A DNA stretch of 64,000 nucleotides from Glossina fuscipes (taxonomy: Eukaryota > Arthropoda > Insecta > Diptera > Glossinidae): positions 5,348,666 through 5,412,665 of the forward strand of contig NW_023998455.1 in assembly GCF_014805625.2 (NCBI RefSeq). Direction: 5' to 3'. The notes under the pieces were generated by a model. The model did no database searches. It saw only the letters and a program-made list of their open reading frames with translations, and was not told the origin of the DNA. Numbering within the stretch: the first letter of the stretch is position 1; every line of letters begins with the position of its first letter. The position numbers and the translations under genes were made by a program. Of the stretch, positions 1-64,000 are shown piece by piece.

Positions 1-2559
1 AATTAATTCTTGATATCCGTTTTCATATAACTGTATGTATGAAAAAGGTCTAATCTGACTGCATCATTCGGTGCAAGCATAACGCTTACCGTATTCAGTA
101 CACATATATTGTTCTTGTTCCCCGCTTCTTTTTGACCATCACCATGTTACACATATAGGCGACATTCCAGTGATTGGTCAGATAATAAAAAAAAAAAAAC
201 AAAACAAAAGTTGAAAACATTTTTACATTTTCAAATTTTTGGTATTTTACGCTACAAATAGGACGAGGAACAAGTATGCTCTTACATGAAAGCAAGGTAC
301 AGTTTTTGGCGGTGTTTTATCACGGAAATGAACGACGAACATTATCAGGCGAAATGTTAGTCGCTTTCTTTATAGAGTTTTTGGTTGGCAAAGCAAGTCC
401 GGAGTGAGATCATCTTTTCGCACATTACCTTGAGCTTCGTTATGGGGACAATAAAAAGTTTTTCTTCATTCACCGTAAATTACAATCCATTGTTATTTCT
501 ATTTTGCTCTCTATCCATTTTTACATGCCTTAGTTGCATCCGTTTCAGTTTTTCTCTCGTTCCTTTTTTTTTCTTTATAAAACTCTTGTGTTTTTTAAGT
601 AACTTATCCCGCTGATGTATTTCTTTCAAATGTTTAGCAATTGCATTGTTAGCGAGCTCTTGAAGGAACAACTTCTGATCAAAGTATAAAGAAAAGATGA
701 AAAAAAAAAAAAAAGATAAGAAAAACCGCATAAAAACGTTGGCGCAGCTATAACTCAGTTTTGCTTTTTCCCCTTTTTTTTTGGTAAAAATTGCAAAGTG
801 CGAAAAACATTTGAACCAGAAAAGTGGTAAAACTTGTGTTGACATGGATTTGGCTCGACCACAGCGCCAACATCCATCCAACATCCATACATATACATAT
901 ACATACATAGGGATATATTCAATATATTCGTTTTTGATAAATATTCAGGTTTAAGGATTTAATTTAAAATGAAATGAAAAAAATCCGAATATAATCGCCT
1001 GTAATCGAATTTTGTAACCTCTATCAGTTGAAAAGACAAATTTTTGGAAATCTTTGAAAAAATATCGTATGACAAAAGGTGTCCCTGATGAGGAAAACGT
1101 ACACGGCAGATAGTTAGGCAGAAAAGGAAATATATCTGTAGCGAATAACAAACTATTGCATAGCAAAAATGACCTTGAGCTAGTTAATCTCTCAACTATT
1201 GCGGGAAGAAAGAATATGTAAAACTTTGCTACTCATGTAGGTCTTGTGGAAGAATTTTCCTTTCGTCCCTAATCTCTAGAATGGCTTTCCGTTTTGTCAA
1301 GCGATCTAATAAAACTAATATACCACCGAATGACGATTACGTGGAAAGATATATACTTGGGCATCATCACTTTTTATTCTTAACCATAACTATGTGGTGT
1401 TTTCTTAAGTTTAAGTGACACTTGAACGTTTCTCTTGATTTTTCTTTTCTTTCCTTTTTCTTAAAACTTTACTTTTCTTCAGCAGAGTTTTTGAATATTA
1501 GCCAAAAGAAAACTTGAAACATTGTGGAAATTTTTTTTTACAGTAATGCACAACCACAAAAAAATACATTCCTTCTCTCAGATATACGTATGCCAAGGAT
1601 TTGTGCGAAAATGAAATATCATTTTATCACTTTCTAACCTTATTTTTTTTTTTTATCTAAATAGGATAGAAAAAGAGAAGTGGTGTGAAGTGGTATGAAT
1701 CGACTAAGCTATGCTTTACCCTCCTTTGAGTAAATTTGCCGCAAATTATTCGCAACAACTCAAACATTGATTAGGAATTTTTGACAAATAAGTTTTTAAT
1801 TGATTCTCATCCGACTTCAAATTTTAAAATGCATAAACCCAGTTTAAGTCGATAAATCTGGGATCGGTCTGACATTTCAAATCGCTTTAGGTTTATCCAA
1901 CTAACCATTCGTCGCAAATGTTCTATGTCATAAAATGAATTTAAACAAATTCTCTTTCCTCTATTTAATGCTTCTTATATGCATTTTATTCATTCCATAA
2001 CACCCATGTTTCTGTGACATAAATTATTTTCATTATTGGATTGCTTCGAGCACATGCTTACTAACTGGAATTCTTTTCTTACCTGTGTGAAGAATTTTAT
2101 CGTGCCATGTCAAAGGCGTCTGAAAGACAGTAAAATAAAAGTACTTGTGCTTAGCAGATATTACGCAATCATCTTCAATGGTAAACGTATTTCTCTGCTA
2201 AGCTCGTTCTACACATTTGCTTCAACGTTATAAGGGAAACTTCCGCTCTGGCTAAACACAACGATGAGAAATAAAAATATTTACTACTTTTCTCTGTAGC
2301 AAAGACATCGGTTGGTGCAATGTTTCAGCAAATTTTCACGTGCGTATGTGTGCGTCGATATGCTGCAAATATTTTAAAGAATTTAGAACTTATTTTATGT
2401 TCTTTGCGAAACTACACACGCATCAGTGGCTTCTATTCCTTGCATTATTGGGCAATGTAAAGCAAACGTGTCATTTTTATTCTCCCTGAAAAATTTCTTT
2501 GCCCGCTCCGGGCACAAGTTGGACCCCTTCAAAGCTTTGGGCGTGCTCGTACCTGTTCG

Positions 2560-2935
2560 AAATTTTTTATATCAACTCTAACTGTTTACGCGAATTTATT
2601 TAAAACGCAGAAGGAATTAGGATAGACACGATTTTTATTATATTGATCGATTGAAAAAATGATTCTAAAGTAGTCCGACCGTGGGTCCGTCCGTCCGGGT
2701 AGTTTCTGCCAACTATTTTTGTTTTAAACCTATAGCTCGCAATACTTCGGATACCTTGATGAAATTTGGTAAGCCGACGTGCTTATGTCCAAACACTAAT
2801 TCTATTGAAAGTGGATTGAATGGGACCACTTCTCATATAACGTCTTTTTTTCCAAGAACAAAAGAAATCGCAATGACGTTGTATCGGCAAAAATTTGAAT
2901 TGAAGGAAGCAATTTGCTATGAGAACTGAATCTTC
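2560..2935. repeat. Old dispersed repeat remnant
   Basis: The segment has the look of a decayed interspersed element: a run of GTCCGTCCGTCC near 2685-2696 followed by text resembling the tail of a translated element. A similar GACGGACGGAGGGACG run occurs in opposite orientation near 41860-41880. No terminal repeats or target duplication are evident, so the class is unknown. Confidence 0.3.
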
Positions 2936-4663
2936 TTACGGGAGGGAAGTCTAGTTTGCATTTATAATATTATTGTTGTTAATAATATTAGAGAAATTAA
3001 CTAATTAATCGATTTTCGATTACGCAAGTCGTCGATATAAAAATGTATTAGACCATGTTCAAAGCATATGGGCTGATCTCAGGATTCACCTGAACAGTAA
3101 GCCACTTGTCAAAAGACTGAAGTTTTTAATTTTTTATTTTGAAAACTGGTCCGTAATAGCAGTTTAGTATAAAAATTAATTCTAAGAAATTTAGACCACA
3201 CAGATCCATTCCGTAGACATCACCATACATAGGATTTCGTATGGAAACTAAGTATGTACGGGAGCTACATATGGCGACAAGTTTCCAGTTTTGATTTTTT
3301 ATGACGAAAACAGGTAAAAAGTAATGATACCGTTGACAAATTGACGTTTTGAGCGTAATTTACTTTTATGAAAAGCATTTTGCCCAGCTATAATGCTTTT
3401 ACTTATTACATATTGCCAAAGTTGCTATATGACGCATTAACGCTTCCAGCTGACGACAAAGCCTATGACCAAAGATTATTTAACCCGAATCGGGAAATTG
3501 GGTATTGCTACAGTCGGTGTGTTCCGCCTATATCGCATATCTTTTCACTCTTACTTTATCACCTGTGACAATTTGAAGAGAAAAATACAACAACAAATAT
3601 TGCCCTCTAGAAATTGCAGCCACGCATACAAGTGTTTCCTGTAATATTATTTTAACTATTAAGTACACAAAATCTATTCCAAAGCGCTTGCATCCTTACA
3701 GCGTCACTTGCTTTCAAGTAAAACATCAAAGCTGCTGCAAACTTAAGATTTAAGGTTCGATTAGCATCTTCCTTTCAATATTCGCATACTTTTGCACGTA
3801 CTTTGAAATTAAATATGTATAAAATTTATGATTTTATAAAAAAAGGAAAAAATGAAATTCAGATTTTTATCTCTTCCCTTAGGAAATTCTTCAACGTAGC
3901 GAATATCTTCACTTTCTTACATCACTGAAAAATGCTTGACTGACGCACAATTCAATGTAAAGTATTGCCTGCAAATGCATTAAGAAATAGTGAAAACCTA
4001 TTCATAGACTCTCTTATTACATTGAATATAGTTTCGACTCTAAAAGACATTTGTTATTTCGACCTAAATAGTCTTCGAATTATTCATGGCTAACAGAAAT
4101 TATGCAAAGGGCAAGAGACGCCAAGTTTATGCAAAAATTTAAAGATCAAATATTAAATCAAAGTTTGTAAAATAATTTATTGAAAGTTTTACTTTTATAT
4201 TTTTCATAATTACGCACAAAATATGAAAAATGATCTTCGAGCAAACTAATAGTATTTTCTTTATTTACACATTATTTATCAATTATTTATATTTTTATAT
4301 TCAAGTTATTATTAGATTGAGGTTAATCTTGAATGCCCTCCTTTCCACATGTACACAATTGGAAGTCGTGAACCCTTACATTCATTGTAGGGCGGCAAGC
4401 CGCACCTAGCATTTTGCTTCGTCTCATAGAAGCGATTAATAAACCATTTCAGTGCACTGCTTGCTGATGTTAGGAATTCCGATAAACTGGTAAAAAAGTG
4501 AGAACTGGTAAAATGAATTGAATTAAAGCCGCCACATAATAATACACATATATTTCCATGAGTACCTCTGATCTATAGGGAGTGGGTATGAAAAGGTTTA
4601 TTTATTCAATCAAATTTCATCCGTTCAACTTAAATAGTGCAGGTTTTATATTACTTAGAAAGA

Positions 4664-4818
4664 GATCCGCCTGAATAGCCGAAGGCGAGGAATCCCGACT
4701 AGCAAGTCAATGGTCGTGGGTTCGAATCCCAAGTGCGGTAGAGTTTTTAATAAAAGCCGATTGCCTTAGATGCTAGTGCTTTAAAGAGTTTAGTCTTAGA
4801 ATGTATTTCTCTGGCGAA

Positions 4819-4856
<38 letters not shown>
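4664..4856 (+). mobile_element. tRNA-derived SINE, full length
   Basis: The 5' part (about 4664-4740) is tRNA-like: an A-box-like segment (TAGCCGAAGGCG) and a good B box (GGTTCGAATCC, about 4720-4730), spaced as in an RNA polymerase III promoter. A tRNA-unrelated body follows, then an (AAT)n tail. The flanks TACTTAGAAA (4652-4661) and TACTTGGAAA (4857-4866) differ by one base and look like a target-site duplication. Related copies lie at 21037, 44199 (reverse), 31859 (reverse, truncated) and 46452 (truncated). The A-box region and long variable arm suggest a Ser or Leu type tRNA ancestor, which is inference. Confidence 0.8.
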
Positions 4857-4861
<5 letters not shown>

Positions 4862-6924
4862 GGAAATACCGTAAAAAAATTCTATTAAACATAGAGAGCT
4901 AAAGATCACAATTCATTTTAAAACAAATCTTAGACATTCGTTATCTAGAGTCAATGTTAGCTGATAGACGGTGTGCTAGTAAGCCGACGTAACTCTTTTT
5001 ATATAAATTACTTGTGTAAATTAGAACAGGGTCACTAAAATTGTTCATTATTTTCAAAGCGTTCGAAAACATATATACATATATATGCTCCATTTTTCTA
5101 TTGTTCCAATTTTATTTCCTTTACAATGAACGTTCAATGAAAACGTCCTTCCTCTTTAAAACTACATAATATTTTTGCACTTTTTACTAATTGCGTTCGG
5201 CGACTGTCAAAATCAACTTGTATCGAAACTTTGCTAACAAAATCCGCTTCTCATCTTTGAAACTAAAGGCGATTTTCAAGTATATGGTCCAGTTCCAAAA
5301 GCGATTTGCCAAAAGTAGAAGAGGAGACGAAGTGAAATTTCAATTCGCGTATCGAAAATTTCAATCCAACGTAAATCGGCGGAAAGCTCCATGGACGCAT
5401 GGACCGACGTCAAACCGGTACATATGCGCCCTCTTTGGCATCCCTAATTCGATTTTTATACTATAGGCTTCGATAAAATTAGGCAACGCATGAATATACG
5501 TAAGGGAGCAACAAAAACGTGACCGTTTTATCCCTGTTAGTTAATTTACTATCATTTAATATATTTGTTACAAATTTTCTGCTCAGCTCCATAAGCAAGT
5601 GAAGCTCGAACACGTATAGAAATGAACAGATTTTTATTAAAATGCACATTCAGAAAGTTTCCCGTTCGACTATAATTTTTTACGCCTATGTGAGGAATTA
5701 TCGTGAAAACACTTTAGTTATTCTTTTTCAATTTTGTAGCCCTGACCGCCATCGTAGCACTTATGCAATATTTCTTCTTAATTGTCTGGACTGCAAAAAG
5801 TCTTCAATTGTTGTTGGGTCTTTAGGATCTTTGTGGTTTGGAAGCCTGTTAATCACTTCTAAACGCTTTGCCTCAATCGAGCAATCGAGTTAATGACACT
5901 TGTGGACGAGTTGTGGGAAAATTTTTGCAAAATTTGAATTCAATTTCATTTTATGTTGCCGAAAGAAGTTTTACAACATTTTTTTTAACTACCTACGCGC
6001 TGTTTCTCATCTTTAGAAAGCACTATCCTATAGTTTCATAATTGAGTTAGTTCTGCATGCCTGTCGTGATTCGAAAGCTATGTATTGGGGAAAACGGAAA
6101 GAATTATTTTCTTGACTTCTTATGGAATGTGGCAGACTATAAATTCTTTGATTGCTCTATAACTAACGTTCTACGGGCCTTTTAACCACTCAGCCATAAT
6201 AAGGTATTAAGTCAACGGAGATGTGTTGATCTCTGCGACTGTCTGTTTTCCCCGAATTTACTTAGCAAAATATTGAGCTTAAATTCAAGTGCGGAAATTA
6301 AATGTTAAGACGGATGGTGTCAATTCTCAGCCGATTCGAAAAATTTGTGAACAGAATCGATAAGTGCATTCAAGATCGAATTTGGCTTAATCTCTGATCC
6401 AAATGCTACAAATGATTTGAAAAGACCCGACAAACTTATAAATTTGACCCAAATATTACAAATGATGTCGAGTTTAAGTTGATTATGACTATTTTTTTTT
6501 TTTTTTTTTATTGTGGACGCATCGATGAACGACGTCGGCTCGCCGAATGGATTGAAATGACTTATTAGCTCACGCACGAGATAAAGTCCTTCGGCGGTCC
6601 TTCGATGTTTTCCCACCTAAAGCAAAAAAAAAAAAAAAATACTTGTATGTAAATATTTCCATCCATCTATTTACACATACTTGTCCCAATTACATATTGA
6701 TTTGTCAATGAAATCCAACATTCATTCATTGAAAATGGAGGTTATATGAATAAATGCTTTCAACCTAATCATAGCTTTTAAGCTAATGAGGATTTTAATT
6801 TAACATCACTTTTAGAAAAAAATCATTTTGTATACATAATTTATTGTTGCATCGACTACATGCCGACTATTATCGGAAAATTAATGAGCCAGCAAAAGAA
6901 AAAAATTAACCCAAAAAAACAGGT

Positions 6925-7330
6925 ACGAAAATCATATTCCGTTGTGACCGAATCTTTTATGCCCACCATCACCGTTTACCTTAAAAACGGCAAAAAAGTA
7001 AAAGAACTAAATTATCACGCTTTGTAATATGGAGTAGGCGTGACTGATTTTATCTATTTACACGATAAAAGTTTTTGTCACGTGTGCGTGTGTGTCCTGT
7101 GAAAAGTTCAAATTCTTTTGGAAATTTGTAGGCGATATATTCATTTTTAGCTGACGGGGAAGTGTTTACAATACAGTTGCGTAGACAGACATATGAACAG
7201 ATGAACAGACGGGCATGTTTGAGTGTATTCTAAACTTCAAACTGACCACCAATTTATATGCTTTATGGGATATCTGAGGCTGACGCACGTCAGATGCGTA
7301 AATGCATCCTTCTGTGACGGGTATAAACAA
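6925..7330 (+). repeat. Dispersed repeat with GACCGAATC head motif
   Basis: The segment starts with a motif around GTGACCGAATC followed by TTTTATGCCCACC. About 270 bases later it carries a cluster ending ACAGACGGGCATG. The same pair of landmarks, in the same order and a similar distance apart, occurs at 14385-14760, and the head motif recurs near 43670. This makes it a dispersed family. No coding potential is visible, so I infer a non-autonomous element or the end of a larger one. Confidence 0.4.
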
Positions 7331-8744
7331 ACAAAAATGCTATAAGTGAGTAGAAATCACAGATTAATTCTGCTGATTCAGCTTAATACGAATCTTTTTG
7401 CCCCTATCACTTGCATAGCATTTATCATATATGATAATATATGCAAAACTGTAAAAGAAAACTAACTGAGAAGACGAAAAGTGAAAAGATTTTCTGCTCA
7501 TTTCCCGCCTCTAAAAGTACACACACACAGCTGTTAGTATGTTTGAAATTTCTTACCTACCCCCAAGGTAACGCTTTTTAAAGACTTTCCCTTATTTATA
7601 ATTCTCCGTAAATAAAGTGATGAGAAGACATGCAATTGATGAAATAAGCAGACGGGAAATTTGCCCATAAACAGATATAAGAAAATGAATTTAAAATCTG
7701 ATGCTTATCAAGAACTCTACAAATATTTTATGGTTAATAGTTTTACCCGCCTTCTCTCCGGTTGAACATAAAAAAAAAAAAAACAAAATAAAAACGTATT
7801 GAAGCTTGAATATTTGTTTTACTACACTCCCTAGACAAAGACTCAGATATACATGCGCATATATATCCATTAGAGCTATGCCATTAAATTCCAATAATAG
7901 CGTAAACATATTTTATCTTCAATTCGCATTAAGTTTTGCTTTTTTCTTTTTTTTCATTCCACGCTGCTCGAATGGGGTTATTTTTGTTAAAATGGTATAT
8001 TTTCCTAGAGCTTTAAGTCACAATCAAAAATGTACTCCCCTTTCTCTAGCCATTTTCTATGCGTAATACAGAGGTTCTTTTTATCCACATCATAGCAATC
8101 AGAGAAAATTTATATGCTGGAAATTGCTGATATAAATACAAAGCCCGCATATCGTTGCACGATGCCTTACTTGTGCATACGTACGTGCATGTATGGTGTT
8201 TATTACCCTAGTTCGAGATGCATACACATTTTCCAAAATTAACATACATATAATACGTTCGCCACTCTTTCACTGGTTTCCATTTTTTTTATTTTTATTT
8301 TTTTTCCCTTTGTTCTATAGTTGTTGCATAGTAAACATACTCCAGAGAACTCGATTGATATGTGTGAATACGTGCTGTTGCGTTCATAGTATATAGTAAG
8401 CCCATATGATAGAAATGGAAATTTATTATTGGTATCAATAACTGTACATATGTGCTTTTTAAAATTTTACGCATAAATAAAATAGAATATAAAATTTTTG
8501 CATTATTAAAAAATTTTTCACTTATGCTTGATTTAACAAAAAAAAAAAAAAAAGAAAAACTATGAACCGCAAAATAAATTTTCAATTAAATGCGAATCTT
8601 CTGATACCTATCAAGTGAGAGGCTACATACTCTCTATGAATCAGAACAAACTTCAAGGTAACTCAGTACAAGGACAATGCGAAGAAAATGATAACAAATC
8701 TTGTAGAGGACATCTCTTGAAATATTAGCTTCGTTAACAGAAAT

Positions 8745-9090
8745 GACTCATAGATGCGAACGCGTGGCAATCGGATCGCGGCTAATCTCTAAGCCGCATG
8801 GGTTAGAACTTCCCAGTTGAATACTTCTGATTCGTGATATGAATGCTCTTTGCTGTTATTGACCATTTGTCACTAAGTTTTAACATACCAGGGCTCTCTG
8901 AACCGAGTCGAGATAAATAACGCCGCTAGACTTACTGATGGGTTTTTGCGTCTTGGATTCCCAAAATAAATCCACTTTTCATCCTGAATAACAGTGTCGT
9001 GCAAAAGCGGCTTCTTTTCCCATCTTTCGAGGAAGATTGGTACGAAAGAGGCTGCTATATAAAGCCGATGTCAGCCAAAAATGGCTCCAA
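8745..9090 (-). pseudogene. Mariner (Tc1/mariner) transposase remnant
   Basis: On the minus strand a translation with frameshifts and stops shows blocks of a mariner transposase in the right order. A stretch reading FLERWEKKPLLHDTVIQDEK runs into WIYFGNPRRK, matching the region around the second catalytic Asp (family GDEKWI.Y.NPK). Further on come WEVLTHA and a shifted SRDPIATRSHL, matching the family's GWEVLPHPPYSPDLAPSDYHL with the third catalytic Asp. The N-terminal HTH part and terminal inverted repeats are not found. It cannot encode an active enzyme. The identification rests on conserved motifs; the subfamily is not assigned. Confidence 0.7.
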
Positions 9091-11890
9091 CAACACCATT
9101 TGACACATTCGCAGCCAGGCCCATCTATTGGCAAATTCCTGTTTCAGATTTGCGTATTTGAGAATAGGCTAAGAAAAAAAAAATTTTTCACAATTCTCTT
9201 TAATCACACTTTCGATGCACACCAGACATTTTCATACAAAGAATTTTAGTAGGAAATTGGGTGAAAACCAAAGCATTTCTTAAATATTTTCCAGAGGTGA
9301 ACGATTCCGAGATTCATTTCATGCAAAAGTGATTTACTGAGCATATGGTATTAATTTACTAAAAAACCAGTCATATATCGTATCCTACATCTACCGGTTT
9401 ACGGTATTATTTACATCGCTTATTTGTTTTTGATATGATTCGCATTGTGTACAACATGCTCTTCTGGTTGGTTGGTATTTTATTCATGTAGATATATTGC
9501 AGCAATACAACTTTTAGTTTACTTCCCCCCCTCATCCTAACGTTCAATTTCATTACGTCAACAACTTGTAATAAAGACTGCTCAGGATTACAAAGAAAAT
9601 CTGATACGATTTGTTACAAAAGAAATAAAAAAAAGTTTTTATTCTACTACAAAATAGCAAAAGCATGAAATTGGAAATTTTAGCTCATATTTATATATAT
9701 ATATATATGAACAAAAATGAAATTAAACTGTAAACAACAACGAGTTGCATGCATGAGAAAATTCCTCTATTGTGTACGTAGGAAACATTTGCCCAACTAA
9801 AACAATCTGATAACTGACTACAATAACAAACTAACTGGGAAGAGAGGCAAGGAAAGTCATTAGCCTACGAGATTAAATATCTAAACATCTTGTATATGCA
9901 TACATTTGCGCTTTTCAAACGAGAAAGTAATTTCAAAAAAAAAAAAAAAAAAAAAAAGAATAAATAAATAAAATATATCAGGAGTGAAGTTTCGTTTATC
10001 AAAATTGTATTTTTAATTAAGGCTGCAAACCACAATAAATTCCTCTCTTCTTGTTACCCGATAATAAAGAATGTGAATGTATCGAATACATTTTACTATA
10101 TTTTACTGTGGGACAGACGGCGAAGAGACAGATAGAGAATGTAGAGAGATCCATGAATGAAACCACGGATAGATAGATGGGCCGACAGCCGCATGCTAAG
10201 CCAGCACCACAAATAAACAAAAATAAAAAGAAGGCACAAAATGAACAGTCTGATGTTCGATCGGAACGCTTATCGCATTACGTCGGACGCGCCTTACGAA
10301 TGGCACAACGTACTGAGCAGACTGAGCATACTGAAAAGTAGGCAGATGAAAAAATCGTTCTCCAGCATCTTATACTGGTATAATCCAATGAGGTTTCCTT
10401 CCAAATATTCAATATTTACCTTCAATCATGAACACTGGACACTTGCTATATAAATGAAACATTGAATCTTCTCACTTTTTCATCATAAGAAACTTCCAAT
10501 TAGAGAAAGAGAAAGAAAGAGAGAGAGAGAGAGAGAATAAAATATTTACATAAAAAAATAAACAAAATTTTTGATATCCATTGCAAAAGTACTTGACTGA
10601 AGAGCAAAATAGAATGCGATTTCCTTGCATTGATTACATAGCCCAGGTTATGATTGCTCTATCAATAATCCAGTTGCTCTTTTAATATCAATACTTTTAC
10701 GCATAAATGCAGGAAAAATTTTAAAGAAATTTGTGATTTACTTCAAAAATTCAAGCGCTGGATACGTAATTGCAATTTCTTTTCTTTTCTATTTTTAATG
10801 ATATTCTTCTTTCAGTAGGCTTTGAGTTTCCACATGATAGGAGCGACAAAAACAATATTGAGAGAGCAAAACGAGATTGCGCCGCTATCGTTTGAAACGT
10901 AATTAGTTTTCTAATTAACGAACGACAAGGAAAAATGAAATAGAGAGAGGAAAAAAATTTTAAATGTAAACGAAATCTCTTCCGAGAAAGACGCAGATAT
11001 GCCGGAATGAATAATAAAAAGTCATTTCTAATAAAAATTTGTGATTATTTGGTTAAGTTTTTTCTATTTTAATTTTGATTTGAAAACTCATTCCTTTGAA
11101 GCTTATTCGCACTTGTAAGTATGTAAAAAAGAAATGCATAAGTAATTCTCCCATCCACTTACCGCCAAGTTATTTTTTAATCCTTTCTAAGAATTTAAGA
11201 TAGTATTAAGTTATGATGCGAAACTGCCAGGAAGTCATATCAACTGACTTCGCGCAAGTGAAAGGCAACGCCTTCTCTTCGAAGAGAGATTAGAGGATTA
11301 GACTGATCGTAGTTTCAGTTCTTATCGATCATCGTTTCCATTAACCAATCCAAGCCCGCGTAAGCATTGCAATCAGGAATCATACAGGTTTTATCAGGCA
11401 ACGAGAACCGATAAATTGGGCTAGAGGCTACTTACTCATTTTAAGAGTTGTTTCAAGTCTATAGATAATAACCTTCTTATTTAAAAGGAACACGCGTAAG
11501 CATCGCGTAGACTATTATTACGAAAGACGTAGAGTTTTTATTGCAAATGTGGTCTTTAAAAGGAGTACAAACTCAATCAGATAAATAAATAAAAGCCCAT
11601 GGTGTACTCATGTAAAAATAGACTGATCGATTAGGAATCTAGGTTTCGATATGCAAATAAACAAAGAGGTTTTATTTTGTAGGAAAGATAAATGAAAGTG
11701 TTTTATAATTACAAAACCAGAGGCAGGAAGAAGATCGGTTTTCTGCTAACAAGATCCTGGGAATAAGCCGGGGCGTTACTCTCAGACACAAGATCGCAAT
11801 TGCATGTGTAATCGGGTATCATCACAGTGTTTATTTCGATCACTATATAACAAAGATTGTCTAGCTTGACATGATAATGCGCGAAGAAAG
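9090..11890. other. Intergenic DNA without a recognisable gene
   Basis: I see no supported gene. There are long A runs (near 9935-9958) and a (GA)n microsatellite at about 10502-10537. A 70-codon frame at 10241-10453 on the plus strand has no recognisable domain, and I do not call it. Confidence 0.5.
10502..10537. repeat. (GA)n microsatellite
   Basis: A purine tract moves from interrupted GAAA units into about nine uninterrupted GA dinucleotides. It is a simple-sequence repeat with no gene attached. Confidence 0.85.
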
Positions 11891-12060
11891 TGTATTGATA
11901 AAATGCCACTGACGAAGATGCTTGGAAAAAATTCGTTTTGTGGCAAATTTGACTTCAAAGTTTCACTACGTTCTGGAAGACCAGTTAAAGATGATGAAGA
12001 CAAGATGAAGGTATTTATTATAAACCAAAGAATAACAATCGTGGAGTCGTTGAGAGATTA
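11890..12060 (+). pseudogene. Mariner transposase N-terminal remnant
   Basis: In the plus-strand frame beginning near 11942 the translation includes SLRSGRPVKDDEDKMKVFI followed by NQRITIVESLRD. This matches the linker between the two helix-turn-helix motifs of mariner transposases (PRSGRP..VDDDK...LI..NPR.T.RE). The upstream bases read a weak VYG..A..W..F like the end of the first HTH. The frame breaks soon after, and no catalytic triad or terminal repeats are seen. It is a short decayed fragment in the opposite orientation to the remnant at 8.7-9.1 kb, so they are probably independent insertions. Confidence 0.6.
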
Positions 12061-13860
12061 AATTTACTGAATCCGATCGTTCTAGATCACGCGTCCCACG
12101 TAGGTAACAAGAGAGCTCATATAAGTGAGGGAGCCCATCAAAAGCTTTTTCCGCGTAAATAGTACTATAAGTAAACTGTAAGAAAATCCTCTTTCACTTT
12201 CACCAAAAATGAAATGTCACATTGGTTAAGACAAATTTAGCACATTTGGGAAGCTGCTATGAAAAATTAAGTAAACTCGCGAGCCAACACTTAGTTGAGT
12301 TTTCAAATTTTCTTCATCCTTAATAAGATAGAAAACTGAAGCTGTGTAATCTTTCGCTTTCTTTTCTACCGCGTTACTGAAACGGGGTTTCAAGTCTGCA
12401 TTAATATATGACGCATGATCCACATTCAACTCTTCCAGATTCTTATCAAAATAAGGCAGCATACAAGCCCAGTTTTATTTTTGTATCATATCCTCTAGGT
12501 CAAAACTCGGACCGAAATGTACTCAGATTTCATTATTAGTTCATCGTTAAAATAGAAAAATTACACAGCGTAGTATTTGATTGTAATTCAACCCCAAAGC
12601 GTTTCTAGGCGATCGTTCAACGATATGAGTTACAGAGCGCAATTTTTTGACGCAACACACAACGATTCGTTGTTAAATTCGTTCAAAGTTGCAGAGTTCA
12701 GCGTAGTGCGACTCATATGATAGTCTAGTTCATGCTTTTATTCATTAGTGATATGAAGGATTCCCGGATGATAATCGACGATAGCTGTTTTGTAAGTGAC
12801 CACCAACGATATCAACACATGAATCTCATTTTTCTTTTCCCCGCTCTTCACTAAAATGGGAAAAGACGATGCGGTACACGTATGCAACTTTGGTTCCATC
12901 CTGTGTAATTGGCAGGCGAGAGCAATTCAAAAGGGCAACAGCTCTAAATACGTCAAACCATCGCTCTTTTGCTCTATTTCTGCTGTTGGATTAAGAACGA
13001 TCCGTATCAACGATCCGGATTATCAACAAAGGAAAAGAATAACATACAATAGTGAGGGACTCATTTTGTTTCCTCATCTAAATACTGTCATCATTCGATT
13101 TGGTATTATTCTTCGAAGAGCAAGAAGACCCATCGGCACACCAATAAATCGTCAAAGTAGTTTAAGGCCTCTACTTAAACTGCAATAAACAATCGAATTT
13201 TATTTCTGTATATTTTTTTTTTTTTTGATCCAAATGCTTTTCACTTTATTCTCAATTCTATATTTATTGTTCTCATATGCAAATTTATATTTACTTATCA
13301 TAAATCTACTCATAATGTGTATATATAGTACGCATGATTACGACTGATGATGGCAATGATAAACTTTTGATTACAATTCTTTTCTTATTTTATAAAATAT
13401 ATTATGGAATTTAAGTTTTTGTTTATTTTTTATTTCATTTTTTGTCACATTTATTGTACAGATTTGTATGCTATGTTGTATATGCAACACCCTTACCGTT
13501 AGTTATAAATATAATATATTTCTCATATATATATATATATCATCACTTCTTCAAGCCGAACTGTTCGCATGTGTCACGATAATAAATTTATTGCAAACGA
13601 AGGACCAAACTAAATTAACACTTAATCCATTAGATCCTTTAGATTCGCCTTTTACCGTTTCACTATTCTGACCTTTTCCTATTTGAACTATTAAATCTAA
13701 TAATAATGAAGTACATCACACTAACTCATAGATAAACGAATAGCATTATTTTGTTACTATGTATTTTTATTTGTATATAAATAGATTCATTCTAGGAAAC
13801 ATTAATCACATCATATTAAAGTATAAGAGCTTTACAGATTTCTTATTTCTTATTATTTTT
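12060..13860. other. Intergenic DNA, two unassigned open frames
   Basis: No gene is firmly supported. A 110-codon plus-strand frame (12856-13188) and a 78-codon minus-strand frame (12226-12462) have fairly protein-like composition, with charged residues spread evenly. They match no family I recognise and lack convincing splice sites or start context. I leave them as possible old coding remnants. Confidence 0.35.
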
Positions 13861-13865
13861 TCCTC

Positions 13866-13871
13866 TTTATT
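13866..13871 (-). terminator. Candidate polyadenylation signal of gene A
   Basis: TTTATT on the plus strand gives AATAAA on the minus strand. It lies about 250 bases beyond the gene A stop codon and is the first exact AATAAA after it. Use of this site is inferred. Confidence 0.45.
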
Positions 13872-14123
13872 GTATTCTTTTGCTAATTATTATTATTATT
13901 ATTATTAATTCTTTTGCATCGTTTCTATACATCATCATTTTCACCTCCTATCTTTTTCTGGACATCTTTCCTTTCTGCTTTTTCAGTTACACCTCAAAAA
14001 GAGTCTCTCGCCTTAAGCGGACTTCTTTCTTCTTGTTTTGTTTAGCTTTTAATTACAATTCTCTCCCGTCATTCTTACAATTATTGAGCTTAATAAGGAA
14101 AATAGAAAATTCCACAATATTTT

Positions 14124-14252
14124 TTAGTTGCCATAGTCATCGATAAACGTGTCGATTATATAACGCTTCACTTCATTAATGGACGTTCGTTTATTTGAAC
14201 ATTGATGGCGTTCTTGATTGTCAGGCAATATTAGGAGTTGCTGCAACTCCCC
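14124..14252 (-). CDS. Gene A terminal coding exon: end of TSPN domain
   Basis: The acceptor CAACAACAACAG is preceded by a long pyrimidine-rich tract. The exon reads GELQQLLILPDNQERHQC, close to the conserved end of TSPN domains in collagens and related proteins (F.G.(I/L)QQ.LI.PDP.A....C), then a 24-residue charged tail and a TAA stop. Phase 0 fits exon 6. The preceding intron would be 2.2 kb. Read alone, the frame starts with a hydrophobic run that mimics a signal peptide, but that run is the intron's pyrimidine tract. Confidence 0.75.
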   Translation of the reverse strand, partial: GELQQLLILPDNQERHQCSNKRTSINEVKRYIIDTFIDDYGN

Positions 14253-17200
14253 CTGTTGTTGTTGAGCAAAGAACATAGTAAATGCAAAAAGGAAAAATAT
14301 TAATATTGCGGCTAACATTCATCCAAATCAAATACGAATAAGGGCCATGAATGAGGTCATAGCCAAACATACAGTGCAGGAAAATTCTATCCGGTTATGA
14401 CCGAATACTTTATACCAACAGCCTATTTTTGAAAGAAAGACAAAAAAAGAAAATCCTAATGAAATACTAAGGTAGCCATGACCATAGCGATGTGCAGGTA
14501 GCAAGTATGGTTCGTGGGGTATAAGCCCAAATTTTTATACCTTTAACCGTTAGAGTTGTGCAATTTTTTCTCGCTTTTGAATTGCTTTTGAAAAGAGCGG
14601 CATTTTCAGCCTACACGATATTGTACGCACATTATTCGATCGATTTCGCGTATTTTCAATAACTAACTGCATGCATGACCGTCCCAAATGTGTCTGCCAA
14701 ATTTGACACCCTTAGCTCAGGTATATGTTTACCATAGATGCACAGACGGGCATGGTTAAATCAATTTGGAAGTTTGTTTTGATCAGAAATGTAAATATTA
14801 CTTTATTTTACAGGATCTCCGGACCTTTCTTCCTTGTTAGTGTAGCAAACAAAGCAAGTTTGACAAAATCAATTGATTCTTATGAATTTTGAAAATTTTA
14901 CTTTCTGTAAATTTCAAGGAATATATCTCGAAAGTTCGTTCAAGAGACCTACCGCCGAATGGCTTTTATAAGAAAATAGAATTAAAGTTTATTAATCAGA
15001 ACCTGGACCAGAAGATTTTAACTTCTCTCTTTACGCGATCATCACTATTGTTTGCTCATTAACAGGACCGAAGTTTAAAGCTGACATAAGTTCAAGTTTT
15101 TAATAGTTCACAATCCGTTGAAAACTATAACCCGATACCACGGATGCTCTCTTACATAAATATATTATTTTTTGTTTTTCTAATTCGTCCTATCTCTAAT
15201 ATGCGAAAAGATTATTAGACAGGGATTATAGATGACAGAAAAAAACTTCGATTTGAAGAATGTTTTAATAAGAAGCTATAAATACATATGAGGGTAATCT
15301 TTAGTGAATTGAAAAAGGAAAAAATGCTGATCAATTTTTTGCGGGAACCAAAACCGTACACCATTTTCATCCGACACGGAGTAAAAGCTAGAATAAATAT
15401 TTTCCATACTTTTACTATTAAATCTATTATGTAAGGTTTCGGGATAGTCAGAGCACACTGCGTAGTTGATGTAGCGGACAGTAATGGGCAGAAAACAGGA
15501 TAGGCCAATAATGTTCAACATCAATGTTATCTGATCTCGAATTAGGATGCAATAAATTCGGCTAAGTTCGAACTCCCGATTTTAGAGAAGAGAGGAGAGA
15601 AGTAGAGAAGAAGTCAGTTTGATGATTTCGCTCTCGCGCGTGGAACGTTAGTCTACACGGGCGGGTTTAATTCAAGTCGAAAAATTTAATAGGAGTCCCC
15701 GTCCTGTATGCGACAGTTATTCTGATGTGTGTCCAATCATAAAAAAACGAAACGATGTTAGTTAAGCTTAAGTCCGATTACATAAGCTTAAATAAAATTA
15801 AACCGATGTTTATTAATTTTAATTATTATCGGTCAAGTATAATACGTTGCATATGAACGCAACGTTGCCATTTGTTTAAGTAGAGTGAAAAGTAAATAAT
15901 CTCAACAATTTACAATATTCATACTCGAATAAGCCTGTCATCATTGTCGAAGACTATTAAACATCTAACGGCTTCGTAAGGATCTGCTAGTAGTAAGCCA
16001 CGATTTTCAATAGGGCCCCAGGATCAGAGAAATATTCTTGAGAGCAACATTCGCTAAATCGATCAAGATAATTGTTACTTCTTTGCAACACGAATAATCC
16101 GGCAATGCCTACGGAACTGCTACATATAGAAAGATTAGACTAAAATAGGTTGTTCCTTCCTGTGCTGTGGTCATTCAGGATATGTCTCTTAAGCGTGTAA
16201 ACGGAATAGGACACAATCATAACCTTGCAAGTGTATTTTCTACTGGTTGTAAACCTTCACCGATTCTCTAAATCTGTCGTTACGTAGTATTGGTCGGACG
16301 CGTCGTGGCCTCAACTCGGCTACAACGACTTGATAATCGCGTTTTTCGTTAACTGCGCCAAGCGGTAACCCAACTACTTTTTCTGATCTTTTCTTTCCAA
16401 AGTTTAAATAATAAATTTGAAAATTAAATTTATTAATACGCTGATTAAACTTAAAAATCAATTTTAAACTCAGTTATGAGCATTTACTTACATAAAATGC
16501 ACGGCCAATTTCAACGTCCGCATTTATCGGCAGCGAAAATAATCGCTTGGAAACAACAAAACTGTTCGTCCATGAGCAATCGACGTAAATTGAAATAAAA
16601 TCGCCATTTTGTATGCTATATGAACATAATAATGTGAGGGATAATAAAAATAACAATAAAGGAATGTGTAAACTTTAAACCAGAAATAAAACATTCGAGA
16701 GAAATTTTATTTGCTTATCTTTAAAAAAAAATAAAAAATATAGTCGCTTGCCTGATGGATATCTGATGCCAATGATAATCGCATAATTTAAATTTAATGG
16801 GCAACATTTCGGTCGTTTTGTCTCGCTCTAGATACAAACGTAAGCCATCTTTGCACGACTCCAAGTACAGATTGTGAGTGACATTACGTATGGAGAAGAT
16901 AGTACCACTACCGCAACTATTACTGCTGCTGCTACTGCTGCTGCTGCTGCTGCTGCTAGTGGCACCATTGCTACTAACTTTGCTATCATTCTAATAAAAA
17001 CACCCATACACAATGGCCGCAGGCCATTCACCCAAAGAGCAATAAAAGGAAATTAAATTGCGAACAAAGGAATAGTAAACAAAAGGAAGACACAAGAGAT
17101 GAACAAATGTTGTGTTAGATGGAATTTTTTTTTTTAATATTTTTAAAATAAAAATTTTTCTTCCAATTTTCATTTACCTTAACTCTTAAAGTTAACATTA

Positions 17201-20200
17201 TGGTGAAGTTTAAAGTGTTACGCCAACTGAAAACGTAACCTATATTAGATGGAGTTGTGGCCGCTATACCACCTACACTAGTGCTAGAGCCAGGGGCACT
17301 ACTCGACGCTGAAGCTACTCCTCCCATTTCGCTCGCTATAGTCCTTTCCAAAGATATGCTAACAGTAGACAACAAATTGCCAGTAATTTCATTGCTTGAA
17401 CTTGCTGGAATTTGTACGTTATCAGTGGGAGTGGCATTTCCTTCCGATGCCATTGAAGATGCACCGTTCGCTTCGTCACTGTTACTATACTTCTTAGTAT
17501 AGAACTTCATTAAATCATTGATGTCATCTGGAAGTAATGCAAATAAAAAAAAAAACACATTTTTCTTTATTTTTTAATCCTCCTTTATGTTTCGCCTTCT
17601 TCCCCCATTCATGCTTACCATTGCATTCGAAGGTGTTGCAATTCCTCTGCTCTATATTGTAACCTTCGCAGGACATGGTAGAAAATGTTTTTGTTGTTTT
17701 GTGACGTTTACGTTTACGTGCATTTTTCCTGTTTGTTGTGGTGCCACTGCTAGTAGACGATGACAACATATCTGTGTTGGGAGTTGATAGCGATTGCAGT
17801 TCCTCTTGACTTTCACTATTTAAATGTGCTTCAAATAAACGCATTGCTTCCAGTTCTCCATCATTTTGCTCCCTCTGTACTCCCTGGTCCTCAACAAAGC
17901 CGTGTTGTTTTTGCTGTCGTTGTTGTTGGACCTTAACATCACTTAAACGTGATTTACTTTTCACTGGTTCTATAATGTGAAATAGTGATGATGCCGTATC
18001 CTCGCCGCTTGCCCATTTCAGTAATTTTAACTTGTTGTTCGTTGACAACATATCCGTATTCGCAACATGTTGGTCATGATGTAAAATATCATCAGTATTA
18101 CTAGTAGCGTTAACACTGATGATGCCAGAAAATGCAGAAAATTCTTGTTGTATTGAGTCTGCCACAATTTCCGATTTTCTCATAACAACATTATTTGCCA
18201 ACTCCCGCATTAAATTTCGCCCATTCATTCTTATTTCGCTAGCATCGTTACCGTCCTCGTGCTCGCCATCATCAATTGAGAGGTCATCGTTTTCAGTGAT
18301 TTGTTGTTGCTCGCTAAACACGGCATCGTCTTCGAAAACCAAGCTATCATTTGCGTCTCCTTTATCGGCATTCATATTGATTGCTTTATAATGCTCCATA
18401 TTCAAATCAACCATTGGATTATCCAAGAGGCAACGACGAAAACGTTGTTGTACTCCTTTGCCGCATGCCACACTACATACCGTAAAATCACTCCAGTCAT
18501 CCCAACCTAGATAATTATGACACGTGCATGGAATACATACAAAAAAGAAAGCGCAAAAAATAAAAGCAAAGACACGTTTTAAATGACATGTTCCACCTGA
18601 TGCTGACGTCGCTGCAGAATAAGTTAATCTGAATTAGTTCACATTCACGCTTGCATGTCGATGATTGTATTAATGATAAAGCGGTTAATTTATAATCAGG
18701 GAGTTACTTTCCTTTATTACGTCTGTTTCTTTTTCGTTACTTGTAACAATTTTACATATTCTCCTTTTTGCTATCAATGAATTACGTGAGCGGTTTGTCG
18801 ATATAGGAAATTATGATAGAAAAAATCATATTTTCATAGCGAAATAGTAAAAGTTTGTTCGTATACCTTGTTTCTATGGCGTCTCAGATTGCTTGCTAAC
18901 ATACTTATACAGTTTAGGGCTAACTTGATGACTCTAAAAAGTAGTGATCCCATTTATTTTATAATTATGGAGTAACATAAGAACAAAAAGCATTCTTTTA
19001 AAAAATCTTCAAAAAAATATGAGAGAAAGAATTTCAATTTGATTGAGTGATTTTATTTTTATGTGCGTAATAAAAGCTAGACGGATTTTAGGAGTTCTAT
19101 AAATTAGGTAGTCCTTGCGTACCTTAGAGAGCAAAATAAATTATTGACTACAGAAATTGCCACATTCTGTAAACAAACTCTTCTGCTTTCAGCTTTAAAA
19201 AAAGGCGATTCGTCTTAAATTGAATTTCTTCTTATCCATCATTTCTTATTTTCACTGCTTACTGCCAACAAAGTACAAAAGGACTACGTTACATCAAAAA
19301 TAAATGCGAGTTCTTTAAACCTTATATTTGGTACACGCGTGGGCATAATTCCTTTTTTCTCGCTAGTTGGCGAATTTAACATAATGCGACCTGAGGGCTT
19401 AAAATTTAAAATTAAACCTACTTTTTTTGTGGGAAACTTGAGGCTGCAATCGTTATGTTAAGAGTTAGACATGTAGGAGTACGGAATTATATGAATTCCT
19501 TTGGTTGTTTTAATCAAAACGTAAACAAGGTGATCACGTAAGAGCTATACAAATACATTATATAAGAGTATCATGTAGTCCACGCTTTTCTTCAGACTCC
19601 CACCAAACTATGCGAAATAGACAAGCGTGCAACGTATTGAAATTTCTAAACCTTATTATGAATACGATGAACGCATTTCGGCTGTGTTTTATACATTTTG
19701 TTGGAAGCTATATAAGGAAAGTTTTTCCTTTCCCAATAAACTTTACGAACATAAAAATTACCCTTAAAGTAGTGTTTGTGAGATGAAAAGGGCAGTGTGA
19801 ATAGTGAAAATGGCCTTGCCATTACCTTCAGTGGAGAACGCCATAGAGAGAAACATGCTTGCAGATTTGTCGTGATACGAATTAAACGATATTGAATTAG
19901 ATAATATGTGAGACATCTCGTGACACAATCAATGTACTAACGAAAACGTGCAATGACCGCATAGTATCCAAAATCACGTGATAAAGAAGATAAATTTCCT
20001 TCTGTGGAGTTATGGCTTAGTCCAATACACTCCAGACTCTCCATAATCTTATTTTCCACGATTGGCCGTGCTATTGGTGAAATAAAGGCAGAGAAGAAAA
20101 ATTGGTGTTTCAGAAACGAATTTTTGCAAAAATCCAGTAGCGGTCATAAACCAATGTTGGAATAAAAAAAAAATCTTACATCCTATGATGTCTTCTGTCG

Positions 20201-23200
20201 TTCTCTTTTTATTTCCAGTAAAGGTTTACAGCCCTTATGTGATTGCCCTGTGCAGTTAAATGTAATCTTCGATTCATATTTTGTAGGCCTTACAAACATT
20301 AGCGATTTGCTTTTGTGCAGAACCAATTGAAGCTAAAGTAAAAAATCGCATATTTTTTATTTGTTTAAATACAAAACACATTGCTTCTATTATCCTTTCC
20401 TTCTTAATCAAAGTATTAAATGGTACTACTGAGTCGACTGCATTACTTGGTGGGATAAACTTCAATGTCCCTAACCGCTTATCTAGGGACCTTGCCTTGA
20501 TTAAGCTTAGCCAATGTAAATACAATTATGAGCTGTTTAATCCGCTCAGAGTTGTTTGCAGAAACGTAAATGACATCTATCACTGATTCTCATTATCGGC
20601 GATTATCTCATTATGCGCGATTTACCTATGTCGTACTTAAACTAACATTTCATTCTTAATATCTCATTTTTTGTATTTTTTGTATTCAAAATAATATTGT
20701 GTTGTTAACGTGGCGGTTGCCAATCTTATGCTTATTTGCAATGGTTTAGGGGTTCACCTGCAACCTCTTCTCTGTTCTTGTTGCGGGGGTGCTTCTGTGC
20801 TAGCTGTGGACATGCTTTTTTTATTTTTCCTCTTCTTTTTTTCTCTCTTTTTATTTATTTATACATGAATTATTATTTTTAACTTACTTTGTTATTATTA
20901 TTCTTCTTTTCATCTTCCTTTTATTGTATACTAGTTTTCAAAACAATTAGTATAAGATTCTCTGTTAAGATGCACTGAATTCGCCTGTCATTTTCTTTAG
21001 TTCAATTTCATGTATGAATAGGTAAAATAAAATAAAGATCCGCCTGAGTGGCCGAGTAGGCAAGAGTCTCGACTAGCAACTCAATGGTCATGGGTTCAAA
21101 TCTCAAGTGCGATGGAGTTTTTAGTAAAAGCCGAAAGACTCAGATGCTAGTGCTTTAAGACTTTAGTCTTAGAATTTATTCTCTGGCTAAATTTACAACA
21201 ATAATAATAAAAATAAAACAAAATACAAACAAATTACGGAGAATCAATTGAAAGTTATATTGAATTTTTATTGCTTTTCATCGCTGTCATGTCATCAGTT
21301 CATTACATGGCAATTTTCATGGTTTAACTTGTGGTATGACGTTAATGGTAAACGCAAAAAATATGCTTAGAAAGCGTTTTTTTTCCTTTCTCCGCCATCA
21401 CAAATAAAAAACGAACACAAAAAGGTCTGATCATAAATGTTTATGTGCGTCATTGATTTGATGCTGGAAGTTATGCCATGCAAAGGAGAAACCTAGTGTC
21501 AAAAGCTAACAATCTTGTTGACATTCACGCACATATAGTAAATTTTAAGTTAATTACTACGGTTATGTCATCCTGACAGCTCTAAAGGTTGGAAATATTT
21601 GTCACTTCGCCGCATTTAGTTGCAACAGTGGGAAACGTTTGCGCTCTTAATCTGAAAAGCTGCTCTCATCTTCCGAGAAAAGAAACATTTTGAACGCTAG
21701 TTCCGTTATGTTTTTCATGGGGTCTATCGGTTCAAACTTTTCAAAATAAGATTACAGAGATAGAACAGAACAAGTAAAACAAGTTCGTTCAATAGGTTTT
21801 TTAAATCAAACATTCCCCTCCGCACTCTTCATAAAAAGGGCAGAAGGGGTGTTCTCTGTGCCAGAGTTAACTTTTCATCAACACGAGCTTTTTCACGATG
21901 ATTCTCTGATTACACTATAAAATTATATTTTGCTTTCCTTCGTAATAAGCTGTCCCCAGCCATGGCGGACTAGCGGGGCTTTTTTCTGATTAAGTGAAGC
22001 ATCTAAAGTCGGTTTATTTTCGCGCTACTGCGAAATTTTGCCTTAATCGTTCAGTTTTTCTCGCAGCCACAATTTGTTAGCTTTTATAAGGCACGTGGAA
22101 GTTGTGCGCATTCAATTTGATTTCTTCTCTAGCTGCTCACGCTTTGTAGACAATTTTTTATCGCATTGACCCATCTCCTCATAACTTATCAACCTTGTCA
22201 AAGATCAGTAAAAGGTAAATGGGCATATAAGCGGAATGTTCGAAACCAAAATATGCGTGACCTACGAAGAAAGCCAAGCCAAGTAAGACATGTCCGTCGA
22301 ACTGCTCAATCGAGCCTGCTAGCTTGCATGTCTTATAGACAGCTGCTTCTACACCTTAATACTCGCAAGGCAAATAATCGACCGTGAACGGACCGTGAAA
22401 GAAAACTAAAAGCGTGAAGTGTGAGAATTCTTGTTATATAAAACTCTTTTTCTTTTGCGGCTTTTTGCTCGTTATTCAGAAATTATGAGAGATAAAAGGC
22501 TGAAATTTTTCGCATTTACTTTACGGAAGAGTCTACTATTTACGTCCAAAAATGTAAACAATCGGCCATGCCCACACAAAATTACGAGTAATTCAATTTT
22601 ATTTTTTTCATTTTGTTGAGGTCTTATGCTTATCATAGGGCATACAAGAAAAAAACTTTAGCTCTTATGTCTCAAATGGAGACATATTATCTGTCTAAAA
22701 ATGGGTTTATTAGTTCTAGACGCCGCGATTACTTTTTTCCTGGTTTTTTCTTTCAGCGCCATGGATATCGAATAGAGTGCGACAAGCATAGTGGTGAGTA
22801 GGCGAAATTCGGCCTCCGCCGAATATAACTTTTTTACTTGTTTAATTTAATTTAAAAAAAACATTTTTTTTTTTTTAATGCAAATCTCAACAGCACACAG
22901 TAAAAATTGTGTTCATGCAAATTAAGCCATTTAATCTTTGCGTACGTAGACAATCCGAAGAAGAAACGCAACACCATGCACATGAAACACACTTAGTCAA
23001 TTTTCAAGCCGGAGCATGTCTTTCAATCTAAATAATAACGAGTTTTTCACTTTCCACAGAAAGTGTACTTCAATGAAGCGCAGAAGTGTCAATGCATGCA
23101 ACTGAATCCTGAATGAGACAGTAGCCGGGGTAAAAATGAAAAGAAACAGACACAGACGTATCCGTATACGTACATATTTAGTGCATTGAGACAAAATGTC

Positions 23201-26200
23201 AACGAACGAAGTGAATGCAAATGATTATGAAAAGGAAGCAAAACAATATGCTAAACGAACTCATAGCAAAATTTTGTAAATGCATTTACACTTACATATA
23301 TTACGAAAGCTATTTACATGCATATGGGTACAGACAAAACTAACCGTAGCACTATAAGCGCCTCGCATAACTAAAACTACAATAGCTGGATGTTATAAAA
23401 TTAAAAGCCAGATTAGAAAATCGATAGCTGTACACGAAGATGAAAATTTATGCAATTCCCTGAATTGAAATAGGGTGAAGATATAATGTGTTCCACTTCG
23501 GCACACGTGTTCCCGGTACAAATTCATAATATCCATAATCTATTCAGATTAACATCAAGAACTGCATTTTACTTCGCCTTATGTGTTTCTTTATTCTCTA
23601 GTTCCAAAAACTTACCTAAATGCTTCCATATGTAATTTTCAAATTGCGCACTCCAACGATGTAAACCATTTATGCTGATTTTCAATATATCTTCGGAAGA
23701 CGATTGTGGAGCGGGGAAGAAAGCGCCTAAGGATGCTGCTTGTATCTGCTGATGATTTTGTTGTTGTTGTTGATTCTCCGAAACTATTGACCCATACTGT
23801 GGTTGACGAGATAATAAATCGTCTAATCCTTGTTGTTGTTGTTGTTGCTGTTGTTGTCTGACCGTAAGCAATTTACCAAACACAATTAATTCACTTGGCA
23901 GTAATTTCAATAAATTTTGATCGAAACACGACAATGGTTGTACAGTGGCGTTCAATTGTCTTCATAAACGAATACAAAAAATTTATGCAAAACGTTTAAT
24001 AAAATGCATTGCATCATTTTTGATTAGAAAATCTGACGAAAACTAGTGGTTAAAATGCGTTATTAAAAACTACCAACCATTCGCACCTATCACTATAAAG
24101 CAGTATATTAAGTTTCTTTGATATCAAAAAAGCAATATTAAGTTTTTTTCCACTGTCTTAGATTATTTGTAGTTAAGTTCGTTTCCCTATTCGTGCTACT
24201 CCTGATTAGAAAGTTTTAAAATAGAATTTGCAGTGTCCGCATACGATGTAAGGTAGAGGTTTCAGTCGGTCTGATCTAACCACGAAATTTCATAATAGCG
24301 GCATGCCGTTAGGCAACGTTGCGTGATCTCAAGAATAGCGGCTGGCCGCTATGCAAGAATAAGAAAAGAAGAAAAAGGTTTGAAAGGAGAGTTTTGTATG
24401 ATCAGTTAGCATTTGGTCTTGTCAGGTGAGAGCCAATAAAAATATGCCTTATGTTGTACATAATTATTTCTTTAACTTCTGATATCGGTTGTTCTACCTA
24501 ATTGTTTTTGTTACGTTTTACTTAAAATGTGTTTACTGTTACGAAGTTATACAAATTATAAAGCAATAAAATTGAAAAAAGTTTTAATGCAGGAACAGTG
24601 CAAAGAAGAAACAGCAAAAATGTTCATGTCTTTCGTGAAATGCATATCTGCAAGCGAACCAAATCATATGATTTTATTACAGATGGCAATTGTTTTGCAT
24701 AAAAGAAAACTTGGCGGCGTCGCTCCTTTGTCTTTGAATAGAAAGTATTAATAAGATATGTAAATTGTAGTTTATTGAGGGCTAAAATCGAGAAACAAAA
24801 CTGCCTATGTGTAAATAAATAACGTCTGTGCTTGTGAAGGAAATAAATTGAAAAAAGTATTATTGCCATTGTTATTATCAACAAGGATAATTATGGTTTG
24901 TGAATGCATAATAATTGTGCCTACAAAAATAGTTGATACGATAGATAGATCGCTATACCATAAACAGTACATAAATGAATTAAAGAATAATTTAAAGTAA
25001 ACTGTGAATTAAACTGTGAACTGGTTTTAAGATTTGGAAACAACGAGATAAAAATAATAATAAAAAAATGGAATGGTACAGAATAAACTGCAAAGGGGAG
25101 AGAAGTTCATTTTCTTCATATACATTAACACATATGCACATCATCGCTCATCATGAATTAAGTAAAAATCTATTTTGTTGTATAAAAGTAATACTAGATG
25201 ATCAAGTGTTTTCGAAATTGTAATAGTTTTTGGTTGCAACAACAACAGAAAGGAAAGAATAAAGGTAAAGTAGAGAAAACAAAAAAAGGCGAAAGTGCTA
25301 CCGCAACTTTGGTGCGGTATTACCCTATCCCTATCCCATCGTTTAGTCAATTTGGTAGTCTGTCATAATAGCTCTCTCTGGATTCACAAGAATAATCTCG
25401 GACATGGTAATGGCCGTGTAAGGCAATTGCAGTATTTATCATACTTCGATATTGTTAAGATGCAAAGTTTATGTGCGAAAAAGCTTCGAAAGAAAACAAA
25501 AAGTTAGATCTTTTTCTTTCGGCAAAATAGTGATGTTGCGCTCTAATTGTCGTGATAAGTTTCTTCAACGATTTCTCCAAGTAAAGTCAACACATAAGAT
25601 GACGTATTCTATGTATGTATGTATATGCAAGGTCAGTAAGAATCAATCCACTGATGCCCATAATTGACCATTAGGCATAATGTCTCTCCGAAATACCACC
25701 AATAAATGATTCCACAAGCGGTAAATAAATGGCTGAGGGCACGTAGGGTAAGACCAAAGAAATCATTCTTTATTCGTTGTGCATCAGTCTTAGCGTTTCT
25801 TCTTTTTGTTTATAAAGATGCACATGTCGTACATTGCAACTTTAACATATTCCAAGGGAGCACGTAAACTTAGCCTAGATGATTGTTTGGAGGGCAGACC
25901 GCGATGTGAAAAATGCATCGGTTTTTACTGATTGTTTATTAATCCCAATGGCTCTTCAAAAAGATATTTTTAAGGAGAAATATATGTTCCACAAATGGAA
26001 GATTCCAACAAGAGAGCCATTATTGGGACTAGATGGATAGTAATGAGAAGGAATTCTTTATCGGTGTGTTGACGAGCGATCAAAGCGGCTTAGTTAACCT
26101 ATTCTACTAGAAGTGATGACCTTTTTCTTCTAATATCACCTGTCACCTCTATGAGGTCCTAATCTAATGGGTAAGTTTTCTGCCTTTTCCGACTGAGCAC

Positions 26201-27854
26201 TCGCTACAGCTACGGCCGTGTATAGCCCACCCCAGTGAAATTTGAAGTCGCGAACACTGACTTGCCGCTGTCCAAAGTTAGCGTCAGTCGTTAGCCGTGG
26301 TTACGTAAAGGATTCGCTTTCTGTTCATTTTGATCTATCAACCCTAGCGTACCATTCCAACCGGGTATTATATCCATTCTACGGTGTAAATGTCAGAGCT
26401 GCTTTTCCTAACTGCTTCCCGCTTGCGTTGTGCTCTGAAATCACAATTCTATATCCTAAAGTTTTATTTTCAAAGTCTTTATTCAATTCTTTTAAATCAT
26501 TTGTGAAAAATTGCCATACGATCGCCACTGTAAAGGATATTTTTAGCACACAAGCATGCTGATATCACTTGCACAATCATAAAAAAAGGTCATTTGACGC
26601 CGTCGTACATAAGTGGCCATATGCTTCCTATTAAATAATTTTCTGGATTTCCTTAGAGTTTCGAGATAATTTATTTAATTTACCTCTCAAGGGTAACGGA
26701 AAACAAGTGAGAAAACTTTATTTATCATTTAAAGCGAATTACATGTACCCGCCATTCATTTCTTACATACGTCAGCATATATACGTACGAAAGTGTTTTA
26801 GTTGTAACAAAAATGGTTACCAAATTAGTATACTCGCGTCGTTTTGCGATAGGTATACAAAGGAAAGAAAAGCCCCAGAATATAAACAGAAATGAAGAGA
26901 AAGAGAAGGGCAGATAGAGAGAGAAAATTACCAACAAAATGAGAAGCAAATGAAAAAAAATATGGTAAAGCATTTATGCTGGTCATATACATACCCTTCG
27001 TATAGATACGATGACTCAGATGAATTGATGCTGCCAGTACTGTTGCCACCGCTATTGCCCGCATTGTATGATGACTCCGTACCAAGGCCCGAGTTTGACT
27101 GCATATTTCGTTGTGCTTGCTCAGCACCCGGTGCCATTTTCAGCAGTGAAGCTCCTTTATATACGGTTTCCGGTGTTAATGTTATTAAAATAGCATCAGC
27201 ATTGAGAGACGCCAGCATGGCGGCTCGACTACTGGCAGCATCACTGAAAGTTTGTGCTTTGGTTTGCGCTTTTGTTTGCGTTGTTTGTTCCCTATTCTTT
27301 CTATTACTCTTACCATCGTTCGTAAACCATATTGATGATGTTTTTGTTTTCCTAAAACCTAGTGTATTGGGTAAAAATGTCTGAGCTGGAGGAGACGCTA
27401 TTGCTGCTGTTGATGACATTAAGATTTTATTTTGTTCATTTTGCCACTTTAACAATAACGCATCGTTGCTATTTTGCAATACTCGTAGGTCCTCGTCATC
27501 GTCGTTTGTAAATATATGAGCACCCAATGCTTTAAGTATTACTGGACTTGTTTTGATGAGTTTCGCCAAACTGACGTGAGGACACAATACACTATTCACT
27601 TGCTGTTGCTGTTCTTGTTGCTCTTGTTTTTGTTCTTGTCCTTGTTTATTGTGGCCACTTGTTTTTGAACTAACAATGGGTGTTGCTTCTGACGCCTGCA
27701 AAATCGCATAGCTCCCCAATAGTAAGCCGGCTAAAGTAAGTAAAACACACAACGTCCCCGACTCATGTATTTGTCCATTGCAACGTTTACGTTGTAGTAT
27801 CATTGATAACGATGACGGCGGTATCTGTATTTGGCTTTGTTGTTTATTGTACAT
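14124..27854 (-). CDS. Gene A: secreted TSP1 and TSPN/laminin-G domain protein, 7 coding exons
   Basis: The joined exons (27854-26995, 23959-23616, 18506-17619, 17527-17178, 16990-16752, 16615-16492, 14252-14124) give 977 codons plus a stop, with intron phases 2,1,1,0,2,0 agreeing at every junction. Residues 35-57 are a hydrophobic signal sequence. Residues 60-400 are low complexity with Q runs. A TSP1 domain starts at W403 (WDDWSDF, CSVACGKG, RFRRC) and closes at residues 681-696 (CEGYN, RNC, FEC), with about 250 disordered residues between. Residues about 790-955 form a laminin-G/TSPN-like domain (FSIRNVTHNLYL, CDYHWHQISI, GELQQLLILPD), interrupted by a poly-Ser run. TSP1 and TSPN domains bind matrix and cell-surface partners, so an extracellular matrix or signalling role is likely. 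I cannot name the orthologue. UTR exons are not located. Confidence 0.85.
16492..16615 (-). CDS. Gene A coding exon 6: TSPN/LamG continued
   Basis: After ATATAG the exon reads IQNGDFISIYVDCSW, a TNSFVV segment and LFSLPINADVEIGRAFY, ending TTTAT|GTAAGT in phase 0. The pattern of alternating hydrophobic residues, then a loop and IGRAF, fits the late strands of a TSPN-type laminin-G domain. Confidence 0.83.
16752..16990 (-). CDS. Gene A coding exon 5: TSPN/LamG core with poly-Ser insert
   Basis: The acceptor TTTTTATTAG joins in phase 0. The exon begins with NDSKVSSNGAT and about twelve serine codons (AGC/AGT repeat), then GTIFSIRNVTHNLYL, a CKDGLRLYLERDK segment and KFKLCDYHWHQISI, typical laminin-G strand sequence. 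The exon ends ATCAG|GCAAGC, a GC donor. No GT donor occurs nearby, and the two leftover bases plus the first base of exon 6 make a Ser codon. Confidence 0.82.
16925..16966. repeat. Coding AGC/AGT microsatellite in gene A exon 5
   Basis: About a dozen serine codons (AGC with two AGT) lie between two predicted beta strands of the TSPN/LamG domain, close to the exon's 3' splice site. The tract is in frame and a likely length polymorphism. Confidence 0.75.
17178..17527 (-). CDS. Gene A coding exon 4: linker and start of TSPN/LamG domain
   Basis: The acceptor is CTTCCAG and the donor GTTAAG|GTAAAT (phase 0). The exon encodes DDINDLMKFYTKKYS, then an S/T/A/G-rich linker, then YVFSWRNTLNFTIMLTLRVK. 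The last part looks like the first beta strands of a laminin-G-type domain continued in exon 5. Intron 3 upstream is only 91 bases. Confidence 0.83.
17619..18506 (-). CDS. Gene A coding exon 3: TSP1 domain with large internal insertion
   Basis: The exon opens after TTATCTAG, and its first codons complete GWDDWSDFTVCSVACGKG, the tryptophan-and-cysteine start of a TSP1 domain, followed by RFRRC. The closing half (CEGYNIEQRNCNTFECN) comes only at the exon's end. Between the third and fourth cysteines sit about 253 residues rich in D, N, S, Q and basic clusters (RKNARKRKRHK), where a normal TSP1 domain has about ten to twenty. The donor is AATG|GTAAGC, phase 1. Six cysteines in the expected order support a genuine TSP1 fold with a disordered loop. 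Confidence 0.88.
20060..22845 (+). mobile_element. Repetitive element copy 1, inside gene A intron 2
   Basis: Most of this stretch matches 58890-60900 in reverse orientation. Examples are 21240-21440 against 60430-60610, 21600-21740 against 60185-60310, 22020-22140 against 59790-59930, 22380-22560 against 59100-59290 and 22681-22740 against 59000-59065. One end carries a short palindrome TTCGGC-GCCGAA near 22810-22826. Compared with the partner this copy has about 0.9 kb extra (roughly 20355-21255), which contains a SINE. I find no transposase or reverse transcriptase, so the class is open (non-autonomous DNA element or part of a larger one). Confidence 0.7.
21037..21225 (+). mobile_element. 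tRNA-derived SINE copy
   Basis: This is the same family as 4664-4856. The A box is clearer here (GTGGCCGAGTAGGC), the B box is GGTTCAAATCT, and the body and an ACAATAATAATAA tail follow. It lies in the extra 0.9 kb of the element copy at 20.06-22.85 kb, so it inserted there or came with that segment. Confidence 0.75.
23616..23959 (-). CDS. Gene A coding exon 2: poly-Q region
   Basis: The exon starts after ATGAAG and ends TTTAG|GTAAGT, with 1+114 codons+1 bases (phase 2 in, phase 1 out). It encodes a fairly conserved-looking start (CFDQNLLKLLPSELIVFGKL), then a run of nine glutamines and a second Q-rich patch, then HRWSAQFENYIWKHLG leading straight into the TSP1 domain of exon 3. The phases on both sides match exons 1 and 3 exactly, which is the main support for it. 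Confidence 0.85.
26995..27854 (-). CDS. Gene A coding exon 1: signal sequence and low-complexity region
   Basis: The exon encodes 286 codons plus two bases. The first ATG gives a polar N-terminal stretch of 34 residues before the hydrophobic core LCVLLTLAGLLLGSYAIL; a second in-frame ATG (codon 18, at 27803) would give a more usual signal peptide. Downstream sequence is rich in Q, S, T, A and N. The donor reads GAAGG|GTATGT (phase 2). The first two bases of the joining Gly codon here plus the first base of exon 2 make GGA. Immediately upstream of the ATG is a (TC)n tract in the presumed 5' UTR. Confidence 0.8.
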
Positions 27855-27864
27855 ATCTGTGTCT

Positions 27865-27867
<3 letters not shown>

Positions 27868-27901
<34 letters not shown>
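27868..27901. repeat. (TC)n microsatellite next to gene A start codon
   Basis: About sixteen TC dinucleotides lie within 15-50 bases upstream of the gene A initiation codon on the minus strand, where they read as (GA)n. GA repeats near fly promoters can bind GAGA factor; a function here is speculation. Confidence 0.85.
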
Positions 27902-27903
<2 letters not shown>

Positions 27904-30900
27904 GTCTCTGCCACTATATAACTTTCTCTACGAATTGTTAAGTTTTTGTGCTTAATGTTTATATTAAACACCACAAGAATTACTGGAATTTATTTCTGTT
28001 TACCTCGAAAAATTCTTCATACTTTTAGTCTCTTGCGGCATTATATTCACCTGGCACTTTGACAACAGCAAGTGCCAACAAACATGTCCGTGAATGTTGA
28101 TGTTATCGATGTTGTTCTCCTTCTAGTTATATCCCAAGAAGTCATGTACCAGATTTATGTTTCATTTTGATTAGAGTCGACGTTGAGCTGATGTAGAGTA
28201 ATAATAATCAGTTATCGTTGCACATTCTTCCTTACAAAGAAATGAAAATAAAAAGAAAAGAAGATTTATAATGAATGAAATTTGAATGCTTTACAATATC
28301 AAATAACAAAAGTTTCATATTCTAAGGCTATTGGAGTATTCGTTTTCTTCATTTTCGCCTTCTTACTTCTTAGATTATTAATTATATTTGATTTTATGAA
28401 AGGCCCGTCATTACGTACTTGGAAAATTTTATTGTTGCCTGCCAAGCACTTTTGACTTATATCTTGTAAAAACCAGAAACCAAAACAAATTCAAATGTAA
28501 TTACGATGTAGAGACACATCTACGCACACATATCCGTAAAAGTAGAAAAAGAAATAATTAAAATGGAAAAGAAAAAAATTGGTTTACGTGAAAGGGATTC
28601 AATGATAGGTGATGTCACAAGTAAAACTTCATAGCCCCTTGACAAGTTGGATTTTCCTCTGTCATTTGTTTTTTTTTTAAATGATTCAGCAGTTTTTTGA
28701 ATATTTTAAGTATTCCTTTCTGAAAATACTTTCATTGTTGAAATAATTTCAAGCACTTTCTCAAGTACAAATTTGGTTTAAATTAAAAGTTTAAATTAAA
28801 TGAAAGCAATGATAAGCAATGTTTTTATATATGCAGCGAAAGGATAAGTGGTATATAGACATACAATGTGCTTATATACTCATTTGCTTATATGCACATA
28901 TCTACACATACATGCAAGCACACATATAAAGAATGATGGTGTATCTATTATTATAATTCGAGTTTAAGATATCGTGTATTTACACGATATTAGAACCTTA
29001 TTCAAACGAAAAAAAAAAAACAAAAAAAATTAATAAAAAATTAATAAAAAAGTTCATCAACTAGCACGACCTTACAACTTGAACTTTGACTCACTTATTT
29101 TCTCTTAACTATTTGATGTCAGCTCTTTTCTGCCTACTCTTGTTCTTGTTCTAAGCATCTATATTTATTTATTATTGGACATTTGTCAATATAACTCCAG
29201 GCGATTTACGTCCGCATTACAAGCTTATTCTCAATTGAGTGAGCAAAGGATAACTTACTCCAGGCAAGGCTTGCGTTGATATCCAAAAAAATGCCAATTT
29301 GCGTTTCCGCTTAAATGATGGAAGAAAGTAGTCTACGTATAAGCTGATTTTTACAATAAAGACACTACGTATTACATATATGTACCTATGTACGTAATAA
29401 GAAGTGACTGCAAAACGAAATTAAGAAAATCGTTTATTTTACTAAATCTAGTACGGAATGCAAGAGATTTTACTTTCACAAAAACTTTCTTTTGAAGAAT
29501 TCCTATAAATCCTATGCAACCGACATTTTTTTTTTAGTTTAAATAATTTAAAGAGACAAAATATCCGTGTACGCGTACATATATTTAGAAGGAATATTTA
29601 TATTTACACTATATAAACCACTTCTAGGATACAAGCATGCATGTCTTACCTTAAGAATACTTGGAAGTTTAGAAGTTTCACATGCATATGTGTGCGTTAA
29701 TCCTTCTATAAGGATTTATTCTTTATATAAACACAGCAAATACTTCGTTGCCTACATATGCACACTTTAGATACATGGCTCGCTTTGAGGTCTTTGCACG
29801 TTTCATGCAAAAAGCTTGCAGCATTTAAGTCTCTTCCTGCTTGAAATTTTTTGAATACTTTGAAACATTCTCAATCATGTTTTATAAAAGTGAAGCAAAA
29901 CATAATCTACATATATTAAAATATGTACAAAGATAGGGGAAAAGGTCAAACAACATTTCCATAGAATATATAGAAATTAGAATTGTTAGTCATTGACTGC
30001 AAAAAGTTTAAATTGAAGATGAAAAAAAATTTAAAAATTTATTAAACGAATTCCTTTTAGAGAGAACCCGTTTATTTTGCGGCTATGGTTTCTTATCAAG
30101 CTAGGGCTTAACAGATTGTAGATCTTAAACTATAAGAAATGTCCTTTAACTACTTAAGCATATAAAATCGAGCCGGTGGTCAACGAAGGTCATGTTAAGC
30201 TATTGGAGTAACTGCAACATATTCTGCTTTGTAACAGCATAACGAATAACGACGAGCAATGCACTAAAACTGCGCGAAGACGACAGCTAATCTCATTCCA
30301 CGACACGGACGAGATAATGATGATCAACCTCTTCTCGATGTGTGCTTGCTGGATGACGCTATTACTACGTCCACCAAAAATACATAAGTTTTTCTCTTAT
30401 CTCTAAATACGACAATTGAACATTCAATCACTCCACGTAGTGTTTAACGTATATCGACTCTAAAGAGGTGAGCTGACAATAAATTTTGCTCAAGTAACTT
30501 TCCTGATAATCAATTTTGTTAATTTCATACAAATTGTAAAGAACAAAAAGATTGTTTTTGCGCGAATACTACGACATATTCACAAAGCGTATGTTTGAAA
30601 ATTAATGCCTTAGCATGACAAATTTCTGACATATATTACGATATGTGAGTATACCTTTTCAAAAGGTATTATCTTACATTCTTCCTTAGTCTGGTTGGAA
30701 AATTCCTTAAATGCATCATCCGTATAGAAAACTGCACAACGTTGCACACATAAATGCGTAGATAGGAATCTACACTGCATAGCTAAATAATGGCTTTAAT
30801 AGGATTTATTTTCAAACCATTGCTTCTCTATATGTAGAACAAGTGCACCATTATCAATATCGAGTAATCATTTCCTTGTTTTACCAAAGGAAGCCGTAGT

Positions 30901-31858
30901 TGTTCTTTCTAAGAAACCTTTTCCTATGAATTTATCAAACAATGCTCGTTAGCATTTAATCATTTGCGTAGACGCAAACAAAGACAAACTCATGACTACT
31001 TTTCAACTCGTTTGAACGGCTAATTTTGCACAGAATTTTGCAACAAAATTATTTCATAGATTGAGGCAAATAGAGTAAACTTGGGCAGTCATTCACATTG
31101 AAAAGTTTGCTTACGTTTTGCAGGCCAATTCCGCTATCTTTTTAATTTCCTCTACACAATTGGCTTAAGTGTTTAGATGGAAAGGCCGAGTTTTTAACAC
31201 TTTGACAGATCATATAATGCAATTGTCAGACGTGTAGAGTGAAGAGCGAGTCCATGAATGGAATACGGAAATGATTGGACTTTAGCTGGGTGTGTGGACA
31301 TACGGATCCATGGTCGGAGATCGCCAAACAAGCGGATGAACGGATACACTGGCCACGGTGTGAACGAATGATAAACGAACAGAGTTTCAAGCGGACAACT
31401 CACTTTATCCAAGTTGGCGTAATGATATACCCACTTTGAAGACGCTCTGCATGAAAGAATTAATATACTGTCGCATTGAAATTTCAATCAAGTGTACTAT
31501 ACCAGAAAGTACTGCAACTAACACTTACGGCAAGATTAAGAAAGTAAATCTTGAACTAATTGCACATACAAGGAACACAAAATTCTAAATGCAGGCATCC
31601 AGAAATAATGAACGATTAAATGCACATCTATGCCAAAAAAATAACTCGCTAAGTAAACACAAAACAGTTTTCTAACAAAGAAAGGTAAATAACAGAGTGT
31701 ACACCATGAACAACTCATTAACCTTGAGTCACTCATCACAAGAGTTATGAAGATAAGATATGTAAATATCAAAGCGGAATTTCTCTCGTGCTTGTTTTTG
31801 TTTTTTCTTTTAGTTTCCGTCGTTATCTTATAAAATTACAACCGCAATTTTCATCAAT

Positions 31859-31965
31859 ATTATTATTATTAACCTAACCAGAGAAATAAATTGTAAGGCT
31901 TAAGTCTTAAAGTACTAGCATCTAAGGCTATCGGGTTACTGAAAACCCTATCTCCTCCTACAGCG
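31859..31965 (-). mobile_element. 5'-truncated SINE copy
   Basis: An (ATT)n run is followed by AACC..AGAGAAATAAATT, then a segment reading CTTAAGTCTTAAAGTACTAGC and CTAAGGCTATCGG. This is the reverse complement of the 3' half of the SINE at 4664. The tRNA-like head is missing or unrecognisable. Confidence 0.65.
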
Positions 31966-32864
31966 TTTGCAGAAAAGCTCAACATATCAAAGAACCGACT
32001 TCTTCTAGTTAACAGTCGTTGTACCACATATTGTGAAAAGTTTGAAGCACCTGCAGATCCAATATCCTTATCGCTGTACTGTAAATTTCGTGTTCAAGTA
32101 CCAACACTAACTTTCAATTATTCCTCTTATTTTTTGCATGCCAACGAACATATTCGAATCCATTCGAAATTTTATGTTAATAAACTGAAACATTCTTACT
32201 TGAAAGTTAGACTACGCAGAACATATATTTAGAACGCCCGTATTTCTTAAGAGCGGTGAATGTAAAAGTATCATTGCATCAATTACCTAGAATTATTTGA
32301 TTGTAACAATTTGTAAAAGTTTGGGATCGTATATGTGTGCTCCGAATCGTACATTTACAGCCCAAAAAATAATTCAACTGATTAACTGATTGGCTCCACG
32401 AAGATTCAGGCGTGGACCACGTTAACTTAATGATGTTTACCTATGTCTTCAGGCCATATGTATATGAGCAATGAATGGCCGTTTGCTGAGCCCATTGAAA
32501 AGAATGGAAAGTAACAATACAATGAAAGGAAAAATCCCTGTTGAGCTGAAGATTTTATTTAACTTTAATCAGTAATTGCCAGACACACAAATCAACCAAG
32601 TCGACTAATTGTCTAGTCCAACAGTTGCCACAGCATTGCCGTAGGAAAGAGTGTTATGTTCGGGGAGCAATTTGTTGGGAAAAATTGTTCTTTAATACGC
32701 GCGTTTGGATGAGGGAACTTTTAACTTAAGAACAACTCTTAACTTTAAGCAAAACAGTTGTGTAAAGAAGAACGATCTTTGACATCAGTCACGCCCCTCT
32801 ACAGGAATAATATCACTTTTTATTTACTTAAATTAAACTAACTTTTTTGATTTGATTTCTAACC

Positions 32865-33190
32865 AGAGGAAACCACCACGATGGATCACCCTACGCCATC
32901 CTATAGTTATTCATATTAACACTTTTCAAAATAAGCCGTCGTTGGCTTACAACGCGTCAATGTACCAATTTTCGTCAAAAATTACAACCTGTAGCTTGAC
33001 CACAAATTTACATGGACAGACATTAGACGGCAGACGGACAGGGTTAGACCAATTCATATCACGGTCCTGAATCGATCGGTATAATAAAAGGGTGGTCCAT
33101 CTTAAGCCCTTCTGCGAGTTACACGCGACCGTACTATTTTAATACACTCTGCACCACAAGTGGTGTAGGGTAGGGTGTAGGGTATTTCAC
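32865..33190 (+). repeat. Old dispersed repeat, copy 1
   Basis: The segment shares several blocks in the same order with 34540-34750, including AAAATTACAACCTGTAGCTT against AAAATTGCGACCTGCAGCTT, then CTTAAGCCC, then CTCTG.ACCA.A.GTGGTG. It ends at a small palindrome CACCACAAGTGGTG. No coding capacity is evident. Confidence 0.5.
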
Positions 33191-34539
33191 GATAAAAAAT
33201 CCATGATAACCAGGAGGGGAATGTAAGAAGAACCCGATCAGCTTACTAAACTCGAAAAACATGGCTTCCAACAGAAAGAAATGCATTTGAAAGACGTCTA
33301 TGTGTAACCACTAAACTGTGATGCCTAGAGTGTGCAAAACACTTAAACCCCATTAAGGATTTCTTTTGTTATGGTAGGGTGGTACTTGTTTTTGTCTCCA
33401 AATACTCATTAAACTTTTGTCTCTATACTGTGTTCCAACTACCTGCAACGCGGATCTAAATTACATTCTGAAACTTGATTTTTTTTATAGTTTGGAACTT
33501 ATTGACTACCTCCGCTCCCTGCTCCACGTTCTCTAATCATTCTTTTCATGCAATTTTTTGCCTAACTTAGGGAGTACTTAAAGCAAGAAGCAAACGACAC
33601 GAAAAGGTGGTATTATCTCGTGAATATGTTCTTCGTCCTTACATTCTTTAATTTTATGCGTCACGTTTACGAAAAAGGATGTATTAGGCCTTTTACAAAA
33701 TTTATATTTAAGACACACAGTAGAATAAAAATACCGCTTAGCAGTCTAAAAGTTTAAGTTCCTTTAAGCCCGAGCAATGTGCGCTGTCGACCCTCTTACG
33801 CTCACAAAACTTTATGAAGAATTCGAAAATTGAAGGAAACTTGACGTCACGCCTTAAGTTATGCATTGTGATCAAAAATTCGATCAAGTTTAAAGTGTAA
33901 TTAACTTTCAACATTGCTGTTTGATGAATGCTTTACTCTTAATGAATAATTCATCAAATAGCACCATCGGTAAATCCCATGATCTTTTTTGAAATAAATA
34001 TTTAATGAAGCACAAGTGATTGTGAAATGTTACTGAGCGTTAAAATTTGAAACATTAATTTAACAATACAATAAAAAGATGTCTGATTTATAATTCCATG
34101 TAAGAGGGGGAAAAAGCGAGGAAGGAAAAGAGAAATAGAGAGCATCGCGTTAATATGTAATTAAACCCTTACTACTTTTTAAAGCAATCAAGTAATCAAT
34201 CAAAGTAAATGAGAAATTGCTTTCATATCCACAATCATATATACATACATAGACGGCGCACACACACATCTACACATTAATCATTCTAATGGCAAACGCA
34301 TTGGGCGCATATTCTATAAAACAACTCTCAGCGGTATGAACTGTACTATTGACCCCCTTATTGACCGTAGCGTGTTGAACAATCGCTCCATTAATTCCAA
34401 TGAAATATGCGTAAGAAAAATAAAAAAGAGCTTTTGCAAATGTTCAACTTTCATATTCAGTCGAGAGCAAGGGGAGGAGGAATAAACGATTGAAAATTTC
34501 AAAACCATTGCCTACAATTGTGGCTCAACAACAACAAAT

Positions 34540-34750
34540 TTCATCACAACATCTCCAAAATTGCGACCTGCAGCTTGGTGACGAAATTAGTTGGAAAGGC
34601 CAAACCGCCAGAGAGGCTTCTTGGTAAAATAACCAGTAGGTTTACCTTAAGCCCATTTCCGTGTCATTGGTCCACATTAACTTAATAAGCTCTGTACCAT
34701 AGGTGGTGTAAGTTCTAGTAGGCGGAATGGTGTAGGTTATCTAATGGCCG
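34540..34750 (+). repeat. Old dispersed repeat, copy 2
   Basis: This is the partner of the repeat at 32865-33190 on the same strand, more diverged. Its terminal palindrome is decayed (ACCATAGGTGGTG). The two copies are about 1.6 kb apart. Confidence 0.5.
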
Positions 34751-37564
34751 GTTTTACCCAACTATAATCTCCTTACTTGCATACTATATGAAAAAGGGAT
34801 AAACTTTAGTAAGCGTAAAGGAGAACATTTCCACAAAAATCGTCTTTGGAAATCTACGGATAAAATATTAAAAATACAAGCGATTAAATTATTTAAATTT
34901 ATTTTTTGTGTTTAGAAAAAAAAAAAACAAAATTACTTTTTCCGGCGGCTGATTATTTATCTTCGACCCATACTTATCTGAGATATTGCGCGTTTTCCGT
35001 GTTAATGGCAAAACATTGTTATTTTGTTGTTTGTAATAAGTTTCTCAGAAAAAAAAAGAAAAAAACATTTGAATATTATTTTTATTTCATTGACTTTTCT
35101 ATTCGATGCGTACAGGCATGTGTACAAATCTCTTTGACTATTTAAAATTATTTATCAATATTTGCACATTCATATCACATTGTTAGTGTTACATGAATAT
35201 GTTAAGCGTTTTTTTTTTTTGAAAGAAAAAAATTAAATATTAAAATAATTGTTCACGCACTTAAAAAGCTTTCAAAATTAATTAAAAAAGCGAAGCATGA
35301 AAAACAGAGATAATTTTTTTTTTTTTTTTTTTTTTATTATTTATCTACACTTTACAGCAAATAAGCAAATGGGTTAAATTGAATTAAGAGGAATTTTTTT
35401 GTAATATAACGCAAAATGGCAAAACATGAAAGATATTTAATTATAATTCACAAGCAGAGCACTCGCGAAATGGTTTATTATTTATATATATATATAGATT
35501 CTTTCTGTTTTTGTCTTATGATGTACTCAGCCAAACATGTGCCGGTCATGAGTGCGTTGTAGTATCAAACAATCATTAAGAACTCTTTACAGTAAAAGAT
35601 TCTTACATCAGATAATTAATAGTTTAGACAATAGCAGTAGGCAATGGTTAAATAAATCAACGTTAATAACGCTAAAGAGAAATTTGTACTCTTTTCCATT
35701 CAAGTAAAAAATAATCCCGACATATGTGGGCACAGTCTTGCTTAGGAGATTATAAAAGAGAGAAGGCAAGTACTATTTATGTACGGTCGACTAAAAAGTC
35801 GAGTCATTTGGAAAGAGCGAAAAAACCACTGCAAGCATCTTTTTTCAAAGTCCGGTAGTGTGTTTAAAGAGTAACGGGATGAAACTTGATCTTGTGCGCT
35901 TTTTCTTGTTTTAATATCCAATCAATCGCCAAGAGGATGCTCCGCAAGGAAAGAGAGACACATAGGGAGATAGCCGTAGACTAATGGGTCAGTCCATTAT
36001 TTCTTGACCGATTCACTACTTACGATAGCTTCAGCCAAAGTAAAGTCGATGTCACAGGGATTTAAACATTGTCTTAGCGATTCTTACCTATTGGGCCACG
36101 TTGTACGGGCATCATCAGGACGAGTGGGCGGGAACGTTAAAAAACTTCTGGTAGCTTTACTAGAGGACTTTACTGCTTTTCCTGAATCTTTGCTTCATAG
36201 ACGTCAACGTTACCTGAAGAAACAAATCTGTATTTTACAAATTGTATAAATCAGATAATAGTCGCCAATTTTTGAAAGAAGTTATATCATATAAATATAA
36301 ATGTATATATGTATACGTGGAGAAGGTAAATGACCCTAGAAATGCTAAAGAAAGACTGCGAAAAAGCTAAGAGAGAAAAGAACTGCGGTGCCACACATTT
36401 TGGAGAACGTTTTCCTATTAAATATCGCCAGCACATCGCTAACACGATATTGGCCGTTAAGCCATCATATATTGCTTTGATCTGAGCGACAATAAAGCCG
36501 CTTATAAGGCGACAAGAACTTTTTCTGGCATAACATAATCTACAATTAATTAATTCTTTCCTTTTATTTTTTATTTGCAGCTAATGAGTTTAGAAGAAAA
36601 ACTTTTTTAATTGTGTTTTTCTTTTTCTATTCCCCCTCAATATGATTTGTTTATCCTCTCGTATTCGAAGTAAAAAGTCATCTTTTATACGGAGTATACA
36701 ACAAAAGTTCAAGGATTTCTATTGCTTGAGTTCATTGCATACATTTACATTTTATATGTTTATATAGATGTACATGTACATACATATACACAAATTTCAC
36801 ATTCTACATTTATATTTATGGAAATATTAAAGAGGATACGGGTGTTGAGCGTAGAACAAAGCACACTCAACCTCCATTGGGAATCGATAGAAATTCCCTA
36901 CTATATGCACACCTCGACATATATGATAATCATTGTAATAGTTGGTAGTGCAATAAGAGAATAAAATTGATTTTCTGCATTTATAAATGTGCAAGAATGC
37001 CTTTCAAACATTCTCTAGATGCTATCGTAAGCGCATCTTTTTATAAGAAAAGTGTTTTTCTCTGTTTACCGCAACATCCATTAAATCGGTTTACATATAT
37101 ATCTTCTTTTAGGTAAATTAAAATGTGCAGCTTATGTGCTGCAAGCGACTTCTGCAATATTTCTTTGCCTAACTTAGTGTGCATAATTACTTTGACTGCT
37201 TCAAGAAAATAGCAAAAATTTTAAAATAATGCAACAAATTACTTAAGACCTTGTCAAGACAGCTAAAGACGTCTTCTATATCTGCAATGTTTTTAATGTT
37301 CTCATTATCAACTTTTTTTACTAGTTTAACCTTTTATTTTGCTTCATTTATTTAATTTAAGTATATCCGAGTACGCTACTTTGAAAATTGAAAATCTCTC
37401 TCTTTCTCTAAAAGAGACTTTTTATACTTTCGTGATTTCAAATCTCGAACTTTCTGGCCAGTCCATGTTTCATGTTGTTGTCACAGATACAGTGAATTTA
37501 TTAAGCATAAAAAAATGACATAAGTGGATCAATTATTATATGTTTACTACCTATAGCTCTCATC

Positions 37565-38440
37565 TTCCTAAAGTTAATTTTTAATAATATCAAAAAATTG
37601 AATCACTTTCCAGCTCAATGGAAAAGCGCAGAAATAATTATGGCAGCCAGAAAATGCTGTAAGCTCGTATAGACCAATTAGTTTGCTGGTAACACTTTCC
37701 AACTCATTCAGAGTAAACATGATACCACCGAGCAACGTACTCCTGTTGTTCCTTATATCAGAAGAATCTATGCAGTCTGCGCATAACAAACTTTGACTTT
37801 GCTGTCTTTGAACAGAATAATGTCGCCATCAATAACTTTGTGAAGTCCCTTGGCCTTACCAAACAACGAATAATTAACATGAAAAACCTACCGCCACCAT
37901 CTAGGCTCAGAAATCAAAAAGCTCTATTGGTTACTTCGTCTAGGATGTCAGCTTAACCTAAAGAGTAAATACATTTTATTTAAGAGTAGGGTAGTGTGAC
38001 TGCATATCGTTGCAGACATGCTTTCGCTTAAAGTGTGCCACAAACCAAAAACGTAAACAAAAAATAACTGGCAATATAAGAGGAAAGAAGACTTGGCGTA
38101 CTGAAACCTAGCAGCTGAGAAGAGACGCTATCAAAATGAAAATCTCTTTAGTAGGTACACATCCACTATTTCTATCCCACAGTTGCCAACCTACTTTAAC
38201 GTTTTTGAAGTTATAGTGAGCAGCAGCCAATACCTTTAATGTAGAAATACCCAATATGAAATTCTCCGTCTTATTCTTAGTGTCGGGCGATTCGTTAGCA
38301 GTGAAACTATTAGTGATGATCTAGACATTCTATATGTTAAGAATCTCTAATCCAATTGCTTTCATCAAAACATCCTATCGGGCTAGGCACTCATGTAAAG
38401 TCCTAGACGATATCTCTTCTTCTCATATCTCAATATGAGA
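37565..38440 (+). pseudogene. Jockey-clade non-LTR retrotransposon reverse transcriptase remnant
   Basis: Reading all three plus frames gives blocks typical of a jockey-type reverse transcriptase in order. A stretch FPAQWKSAEIIMAARK corresponds to the family's FP..WK.A.II.I.KPGK, followed by YRPISLL and TLSNSF, the conserved SYRPISLLP....K.FE. Near 38260-38350 a segment ILRLILSVGRFVSSETISDD resembles the C-terminal LR.I..AP.YV.N..IH.DL. Several frameshifts and stops separate the blocks. The catalytic FADD block is not found, so this is a dead, internally deleted copy. Confidence 0.65.
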
Positions 38441-41400
38441 AGAATTTCAAAAATGCATCTCATAGTGGATCTTCCATATAGAAATTAATTTATTTTTGCT
38501 CCTTACAGTGTTTTTCTGAATTTTCTAAGACTGCAAAGTTGGTTAAACATGGCATCTTCACTGTAATATTTACTTTTTATCTTTTTGATCAGATTGAAAA
38601 AGAAATACATAAATAAAAAAACAAAAAAAAAAAAACAAATCTCATCTGTAATATTTATTATCGCTAACACGAGAAATAGCATTAGGCCTCGAGGATTCCA
38701 GAAAAAATTTCAAAAAGTCTTACGTAATGCTTTAAACTTGGCTCTAAGCAACGTTTGCTCTGAGCAAAATTTTCATCAGAGACATCAATGTATGATGAAA
38801 AGCGAGTAAGAAGTTTTCAACAAGTGAAAATTCTCCCAAAATTCGTTTTAAGATTTCACGAATTGCAATTAAATCCAATCTAAGGAAAGACGTCAATATT
38901 GGTTTTTAGCCAGCAGTCAGAAATAAAGTTTTTGATCTGTTGCGGGCATAATGTAGAATATAATGAATAACAAGTACAAAATAGAGAATGATAGGACATA
39001 AGCAATGTAGAGCAAATTTTTTATGCGAGAAAAGCATTGCACTTCTTAGATCAAAATATCGATAAACGATAAGAGTTTTCTTTGATAAGAAACAGCGTAG
39101 TGCTTCGATTCAGATGACATCTGCTTATCCGTAATCTAATACATACATAGCATTGCATTAGGCTAATAGCAAAATATCCAGATTCTACTTGATATCTGGC
39201 ATATTTATGTGACATGCTACAGATGATTTTCATTATTTTCTTCTCTGTCTGCTTAACTAAATGCGATGCATATTGGCTTGAATTTAATTTCATCAATTAA
39301 TTAAATAAGTACATACTTGGGAGTATAGCTGAGTGTATAAGAAGAATGATGAGCATAATATAATATATCCACACTTTTGGCTGCTAAAATTATCTAAACA
39401 TAAACATAACATAAATTAAGTAAAAACATAAACAACCTAAGTGTGCATATTATTATATGCATAGATTTATATTTAATTGTGTTTATGTTTATGTATAATT
39501 TTATATGATGCATGCAGTGTTATATCCCGAACTATGACTGTACTCGTCAAAAAATCGCACTTTCAACTTACTCAAATCAAAGGTGGTGTATTAAAATGCC
39601 ATCACAAAGTAAAAGTAATCCAAAATGTACGTAGACGGTTTCGTTCTTATTCTCGTTATTACCGCGAGAACTTTGTGGATAAAAAAACCTTTGCCGCTAT
39701 TACAACATTGTTTTATATAAATTCATGTAGTTAAGCTTTGAAATTCTTTTAATCAAAAATTTAATATTAAAAGTTTTGTTGTTATTTTTTTAAATTTATT
39801 CCATATATTATTGTAGTAGTCCACAGTAGTTGTTGAGTAGTTAATCAACCGTGCGCCAAAGTATAACTAACAAGTCGTTAGAAAGTAGAGTATTTTTATA
39901 CAAGATTTTTAATATCCAAATATAAGAAATTTAAGATAAGACAAGAGCTTTGAGAATAACAATATAAGAGTTTTGTGCGCATGTGTTGGATAATTATATA
40001 TTAAATAAACAAAACTCAATATGCCGGTTAGCAAAGTTTGTTTACATTTTGATTGCGTTAACACAAATACAATTAAATGTCTGGAAACGCAGACGTGTAA
40101 AATAAATAATGAAAATGATAATAATAATAATAATAATATTTTAACACTAAACGTGGTTTTCAATGGAAAGCTTACAAAGCTTATGATATTTAGAACGCCA
40201 CCGGAAACATCCGGAAAAAATTTAAGAAATTCATTGATTTATTTCAACCCCTTTTCATTATTATCGTAAATATAAAATTTGTATGCGTAACACACGACAA
40301 CTGCATTTATAAAACAACCTGGGTACGTATATGCGTTATTTTTTATCTTATAACTCATACGCCTTAGTACACCGTGTGTATTGTCCAATAGTTGTGCAAA
40401 TACAAGTAAGTTACTTTACTTCAGACTTCAGCATTATTATATCCAGATAAAAGGTTGCTTTGTCGTTTATTCGATTGCAAAATACGTGTCTGAGATGTTT
40501 CAAAGTCCGTCACACTGTCTATTTCTTTTTATGTGCATACAATTCCATACCATATCAGATTTTCTTATACAACTACAGTTGTTTATTTTATCCGTTTTTA
40601 CAACTCGTGTGCAAATATAGCTTTCACTTTGCCGTAAGAAACACATAAAAGCACCTGTTGCACATTTTATAGCCGTCGTTATGCACATAATGTGTTTGAC
40701 TAGAACTATGTATTCATATATATATATATGTATATATATATATACATTCTTTTTTTTATGTTTGTTTATGCTTCCAATCTTGGTGTTGTTAGTTCTTTGT
40801 GTCGAGTGGTTGTTTTTCACACCCTAGAGGCGCTTTAGCTTTGTTTTATTATTCTATTTACTTAGCAGGCACATGCTGATCGGCAACAAAGCGAAAACAT
40901 GTAACAAGCAAGATAAAAAGTTTTATTTACCCTCAAGTATGTATTTGTGGTAACATGTAGTTGTTATTAATTGTTTATGAGTGTTTTTGGCGTGTTAGAT
41001 GAAAAATAAATAAACAAAACTAACCATTACAGATAAAAATGAATTTTCAAAGCAGATCAGAAATTGTATCAAAAGATTTTCAATGTTTCCACGCCTATCA
41101 GCTTAAGTTAAGAATCCGTTCATGTATTCATTAAGTGCGTAGCAACTGTAATCAAAGGCTCTGCAAAGAACTTTCAAGCAAGTAGATGTGTGTACCAATT
41201 TGCTCACATCGGGGTCAAACGTTCCAACAAATTACTCCGTTTTTCCGATTTTTCGTAACAAAATCAAAAAATTATATATTTTTTCAAAAAATTAGTTTTT
41301 CAAAGTAAGGCTCGGCACGATCCAAGCCTTTTCAACTACTGCTTCATCTTTGAACCAAAGCATATCAATATAATAAACTTAATTACAACATATCTTAAAG

Positions 41401-44185
41401 ATTGAGATGCGTTGACCGAACTAAGAAGTACCTGAGTGGCACCCTTTCCATTAGTGGTTGCTTTAATCGACAATGTCGACTTTTGAGGACAAATTGCCTT
41501 TGAAGTCAATGTCTACACACTATCGTAAGACTTAATTAGAATAAGATCAAAAATTTATGAGTTCCATTGAAGCGGTACCTGTCACGTCCCAGTTTGAAAA
41601 ACAATCGTGCCTTTGAGAGGGCCTATAACAAAATTGGAGTATCAGAAGTGAAAATTTGAATACAATCTGAGCGAGGCGAGGCATATCTGCGCCCTACGTT
41701 ATCCTCGCAATTTGAGTAACCACAGCCATCAGGAAATTTCCCAGAAGAACCGCAATCATTGGTCAGGTTTTCCGTCATTTCCACACCGACTTTCCTTACG
41801 CATTGAAAAACGTATGCTCGTTGTTCGTTGTGAATACAACCTAGCTCTGCGAGGGCCAGCCTGACGGACGGAGGGACGTATACTTGAATCTGTACAAAAT
41901 TTGGCACAGATCAAAAATATAAAAATATATAGAGTCTGTGAAGCGTGGTTGGGTGAATTGCTGGCGTTTTGATGACCTAAGTAAAACTCGATCCCTTCAT
42001 ATATGGACTCCAGTTGCCTGCTTCCAAACTCTTCCTTTAAGACTTTTTGTTAAAGGTTCATAAAATTGTTACATTTTATATGCAAAATATGAAATTTTAT
42101 TGAAAGTAAATATTTTAAGACATGTATGAAACTCGGACGTATGAATTATTTAAAACACATAAATGTTATATGGAATGCATATAACGTCACGAAGCTGTTG
42201 GAATTTCTATAAAATATGCGTATATATTATACACGCCAGGAACAATATGAAGCGTACATTCACATTCAAGCATATCTACGGGCACGGACCGAAGACACAT
42301 ATGCCAAAGAACACAAAGAACTTAATAGACGTACATGCGTAACAATAAGCACGTATGTCGTGTGCGTCGTCGTATAATGTTAAGCAGGTGTAAATATGTA
42401 TTGCATGCATTGCATGTATTGCATGTATAGCATGTTTGCAAGTATATGTACAACCATTTCAAAATTGAATACTGGTGATGCTCGAAATTTGCATTAACCG
42501 CAAAAGCCCTGAAGACTAAAGAGAAATTGAATCATACTCTTGCATACGCACATACACATCGCGGCAGACCACTTTTAATCATATGGTGGCATATTAAATT
42601 ATAACAATATACCCATATGCGAGTGAGTTACGCACCTACGTATGTCTAAGCGTATGCGTAAGATATAACACTTTGATAACAAACAATACGTGCATATACG
42701 TGCATAGGCATTGAAAAACTAACAATAACAAAAAGTCATCAAAAACACAACGCAAACATTTGTTCATTCATAAACTAGAGTTGTTTTCTTATTAGCTCAG
42801 GATACACATCTGCATGTAGCTTGCATTCTACTAAGTATGTTAATTAATATGAAAAATTTTAAAGGAGGTCAGGATATTGTTTAGCACTAATATAAGGTAA
42901 ACAATAACAAACACACAACGCTTGCAATAAATGCCCTTATAATGCTGTAACGTTACTAAGCTACTACTACTGCTGAGCTACTTTATTCACTTAGCTCGAA
43001 TATAAATCTAGATATACAAAAACCTATTTGCTCACACAACTTCAATTAAATAATGATAAAATACAAATTTTTTTTGAAATTACTAAGCATATCTTGTCTT
43101 TAACTCTTTATTTTCTTTTTGTTTTTTCACATTTCTTTAAATAATTTTTGCTTTTTTCAGGCACTGAAGACATATGCATATGCAATAGCATTTTAGCTTA
43201 TTCCTCTTCTTTCACTGTTAAGAAAATGAAAAAACTCTTAGATAAAAGAAAAAGAAAATGGCTTTCAAGCCATGTAATCGGCCTAAATGCAATCATGTAT
43301 GATAAAATGCTTCATATCTGCAAAGAGGAAATTAGAGTAAGTAAGTAAAACACATCGAAGTACTTTATCATTTTTAGTTCCTTTTAGTTCCTCTTAGTTC
43401 CCCCTTAAGCATTAGAAAATGACTTAATTTGCTTCGATTTGCTTCACTTCCGTGACGGTATTATTGCAACTGCTTTGCACCCATACTTACGCTTTCTGCT
43501 TCACAATTAAAACATTAAGGCATGAGTGTTTTCCTTAATAAGACATGCACCTTGAAGAGCTTGACTTCTGCAATCGATATTTCTAGTTTCCACTGCAGAA
43601 CTTTTTTTCATACGATAATTATTTATTATATTTTTTTAATAGAATTAAATAAGTAAATTATGTATAGATGCGGCCGAATCTTTATACCCATTACCGCTAT
43701 CCCAAAAAGGAATAAGCTACATAATAGGCGACTTTGTACCTTAAAACTCATTTGAAAATCGCATTTCAATAATAATGGGAACAGGATAGAGAACACAAGC
43801 CGTTCGAAAAGAGCTTTGACACCAAATCAACGAGTGTGAATTTGATTCATAGGGGAGGTAAGCTCACTCGAACGTTGTTTCACAACAACCAAAACTTATG
43901 AAAATGACGTCAACGGGGACAAACTATTGTTAAACGGCGACTTTGCCAGGAGAATGCTACAACATTCCAGCCAGCATCGACGAATGTACGACAATTTTAG
44001 ATTGCTGGCCAAATAAACATCAAAGGTGAAAATTTCCATTTACCAGAGTCAAAACTGAGAGATTCAAAGCTTAATTGCGTAATGGAAATCGTGCACTGCT
44101 ATGTACAGGATTCGTCTATTGCAATTCCAATTACCTTGAACGAAGATTTGTGGAATATTTAGCTGGGATTATAAATATTCTGTTC
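38440..44185. other. Intergenic DNA without a recognisable gene
   Basis: I see no supported gene. There are open frames up to about 106 codons, but none has domains, splice context or convincing composition. Short near-tandem GCATGTATT units occur around 42390-42440, with many poly-T runs and a repeat-like segment near 43.66-44.05 kb whose head (GGCCGAATCTTTATACCC) resembles the 6.9 kb repeat family. Confidence 0.5.
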
Positions 44186-44198
44186 TTAGTCGATTTTA

Positions 44199-44371
44199 TT
44201 ATTATTATTATTATTAATTTCGCCAGAGAAATAAATTCTAAGACTAAGCTCTTAAAAGCATTAGCATCTAAAGCTATCGGCTTTTATTAAAAACTCTACC
44301 GCACTTGAGGTTCGAACCCACGACCATTGACTTGCTAGTCGAGATTCCTCGCCCTCGGCTACTCAGGCGAA
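44199..44371 (-). mobile_element. tRNA-derived SINE with 13-bp target-site duplication
   Basis: On the minus strand this copy has the tRNA-like head, a B box GGTTCGAACCT-like segment, the body, and an (AAT)n tail at its low-coordinate end. It is flanked on both sides by the same 13 bases TTAGTCGATTTTA (44186-44198 and 44372-44384). The perfect duplication fixes both ends and indicates a relatively recent LINE-mediated insertion. Confidence 0.88.
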
Positions 44372-44384
44372 TTAGTCGATTTTA

Positions 44385-46450
44385 ACTTCTGCTAAATATA
44401 AGGCGGTCATGCGAACGAATGGATGCTGAATAATAACAATTTCTTCTCTATAAAGGCACATGTGATCACTTACAACTTTGCGTGAGTATGGGTGATTTTT
44501 TCCAATTTTATACGTGGAATGGTAGGGACCTCCATAAAGTAAATGTAGATGAAATTTTAAAGCACTGTCTTTCATAATTTATGAGTAATGAGCTTAGAGA
44601 ACCATATTTTGTAGAAGTTGATATGAGATTTTAAAAATCTTCCACTATTATGCGATGAAACATCAGAAAATTTTTAAGCTCAGTAGCGTTTTAGTGTTAA
44701 TAACTTTGACTTTGTTGACTATTCACTGTTGACTGCTTATCACTGACTGTTTCTTGATTTATTTGCAAATGCTTATAACTTAACTAAACTAAACTGAAGT
44801 TCTTTGTGCTTACGCTAATACATTTGGTAGATCAAGGTTATCTTCCTAGTTTAGATTAGTGGATAAATTAAGTTATAACTAAAGTTACATTGCATTAGGT
44901 TGCGTTAAGCTAAGTTATGATAATAAAAGCAAGAAATATGTAGAGCTTGCAGCTGTGAAACTAAATGAATAGAGTTACGGGATTTTCTTCACAATTGTAG
45001 GCCATAGGTCAAGATGGGTAGGAAGATACTCTTGTATAAAATGCCTTTATTCCTTAGATTGAGTACGTACCCTCCAATACAGTTTTCTCAATAGGGCAAA
45101 ATTCAACACATTTCGATTCAAAATGAAGTCTTCCATCTTCTTTTCACATCACTTTAGTTCCCACCACATATCCCCCCGCTATATCTACTCCCACCATCTT
45201 TAAGAATTAATGTATTTTAAATCCAATTTTATTGATTTCCTCCTTAGAAACGAATCGAAGGAAAGATTTCTACATGATATGATCGTGTGCTATACAAGGA
45301 ATGTCTTAAGCTATTGACGTTTATTGTTTTGCTAAAAGACCAAACATTGGGCACAATTGTAAACCTTAAGAGTAACCGCCACACTGTGTTTGTATATTCT
45401 GCTAGACCGGAGAGTTAATTCAAATAATTCTCTTGCAATGCAATATTCATGTGAAAACCTTCAGAAAATACATAATTCAGCGAATAAGATATTGACACGG
45501 TTGCCGTCAATAAAAGATGCTTAAGATTCTATTCCGAGCTTGTCTTAAAAAATTCTTTTTTTTTTCTTAAATTTTTTCTTTAGTAAAAGTACGAAAATTT
45601 ATGAAATGCTTTGACGATTTAACTAATATTTAATAATTTATTAAATATCGTTCATTTACTTGAGAATTTTATCGAAGTTCATTTAAAAAAGTAAAAACTC
45701 ATTATTCGAACGGATCTATGCACACAATATATGCCTGAGTTGGCAATTGTTAGACGGGTATCCTTAACTAGTTTGTCTGCCGAAAAAATTAACCTACAAA
45801 TAAATTTTGGTAACTTATTGTCAGATTTTACTCCTGCTAGGACTGTAATTGTCCTTATAACCGCACGCTTGAGCGTACATACAACAGAATTCTCTAGGAG
45901 AAAACCTCTGGCGAAATGAACTTGTAGATCTCAAAAGTAGTTTCCATTTTTTGGAGCTCCCGGCCAAATGTACGTGTCCAGGCAGTTCCCAAGATGAAAG
46001 AAAAGTTTCCATTCGTGCAATACCAAGAAGACCGGGAAATACAAACAAAGGAAATCTCGTAGGAACTTACGTACGTGCGATGCCCTCTTACCTAGGTTTA
46101 CCTAGCATATCTTTGTATTCTACTTTCATATATAGATATTGCATGGATTCTGTAATAAAAATTGAACGAAAAACGAAATAAAACTCGTAACTTGAAAAAT
46201 GTGGGAACCATTATAGAAGAATAGAAAGAAGAAGAAGAAAATGCAATCCATGGGATGCATAAGCACGATGTATCCAATTCTTCCCGCACAGTAAAAACTT
46301 ACTTACTATCAAGATCATCCTCCGTTAACTAACGTTGCATAATTACGAAATTCGTTGCCATAAATTATCAAATAAATATTTAATCCAAATGGGCTTGGAA
46401 CATGTTTGAAATGCTTTTTATTCATAAAATTAATTAATATCTCGTAATTA
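44385..46450. other. Intergenic DNA without a recognisable gene
   Basis: Nothing with coding support is seen. The segment is AT-rich, with repeated TTAAGT/TAACTAA-like words near 44770-44920 and no recognisable element. Confidence 0.5.
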
Positions 46451-46451
46451 A

Positions 46452-46535
46452 GAGCCGATAGCCTCAGAGGCTACCGTGTGAACGCCTTTAACTCTTAGAT
46501 TGCCCAGTGAAATTAATAATAATAATAATATTAAT
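46452..46535 (+). mobile_element. SINE 3' fragment
   Basis: A short segment (AGCCGATAGCCTCAGAGGCT and onward to GAAATTAATAATAATAAT) matches the 3' half and tail of the SINE family at 4664. The tRNA head is absent. Confidence 0.6.
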
Positions 46536-46660
46536 AAAAAATTAGTAATTATACTTGAATTTGTCATTGTATAATTTAGTTAAACTGCCCTTGCCATGCA
46601 CACTCTCATCGACTATATGGCGCCGAAAGAAACTCTGATAGTTCGATTAGTACAATCAAT

Positions 46661-46666
46661 TTTATT
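46661..46666 (-). terminator. Candidate polyadenylation signal of gene B
   Basis: TTTATT on the plus strand gives AATAAA on the minus strand, about 125 bases beyond the gene B stop codon, and is the first such hexamer downstream. Confidence 0.5.
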
Positions 46667-46787
46667 TTAATATTACTTAGCAAATAATTTCAAAATTATA
46701 TTAATATTAGTAATGAAATTATTTACAATTATTATCCACTTGTAAGGAAAATCAAAATAAGCAACCCCGCTAAATATAAATGCAAGT

Positions 46788-46879
46788 TTATAGAAAGATG
46801 TTCACGGTTTCAGGCTGGTCCATAGGCCATGGCTGATAATAATAGGAGGGCGCCAGCCCGTATGGAAGCGGTGGTGATG
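46788..46879 (-). CDS. Gene B terminal exon
   Basis: Acceptor CAACGTTAG after a pyrimidine-containing stretch. The exon encodes ASPPLPYGLAPSYYYQPWP followed by MDQPETVNIFL and a TAA stop. It is aromatic- and proline-rich. Confidence 0.7.
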
Positions 46880-49800
46880 CTAACGTTGATGCATTGTAGT
46901 GCCATGTAAAGAGACAAATACAAATTAGATAATGCTTAGCTTTTTTTGAAAGACATAAGAAAACTTTTTTCGTCGAACATAATCTGCATGTACCTTGCAT
47001 GGCTACCGCAGTTTGTGCTCCTGGTCCAAAAATAGTTGCGGTATGTAGTGTTGCAAAGCAAAGAAAAAAACTTCAATTAGTTAACTCACTCAACTTCCTC
47101 TTCGGATACAATAAATATATAAAAATAAGAAAAGTATTTTGGCGCGACAAGACCATACTTGCCTTGGGGAGATGGAACGTTCATCGATATTGGCTCTGAT
47201 GTGGGTAACAAGTAGTGTTTGCAGGTAAAGAATTACGGGTAAGTGATTTAATAAAGTTATTTTCATGCAACACAATTACACATACCTCGAGTAGTTGCCG
47301 CAATTAGTTGTTTGGGTGCTAGAATGGATGATGCATGCGGATGGTTGTCGTGTAACGAAACAAACTCAAATCAATTAAAGCTCATCTTTGTTGTGCAGAT
47401 ATAATAAATATATAATAATAAAAATAAAAGTGTTTTGATGCGACAAGACCGCACTTGCCTTGTGGAAGTGGAACGGTCGTCCATTTTGACTCTGAGGTTG
47501 GTAATACGAAATTTTTCATGTAAAGAAGTATAGATAAATGATATAATAAAATTGTCTTCGTGCAACACAATTACACATACCTCGAATAGGTGTCACATCT
47601 TGAACAGGTGATGCAGTTATTTCTTTGAGTGCTAATGCTAATAAATATAAATCAATTAAAACTCATCTTCTTTGACAAATACGATAAAAGTGTTTTTGTG
47701 CAACACAATTACACATACCTCGAATAGGTGTCACATCTTGAACAGGTGATGCACTTATTTCTTTGAGTGCTAATGCTAATAAATATAAATCAATTAAAAC
47801 TCATCTCCTTTGACAAATACGATAAAAGTGTTTTCGTGCAACACAATTGCATGTACCTTTTGACTGTTCCTCAGCTTTGTGCTTCCGAGTCGCTATAATT
47901 CGTTTTTCCACTAGCGCAGTCAAATCTATATATATAGCCGGTATAAGTGATTTTCTTACAATAAAAGGCGAACAGTACTGATACATACACTTTGGTAATT
48001 TTCCATGATTCCATTTATAAAATCCCGGCTTTTTTCCTTCTAAATTAAACCAATAACAACCTATATTTTTTACGCATATTAGTTTTTCACCTTAGAAGAC
48101 AATTAACACAAATGCATACCTGGGGAACCTTTTGTACTTTTTTTACCATGTGAAACGTAGTAGCCATCTTCGTTATAATATATTTTTTTCACGCAATTCA
48201 TTTCTATAATTATTGACAGACATAATAAAATATTTTTTCCGAGCAACAGTAGCGTAAATAAGTTTTTCCTAATAAAACAGAAATTGCATTAAAACTTACC
48301 TTCATCCCATTGCCAGGTAAATTTGTAATCTGTAAAGTTTTAAAAATAAGTTTTTTTCGTCATTACCCAATCAGCACGAATGTATTACAAACCTTTCACT
48401 CGTCCATGTTTCCATTGCAAATAATAATTAGATCCCGGCGGTCCGGGTATGGAACAAGGATCTAAATGTTATTATAAGCCAACATATGCTTTTGAAGTTG
48501 AATGAGCGAGAATACATACCATTTGGTTTGATTTGATTTCGTGGCTTTTGGATATACTTTCCCAAATGCGGGAGATTTTCCGGTCCCCATATGTACGCAC
48601 AAGCTGTTTTTGGCGAAGTAGATACAGAATTTTAGAATGTTTTAGGACATGGTAATATAAAACTATTCAAAAATTTACAAATATAATTATTTGTAGAGGA
48701 ACTTTTTGTTTTATATTGAGAAACACAAGGCAATTTGAATGATGCCCAACAAAGTAAGTAAGTTAAGAGTAACTCAATGATCAGAAATGCTTACCAACTT
48801 TATATGCAGTCGAAGTTTTCAGAAAAATCAAATTAACGATGAACCGAACAATAGAAAAAACGAAAACATAAAATTTATAAATATATATATCACAGAAGAG
48901 AAACATCTTGACTGATATAAGAGAAGTTTTTCTATCAGAAATACTTACACCCTTCATACCCAGTCGAAGTTAACACAAATATGAAATTAACGACGAACCG
49001 AAATATATAAAAAAAAAACGAAAAAACACAAAATTTCATAAATAAAATATATCCCTGCTAGAATTTGAAGAGTACATCTTCTCCAATTTAAGATAACTTC
49101 TCTCAGAAAAATCCGATTATCAGAGATACTTACTCACTTTATATGCAGTCGAAGTTAGCAGCAACATCAAATTAGCGATGAATCGAGAAATAAAAAAAAT
49201 ACAAAAATTTTTTTAAATAAAATACATTTCTCGCGGAAATTTATTCCTATATTTTGATAAATGCGAGATAACTTATTTTAGATTAATTCGATTACGAGGA
49301 ATACTTACTTTCTTTACGTATGGTCGAAGTTAGCAAAAATATAAAATTCATGATGAATCGGAAAATATAAACACGAAAACATTAAATTTATAATAATAAT
49401 AATAACATTTGTGAACGACGTCTATGTATACATCTTGACTAACACAAGATAATTTGATTCTCTCGTTGTAATTCGGTTACCAAAAATACTTACCGTCTTT
49501 AGATGCAGTCGAGGTTAGCAGAAATATCAAATTAACGACGAACCAAAAAAAAAAAAACATTAAAATATCAATATTATGAATAAAATATGTTCTTGAACGG
49601 GAAGATAACTTCATTCAGAGTAACTCAATTACCAGCAATACTTACAGCCTTTATGTACGGTCGAAGTTAGCAGAAATATCAAATTAACGACGAACCAAAA
49701 AAAAATAAAAAAATAAAATATCAATATTATGAATAAAATACTTTCTTGAACGGGCTATATATACACATCTTGGCGAACACAAGATAACTTCATTCAGAGT

Positions 49801-52800
49801 AACTCGATTACAAGCAATACTTACGATCTTTATGTATGGTCGAAGTTAGCAGAAATATAAAATTCATGATGAACCAAAAAATAGAACAAACCAAAATTTA
49901 TAAATAAATATATTCCTGAATGAACTATATGTCTTAACCTTGGCTAATACAAGATAACTTCAGAGTAATTCGCTTATAAGAAATACTTACTTTCTTTGCA
50001 TGCATTTGAAGTTAGCAGGAATATCAAATTGATGGTGAATCGTAAAATAGGAAAACGGAAATATAAAATTTATACACAAAATAAAAAATAAATAAAACAA
50101 AACTCATAAATATATATATTGCCGAAAACAAGTTATTTCCACATAACGGAACAATTCGATTATCAGAAATACTTACCGTCTTTTTGGACAATCGAAGTTA
50201 GTAGAAATGTTAAATTGGATCGTGAAAACAAAAATAAGAAATAAATAAAACAAAATTCATAAACAAATATATTCTTGAAGGTAGTTTACGCGCACATCTT
50301 GGCTAATTTGAGATAAGTTGCTTGGGTATAATTCAATTACCAGATTACTTACCACCTTTATATGCAGTCGAAGTTAGCAGAAATATCAAATTAACAATGA
50401 ACCGAAAAATCGAAAAAAACGAAAACATAAAATTTAGAAAGGAAAATATTCGTGCAAGAACTTTATGTGTACATCTTGACTGATGTAAAACAACTTGTTT
50501 AAAATTAATTCGATTATCAGAAATACTTACGGTCTTTTTGGACAATCGAAGTTAGCAGAAATGTCAAATTGATGATGAAAACGGAAATGAGAAATAAATA
50601 AAACAAAATTCATCAATAAGGATAACCGTGAGAGAACATTTTGTGTAAATCTTGACTAATGTAAGATAACTTGTTTCAGTGTAATTCGATTATAAGAAAG
50701 ACTTACTCCCTTTTTACATGCATGTGAAGTTAGCAGAAGTTAGCAGAAATGTCAAATTGATTATAAACCATAAAATAGGAAAACGGATATAAACGATTTA
50801 TACATGAAATGAGAAATAAATAAAATAAAATTCATAAATAAATATATTCCTGAAGGAATCTTACGGGTACATCTTGACAAAAATCAGATAATTTGTTCCA
50901 GAGTAATTTGATTATCATATATACTTACACCCTATATATGCAGCCGAAGTTGGCCGAAGTATCAATTTAATGATGAATCGATTAATAAAAAAAATAAATA
51001 AATAAAAAGAAAACCCTTAATTTTATGTGGCATATCTCGATTAGTGCAATGAAGCTTGTTTCAAAGTGATTCGATTATAAGAAATACTTACTCCCTTTAC
51101 ATGCAGTCGAAGTTAGCAGATATATCAAATTAAGGATGAACAGAAAATAAGAAACGTAAACATAAAATGTATAAATAAATAAAAATATATTCCTGAAGGA
51201 AGTTTACGTGTACATCGTGATTGATATCGTATTTCACTCCGAGCAATTCGATTACCAAAAAGATATATCATATTAACGATTACCCGAAAAATAAACAAAA
51301 CATAAATATTAGAAATGAAAACATTGCTGAAGGAAGGTTATGTGCACGTCTTGACTGATGCAACATAACTTGTTTCAGAGTAATTCAATTATCAGAAATA
51401 CTTACACATTACTTCATATAAATTCGATGATATAAATATTAAAGAAAAATAAGAAAATTTATATACAAAAGGAACTTTATATGGACATCTTAGGTAATAC
51501 AAGACAACTTCTTTCAGAGGAATTCGATTATTAGAAATACTTACCCACTTAATATGCAGTCGAAAGTTGGAGAAATATCAAAATAATAATGGATCGAAAA
51601 ATAAAATAAAATTTATAAATATATGTAACCATGAAGGAACTTTATACATCTTGACAGATGCAAGAAAACATGCTTCAGAGTAATTCGATTATTAGAAATA
51701 CTTACTCCCTTCATATGCAGTCGAAGTTGGCGGAGATATCAATTTAACGACGAACCAAAAAATGAAAAACCAAAGAAAACGTGCAATGTGTAAATGAAAA
51801 TATTCCTTAACGAACTCTATGTGTACATATTAACTAATGCAACATAAGTTGTTTCAGAGTAATTCGATTATTAGAAATACTTACAATCTATGTATGCGTT
51901 CGAAGTTAGCAGAAATATCAAATTAACAATGACCCGGAAATTAAACAAAACACAAACATAAAATTTATAAATAAAAATATTTCTGAAGGACTTCAGGCGT
52001 TCATCTAGACAGATGCAAGATAACTCGTTTCAGAGTAAATCGATTATCAGAAATATTTACCATCTATGTATGCAGTCAAAGTTAGCAGAAATATCAAATT
52101 AACGATGACCCGAAAAATAGAAAAAACATAAACAAAATTTATAAATAAAAATATTTCTGAAGGACTTCGTGTGTTCATCTAGACTGATGCAAGATAACTT
52201 GTTTCAGAGTAAATCGGTTATCAGAAATATTTACCATCTTCGTATGCAGTCGAAGTTAGCAGAAATACCAAATTAACGATGACCCGAAAAATAGAAAAAA
52301 CGGAAGCAAAACTTATAAATAAAAATATTTCTGAAGGACTTCATGTGTTCAACTAGAGTGATGCAAGATAACTTGTTTCAGAGTAAATTGATTATCAGAA
52401 ATATTTACCATCTTCGTATGTAGTCGAAGTTAGCAGAAATATCAAATTAAGGATGACCCGAAAAATAGAAAAAACGGAAACAAAGTTTATAAATAAAAAT
52501 AATCCTGAAGGAACTTTATGTGTTCATCTTGCCAAATACAAGATAACTTGTTTCAGTGTATTTCGATTATAGAAATATGCTTACCCCCTTTATAAGCAGT
52601 CGAAGTTAATACAAATATCAAATCAACAATAAACCGAAAAATAAACGAAAACATAAAATTTATTAATAAAATATTCCTGAAGGGACTTGATGTGTACATC
52701 TTGACAAATGCAGAAATACTTACATTCTTTACATGCAGCCGAAATTAGCAGAAATATCCAATTGACGATTAATCGAAAAATAAACAAAACGAAAACATAA

Positions 52801-53172
52801 AATTTATAATTAAAAATATTCCTGGAGGGACTTGATTAACTAATACAAGATAACTTTGGTTCAGTGTAATTCGATTACCAGAAATACATACCAACTATAT
52901 ATGCAGCCGAAATTAGCAGAAATATCCAATTAACGATTAATCGAAAAATAAACAAAACGAAATTACAAAATTTATAAATAAAAATATTCCTGAAGTGGCT
53001 TGATGTGTACATCTTGACTAATACAAGATAACCTGTTTCAGTATAATTCGATTACCAGAAATACTTACCAGCTATATATGCAGTCGAGGTTAGCAGAAAT
53101 ATCAAATTAACGGTGAACCGAAATTAAACAAAACGAAAACATAAAATTTAGAAAGGAAGATATTCCTGAAGA

Positions 53173-53237
<65 letters not shown>

Positions 53238-54037
53238 TGATTAATATAAAATAATGTGTTTCAAGCCAAATCGATGACCAGAAATACTTACGGTCTTTAT
53301 ATGGAGTCGAGGTTAGCAGAGATATCAAATCAATGATTAATCGAAAAATAAACAAAACGGAAATATAAAATTTGTACATAAAATTATTCCTGAAGGACTT
53401 TATCTGTTCATCTTGATCGATGCAAGATAACTTGTTTCAGAGTAATTCGATTACCGCAAATACTTACGATCTTTGCATGCAGTCGAAGTTAGCAGAAATA
53501 TCAAATCAACAATGACCCGAAAAATAGAAAAAANNNNNNNNNNCAACAATGACCCGAAAAATAGAAAAAACGGAAACATAAAATTTGTAAATAAAAATTT
53601 TCCTGAAGGCTTTCATGTGTTCATCTTGATCGATGCCATATAACTTGTTTCGATTACCAAAAATACTTACACGCTTTATATGCAGTGGGTGTTAGCAGAA
53701 ATATCAGATTAATGAAGAAACGAAAAATAAACAAACAATAAAAGATAAATATGAATAAAATATATGCCTGAAGTATCTTCAAGTGCAAGTCTTGACAAAT
53801 ACAAGATAACTTGTTTCAGAGTAATTCGATGACCAGAAACACTTACCCGCTTTATATGCAGTCCAAGTTAGCAGAAAGGTCAAATTAACGGTGAACGGAA
53901 AAGTAAAATAAAAAAAAATATTATGAATGCAACAAATGCACAATATATATTGTCGTTTACCGGGAATACTTACCTCCTTGTGCAACCAGAAGCAATAATA
54001 CCATCAACTTAACAACAATTCGGAATATGTTTGACAT
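46788..54037 (-). CDS. Gene B: micro-exon secreted protein, all introns phase 1
   Basis: Fourteen exons join into 260 codons plus stop: 54037-53974, 48603-48520, 48461-48393, 48329-48300, 48203-48120, 48039-47989, 47925-47857, 47775-47719, 47637-47581, 47491-47459, 47318-47286, 47195-47163, 47020-46994, 46879-46788. Every junction splits a codon after its first base, and all twelve internal exons are multiples of three, so each can be skipped without a frameshift. Exon 1 is a clean signal peptide (VVKLMVLLLLVAQG). The first half of the mature part repeats a (Y/F)-x-W-x-H-G-(K/R)-like motif (YYLQWKHGR, FYKWNHGK). The second half is P/A/T/V-rich, ending in a Y/P/Q-rich tail. There are three cysteines. 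I recognise no family. A secreted, rapidly evolving effector- or gland-type protein is inference. Expression is unproven. Confidence 0.75.
46994..47020 (-). CDS. Gene B exon 13 (27-nt micro-exon)
   Basis: Acceptor TTTGGACCAG, donor CAAG|GTACAT. It encodes GAQTAVAMQ. Its distance from exon 12 (about 142 bases) matches that from exon 10 to exon 11, so it is the partner of exon 11 in a two-exon duplication. Confidence 0.62.
47163..47195 (-). CDS. Gene B exon 12 (33-nt micro-exon, GC donor)
   Basis: Acceptor CCCACATCAG, donor CAAG|GCAAGT. It encodes EPISMNVPSPQ. It is a diverged duplicate of exon 10, 296 bases away, with the same GC donor. Confidence 0.66.
47286..47318 (-). CDS. Gene B exon 11 (33-nt micro-exon)
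   Basis: Acceptor CATTCTAG, donor CGAG|GTATGT. It encodes APKQLIAATTR. The downstream intron starts like those after exons 8 and 9. Confidence 0.66.
47459..47491 (-). CDS. Gene B exon 10 (33-nt micro-exon, GC donor)
   Basis: Acceptor CCAACCTCAG, donor CAAG|GCAAGT (GC instead of GT). It encodes ESKWTTVPLPQ. It is paralogous to exon 12. Confidence 0.68.
47581..47637 (-). CDS. Gene B exon 9 (57 nt), duplicate of exon 8
   Basis: It encodes ALALKEITASPVQDVTPIR, one residue different from exon 8. Acceptor and donor are the same as in exon 8. Confidence 0.72.
47719..47775 (-). CDS. Gene B exon 8 (57 nt)
   Basis: Acceptor ATATTTATTAG, donor CGAG|GTATGT. It encodes ALALKEISASPVQDVTPIR. It is nearly identical to exon 9, 138 bases away, including intron sequence. 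Confidence 0.72.
47857..47925 (-). CDS. Gene B exon 7 (69 nt)
   Basis: Acceptor TATATATATAG, donor AAAG|GTACAT. It encodes LTALVEKRIIATRKHKAEEQ then SK, a charged, probably helical segment unlike its neighbours. Confidence 0.65.
47989..48039 (-). CDS. Gene B exon 6 (51 nt)
   Basis: Acceptor TTTAATTTAG, donor AAGT|GTATGT. It encodes EGKKPGFYKWNHGKLPK. The frame stays open through the 63-base intron into exon 7, so the intron could be retained without a stop; splicing is favoured by good GTATGT and ATATATAG sites. Confidence 0.65.
48120..48203 (-). CDS. Gene B exon 5 (84 nt)
   Basis: Acceptor AATTATAG, donor CCAG|GTATGC. It encodes EMNCVKKIYYNEDGYYVSHG then KKSTKGSP, a variant of the Y-x-x-x-H-G motif. 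Confidence 0.72.
48300..48329 (-). CDS. Gene B exon 4 (30-nt micro-exon)
   Basis: Acceptor ACTTTACAG, donor GAAG|GTAAGT. It encodes DYKFTWQWDE. It is flanked by introns of 63 and 96 bases. Confidence 0.72.
48393..48461 (-). CDS. Gene B exon 3 (69 nt)
   Basis: Acceptor ACATTTAG, donor AAAG|GTTTGT. It encodes DPCSIPGPPGSNYYLQWKHG then RVK, carrying the Y-x-W-x-H-G motif. The upstream intron is 58 bases. Confidence 0.75.
48520..48603 (-). CDS. Gene B exon 2 (84 nt)
   Basis: After CAAAAACAG, the exon runs to AAATG|GTATGT. With the leftover G of exon 1 it starts ACAYIWGPENLPHLGKY and ends NQIKPN. It would be the first exon of the mature peptide and the common partner of any alternative first exon. 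Confidence 0.75.
48949..49039 (-). CDS. Candidate alternative first exon of gene B (array unit near 48.95 kb)
   Basis: From an ATG the frame is open for 30 codons plus one base to a T|GTAAGT donor. It encodes an aromatic hydrophobic leader (MKFCVFSFF... IFVLTSTGYEG). The 3n+1 length fits exon 2 in phase. Transcription of this unit is unknown. Confidence 0.35.
49494..49560 (-). CDS. Candidate alternative first exon of gene B (array unit near 49.5 kb)
   Basis: ATG, 22 codons and one base to G|GTAAGT. The leader is MFFFFWFVVNLIFLLTSTAS followed by K and D. The start and frame depend on the exact length of a 13-base A/T run, so a sequencing length error would break it. Confidence 0.3.
50353..50428 (-). 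CDS. Candidate alternative first exon of gene B (array unit near 50.4 kb)
   Basis: ATG, 25 codons and one base to G|GTAAGT. The product begins MFSFFSIFRF and ends NLIFLLTSTAYKG. The length is correct for joining exon 2 in phase 1. Confidence 0.38.
52585..52654 (-). CDS. Candidate alternative first exon of gene B (array unit near 52.6 kb)
   Basis: ATG, 23 codons and one base to G|GTAAGC. The leader begins MFSFIFRFIVDLIF and ends STAYKG, with the same 3n+1 logic as the other candidates. Confidence 0.38.
53177..53235. repeat. (TA)n microsatellite within the exon array
   Basis: About 29 uninterrupted TA dinucleotides occupy the spacer of one array unit, where other units read TTATGTGTACATC. The tract lengthens that unit. 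Confidence 0.9.
53292..53379 (-). CDS. Candidate alternative first exon of gene B (array unit near 53.3 kb)
   Basis: ATG, 29 codons and one base to C|GTAAGT. It begins MYKFYISVLFIFRLII and ends TSTPYKD. It sits beside a long (TA)n tract that lies in the same unit's spacer. Confidence 0.35.
53534..53543. other. Assembly gap (10 N) inside the array
   Basis: Ten N bases interrupt the array. The roughly 28 bases left of the gap (CAACAATGACCCG through the following A-rich run) are repeated immediately right of it, so the contig ends overlap or a unit boundary was joined wrongly. The copy number of the array is therefore uncertain. Confidence 0.95.
53974..54037 (-). CDS. Gene B exon 1: signal peptide
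   Basis: The exon has an ATG, 21 codons and one base, ending AAGGAG|GTAAGT. It encodes MSNIFRIVVKLMVLLLLVAQG, a short basic n-region, a strong hydrophobic core and a small-residue cleavage region. It is the outermost unit of the array that fills intron 1 and the most signal-peptide-like of the copies. Confidence 0.75.
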
Positions 54038-54039
54038 TA

Positions 54040-57000
54040 TACTTGAAAAAAAGTATTAGTTAATATACAAAATTATTTAATTGACGTCTTGTTATAAAAC
54101 CACGATCGTTTCATTTGAATTGTTGAGTGTACGAAATCTATCAGTTTTGCTTCAAATTTCAAATCAAACGTTTAAAATCGATAAGGCCTATGACGAATTG
54201 GTTACGATTTCCGCTGTTCGCTGAAGAGTTTTTTACGACTGAAATTAATGATAAATAATAGAAGAAGTAGAGCAAGTACAAATGTATTTAAATAGCTTTT
54301 AATGCTTTTGTACGATATATGCAAACACACTCCAAACATTGTTAGTTAGACGTTGTCCTTAACCGATGCGGGAGCCGTTTCAATGGATGCTGCAGTTAGT
54401 TAACAAATGATTCTTCGAGATGTTAATAAGTATTTTCTAGGGAACACCATTGAAATTATTAAAAATTCGTCAAGAGATCTGCTCACTTCAGTATATAGAG
54501 TCACTCATCCAACTAAAGATTTACATTTTCTATAAACACACTTAGAACACACAGTGAAATGGAAAGGAAAAGTGTTTTGCTATCGCGACGATGCAAAGGT
54601 GGAAAGGGATTTGATAAGCAAAAGTCCGCTTGGTGCTGACGTTATATGAAAAAATTACTTAATGAACACGTTTGCTTTTAAGCCTTAAATAACCTATAGT
54701 TGTCTTCTAATATATTTAATCCGCTGTCATGTCATGAGCTGTTAAGCTGTGAAGCAACCTCCCCACTGCTGCTTTCTGCAGTTCTTTATTTTATTAATTA
54801 ACTTTAGGTGAAAAAATATTTTGAAAATTAAAAATTGGTTTCAATCATCAGAATAAGAGGATTACTTGATGGATTTTTCGAGGCAAAGACGGTGCTGTTA
54901 ACCAAATATATTATTTGCGTAGTAATTAACGTCCGTAGACCATTTCATTTGATTGTCAAGCCTACGAAGTTGGCTTCGCCATGGCCTTTCCCTTCAGACA
55001 CAATCACGGCACATACGTAATTTTAAAAGGAACGGAAAAATGGAGAAAGCTAAGCTAAACTCTTTATCTGCTAATCCTTTTGCTGGCCATCGATTATCAG
55101 CTCTTCCCGCTTCTAATATATATATTACCCATAAGTTGCATAACATTTTTGCCGCTGCAAATTTACATATGGTGAAATAATTGCAATTATAGTACTTACG
55201 TGGTTACGCTTTCCTCTGTCTTCGCCTTTCACGCAAGGAAAGAGGAGATATTTTTTAGGAAAAATAAATATTTTTTTTTTTTTGGGTTTGAAAGGAAGAA
55301 AAGAGGAATACCCAAAGAAAATAAGTGGCTGTGATTGAGGATTAAACAATTTTTATAAGCTGCAAATAGCGCTATTTTGACTTGATGTCTCGTCAGTGTA
55401 GATGCTTAAGAGAGCAGTGGTGAGCTGATAGCGAAGAGTCATACAAGCGAAGTACCGTTGCAGAGAAGCACATGAGAACTCAGTAAGTAACAAGAGTAAG
55501 TCGTTGAGCACAAGGCGTCGAGTCAGGTTGTAAAATCGTATAGTCGTCACACCTTTTTGCTTATTTTCACCTAATTTTTTCTATTTCTCTTCTTTCTATT
55601 CATTCTGAGTTAATCGTGAATTTGAATTACTTTGCACGGAACGTGCACACATACGTAGTGTTACATTTTTAATTCTAATAATATTAGGCGGCTGCGTTAA
55701 TTTTGATAAGCGATTTCTACAGGTAAAACTTCGATGATCTTGACACTCCTATACATAAAGCAACAGATTTGCTTTTAATATTATTGATTTAATCAGCATA
55801 CGCCGACGGTAATTATAGAGCGCTCAAAATTCTTCTTCTTCAAAATTTATCTTTTTTTACCTATTTGGAGAAACGTACGGCCGAAGTCCACCAAACACGT
55901 TCAGAGGCTTATAGTGATCCAGCTCCATCATATCCCAATTATTGGTTTTTGTTCCAACGGTTCAGAAGTGGCGACACGAATTGACTGAAAATGCCATTTT
56001 TTGGCCACTTGTTAGATGAGTTGTTCAGGATACGCTGTTGAAGCTCAAATGGGAAGTTTTGCCACACCCAGGTTGCTTGTTCAGATCGATCCAACTAGGT
56101 TTCGCTAGCATGCGGGTCCGCAAAGTTGAAGAAGTGCAAAAATGGGTTGGCGCGTGGATCGCCGCTAAACCAATATAAGTTCTTTCGACGGTATTGCCAA
56201 AAGTATTGTAAAATGTTGTAGAAAATGATGGAAACTATTTGGATTAGTATATATTGTACCAATTTTCCACAAATGCCTTTTTCAAGTGAAAAATCTATCA
56301 AAATTAACCCAAACTACCAATAATTATAATTCCTCACATACAAATTGAAAGGAAGAAGTAAGAAAATTATATTCGGACGTGGCCAAATTTTGTATACCAT
56401 CGCCGTTATGCTAAAAGCGATAAACAATGTAAAAGATTTCTATTTTTATACGGGAGATTTTTTCTATTTTCAAAATAAAAGTTTTTGTCCTACAATCGTA
56501 TGGGCGTTGTAGGGGTGTCCTTCGAAAAGTTTCGGTCACTTATAAAATCCTTTGAAAATTTTTAGACATTATCTTTATACTCCCGAACGGGAGTATATAT
56601 AACGCAGATATTGCACGATTGGACAGCCAGGCAGATAGACAGGCATTCGAAATTTGAAACTTTATGGGGGTTTTGAAGCTTATTCTTGCACGTTATAGAG
56701 GCAGTGAAGGAAACTACAATTTGAGGCACTATAGTATATGGAGAGGTGGTCAACCTTTTTCATTTTTGTACAGATACTACACCAGCGCCCATAAAATAGG
56801 CGTTTATGAGTTATCAGAAAAAGTCAAATTATTTTTCTTTTAAAAAATAGAGATACGTTTAATTTACGTGGTACCGTAGGCATGTCCTTCGACCAAGTTC
56901 TACATGTAAAAAAAGAGTGAATTCGATCTTCCTCTATACAAAATAACGCTTTTCCATTTAATATTATTGATTTATTCAGTGTAGGCCGACGTTAATCACG

Positions 57001-58890
57001 AAGCGTACAAAATTCTTCTTGTTCCAAATTCGTTACCTTTGCCAGAGAGAAGAATAATAGGTGCGTTTTGAACTATGACGAGTCGTATTGAATTATATCT
57101 AACTCTCCTTTAACACGATATTTTACAATATTGTCTTTCTAATGTGGAGAGATAATCGCGGCAACCCTCTTATAACACAGTACTTCTGCAACACCATACT
57201 CAGAATATCCGGAATCTTCCTAACGCCGATATTTATTATAGAAGGGCTACCAACGTATACTTTTGGCAAACATCTTCATATAAGAAATTAAAGTTTTTTA
57301 AAATTATTTTCATTTATAAGTTTATTATTTCGTTTGGCAAACATTTTTATTTCTATTTCGTAAATCTCTGAAATTTTTTTCTAAGGGAGTCCCTTCTATG
57401 CGGTCCCTCTTCATTGCATAGAGTAGATTCTCTTTAACATGTTCCCAAAAATTGTTTCCTATAGACATTTATGTAATTTCTGAAAGTTTTTTTTTGTTTT
57501 GGTTTGGTTTTTTCCTACTGTTCGTATCTCTGGCATATGAGCAGATTATCCCATATACATTTATCTTATCCAGTTCACATTAGTTTCGAAGCATGTAAAC
57601 TTTTCCTTGTATATATCTGCTTCTCTAGTCTCATTTCACTATTACACTTATCACATCAAGTTCCAAACTAGCCATAAATTATCAGCATTTGCTTAATTCA
57701 CATTTAGACTTCAAATATTAATCCAAACTCTTCAAAGTGAAAGCTTGCCTTGTAGCCTTTTTTGCACATAATAATTCGTTTGCAGATATTTTTAGTACAT
57801 TACTGGAGATAATCTTCAGTTATAATCTGAATTATGCTATATTCGTTTATTCATATATATCTCCGCTTTTACGTTTAATCCACTTGCACTTACATGGCAC
57901 GTTACGTTTAATGTCTTTAAGATTTAAGATGAAAGATTTAAACATCAATAGGAGAATAACTATTAAGCAATTTTTAATATAAGAAAAAGTTTTATAAAAA
58001 ACAAACACGACACTTTTAAATTTTGAACCCGCTTAATAGCTTGGTTACCACAACGCAATCAATAACCAGACGCAGGAAGAAGGCGTGAGAAAAACCAAAG
58101 CCCAATGCTCGACTAAAACTTTTCCAAGCGAAAATATTGTATATATATGTATATATATATATATATATATGTATGTGTGCTTCGAATCAATTTCACACAC
58201 ATCAATTAGATGCATTATACGAGTTAACGGTTGTCAACTTTCGCAATTTCAAGCGCTTTTGTGTGCAGAGCATATACAGATCAATGAAACTTTCAGAACG
58301 TTTCGAAATAAACAGAATAACAGAGTGTAAAATACCGGAAAGTGTATAAATTCGCACGGCTCACGGATGAAAATTGATTTGGCTTAGTATATCCACCACA
58401 CGAAGTTTACCAAGTTTATCAAAAGTTTGTGAAGCATAACGAGGTGAATCAGGCTTTTGAATACAAAGGAATCGATTTCTGTCTCCCTTCTTCCTGGCTA
58501 TCTGGCTGATAGATCCGTCAAGCTTTATTCTTTCCTGTTCCTAATCTGTTTCTATGACAATAAATTTGTCACGAAATGTGTTTATGGTTTTCCCAACCAG
58601 AGCAAGTCCAAAAGTCAGTTAAGTTTTTTCGCGTTCGCCCATGAACAAAAATCTCAACTTCATTTCTCTGCGTCCATTCTATCGACAAGTTAGTCGGCAT
58701 AGCGACTGCATAAATGCCATCATGTTTATTACTTTGAAGATGTTATGCTGTAGGGACTTGTATATGTTTGTCTATAAGCAACGCTCCCATATACTTAAGC
58801 TATAGTAAGAAAAGAGTAGTTACGCCTACAAATCATATTCCATTCGGAATATTATATCATACTTTCATGGAACTGATTGATTGCATTTAC
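54040..58890. other. Upstream region of gene B and intergenic DNA
   Basis: No supported gene is seen. The segment just above 54037 should hold the gene B promoter, but I see no clear TATA box; a TTTATAAC on the minus strand near 54090-54100 is the best weak candidate. Two related segments of about 90 bases lie at 55785-55875 and 56960-57045. A repeat-like head occurs near 56370, with a palindrome CTCCCGAACGGGAG near 56580. Confidence 0.45.
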
Positions 58891-60900
58891 TTCGAACAAG
58901 TAGGAAAGTTATATTCGGCGGAGACCGTATCTCACACACCCACCACTATTCTTTTTGTATTCTACTCTCCAAGTTCTTTTATTTGATAACCAAATCGCTA
59001 GTATTATTAAGAAAAAGGCAATCGCGGTGTCTAGAACTTTAAATTAAACCCACTTTTAGGCAGATAATAGATCTTCATTTGAATTACGCACAAAATAGTG
59101 CAAATAGTGCAAACAGTCTGTCAGTAGACTGTTTCGTAAAGTAAATGTGGAAAATGTCAGCCTTCTAGCTTCGATAATTTCTGAATAGCGAGCAAAAAGC
59201 CACAAAAGAAAAAGTGTTTTATATAACAAGAATTTTCACACTTTATGTTTTTGATTTTCTTCCACGGTCCGTTCACGGCCCTCAAAGTGTAAAGTTGTAG
59301 AAACATCCGTGAATTTGAAAAGAGTTTTTGAAGTTCACTACCCCGATTTTTATCACCTTAAGTACACGTGGAATAGCAGAGTTGTAACTGCAATGTATGA
59401 TAGTCACTGGTTATTCACTCTTCTTTTCGCACAAGCTAGCTGGCTTAATCGAGCAAACGTTTCTCGTGTTCCATACGGTTCGACGGACATTTCTTATAAC
59501 GATTATTACTTTGCTTCTTCGTACTTTCAAACATTCCGCTTATATACCGACATACTTTGTATTAATCTTTAGCAAGGATGAAAACTTTTGCAGATATGGG
59601 TTTTTCGGAACGCTATCTACATCTATACGTTTATTCTCAAAGCGGCACAATACATGCAAAACAAATGAGAACGAATATACGTTTATTTTATAAATCAGGC
59701 GAGAAATTGAAGGAAGAATTGAAAGGTTTTGAATCACGCTGTCATCAGGGCAATGCGTCAATGCGATAAAAATTATCTATAAATCGTGAGCGGCTAGAGA
59801 GTAAATCAAATTGAATGCACACAACTTCCACGTTCCTTACAAAAGCTAACATATTGTGGCTGCGAGGAAAACTGAACGATAAAGACAAAATTTCGCAGTA
59901 GTGCGAAAATGAACCGCCTTTAGATGCTTCACCTGACTAAAAAAAAGCCCCGTTAGCCAATCAGGGCTGTAGACTGACTTTCAAGGACAGCTTAGTGCGA
60001 AGGAAAGCAAAATATGAAAAAACTAGTGTTGATAAAAAGATAACTCTGGCACAGAGAACACCCCTTCTGCCCTTTTTAAGACCGAAAATTAGAGTGCGGA
60101 GTGGAATGTTTGATTTAAAGAACCTGTTGAGCGAACTTCATTTACTTGTTCTGTTCTATCTCGGTAATCTTATTTCGAAAAGTTTGAACCGATAGACGTC
60201 ATGAAAAACATGACGGAATTAGCGTTCAAAATGTTTCTTTTCTCGGAAGATGAGAGCAGCTTTTCAGATTAAGAGAGCAATCGTTTCCCATTGTTGCAAA
60301 TAAATCCGGCAAAGTGACAAATATTTCTAACCTTTAGAACCTTCAGAACGATATAACCGTGCTTTTGACATTAGGTTTCTCTTTTGCATGGCATAGCAAA
60401 TCCATTGCGCGCATAAACATTTATGATGAGACCTTTTTGCTCGTTTTTTATTTGTGACGGCAGAGAAAGGAAAAAAACACTTTCTAAGTATATTTTTAGC
60501 GTTTACCATTAATGTCATACCACAAGTTAAACCGTGAAAATTGCCATGTAATGAACTGATGACAAGACAGCGATGAAAAGCAATAAAAATTCAATATAAA
60601 AATTTGCGATTTTTTATTTTAGCTTCAACTGGTTCTGCACAAAAGCAGTTCGCTAACATTTGTAAAGCCTAGAAACATGAATCAAAGATTACATTTAACT
60701 GCACATGGCAATTATATAAGAGTTACAAACTTTTACTGGAAATAAAAAGAGAACGACAGAGAATGTCATAGGATATAAGACTTTTGTTTTATTATAGATA
60801 TTGGTTTATGTCATTTCTCATCATCGTTTGTTTTGCCGCATGACCGCTACTGGATTTTTGCAAAAATTCTTCTCTGCCCTTATTTCGCCTAATTTCAATG
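58890..60900 (-). mobile_element. Repetitive element copy 2, inverted relative to copy 1
   Basis: This is the reverse-orientation partner of 20060-22845, with the same blocks in the same order. The TTCGGC-type palindrome end is at about 58910-58930 (TTATATTCGGCGGAGACCG). It lacks the roughly 0.9 kb found in copy 1. Reading frames inside are short and disrupted, and no enzyme domain is recognised. Confidence 0.7.
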
Positions 60901-61119
60901 CATCATCCTCTTAGCAAAACTTAGAAAACATTTCCTTTTTATTTTCACCCTTTCTTTCGTCTAATGCTCATAACTTGTTAAACTACTCTTCCTCTTCTTC
61001 CTTCCTTGCAACCGCACTGCATTTATAGGCATCCCAATAATCATCCCCGCTTTCACTTTTCTCTGTTTGGGCTACAGAAACATCGCATTCTGCTGAAACG
61101 ATGAGTAGAGTAGAGGTGT

Positions 61120-61930
61120 ATGCTTTTAATCTAAAATAAAATGGAAAGAAATGAATAAAAAGTTAATAAACACCAACTTATCTTTCGCATACAGCGAATG
61201 TTTCACTATGATGAGGCGTTGAGCGGAGGCATATGCGGCCCTGAAGAATGTAAGCCGCGATATCACTGTTGCCTGCACGCGTTTACCAATGTTCTGCTTC
61301 ACTGTATGTTGCCGCTTAGCCGTATAAAAGATGTCGTACGCTTGCCGGAATGCCTCGTGGACCTTTCGTGTTGGAAACGCCGGCTTCAGACATTTGCTGA
61401 TCAAGTTGTCTCTCTTGTCCTTCGTAACTTCACGACTGGCAACCTCTTCGCAAAAGTCTTCTCCTCCAGCTTGAGATCGTTTAAACACGCTTGATATGCT
61501 CAGCAAAGTTTTGTATCGTTACCCATTCGTCCACCGATTAGAGGTCTGTTCTTAGATGCTCCTCCAAATAATCGCTGACTTCTTTCAATTCGCATTTGAG
61601 TTCCGTCCATGTGCCTGACTGGCTATGCAGCTTCAGTGGAAAATGTTCGCACGTCGCGTAAGCATTGCAGTTATGTTGCAACTATTCTGTAACTGTGCTG
61701 TGTTAATATCGACCGGGAAGAGATTGCCGCCTGTAATGTCTGTGGAGAAATGTCGTTGTAAAATTGTAGGGTACTGGCAAACGGGCATGGTACTAAGTTG
61801 GAAGGGCTGCAGCCTCTCCGCACCCAGAATCCACGGCTGGGTTTCACCATAGGCATCATCATCATCAGTTTCTGGTCAAACTGCTTCCGGAGACGCTTTT
61901 TCTGAAGTTTACACATGAACACATATAGGA
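61120..61930 (-). pseudogene. Unassigned decayed coding remnant, possibly retroelement gag
   Basis: Minus-strand frames carry protein-like segments broken by frameshifts: QFYNDISPQTLQAAISSRS, then TWTELKCELKEVSDYLEEHL, then a 126-codon frame (61506-61126) with evenly spread charged residues. The W-x-E-L-K-x-E-L-K pattern is reminiscent of Gag proteins of LTR elements, but the match is weak and I find no protease or reverse transcriptase. It could equally be another kind of decayed gene. Confidence 0.25.
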
Positions 61931-64000
61931 CGTGTGCGTAATCATGTAGTAATCGTATGCGCTGTACGTTCGCCTTCTATTGTATACTTCCTTTGAGAAT
62001 TCTCTTACGGCGTCTTTGTTGGGGCTATTTTCGTCACAGACGACAGCTTCGACTACCAGGCCATTTTTTTCAAATTTTTGAAAAAAAAATTAACTCCGGT
62101 ATACATGCCATATATAAATAATATATAATAATATGTATATATATAAATGTATATATAAATAAAAAATAAATAGTTTAAAATATGAAAATAGATAATATAT
62201 TTATATTCATGATATGAAAGATATAAAAGTTGAACCTGAAAAGAAACATGAAATATATAATAAACCATAATCATCATCAATTTTTAATTAACAACTACAT
62301 AACATCGAATGAAGCAACCTTTACTTTTATTTTTTTTACATTATAATTTATTTATATTTGTATATTTTTGCGTAATGAAAATTTATATACTAAATCTTAT
62401 ACACTAAATGTTACTTCTGTTATCACCTCCGTCTTTAGAATCTATGTTTTGTTTTTGTTTTCCTTCTGATATGAGAAGAATAAGCTAAGAACTAAGGAGA
62501 TACCAACGAGATTTCCAGGGAAACTATATGAATTTCACATAGACTCCTTGTCAATACATAAAATATATACAATTATACTTATTGTTAGTTTCTCACAATT
62601 TCTTTCAGTGCGTTTTTCATTCATTTACATATTTTTAATCTATTAGCACAATTGTAATTTTTTAATACAATGTAAAATTTTATTTGTTATTTCACTCTTT
62701 TCTGTTTTTTCTTTTAATTTTTTTTATAATACTTTCCGTTTTATTTAGCAATTTTTCGCTTTGTCTAACTTTTTTCTGCGCTTGTAAAATAGCTTCGAGA
62801 TCTCACTAAAAACCGTTGGCTGGTTTTTTTCCTTTACAAGGATTATAAAAAAAGGTAGCATGTGTTGAGAATAGAGAGAGAGAACAGAGTTGCTTTCAAT
62901 GCATGAAATCCAATACGAAATTAATCACATTTTCAAGTTAAAGGTTTGTGGAATAAATAAATCATAGTTTGAATAGCTTTGAATAGTTTTCTGTTAAAGA
63001 TAAAACACTTAGACGATAAAATCGCAAAATTTTAAACAGAACAGAACAAGAAGAAATGCGCAATATGAACGCCAATGTTTGAGAAAAGAATCTGCGTCAG
63101 AAAATCAAACAAAAAAGGGTAAAATGACTTCACAAAATAAGGAATTGAAGCTCTATTCATCCAAGTTGGAAAGTTGGAAAGCCATAACCAAGAATTTAAT
63201 TTAGACATTAAAAAAGAAGATAACGAGGTTAATAAAGTGCCCTCCAGTAAAGATCCATTTAAAACAATGCTTTCGGCATTTTTTATTAATTGTCTCCTTA
63301 GTATAAATTTATCAGTACTTTTTTTTTTAACCTCAACATTTTAAAAGAAGATTGAACTAAATTAAATTTTCAGTTTTGTTTGTTTTTATTAATTAATATA
63401 TGAATTTACGAAGATGTCTCTCCCGTAGACAATTCACACACGTCTGGCAACGGCATGAACAGTAAATAAAGAGCAATTATTTAGTTTCAATTATTTCTCA
63501 ATTTCCGGCTTCATATGTTTATATCGTAAATAAAGTTCATATTAGAATTGTGCGCAAAACCTAAAAGTACTTATAATATCCATAAGTTGCTACGGAAAAT
63601 ACACGAACGGGATGTTGACAGATTTATTGTTAATTGATCTGACCTCCGCAACATGTTTAATATTATTCTTATTTTGAGCTAGAAGAATCACTATACATAA
63701 TTAAATGAGCGAGCTTTAATTTCATGCCATATGAGAATAATAAACTGAGCGAGCTTTAATTTGGTGCCATATGAGAATAATGTTTTTGTTTCTATTAAAA
63801 TATTCCATCTTAATTGTATCGAAAGCTCCTATGTACAAAAAGCTTTTGTTTACATAATTATCAGATATATTCTTTATGGTCGCCCTGTGTTAGCTAATTT
63901 TTTTTTCTTTTGTTAGTACAGTTACAAACCACTGAAATCCTTTTCGAAACGTAACACAAAACATTTGCAAACAGCGTCATCTACATCTCAAAGTTATTTA
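61930..64000. other. Intergenic DNA without a recognisable gene
   Basis: Very AT-rich, with many poly-T and TA runs. It includes a 40-base tandem duplication at 63707-63782. No coding sequence is recognised. Confidence 0.5.
63707..63782. repeat. 40-bp tandem duplication
   Basis: The word GAGCGAGCTTTAATTT, then two or three differing bases, then TGCCATATGAGAATAAT, occurs twice at a 40-base period. It is a simple recent duplication. Confidence 0.85.

Follow-up and report, generated by a model that had tools for sequence, protein, structure and literature searches.

Candidate one-codon exons among tandem copies of a short intron in a Glossina fuscipes gene

The host gene and the repeat array in its first intron

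A gene of 14 exons on the minus strand (Table 1) was rebuilt from splice signals within the window, by which we mean the whole stretch of 64,000 nucleotides of Glossina fuscipes DNA that was analysed; the model rests on sequence only. Exon 1 carries what was judged by eye to be a signal peptide, MSNIFRIVVKLMVLLLLVAQG. Every one of the 13 introns lies in phase 1, and the 12 internal exons, 27–84 nt long, are all multiples of three; this holds throughout exons 3–13, which are separated by phase-1 introns of 58–142 nt. The 13 acceptors of the model are all CAG or TAG, and the GC content of the coding sequence is 42%. Without the array described below, the predicted product has 267 residues and a hydrophobic start. 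A comparison of the joined 14-exon protein with Pfam returned no family above the cut-off, and one with the PDB gave a single chance-level match (E 0.72).

Several further features were noted along the way. Exons 8 and 9 with their introns (window 47546–47848) form a recent tandem duplicate with a period of 138 and 96% matches, and by eye other 3′ exons and introns of the gene resemble each other too. GC donors (GCAAGT) follow exons 10 and 12, at window 47458 and 47162 on the minus strand. Elsewhere in the window, long open frames on the minus strand between 17115 and 27899 possibly belong to one other gene, and one of them (17524–18633, minus strand) encodes a thrombospondin type 1 domain (PF00090, E 3.7e-6). 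At 44250–44400, GGGTTCGAACC adjoins TAA repeats; we take this sequence to be tRNA B-box-like, and the stretch may be a SINE. An Rfam scan of the window at the gathering threshold gave no matches.

Introns 2–13 measure 58–142 nt, whereas the apparent intron 1 spans 5370 nt, almost all of it an array of intron copies. Between exons 1 and 2, 29 tandem units bearing a donor-like site run along the minus strand from 53846 to 48794, spaced 150–190 bp apart in 22 of the 29 cases. A profile scan counted 27 units, and a motif search with alignment gave the 29 with a donor. The original prediction of about 29 donor-bearing units in this intron, made from the letters of the DNA, is thereby borne out, GTA being present in all 28 aligned units and the donor evolving at a rate of only 0.16. 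The pattern common to the intron copies has the appearance of splice signals: GTAAGTAT at the 5′ end, a TGCTAAC-like branch point and AAAG at the 3′ end. The intron copies are mostly about 170 nt long; read as separate copies, intron 1 falls into pieces of about 120–310 nt. In a 30th unit, near 51240–51300, acceptor, triplet and donor are all gone, apparently through one deletion event.

Two local irregularities lie within the array. One unit contains a gap of 10 N (window 53534–53543) with an identical stretch of about 27 bases on either side; this has the look of an artefact of assembly and not of a genuine duplication. In one intron copy, a perfect TA microsatellite has expanded to 29.5 copies (window 53177–53235), leaving the splice signals untouched.

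Table 1. Features of the host gene and of the array in its apparent first intron. All micro-exons are candidate exons, defined as the sequence between an AG and the next GT.
Feature	Position in window	Strand	Basis or remark
Exon 1	53974..54037	-	ATG and signal peptide; phase 1 end (..GGA G); splice and frame reading
Apparent intron 1	48604..53973	-	5370 nt, almost entirely array of intron copies
One-codon exon CGG	53847..53849	-	AG-CGG-GTAAGT
One-codon exon CGT	53671..53673	-	AG-GT reading
One-codon exon ATC	53468..53470	-	AG-GT reading
One-codon exon ACC	53292..53294	-	AG-GT reading
One-codon exon CTG	53069..53071	-	AG-GT reading
One-codon exon TTG	52892..52894	-	AG-GT reading
One-codon exon AAT	52724..52726	-	AG-GT reading
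One-codon exon GGG	52585..52587	-	AG-GT reading
One-codon exon ATG	52409..52411	-	AG-GT reading
One-codon exon ATG	52235..52237	-	AG-GT reading
One-codon exon ATG	52061..52063	-	AG-GT reading
One-codon exon ATT	51885..51887	-	AG-GT reading
One-codon exon GGA	51706..51708	-	AG-GT reading
One-codon exon TGG	51545..51547	-	AG-GT reading
Two-codon exon TAATGT	51406..51411	-	Unit 51405, core replaced
30th-unit remnant	51238..51300 (approximate limits)	-	Sequence and alignment; acceptor, triplet, donor missing
One-codon exon GGA	51092..51094	-	AG-GT reading
One-codon exon GGT	50929..50931	-	AG-GT reading
One-codon exon GGA	50707..50709	-	AG-GT reading
One-codon exon ACC	50531..50533	-	AG-GT reading
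One-codon exon GTG	50353..50355	-	AG-GT reading
One-codon exon ACG	50177..50179	-	AG-GT reading
One-codon exon AAA	49991..49993	-	AG-GT reading
One-codon exon ATC	49825..49827	-	AG-GT reading
One-codon exon GCT	49646..49648	-	AG-GT reading
One-codon exon ACG	49494..49496	-	AG-GT reading
One-codon exon AAA	49309..49311	-	AG-GT reading
One-codon exon TGA	49134..49136	-	Phase-1 reading across borders gives no stop
One-codon exon GGT	48949..48951	-	AG-GT reading
One-codon exon TTG, last of array	48795..48797	-	AG-GT reading
Exon 2	48520..48603	-	84 nt, phase 1-1
Exons 3-14	46788..48461	-	Exon 14 ends in TAA; stop codon end at 46788

Conservation and variation within the units

Rates were estimated on a tree of 28 units aligned over 183 columns, exon 1 and unit 51405 being excluded. 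Among the slowly evolving positions are the donor's intronic bases, the first A in TGCTAAC and an AG standing three bases ahead of the next donor. This AG, like GTA, is present in 28 of 28 aligned units, and both evolve at the floor of the estimate (0.05) against a mean of 1.32 in the unit middle; mean rates are 0.16 for GTAAGT, 0.43 for the TGCTAAC region and 0.43–0.95 for the core segments. The three bases enclosed by AG and GT behave in the opposite manner, with rates of 4.0, 2.8 and 4.3, about 2.8-fold above the unit middle. By pairwise diversity they are the top three of all 183 columns; ordered by rate they come third, eighth and second, column 50 taking first place. Neither the invariant AG nor the hypervariable triplet between it and the donor had featured in the original prediction.

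Simulation on the 28-unit tree at mid-unit rates gave one invariant column with P 0.077 and one column of triplet-like diversity with P 0.024. The five invariant columns of AG and GTA together have P of about 3e-6 (AG alone 0.006), and three columns as diverse as the triplet about 1.4e-5, in each case taking columns as independent and ignoring gene conversion between units. Further invariant columns occur at 15, 17, 55, 100, 114 and 155, so invariance by itself is not unique; what is unique is its position, at an AG and a GT that flank the most diverse bases. Length is preserved as well: none of 63 indel events falls within the 11 columns of AG-NNN-GTAAGT, where 6.1 would be expected at the mid-unit rate and 4.0 at the whole-unit rate, in an alignment without unit 51405, which has six bases between AG and GT. 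The triplets are also GC-rich (43 of 90 bases, 48%) relative to the unit middles (25%, p 4e-6) and the core (35%, p 0.015), and their composition is nearer to that of coding sequence, as represented by the coding part of the host gene, than either of these.

Pairing of the array donors with U1 averages -8.2 kcal/mol (range -5.3 to -13.3), against -2.1 kcal/mol for the 3377 minus-strand GTs of the window, and the exon-side donor bases are poor, with A at -2 in 5 of 53 three-base exons. The array acceptor is weak, mostly AAG (24 of 29, the remainder TAG), while those of the gene model are CAG or TAG, and no pyrimidine tract lies between the branch point and the AG of the units.

Other possible signals in the units were tried and set aside. 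An internal exon starting from an upstream AG (CTTCAGG) was rejected on account of its G, which varies between units (column 79, pi 0.56). Triplets of the form NAG are absent from 53, with 4.3 expected from overall composition (P 0.012) and 1.8 by position (P 0.16), and this was not used as evidence. A 9-bp pairing of the donor side with the core, spotted by eye, showed no excess covariation and is not supported; nor was a consensus structure found within 36 aligned introns (21 from the window and 15 from paralogs, three rows of locus L011 lacking the first GTA and final G). An introner with a 3-bp target duplication was not adopted, for it predicts equal flanking triplets, yet neighbours mostly differ.

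The 47-nt core in front of each donor (columns 126–172) took only 2 indel events, against 55 in 100 middle columns. Its conservation and its poverty in indels, which extend upstream of the branch point, are not fully explained by splice signals alone, and a kept reading frame would also fit them. In the phase of exon 1, the frame ahead of the donor is open for at least 18 codons in 27 of 29 units; it is closed right before the donor in units 51544 and 50706, and the open stretch of unit 51405 is not the core, which leaves 26 open cores, as had been predicted. All 25 gap-free cores are free of stops, against an expectation of 2.8 with stops if the majority core were substituted at random (P = 0.047), and variability at codon position 3 slightly exceeds that at positions 1 and 2 (permutation p = 0.053), results that weakly favour the core frame. 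The dN/dS check that had been proposed for the units, run here as pN/pS, gave a ratio of 0.83 over 25 units, inside a null of 0.71 ± 0.16 from column permutation, which destroys the frame and keeps the variation. Units 51544, 51405, 50706 and 50176, whose cores are shifted, replaced or carry an insertion, were excluded from it. The core frame thus shows no amino-acid constraint.

The units had been taken for copies of the signal-peptide exon. In the right register the core does marginally resemble exon 1 (shuffle p = 0.05 for its coding part, 0.02 for the bases past the donor), and the units may be related to the end of exon 1; as signal-peptide exons they fare poorly, the open stretch before the donor lacking an in-frame ATG in 16 of 29. 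The units do not evolve evenly, as inert satellite DNA would, core and donor being slower than the unit middle. Coding use, suggested in the original prediction, stays plausible, and would apply more probably to the triplet enclosed by AG and GT than to the core. In the frame proposed for the core, the AG occupies codon position 3 and the following position 1, so coding by the core would not explain its invariance, whereas use as an acceptor would.

Related arrays elsewhere in the genome

Paralogous arrays were sought in the same genome, of 366 Mb in 709 contigs, using a unit profile in which the AG, triplet and donor columns were masked. This profile identified 22 array units at five loci (L009 6, L010 11, L011 3, L018 1, L031 1). 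All 22 possess the AG and a donor, GT in 21 and GC in one (L009 near 3668), with one unit a base off register. A sixth locus, L037, was located through DNA similarity, and with units recognised by eye the paralog arrays comprise 29 units (L009 7, L010 12, L011 4, L018 2, L031 2, L037 2), counts that are lower bounds because runs of N interrupt several arrays and scoring in the genome search extended to its best candidates only. The AG is present in 27 of these 29 units and GT or GC in all 29, and the distance from AG to donor is 3 or 6 in 27 of 27; the 27 units with the AG were checked by pattern, the others by reading. The AG is missing near 3850 in L009 and near 988 in L037, the latter unit perhaps being an array edge. 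Across the family, visible array size ranges from 2 units in L031 to 29 in the window, with at least 12 in L010.

The triplets of the paralog units repeat the behaviour seen in the window. G or C makes up 41 of their 87 bases, compared with 27% of the paralog unit middles (p 8e-5), and N1, N2 and N3 take three of the top four places for diversity among 51 columns in 25 paralog units with three-base exons, a set that excludes two six-base units and two without the AG, and in which the invariance of the AG holds by construction, the AG being part of the alignment anchor. The last two bases of the six-base exon of L031 are themselves AG, which leaves the acceptor of that exon ambiguous.

Two of the loci are recognisable, by sequence similarity, as paralogous genes: exon 3, which reads DPCSIPGPPGSNYYLQWKHG in the window, has counterparts DPCTLPGPEGTNYYLKWNHG in L011 (E 1e-6) and DPCAKSGPTGAGYYLLWNHG in L031 (E 2e-4). 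In L010, MTNIFLFVTLLILSLLPVSQG (E 0.018) is likely a homologue of exon 1. Outside arrays, the profile matched L012, which reads AG ACT GTAAGT, and L013, where the AG is present and part of the donor is lost; by eye their exon 1 frames are broken, and both look like pseudogenes. A weak-scoring match on the opposite strand of L012 has the AG and no GT. A further small match lies on contig C31 near 9229093. In L011, a small contig, a long stretch at 5100–6550, upstream of the paralog array and where exon 1 would be expected, appears coding-like by eye and is possibly a transposable element.

A probable run of one-codon exons and its nearest relatives

We consider it probable, at roughly 60%, that the apparent intron 1 consists of about 29 one-codon exons in succession, set between copies of one intron, and is not a single intron holding decayed exon copies. 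About 30 copies of a single short intron would then separate 29 micro-exons, all of three bases except one of six, and the array would encode a variable peptide residue by residue. The micro-exons sit in phase 1, so that each inclusion would add one residue (the six-base exon two) and leave the frame intact; inclusion of all would place 30 extra residues between the signal peptide and exon 2. Splicing could proceed by intron definition, the spliceosome removing the copies successively and leaving one codon per step. With introns 2–13 as short as they are, an intron 1 of 5.4 kb is an outlier that the one-codon-exon model removes. The array probably grew as an intron-exon junction, perhaps that at the end of exon 1, was duplicated in tandem, the three exonic bases afterwards diversifying faster than the surrounding intron.

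Joined in order in phase 1, the triplets read ...VAQG AAYHPVEWDDDDWMVMWRWNRDENRYEMRF ACAYIWGPE... and contain no stop. Over all contiguous blocks, stops number 0 in 50 codons in phase 1, 2 in 57 in phase 0 and 7 in 50 in phase 2. Shuffled orders are stop-free in 44% of cases for the window and in 20% for all blocks, and given the latter figure the open phase-1 frame is consistent with translation, not proof of it. Of 406 possible triplet pairs, 12 would give rise to a stop where they meet, and the others would not. One may go further and suppose that the array is a diversity generator, in which varying subsets of the roughly 29 one-codon exons, nearly all of them in frame, let a single gene for a secreted protein yield very many N-terminal peptides, with positive selection acting on the triplets and the shared intron being kept. 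We put this forward as a tentative extension that may well go too far.

Other readings assign the same signals a different role or none. The units could be splice-competent decoys or ratchets that regulate the joining of exons 1 and 2, for example through recursive splicing or intron retention, with the triplets usually skipped and the peptide without a role. Conserved GT, branch point and AG are all accounted for by such decoys, and a product skipping every triplet would also be in frame; nevertheless, the reading seems unlikely to us, as it leaves unexplained both the top diversity and the higher GC of the triplets, in window and paralogs alike, and an AG-to-donor length fixed at 3 or 6 in 29 window units and the 27 paralog units with the AG. 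An inert satellite derived from the end of exon 1, with splice-like motifs as leftovers, would suit the marginal kinship of core and exon 1, the unconstrained core frame and the occurrence of single-unit, pseudogene-like copies (L012 and L013). It is distinctly improbable in view of an AG and GTA at the rate floor next to a triplet well above the unit middle, a pattern repeated in the paralogs, the more diverged L031 included.

Two readings in which the units are alternatives to one another appear much less probable. In clusters of the Dscam type, conserved RNA pairing joins selector and docking sites. A comparable mutually exclusive choice, with one triplet per mRNA altering the residues right after the signal peptide, has in its favour that a single triplet inserted here cannot introduce a stop, the resulting codons being of the forms GNN and NCT. 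Against it, no consensus fold emerged from the 36 aligned introns, the one 9-bp helix tried failed, and one residue per choice generates little diversity; we think this reading very improbable. Alternative first exons offering interchangeable signal peptides, one of the two readings originally proposed for the units, have in their favour the 26 cores open in the phase of exon 1 with a hydrophobic reading, the lack of stops in gap-free cores and the slight excess of variation at codon position 3. Yet T-rich intron ends naturally read as hydrophobic residues, which gives such a reading anyway, more than half of the units have no in-frame ATG, pN/pS is not below its permuted null, and the AG three bases before the donor is left without a role. 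This proposal now has hardly any probability in our estimate.

If the triplets are spliced in, no longer run of one-codon exons is known to us, and they would constitute a natural test of the spliceosome on exons too short for exon definition. The one-codon-exon model, if true, would equally offer a test of intron birth via repeated duplication of an exon-intron junction, and the variable part of the protein would likely be missed by gene predictors, the sequence resembling one 5.4-kb intron. It makes a clean prediction, namely a specific 30-residue string joining the signal peptide and exon 2.

Recursive splicing uses ratchet points, which leave zero bases and occur in very long introns. The units are like ratchet points in that a branch point and AG are followed immediately by a donor, making stepwise removal of the intron possible; unlike them, the array would leave three bases, in steps of mostly about 170 nt. 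Likened by gene structure alone, as read here from DNA, the host gene would find its nearest structural class in the micro-exon genes (MEGs) of Schistosoma. According to the available part of one account, these possess a signal-peptide exon and many short exons, mostly multiples of three, encode secreted proteins with splice variants, and are difficult for automatic annotation to trace (PMC10526429). Their exons are mostly 15 bp, with a minimum of 6 bp given in the text and a range of 3–81 bp in the abstract, and their introns extend from 100 to almost 5000 bp (same source, available part; PMC10526429). The host gene shares with them a 5′ signal-peptide exon (by eye), short internal exons of 3n length and a single intron phase, features that its 12 internal exons show before any one-codon exon is counted. 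It differs in that its candidate one-codon exons are consecutive, its introns are short and recognisable copies of each other, and the host is an insect.

A second comparison, also by structure alone, is with the bicycle and megacycle genes of aphids, fast-evolving genes with many small single-phase internal exons, one of them with more than 100 micro-exons, as described in the portion of the report available (PMC9168663). The host gene is likewise an insect gene whose internal exons are numerous, small and uniform in phase, but all of its 13 introns are in phase 1, whereas bicycle exons are almost all in phase 2; one-codon exons and homologous introns go unmentioned in that portion (PMC9168663). 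Single 3-nt micro-exons are cited for Drosophila troponin T and mouse Ncam in the accessible part of PMC8042270. There too, three bases add or remove one residue, and the existence of such exons in flies means that one-codon-exon splicing is possible, but they are isolated, while the array here is a run of 29 (PMC8042270, same part). A literature search, conducted mostly at the level of titles and the beginnings of abstracts, turned up no earlier account of one-codon exons in a run among the papers listed. For the origin of the array, the closest precedent in what was available of PMC4974935 is intron gain through tandem duplication in one potato gene. In both cases a duplicated segment supplies new splice sites; unlike in that one-gene case, the process here would have run dozens of times (PMC4974935, available part).
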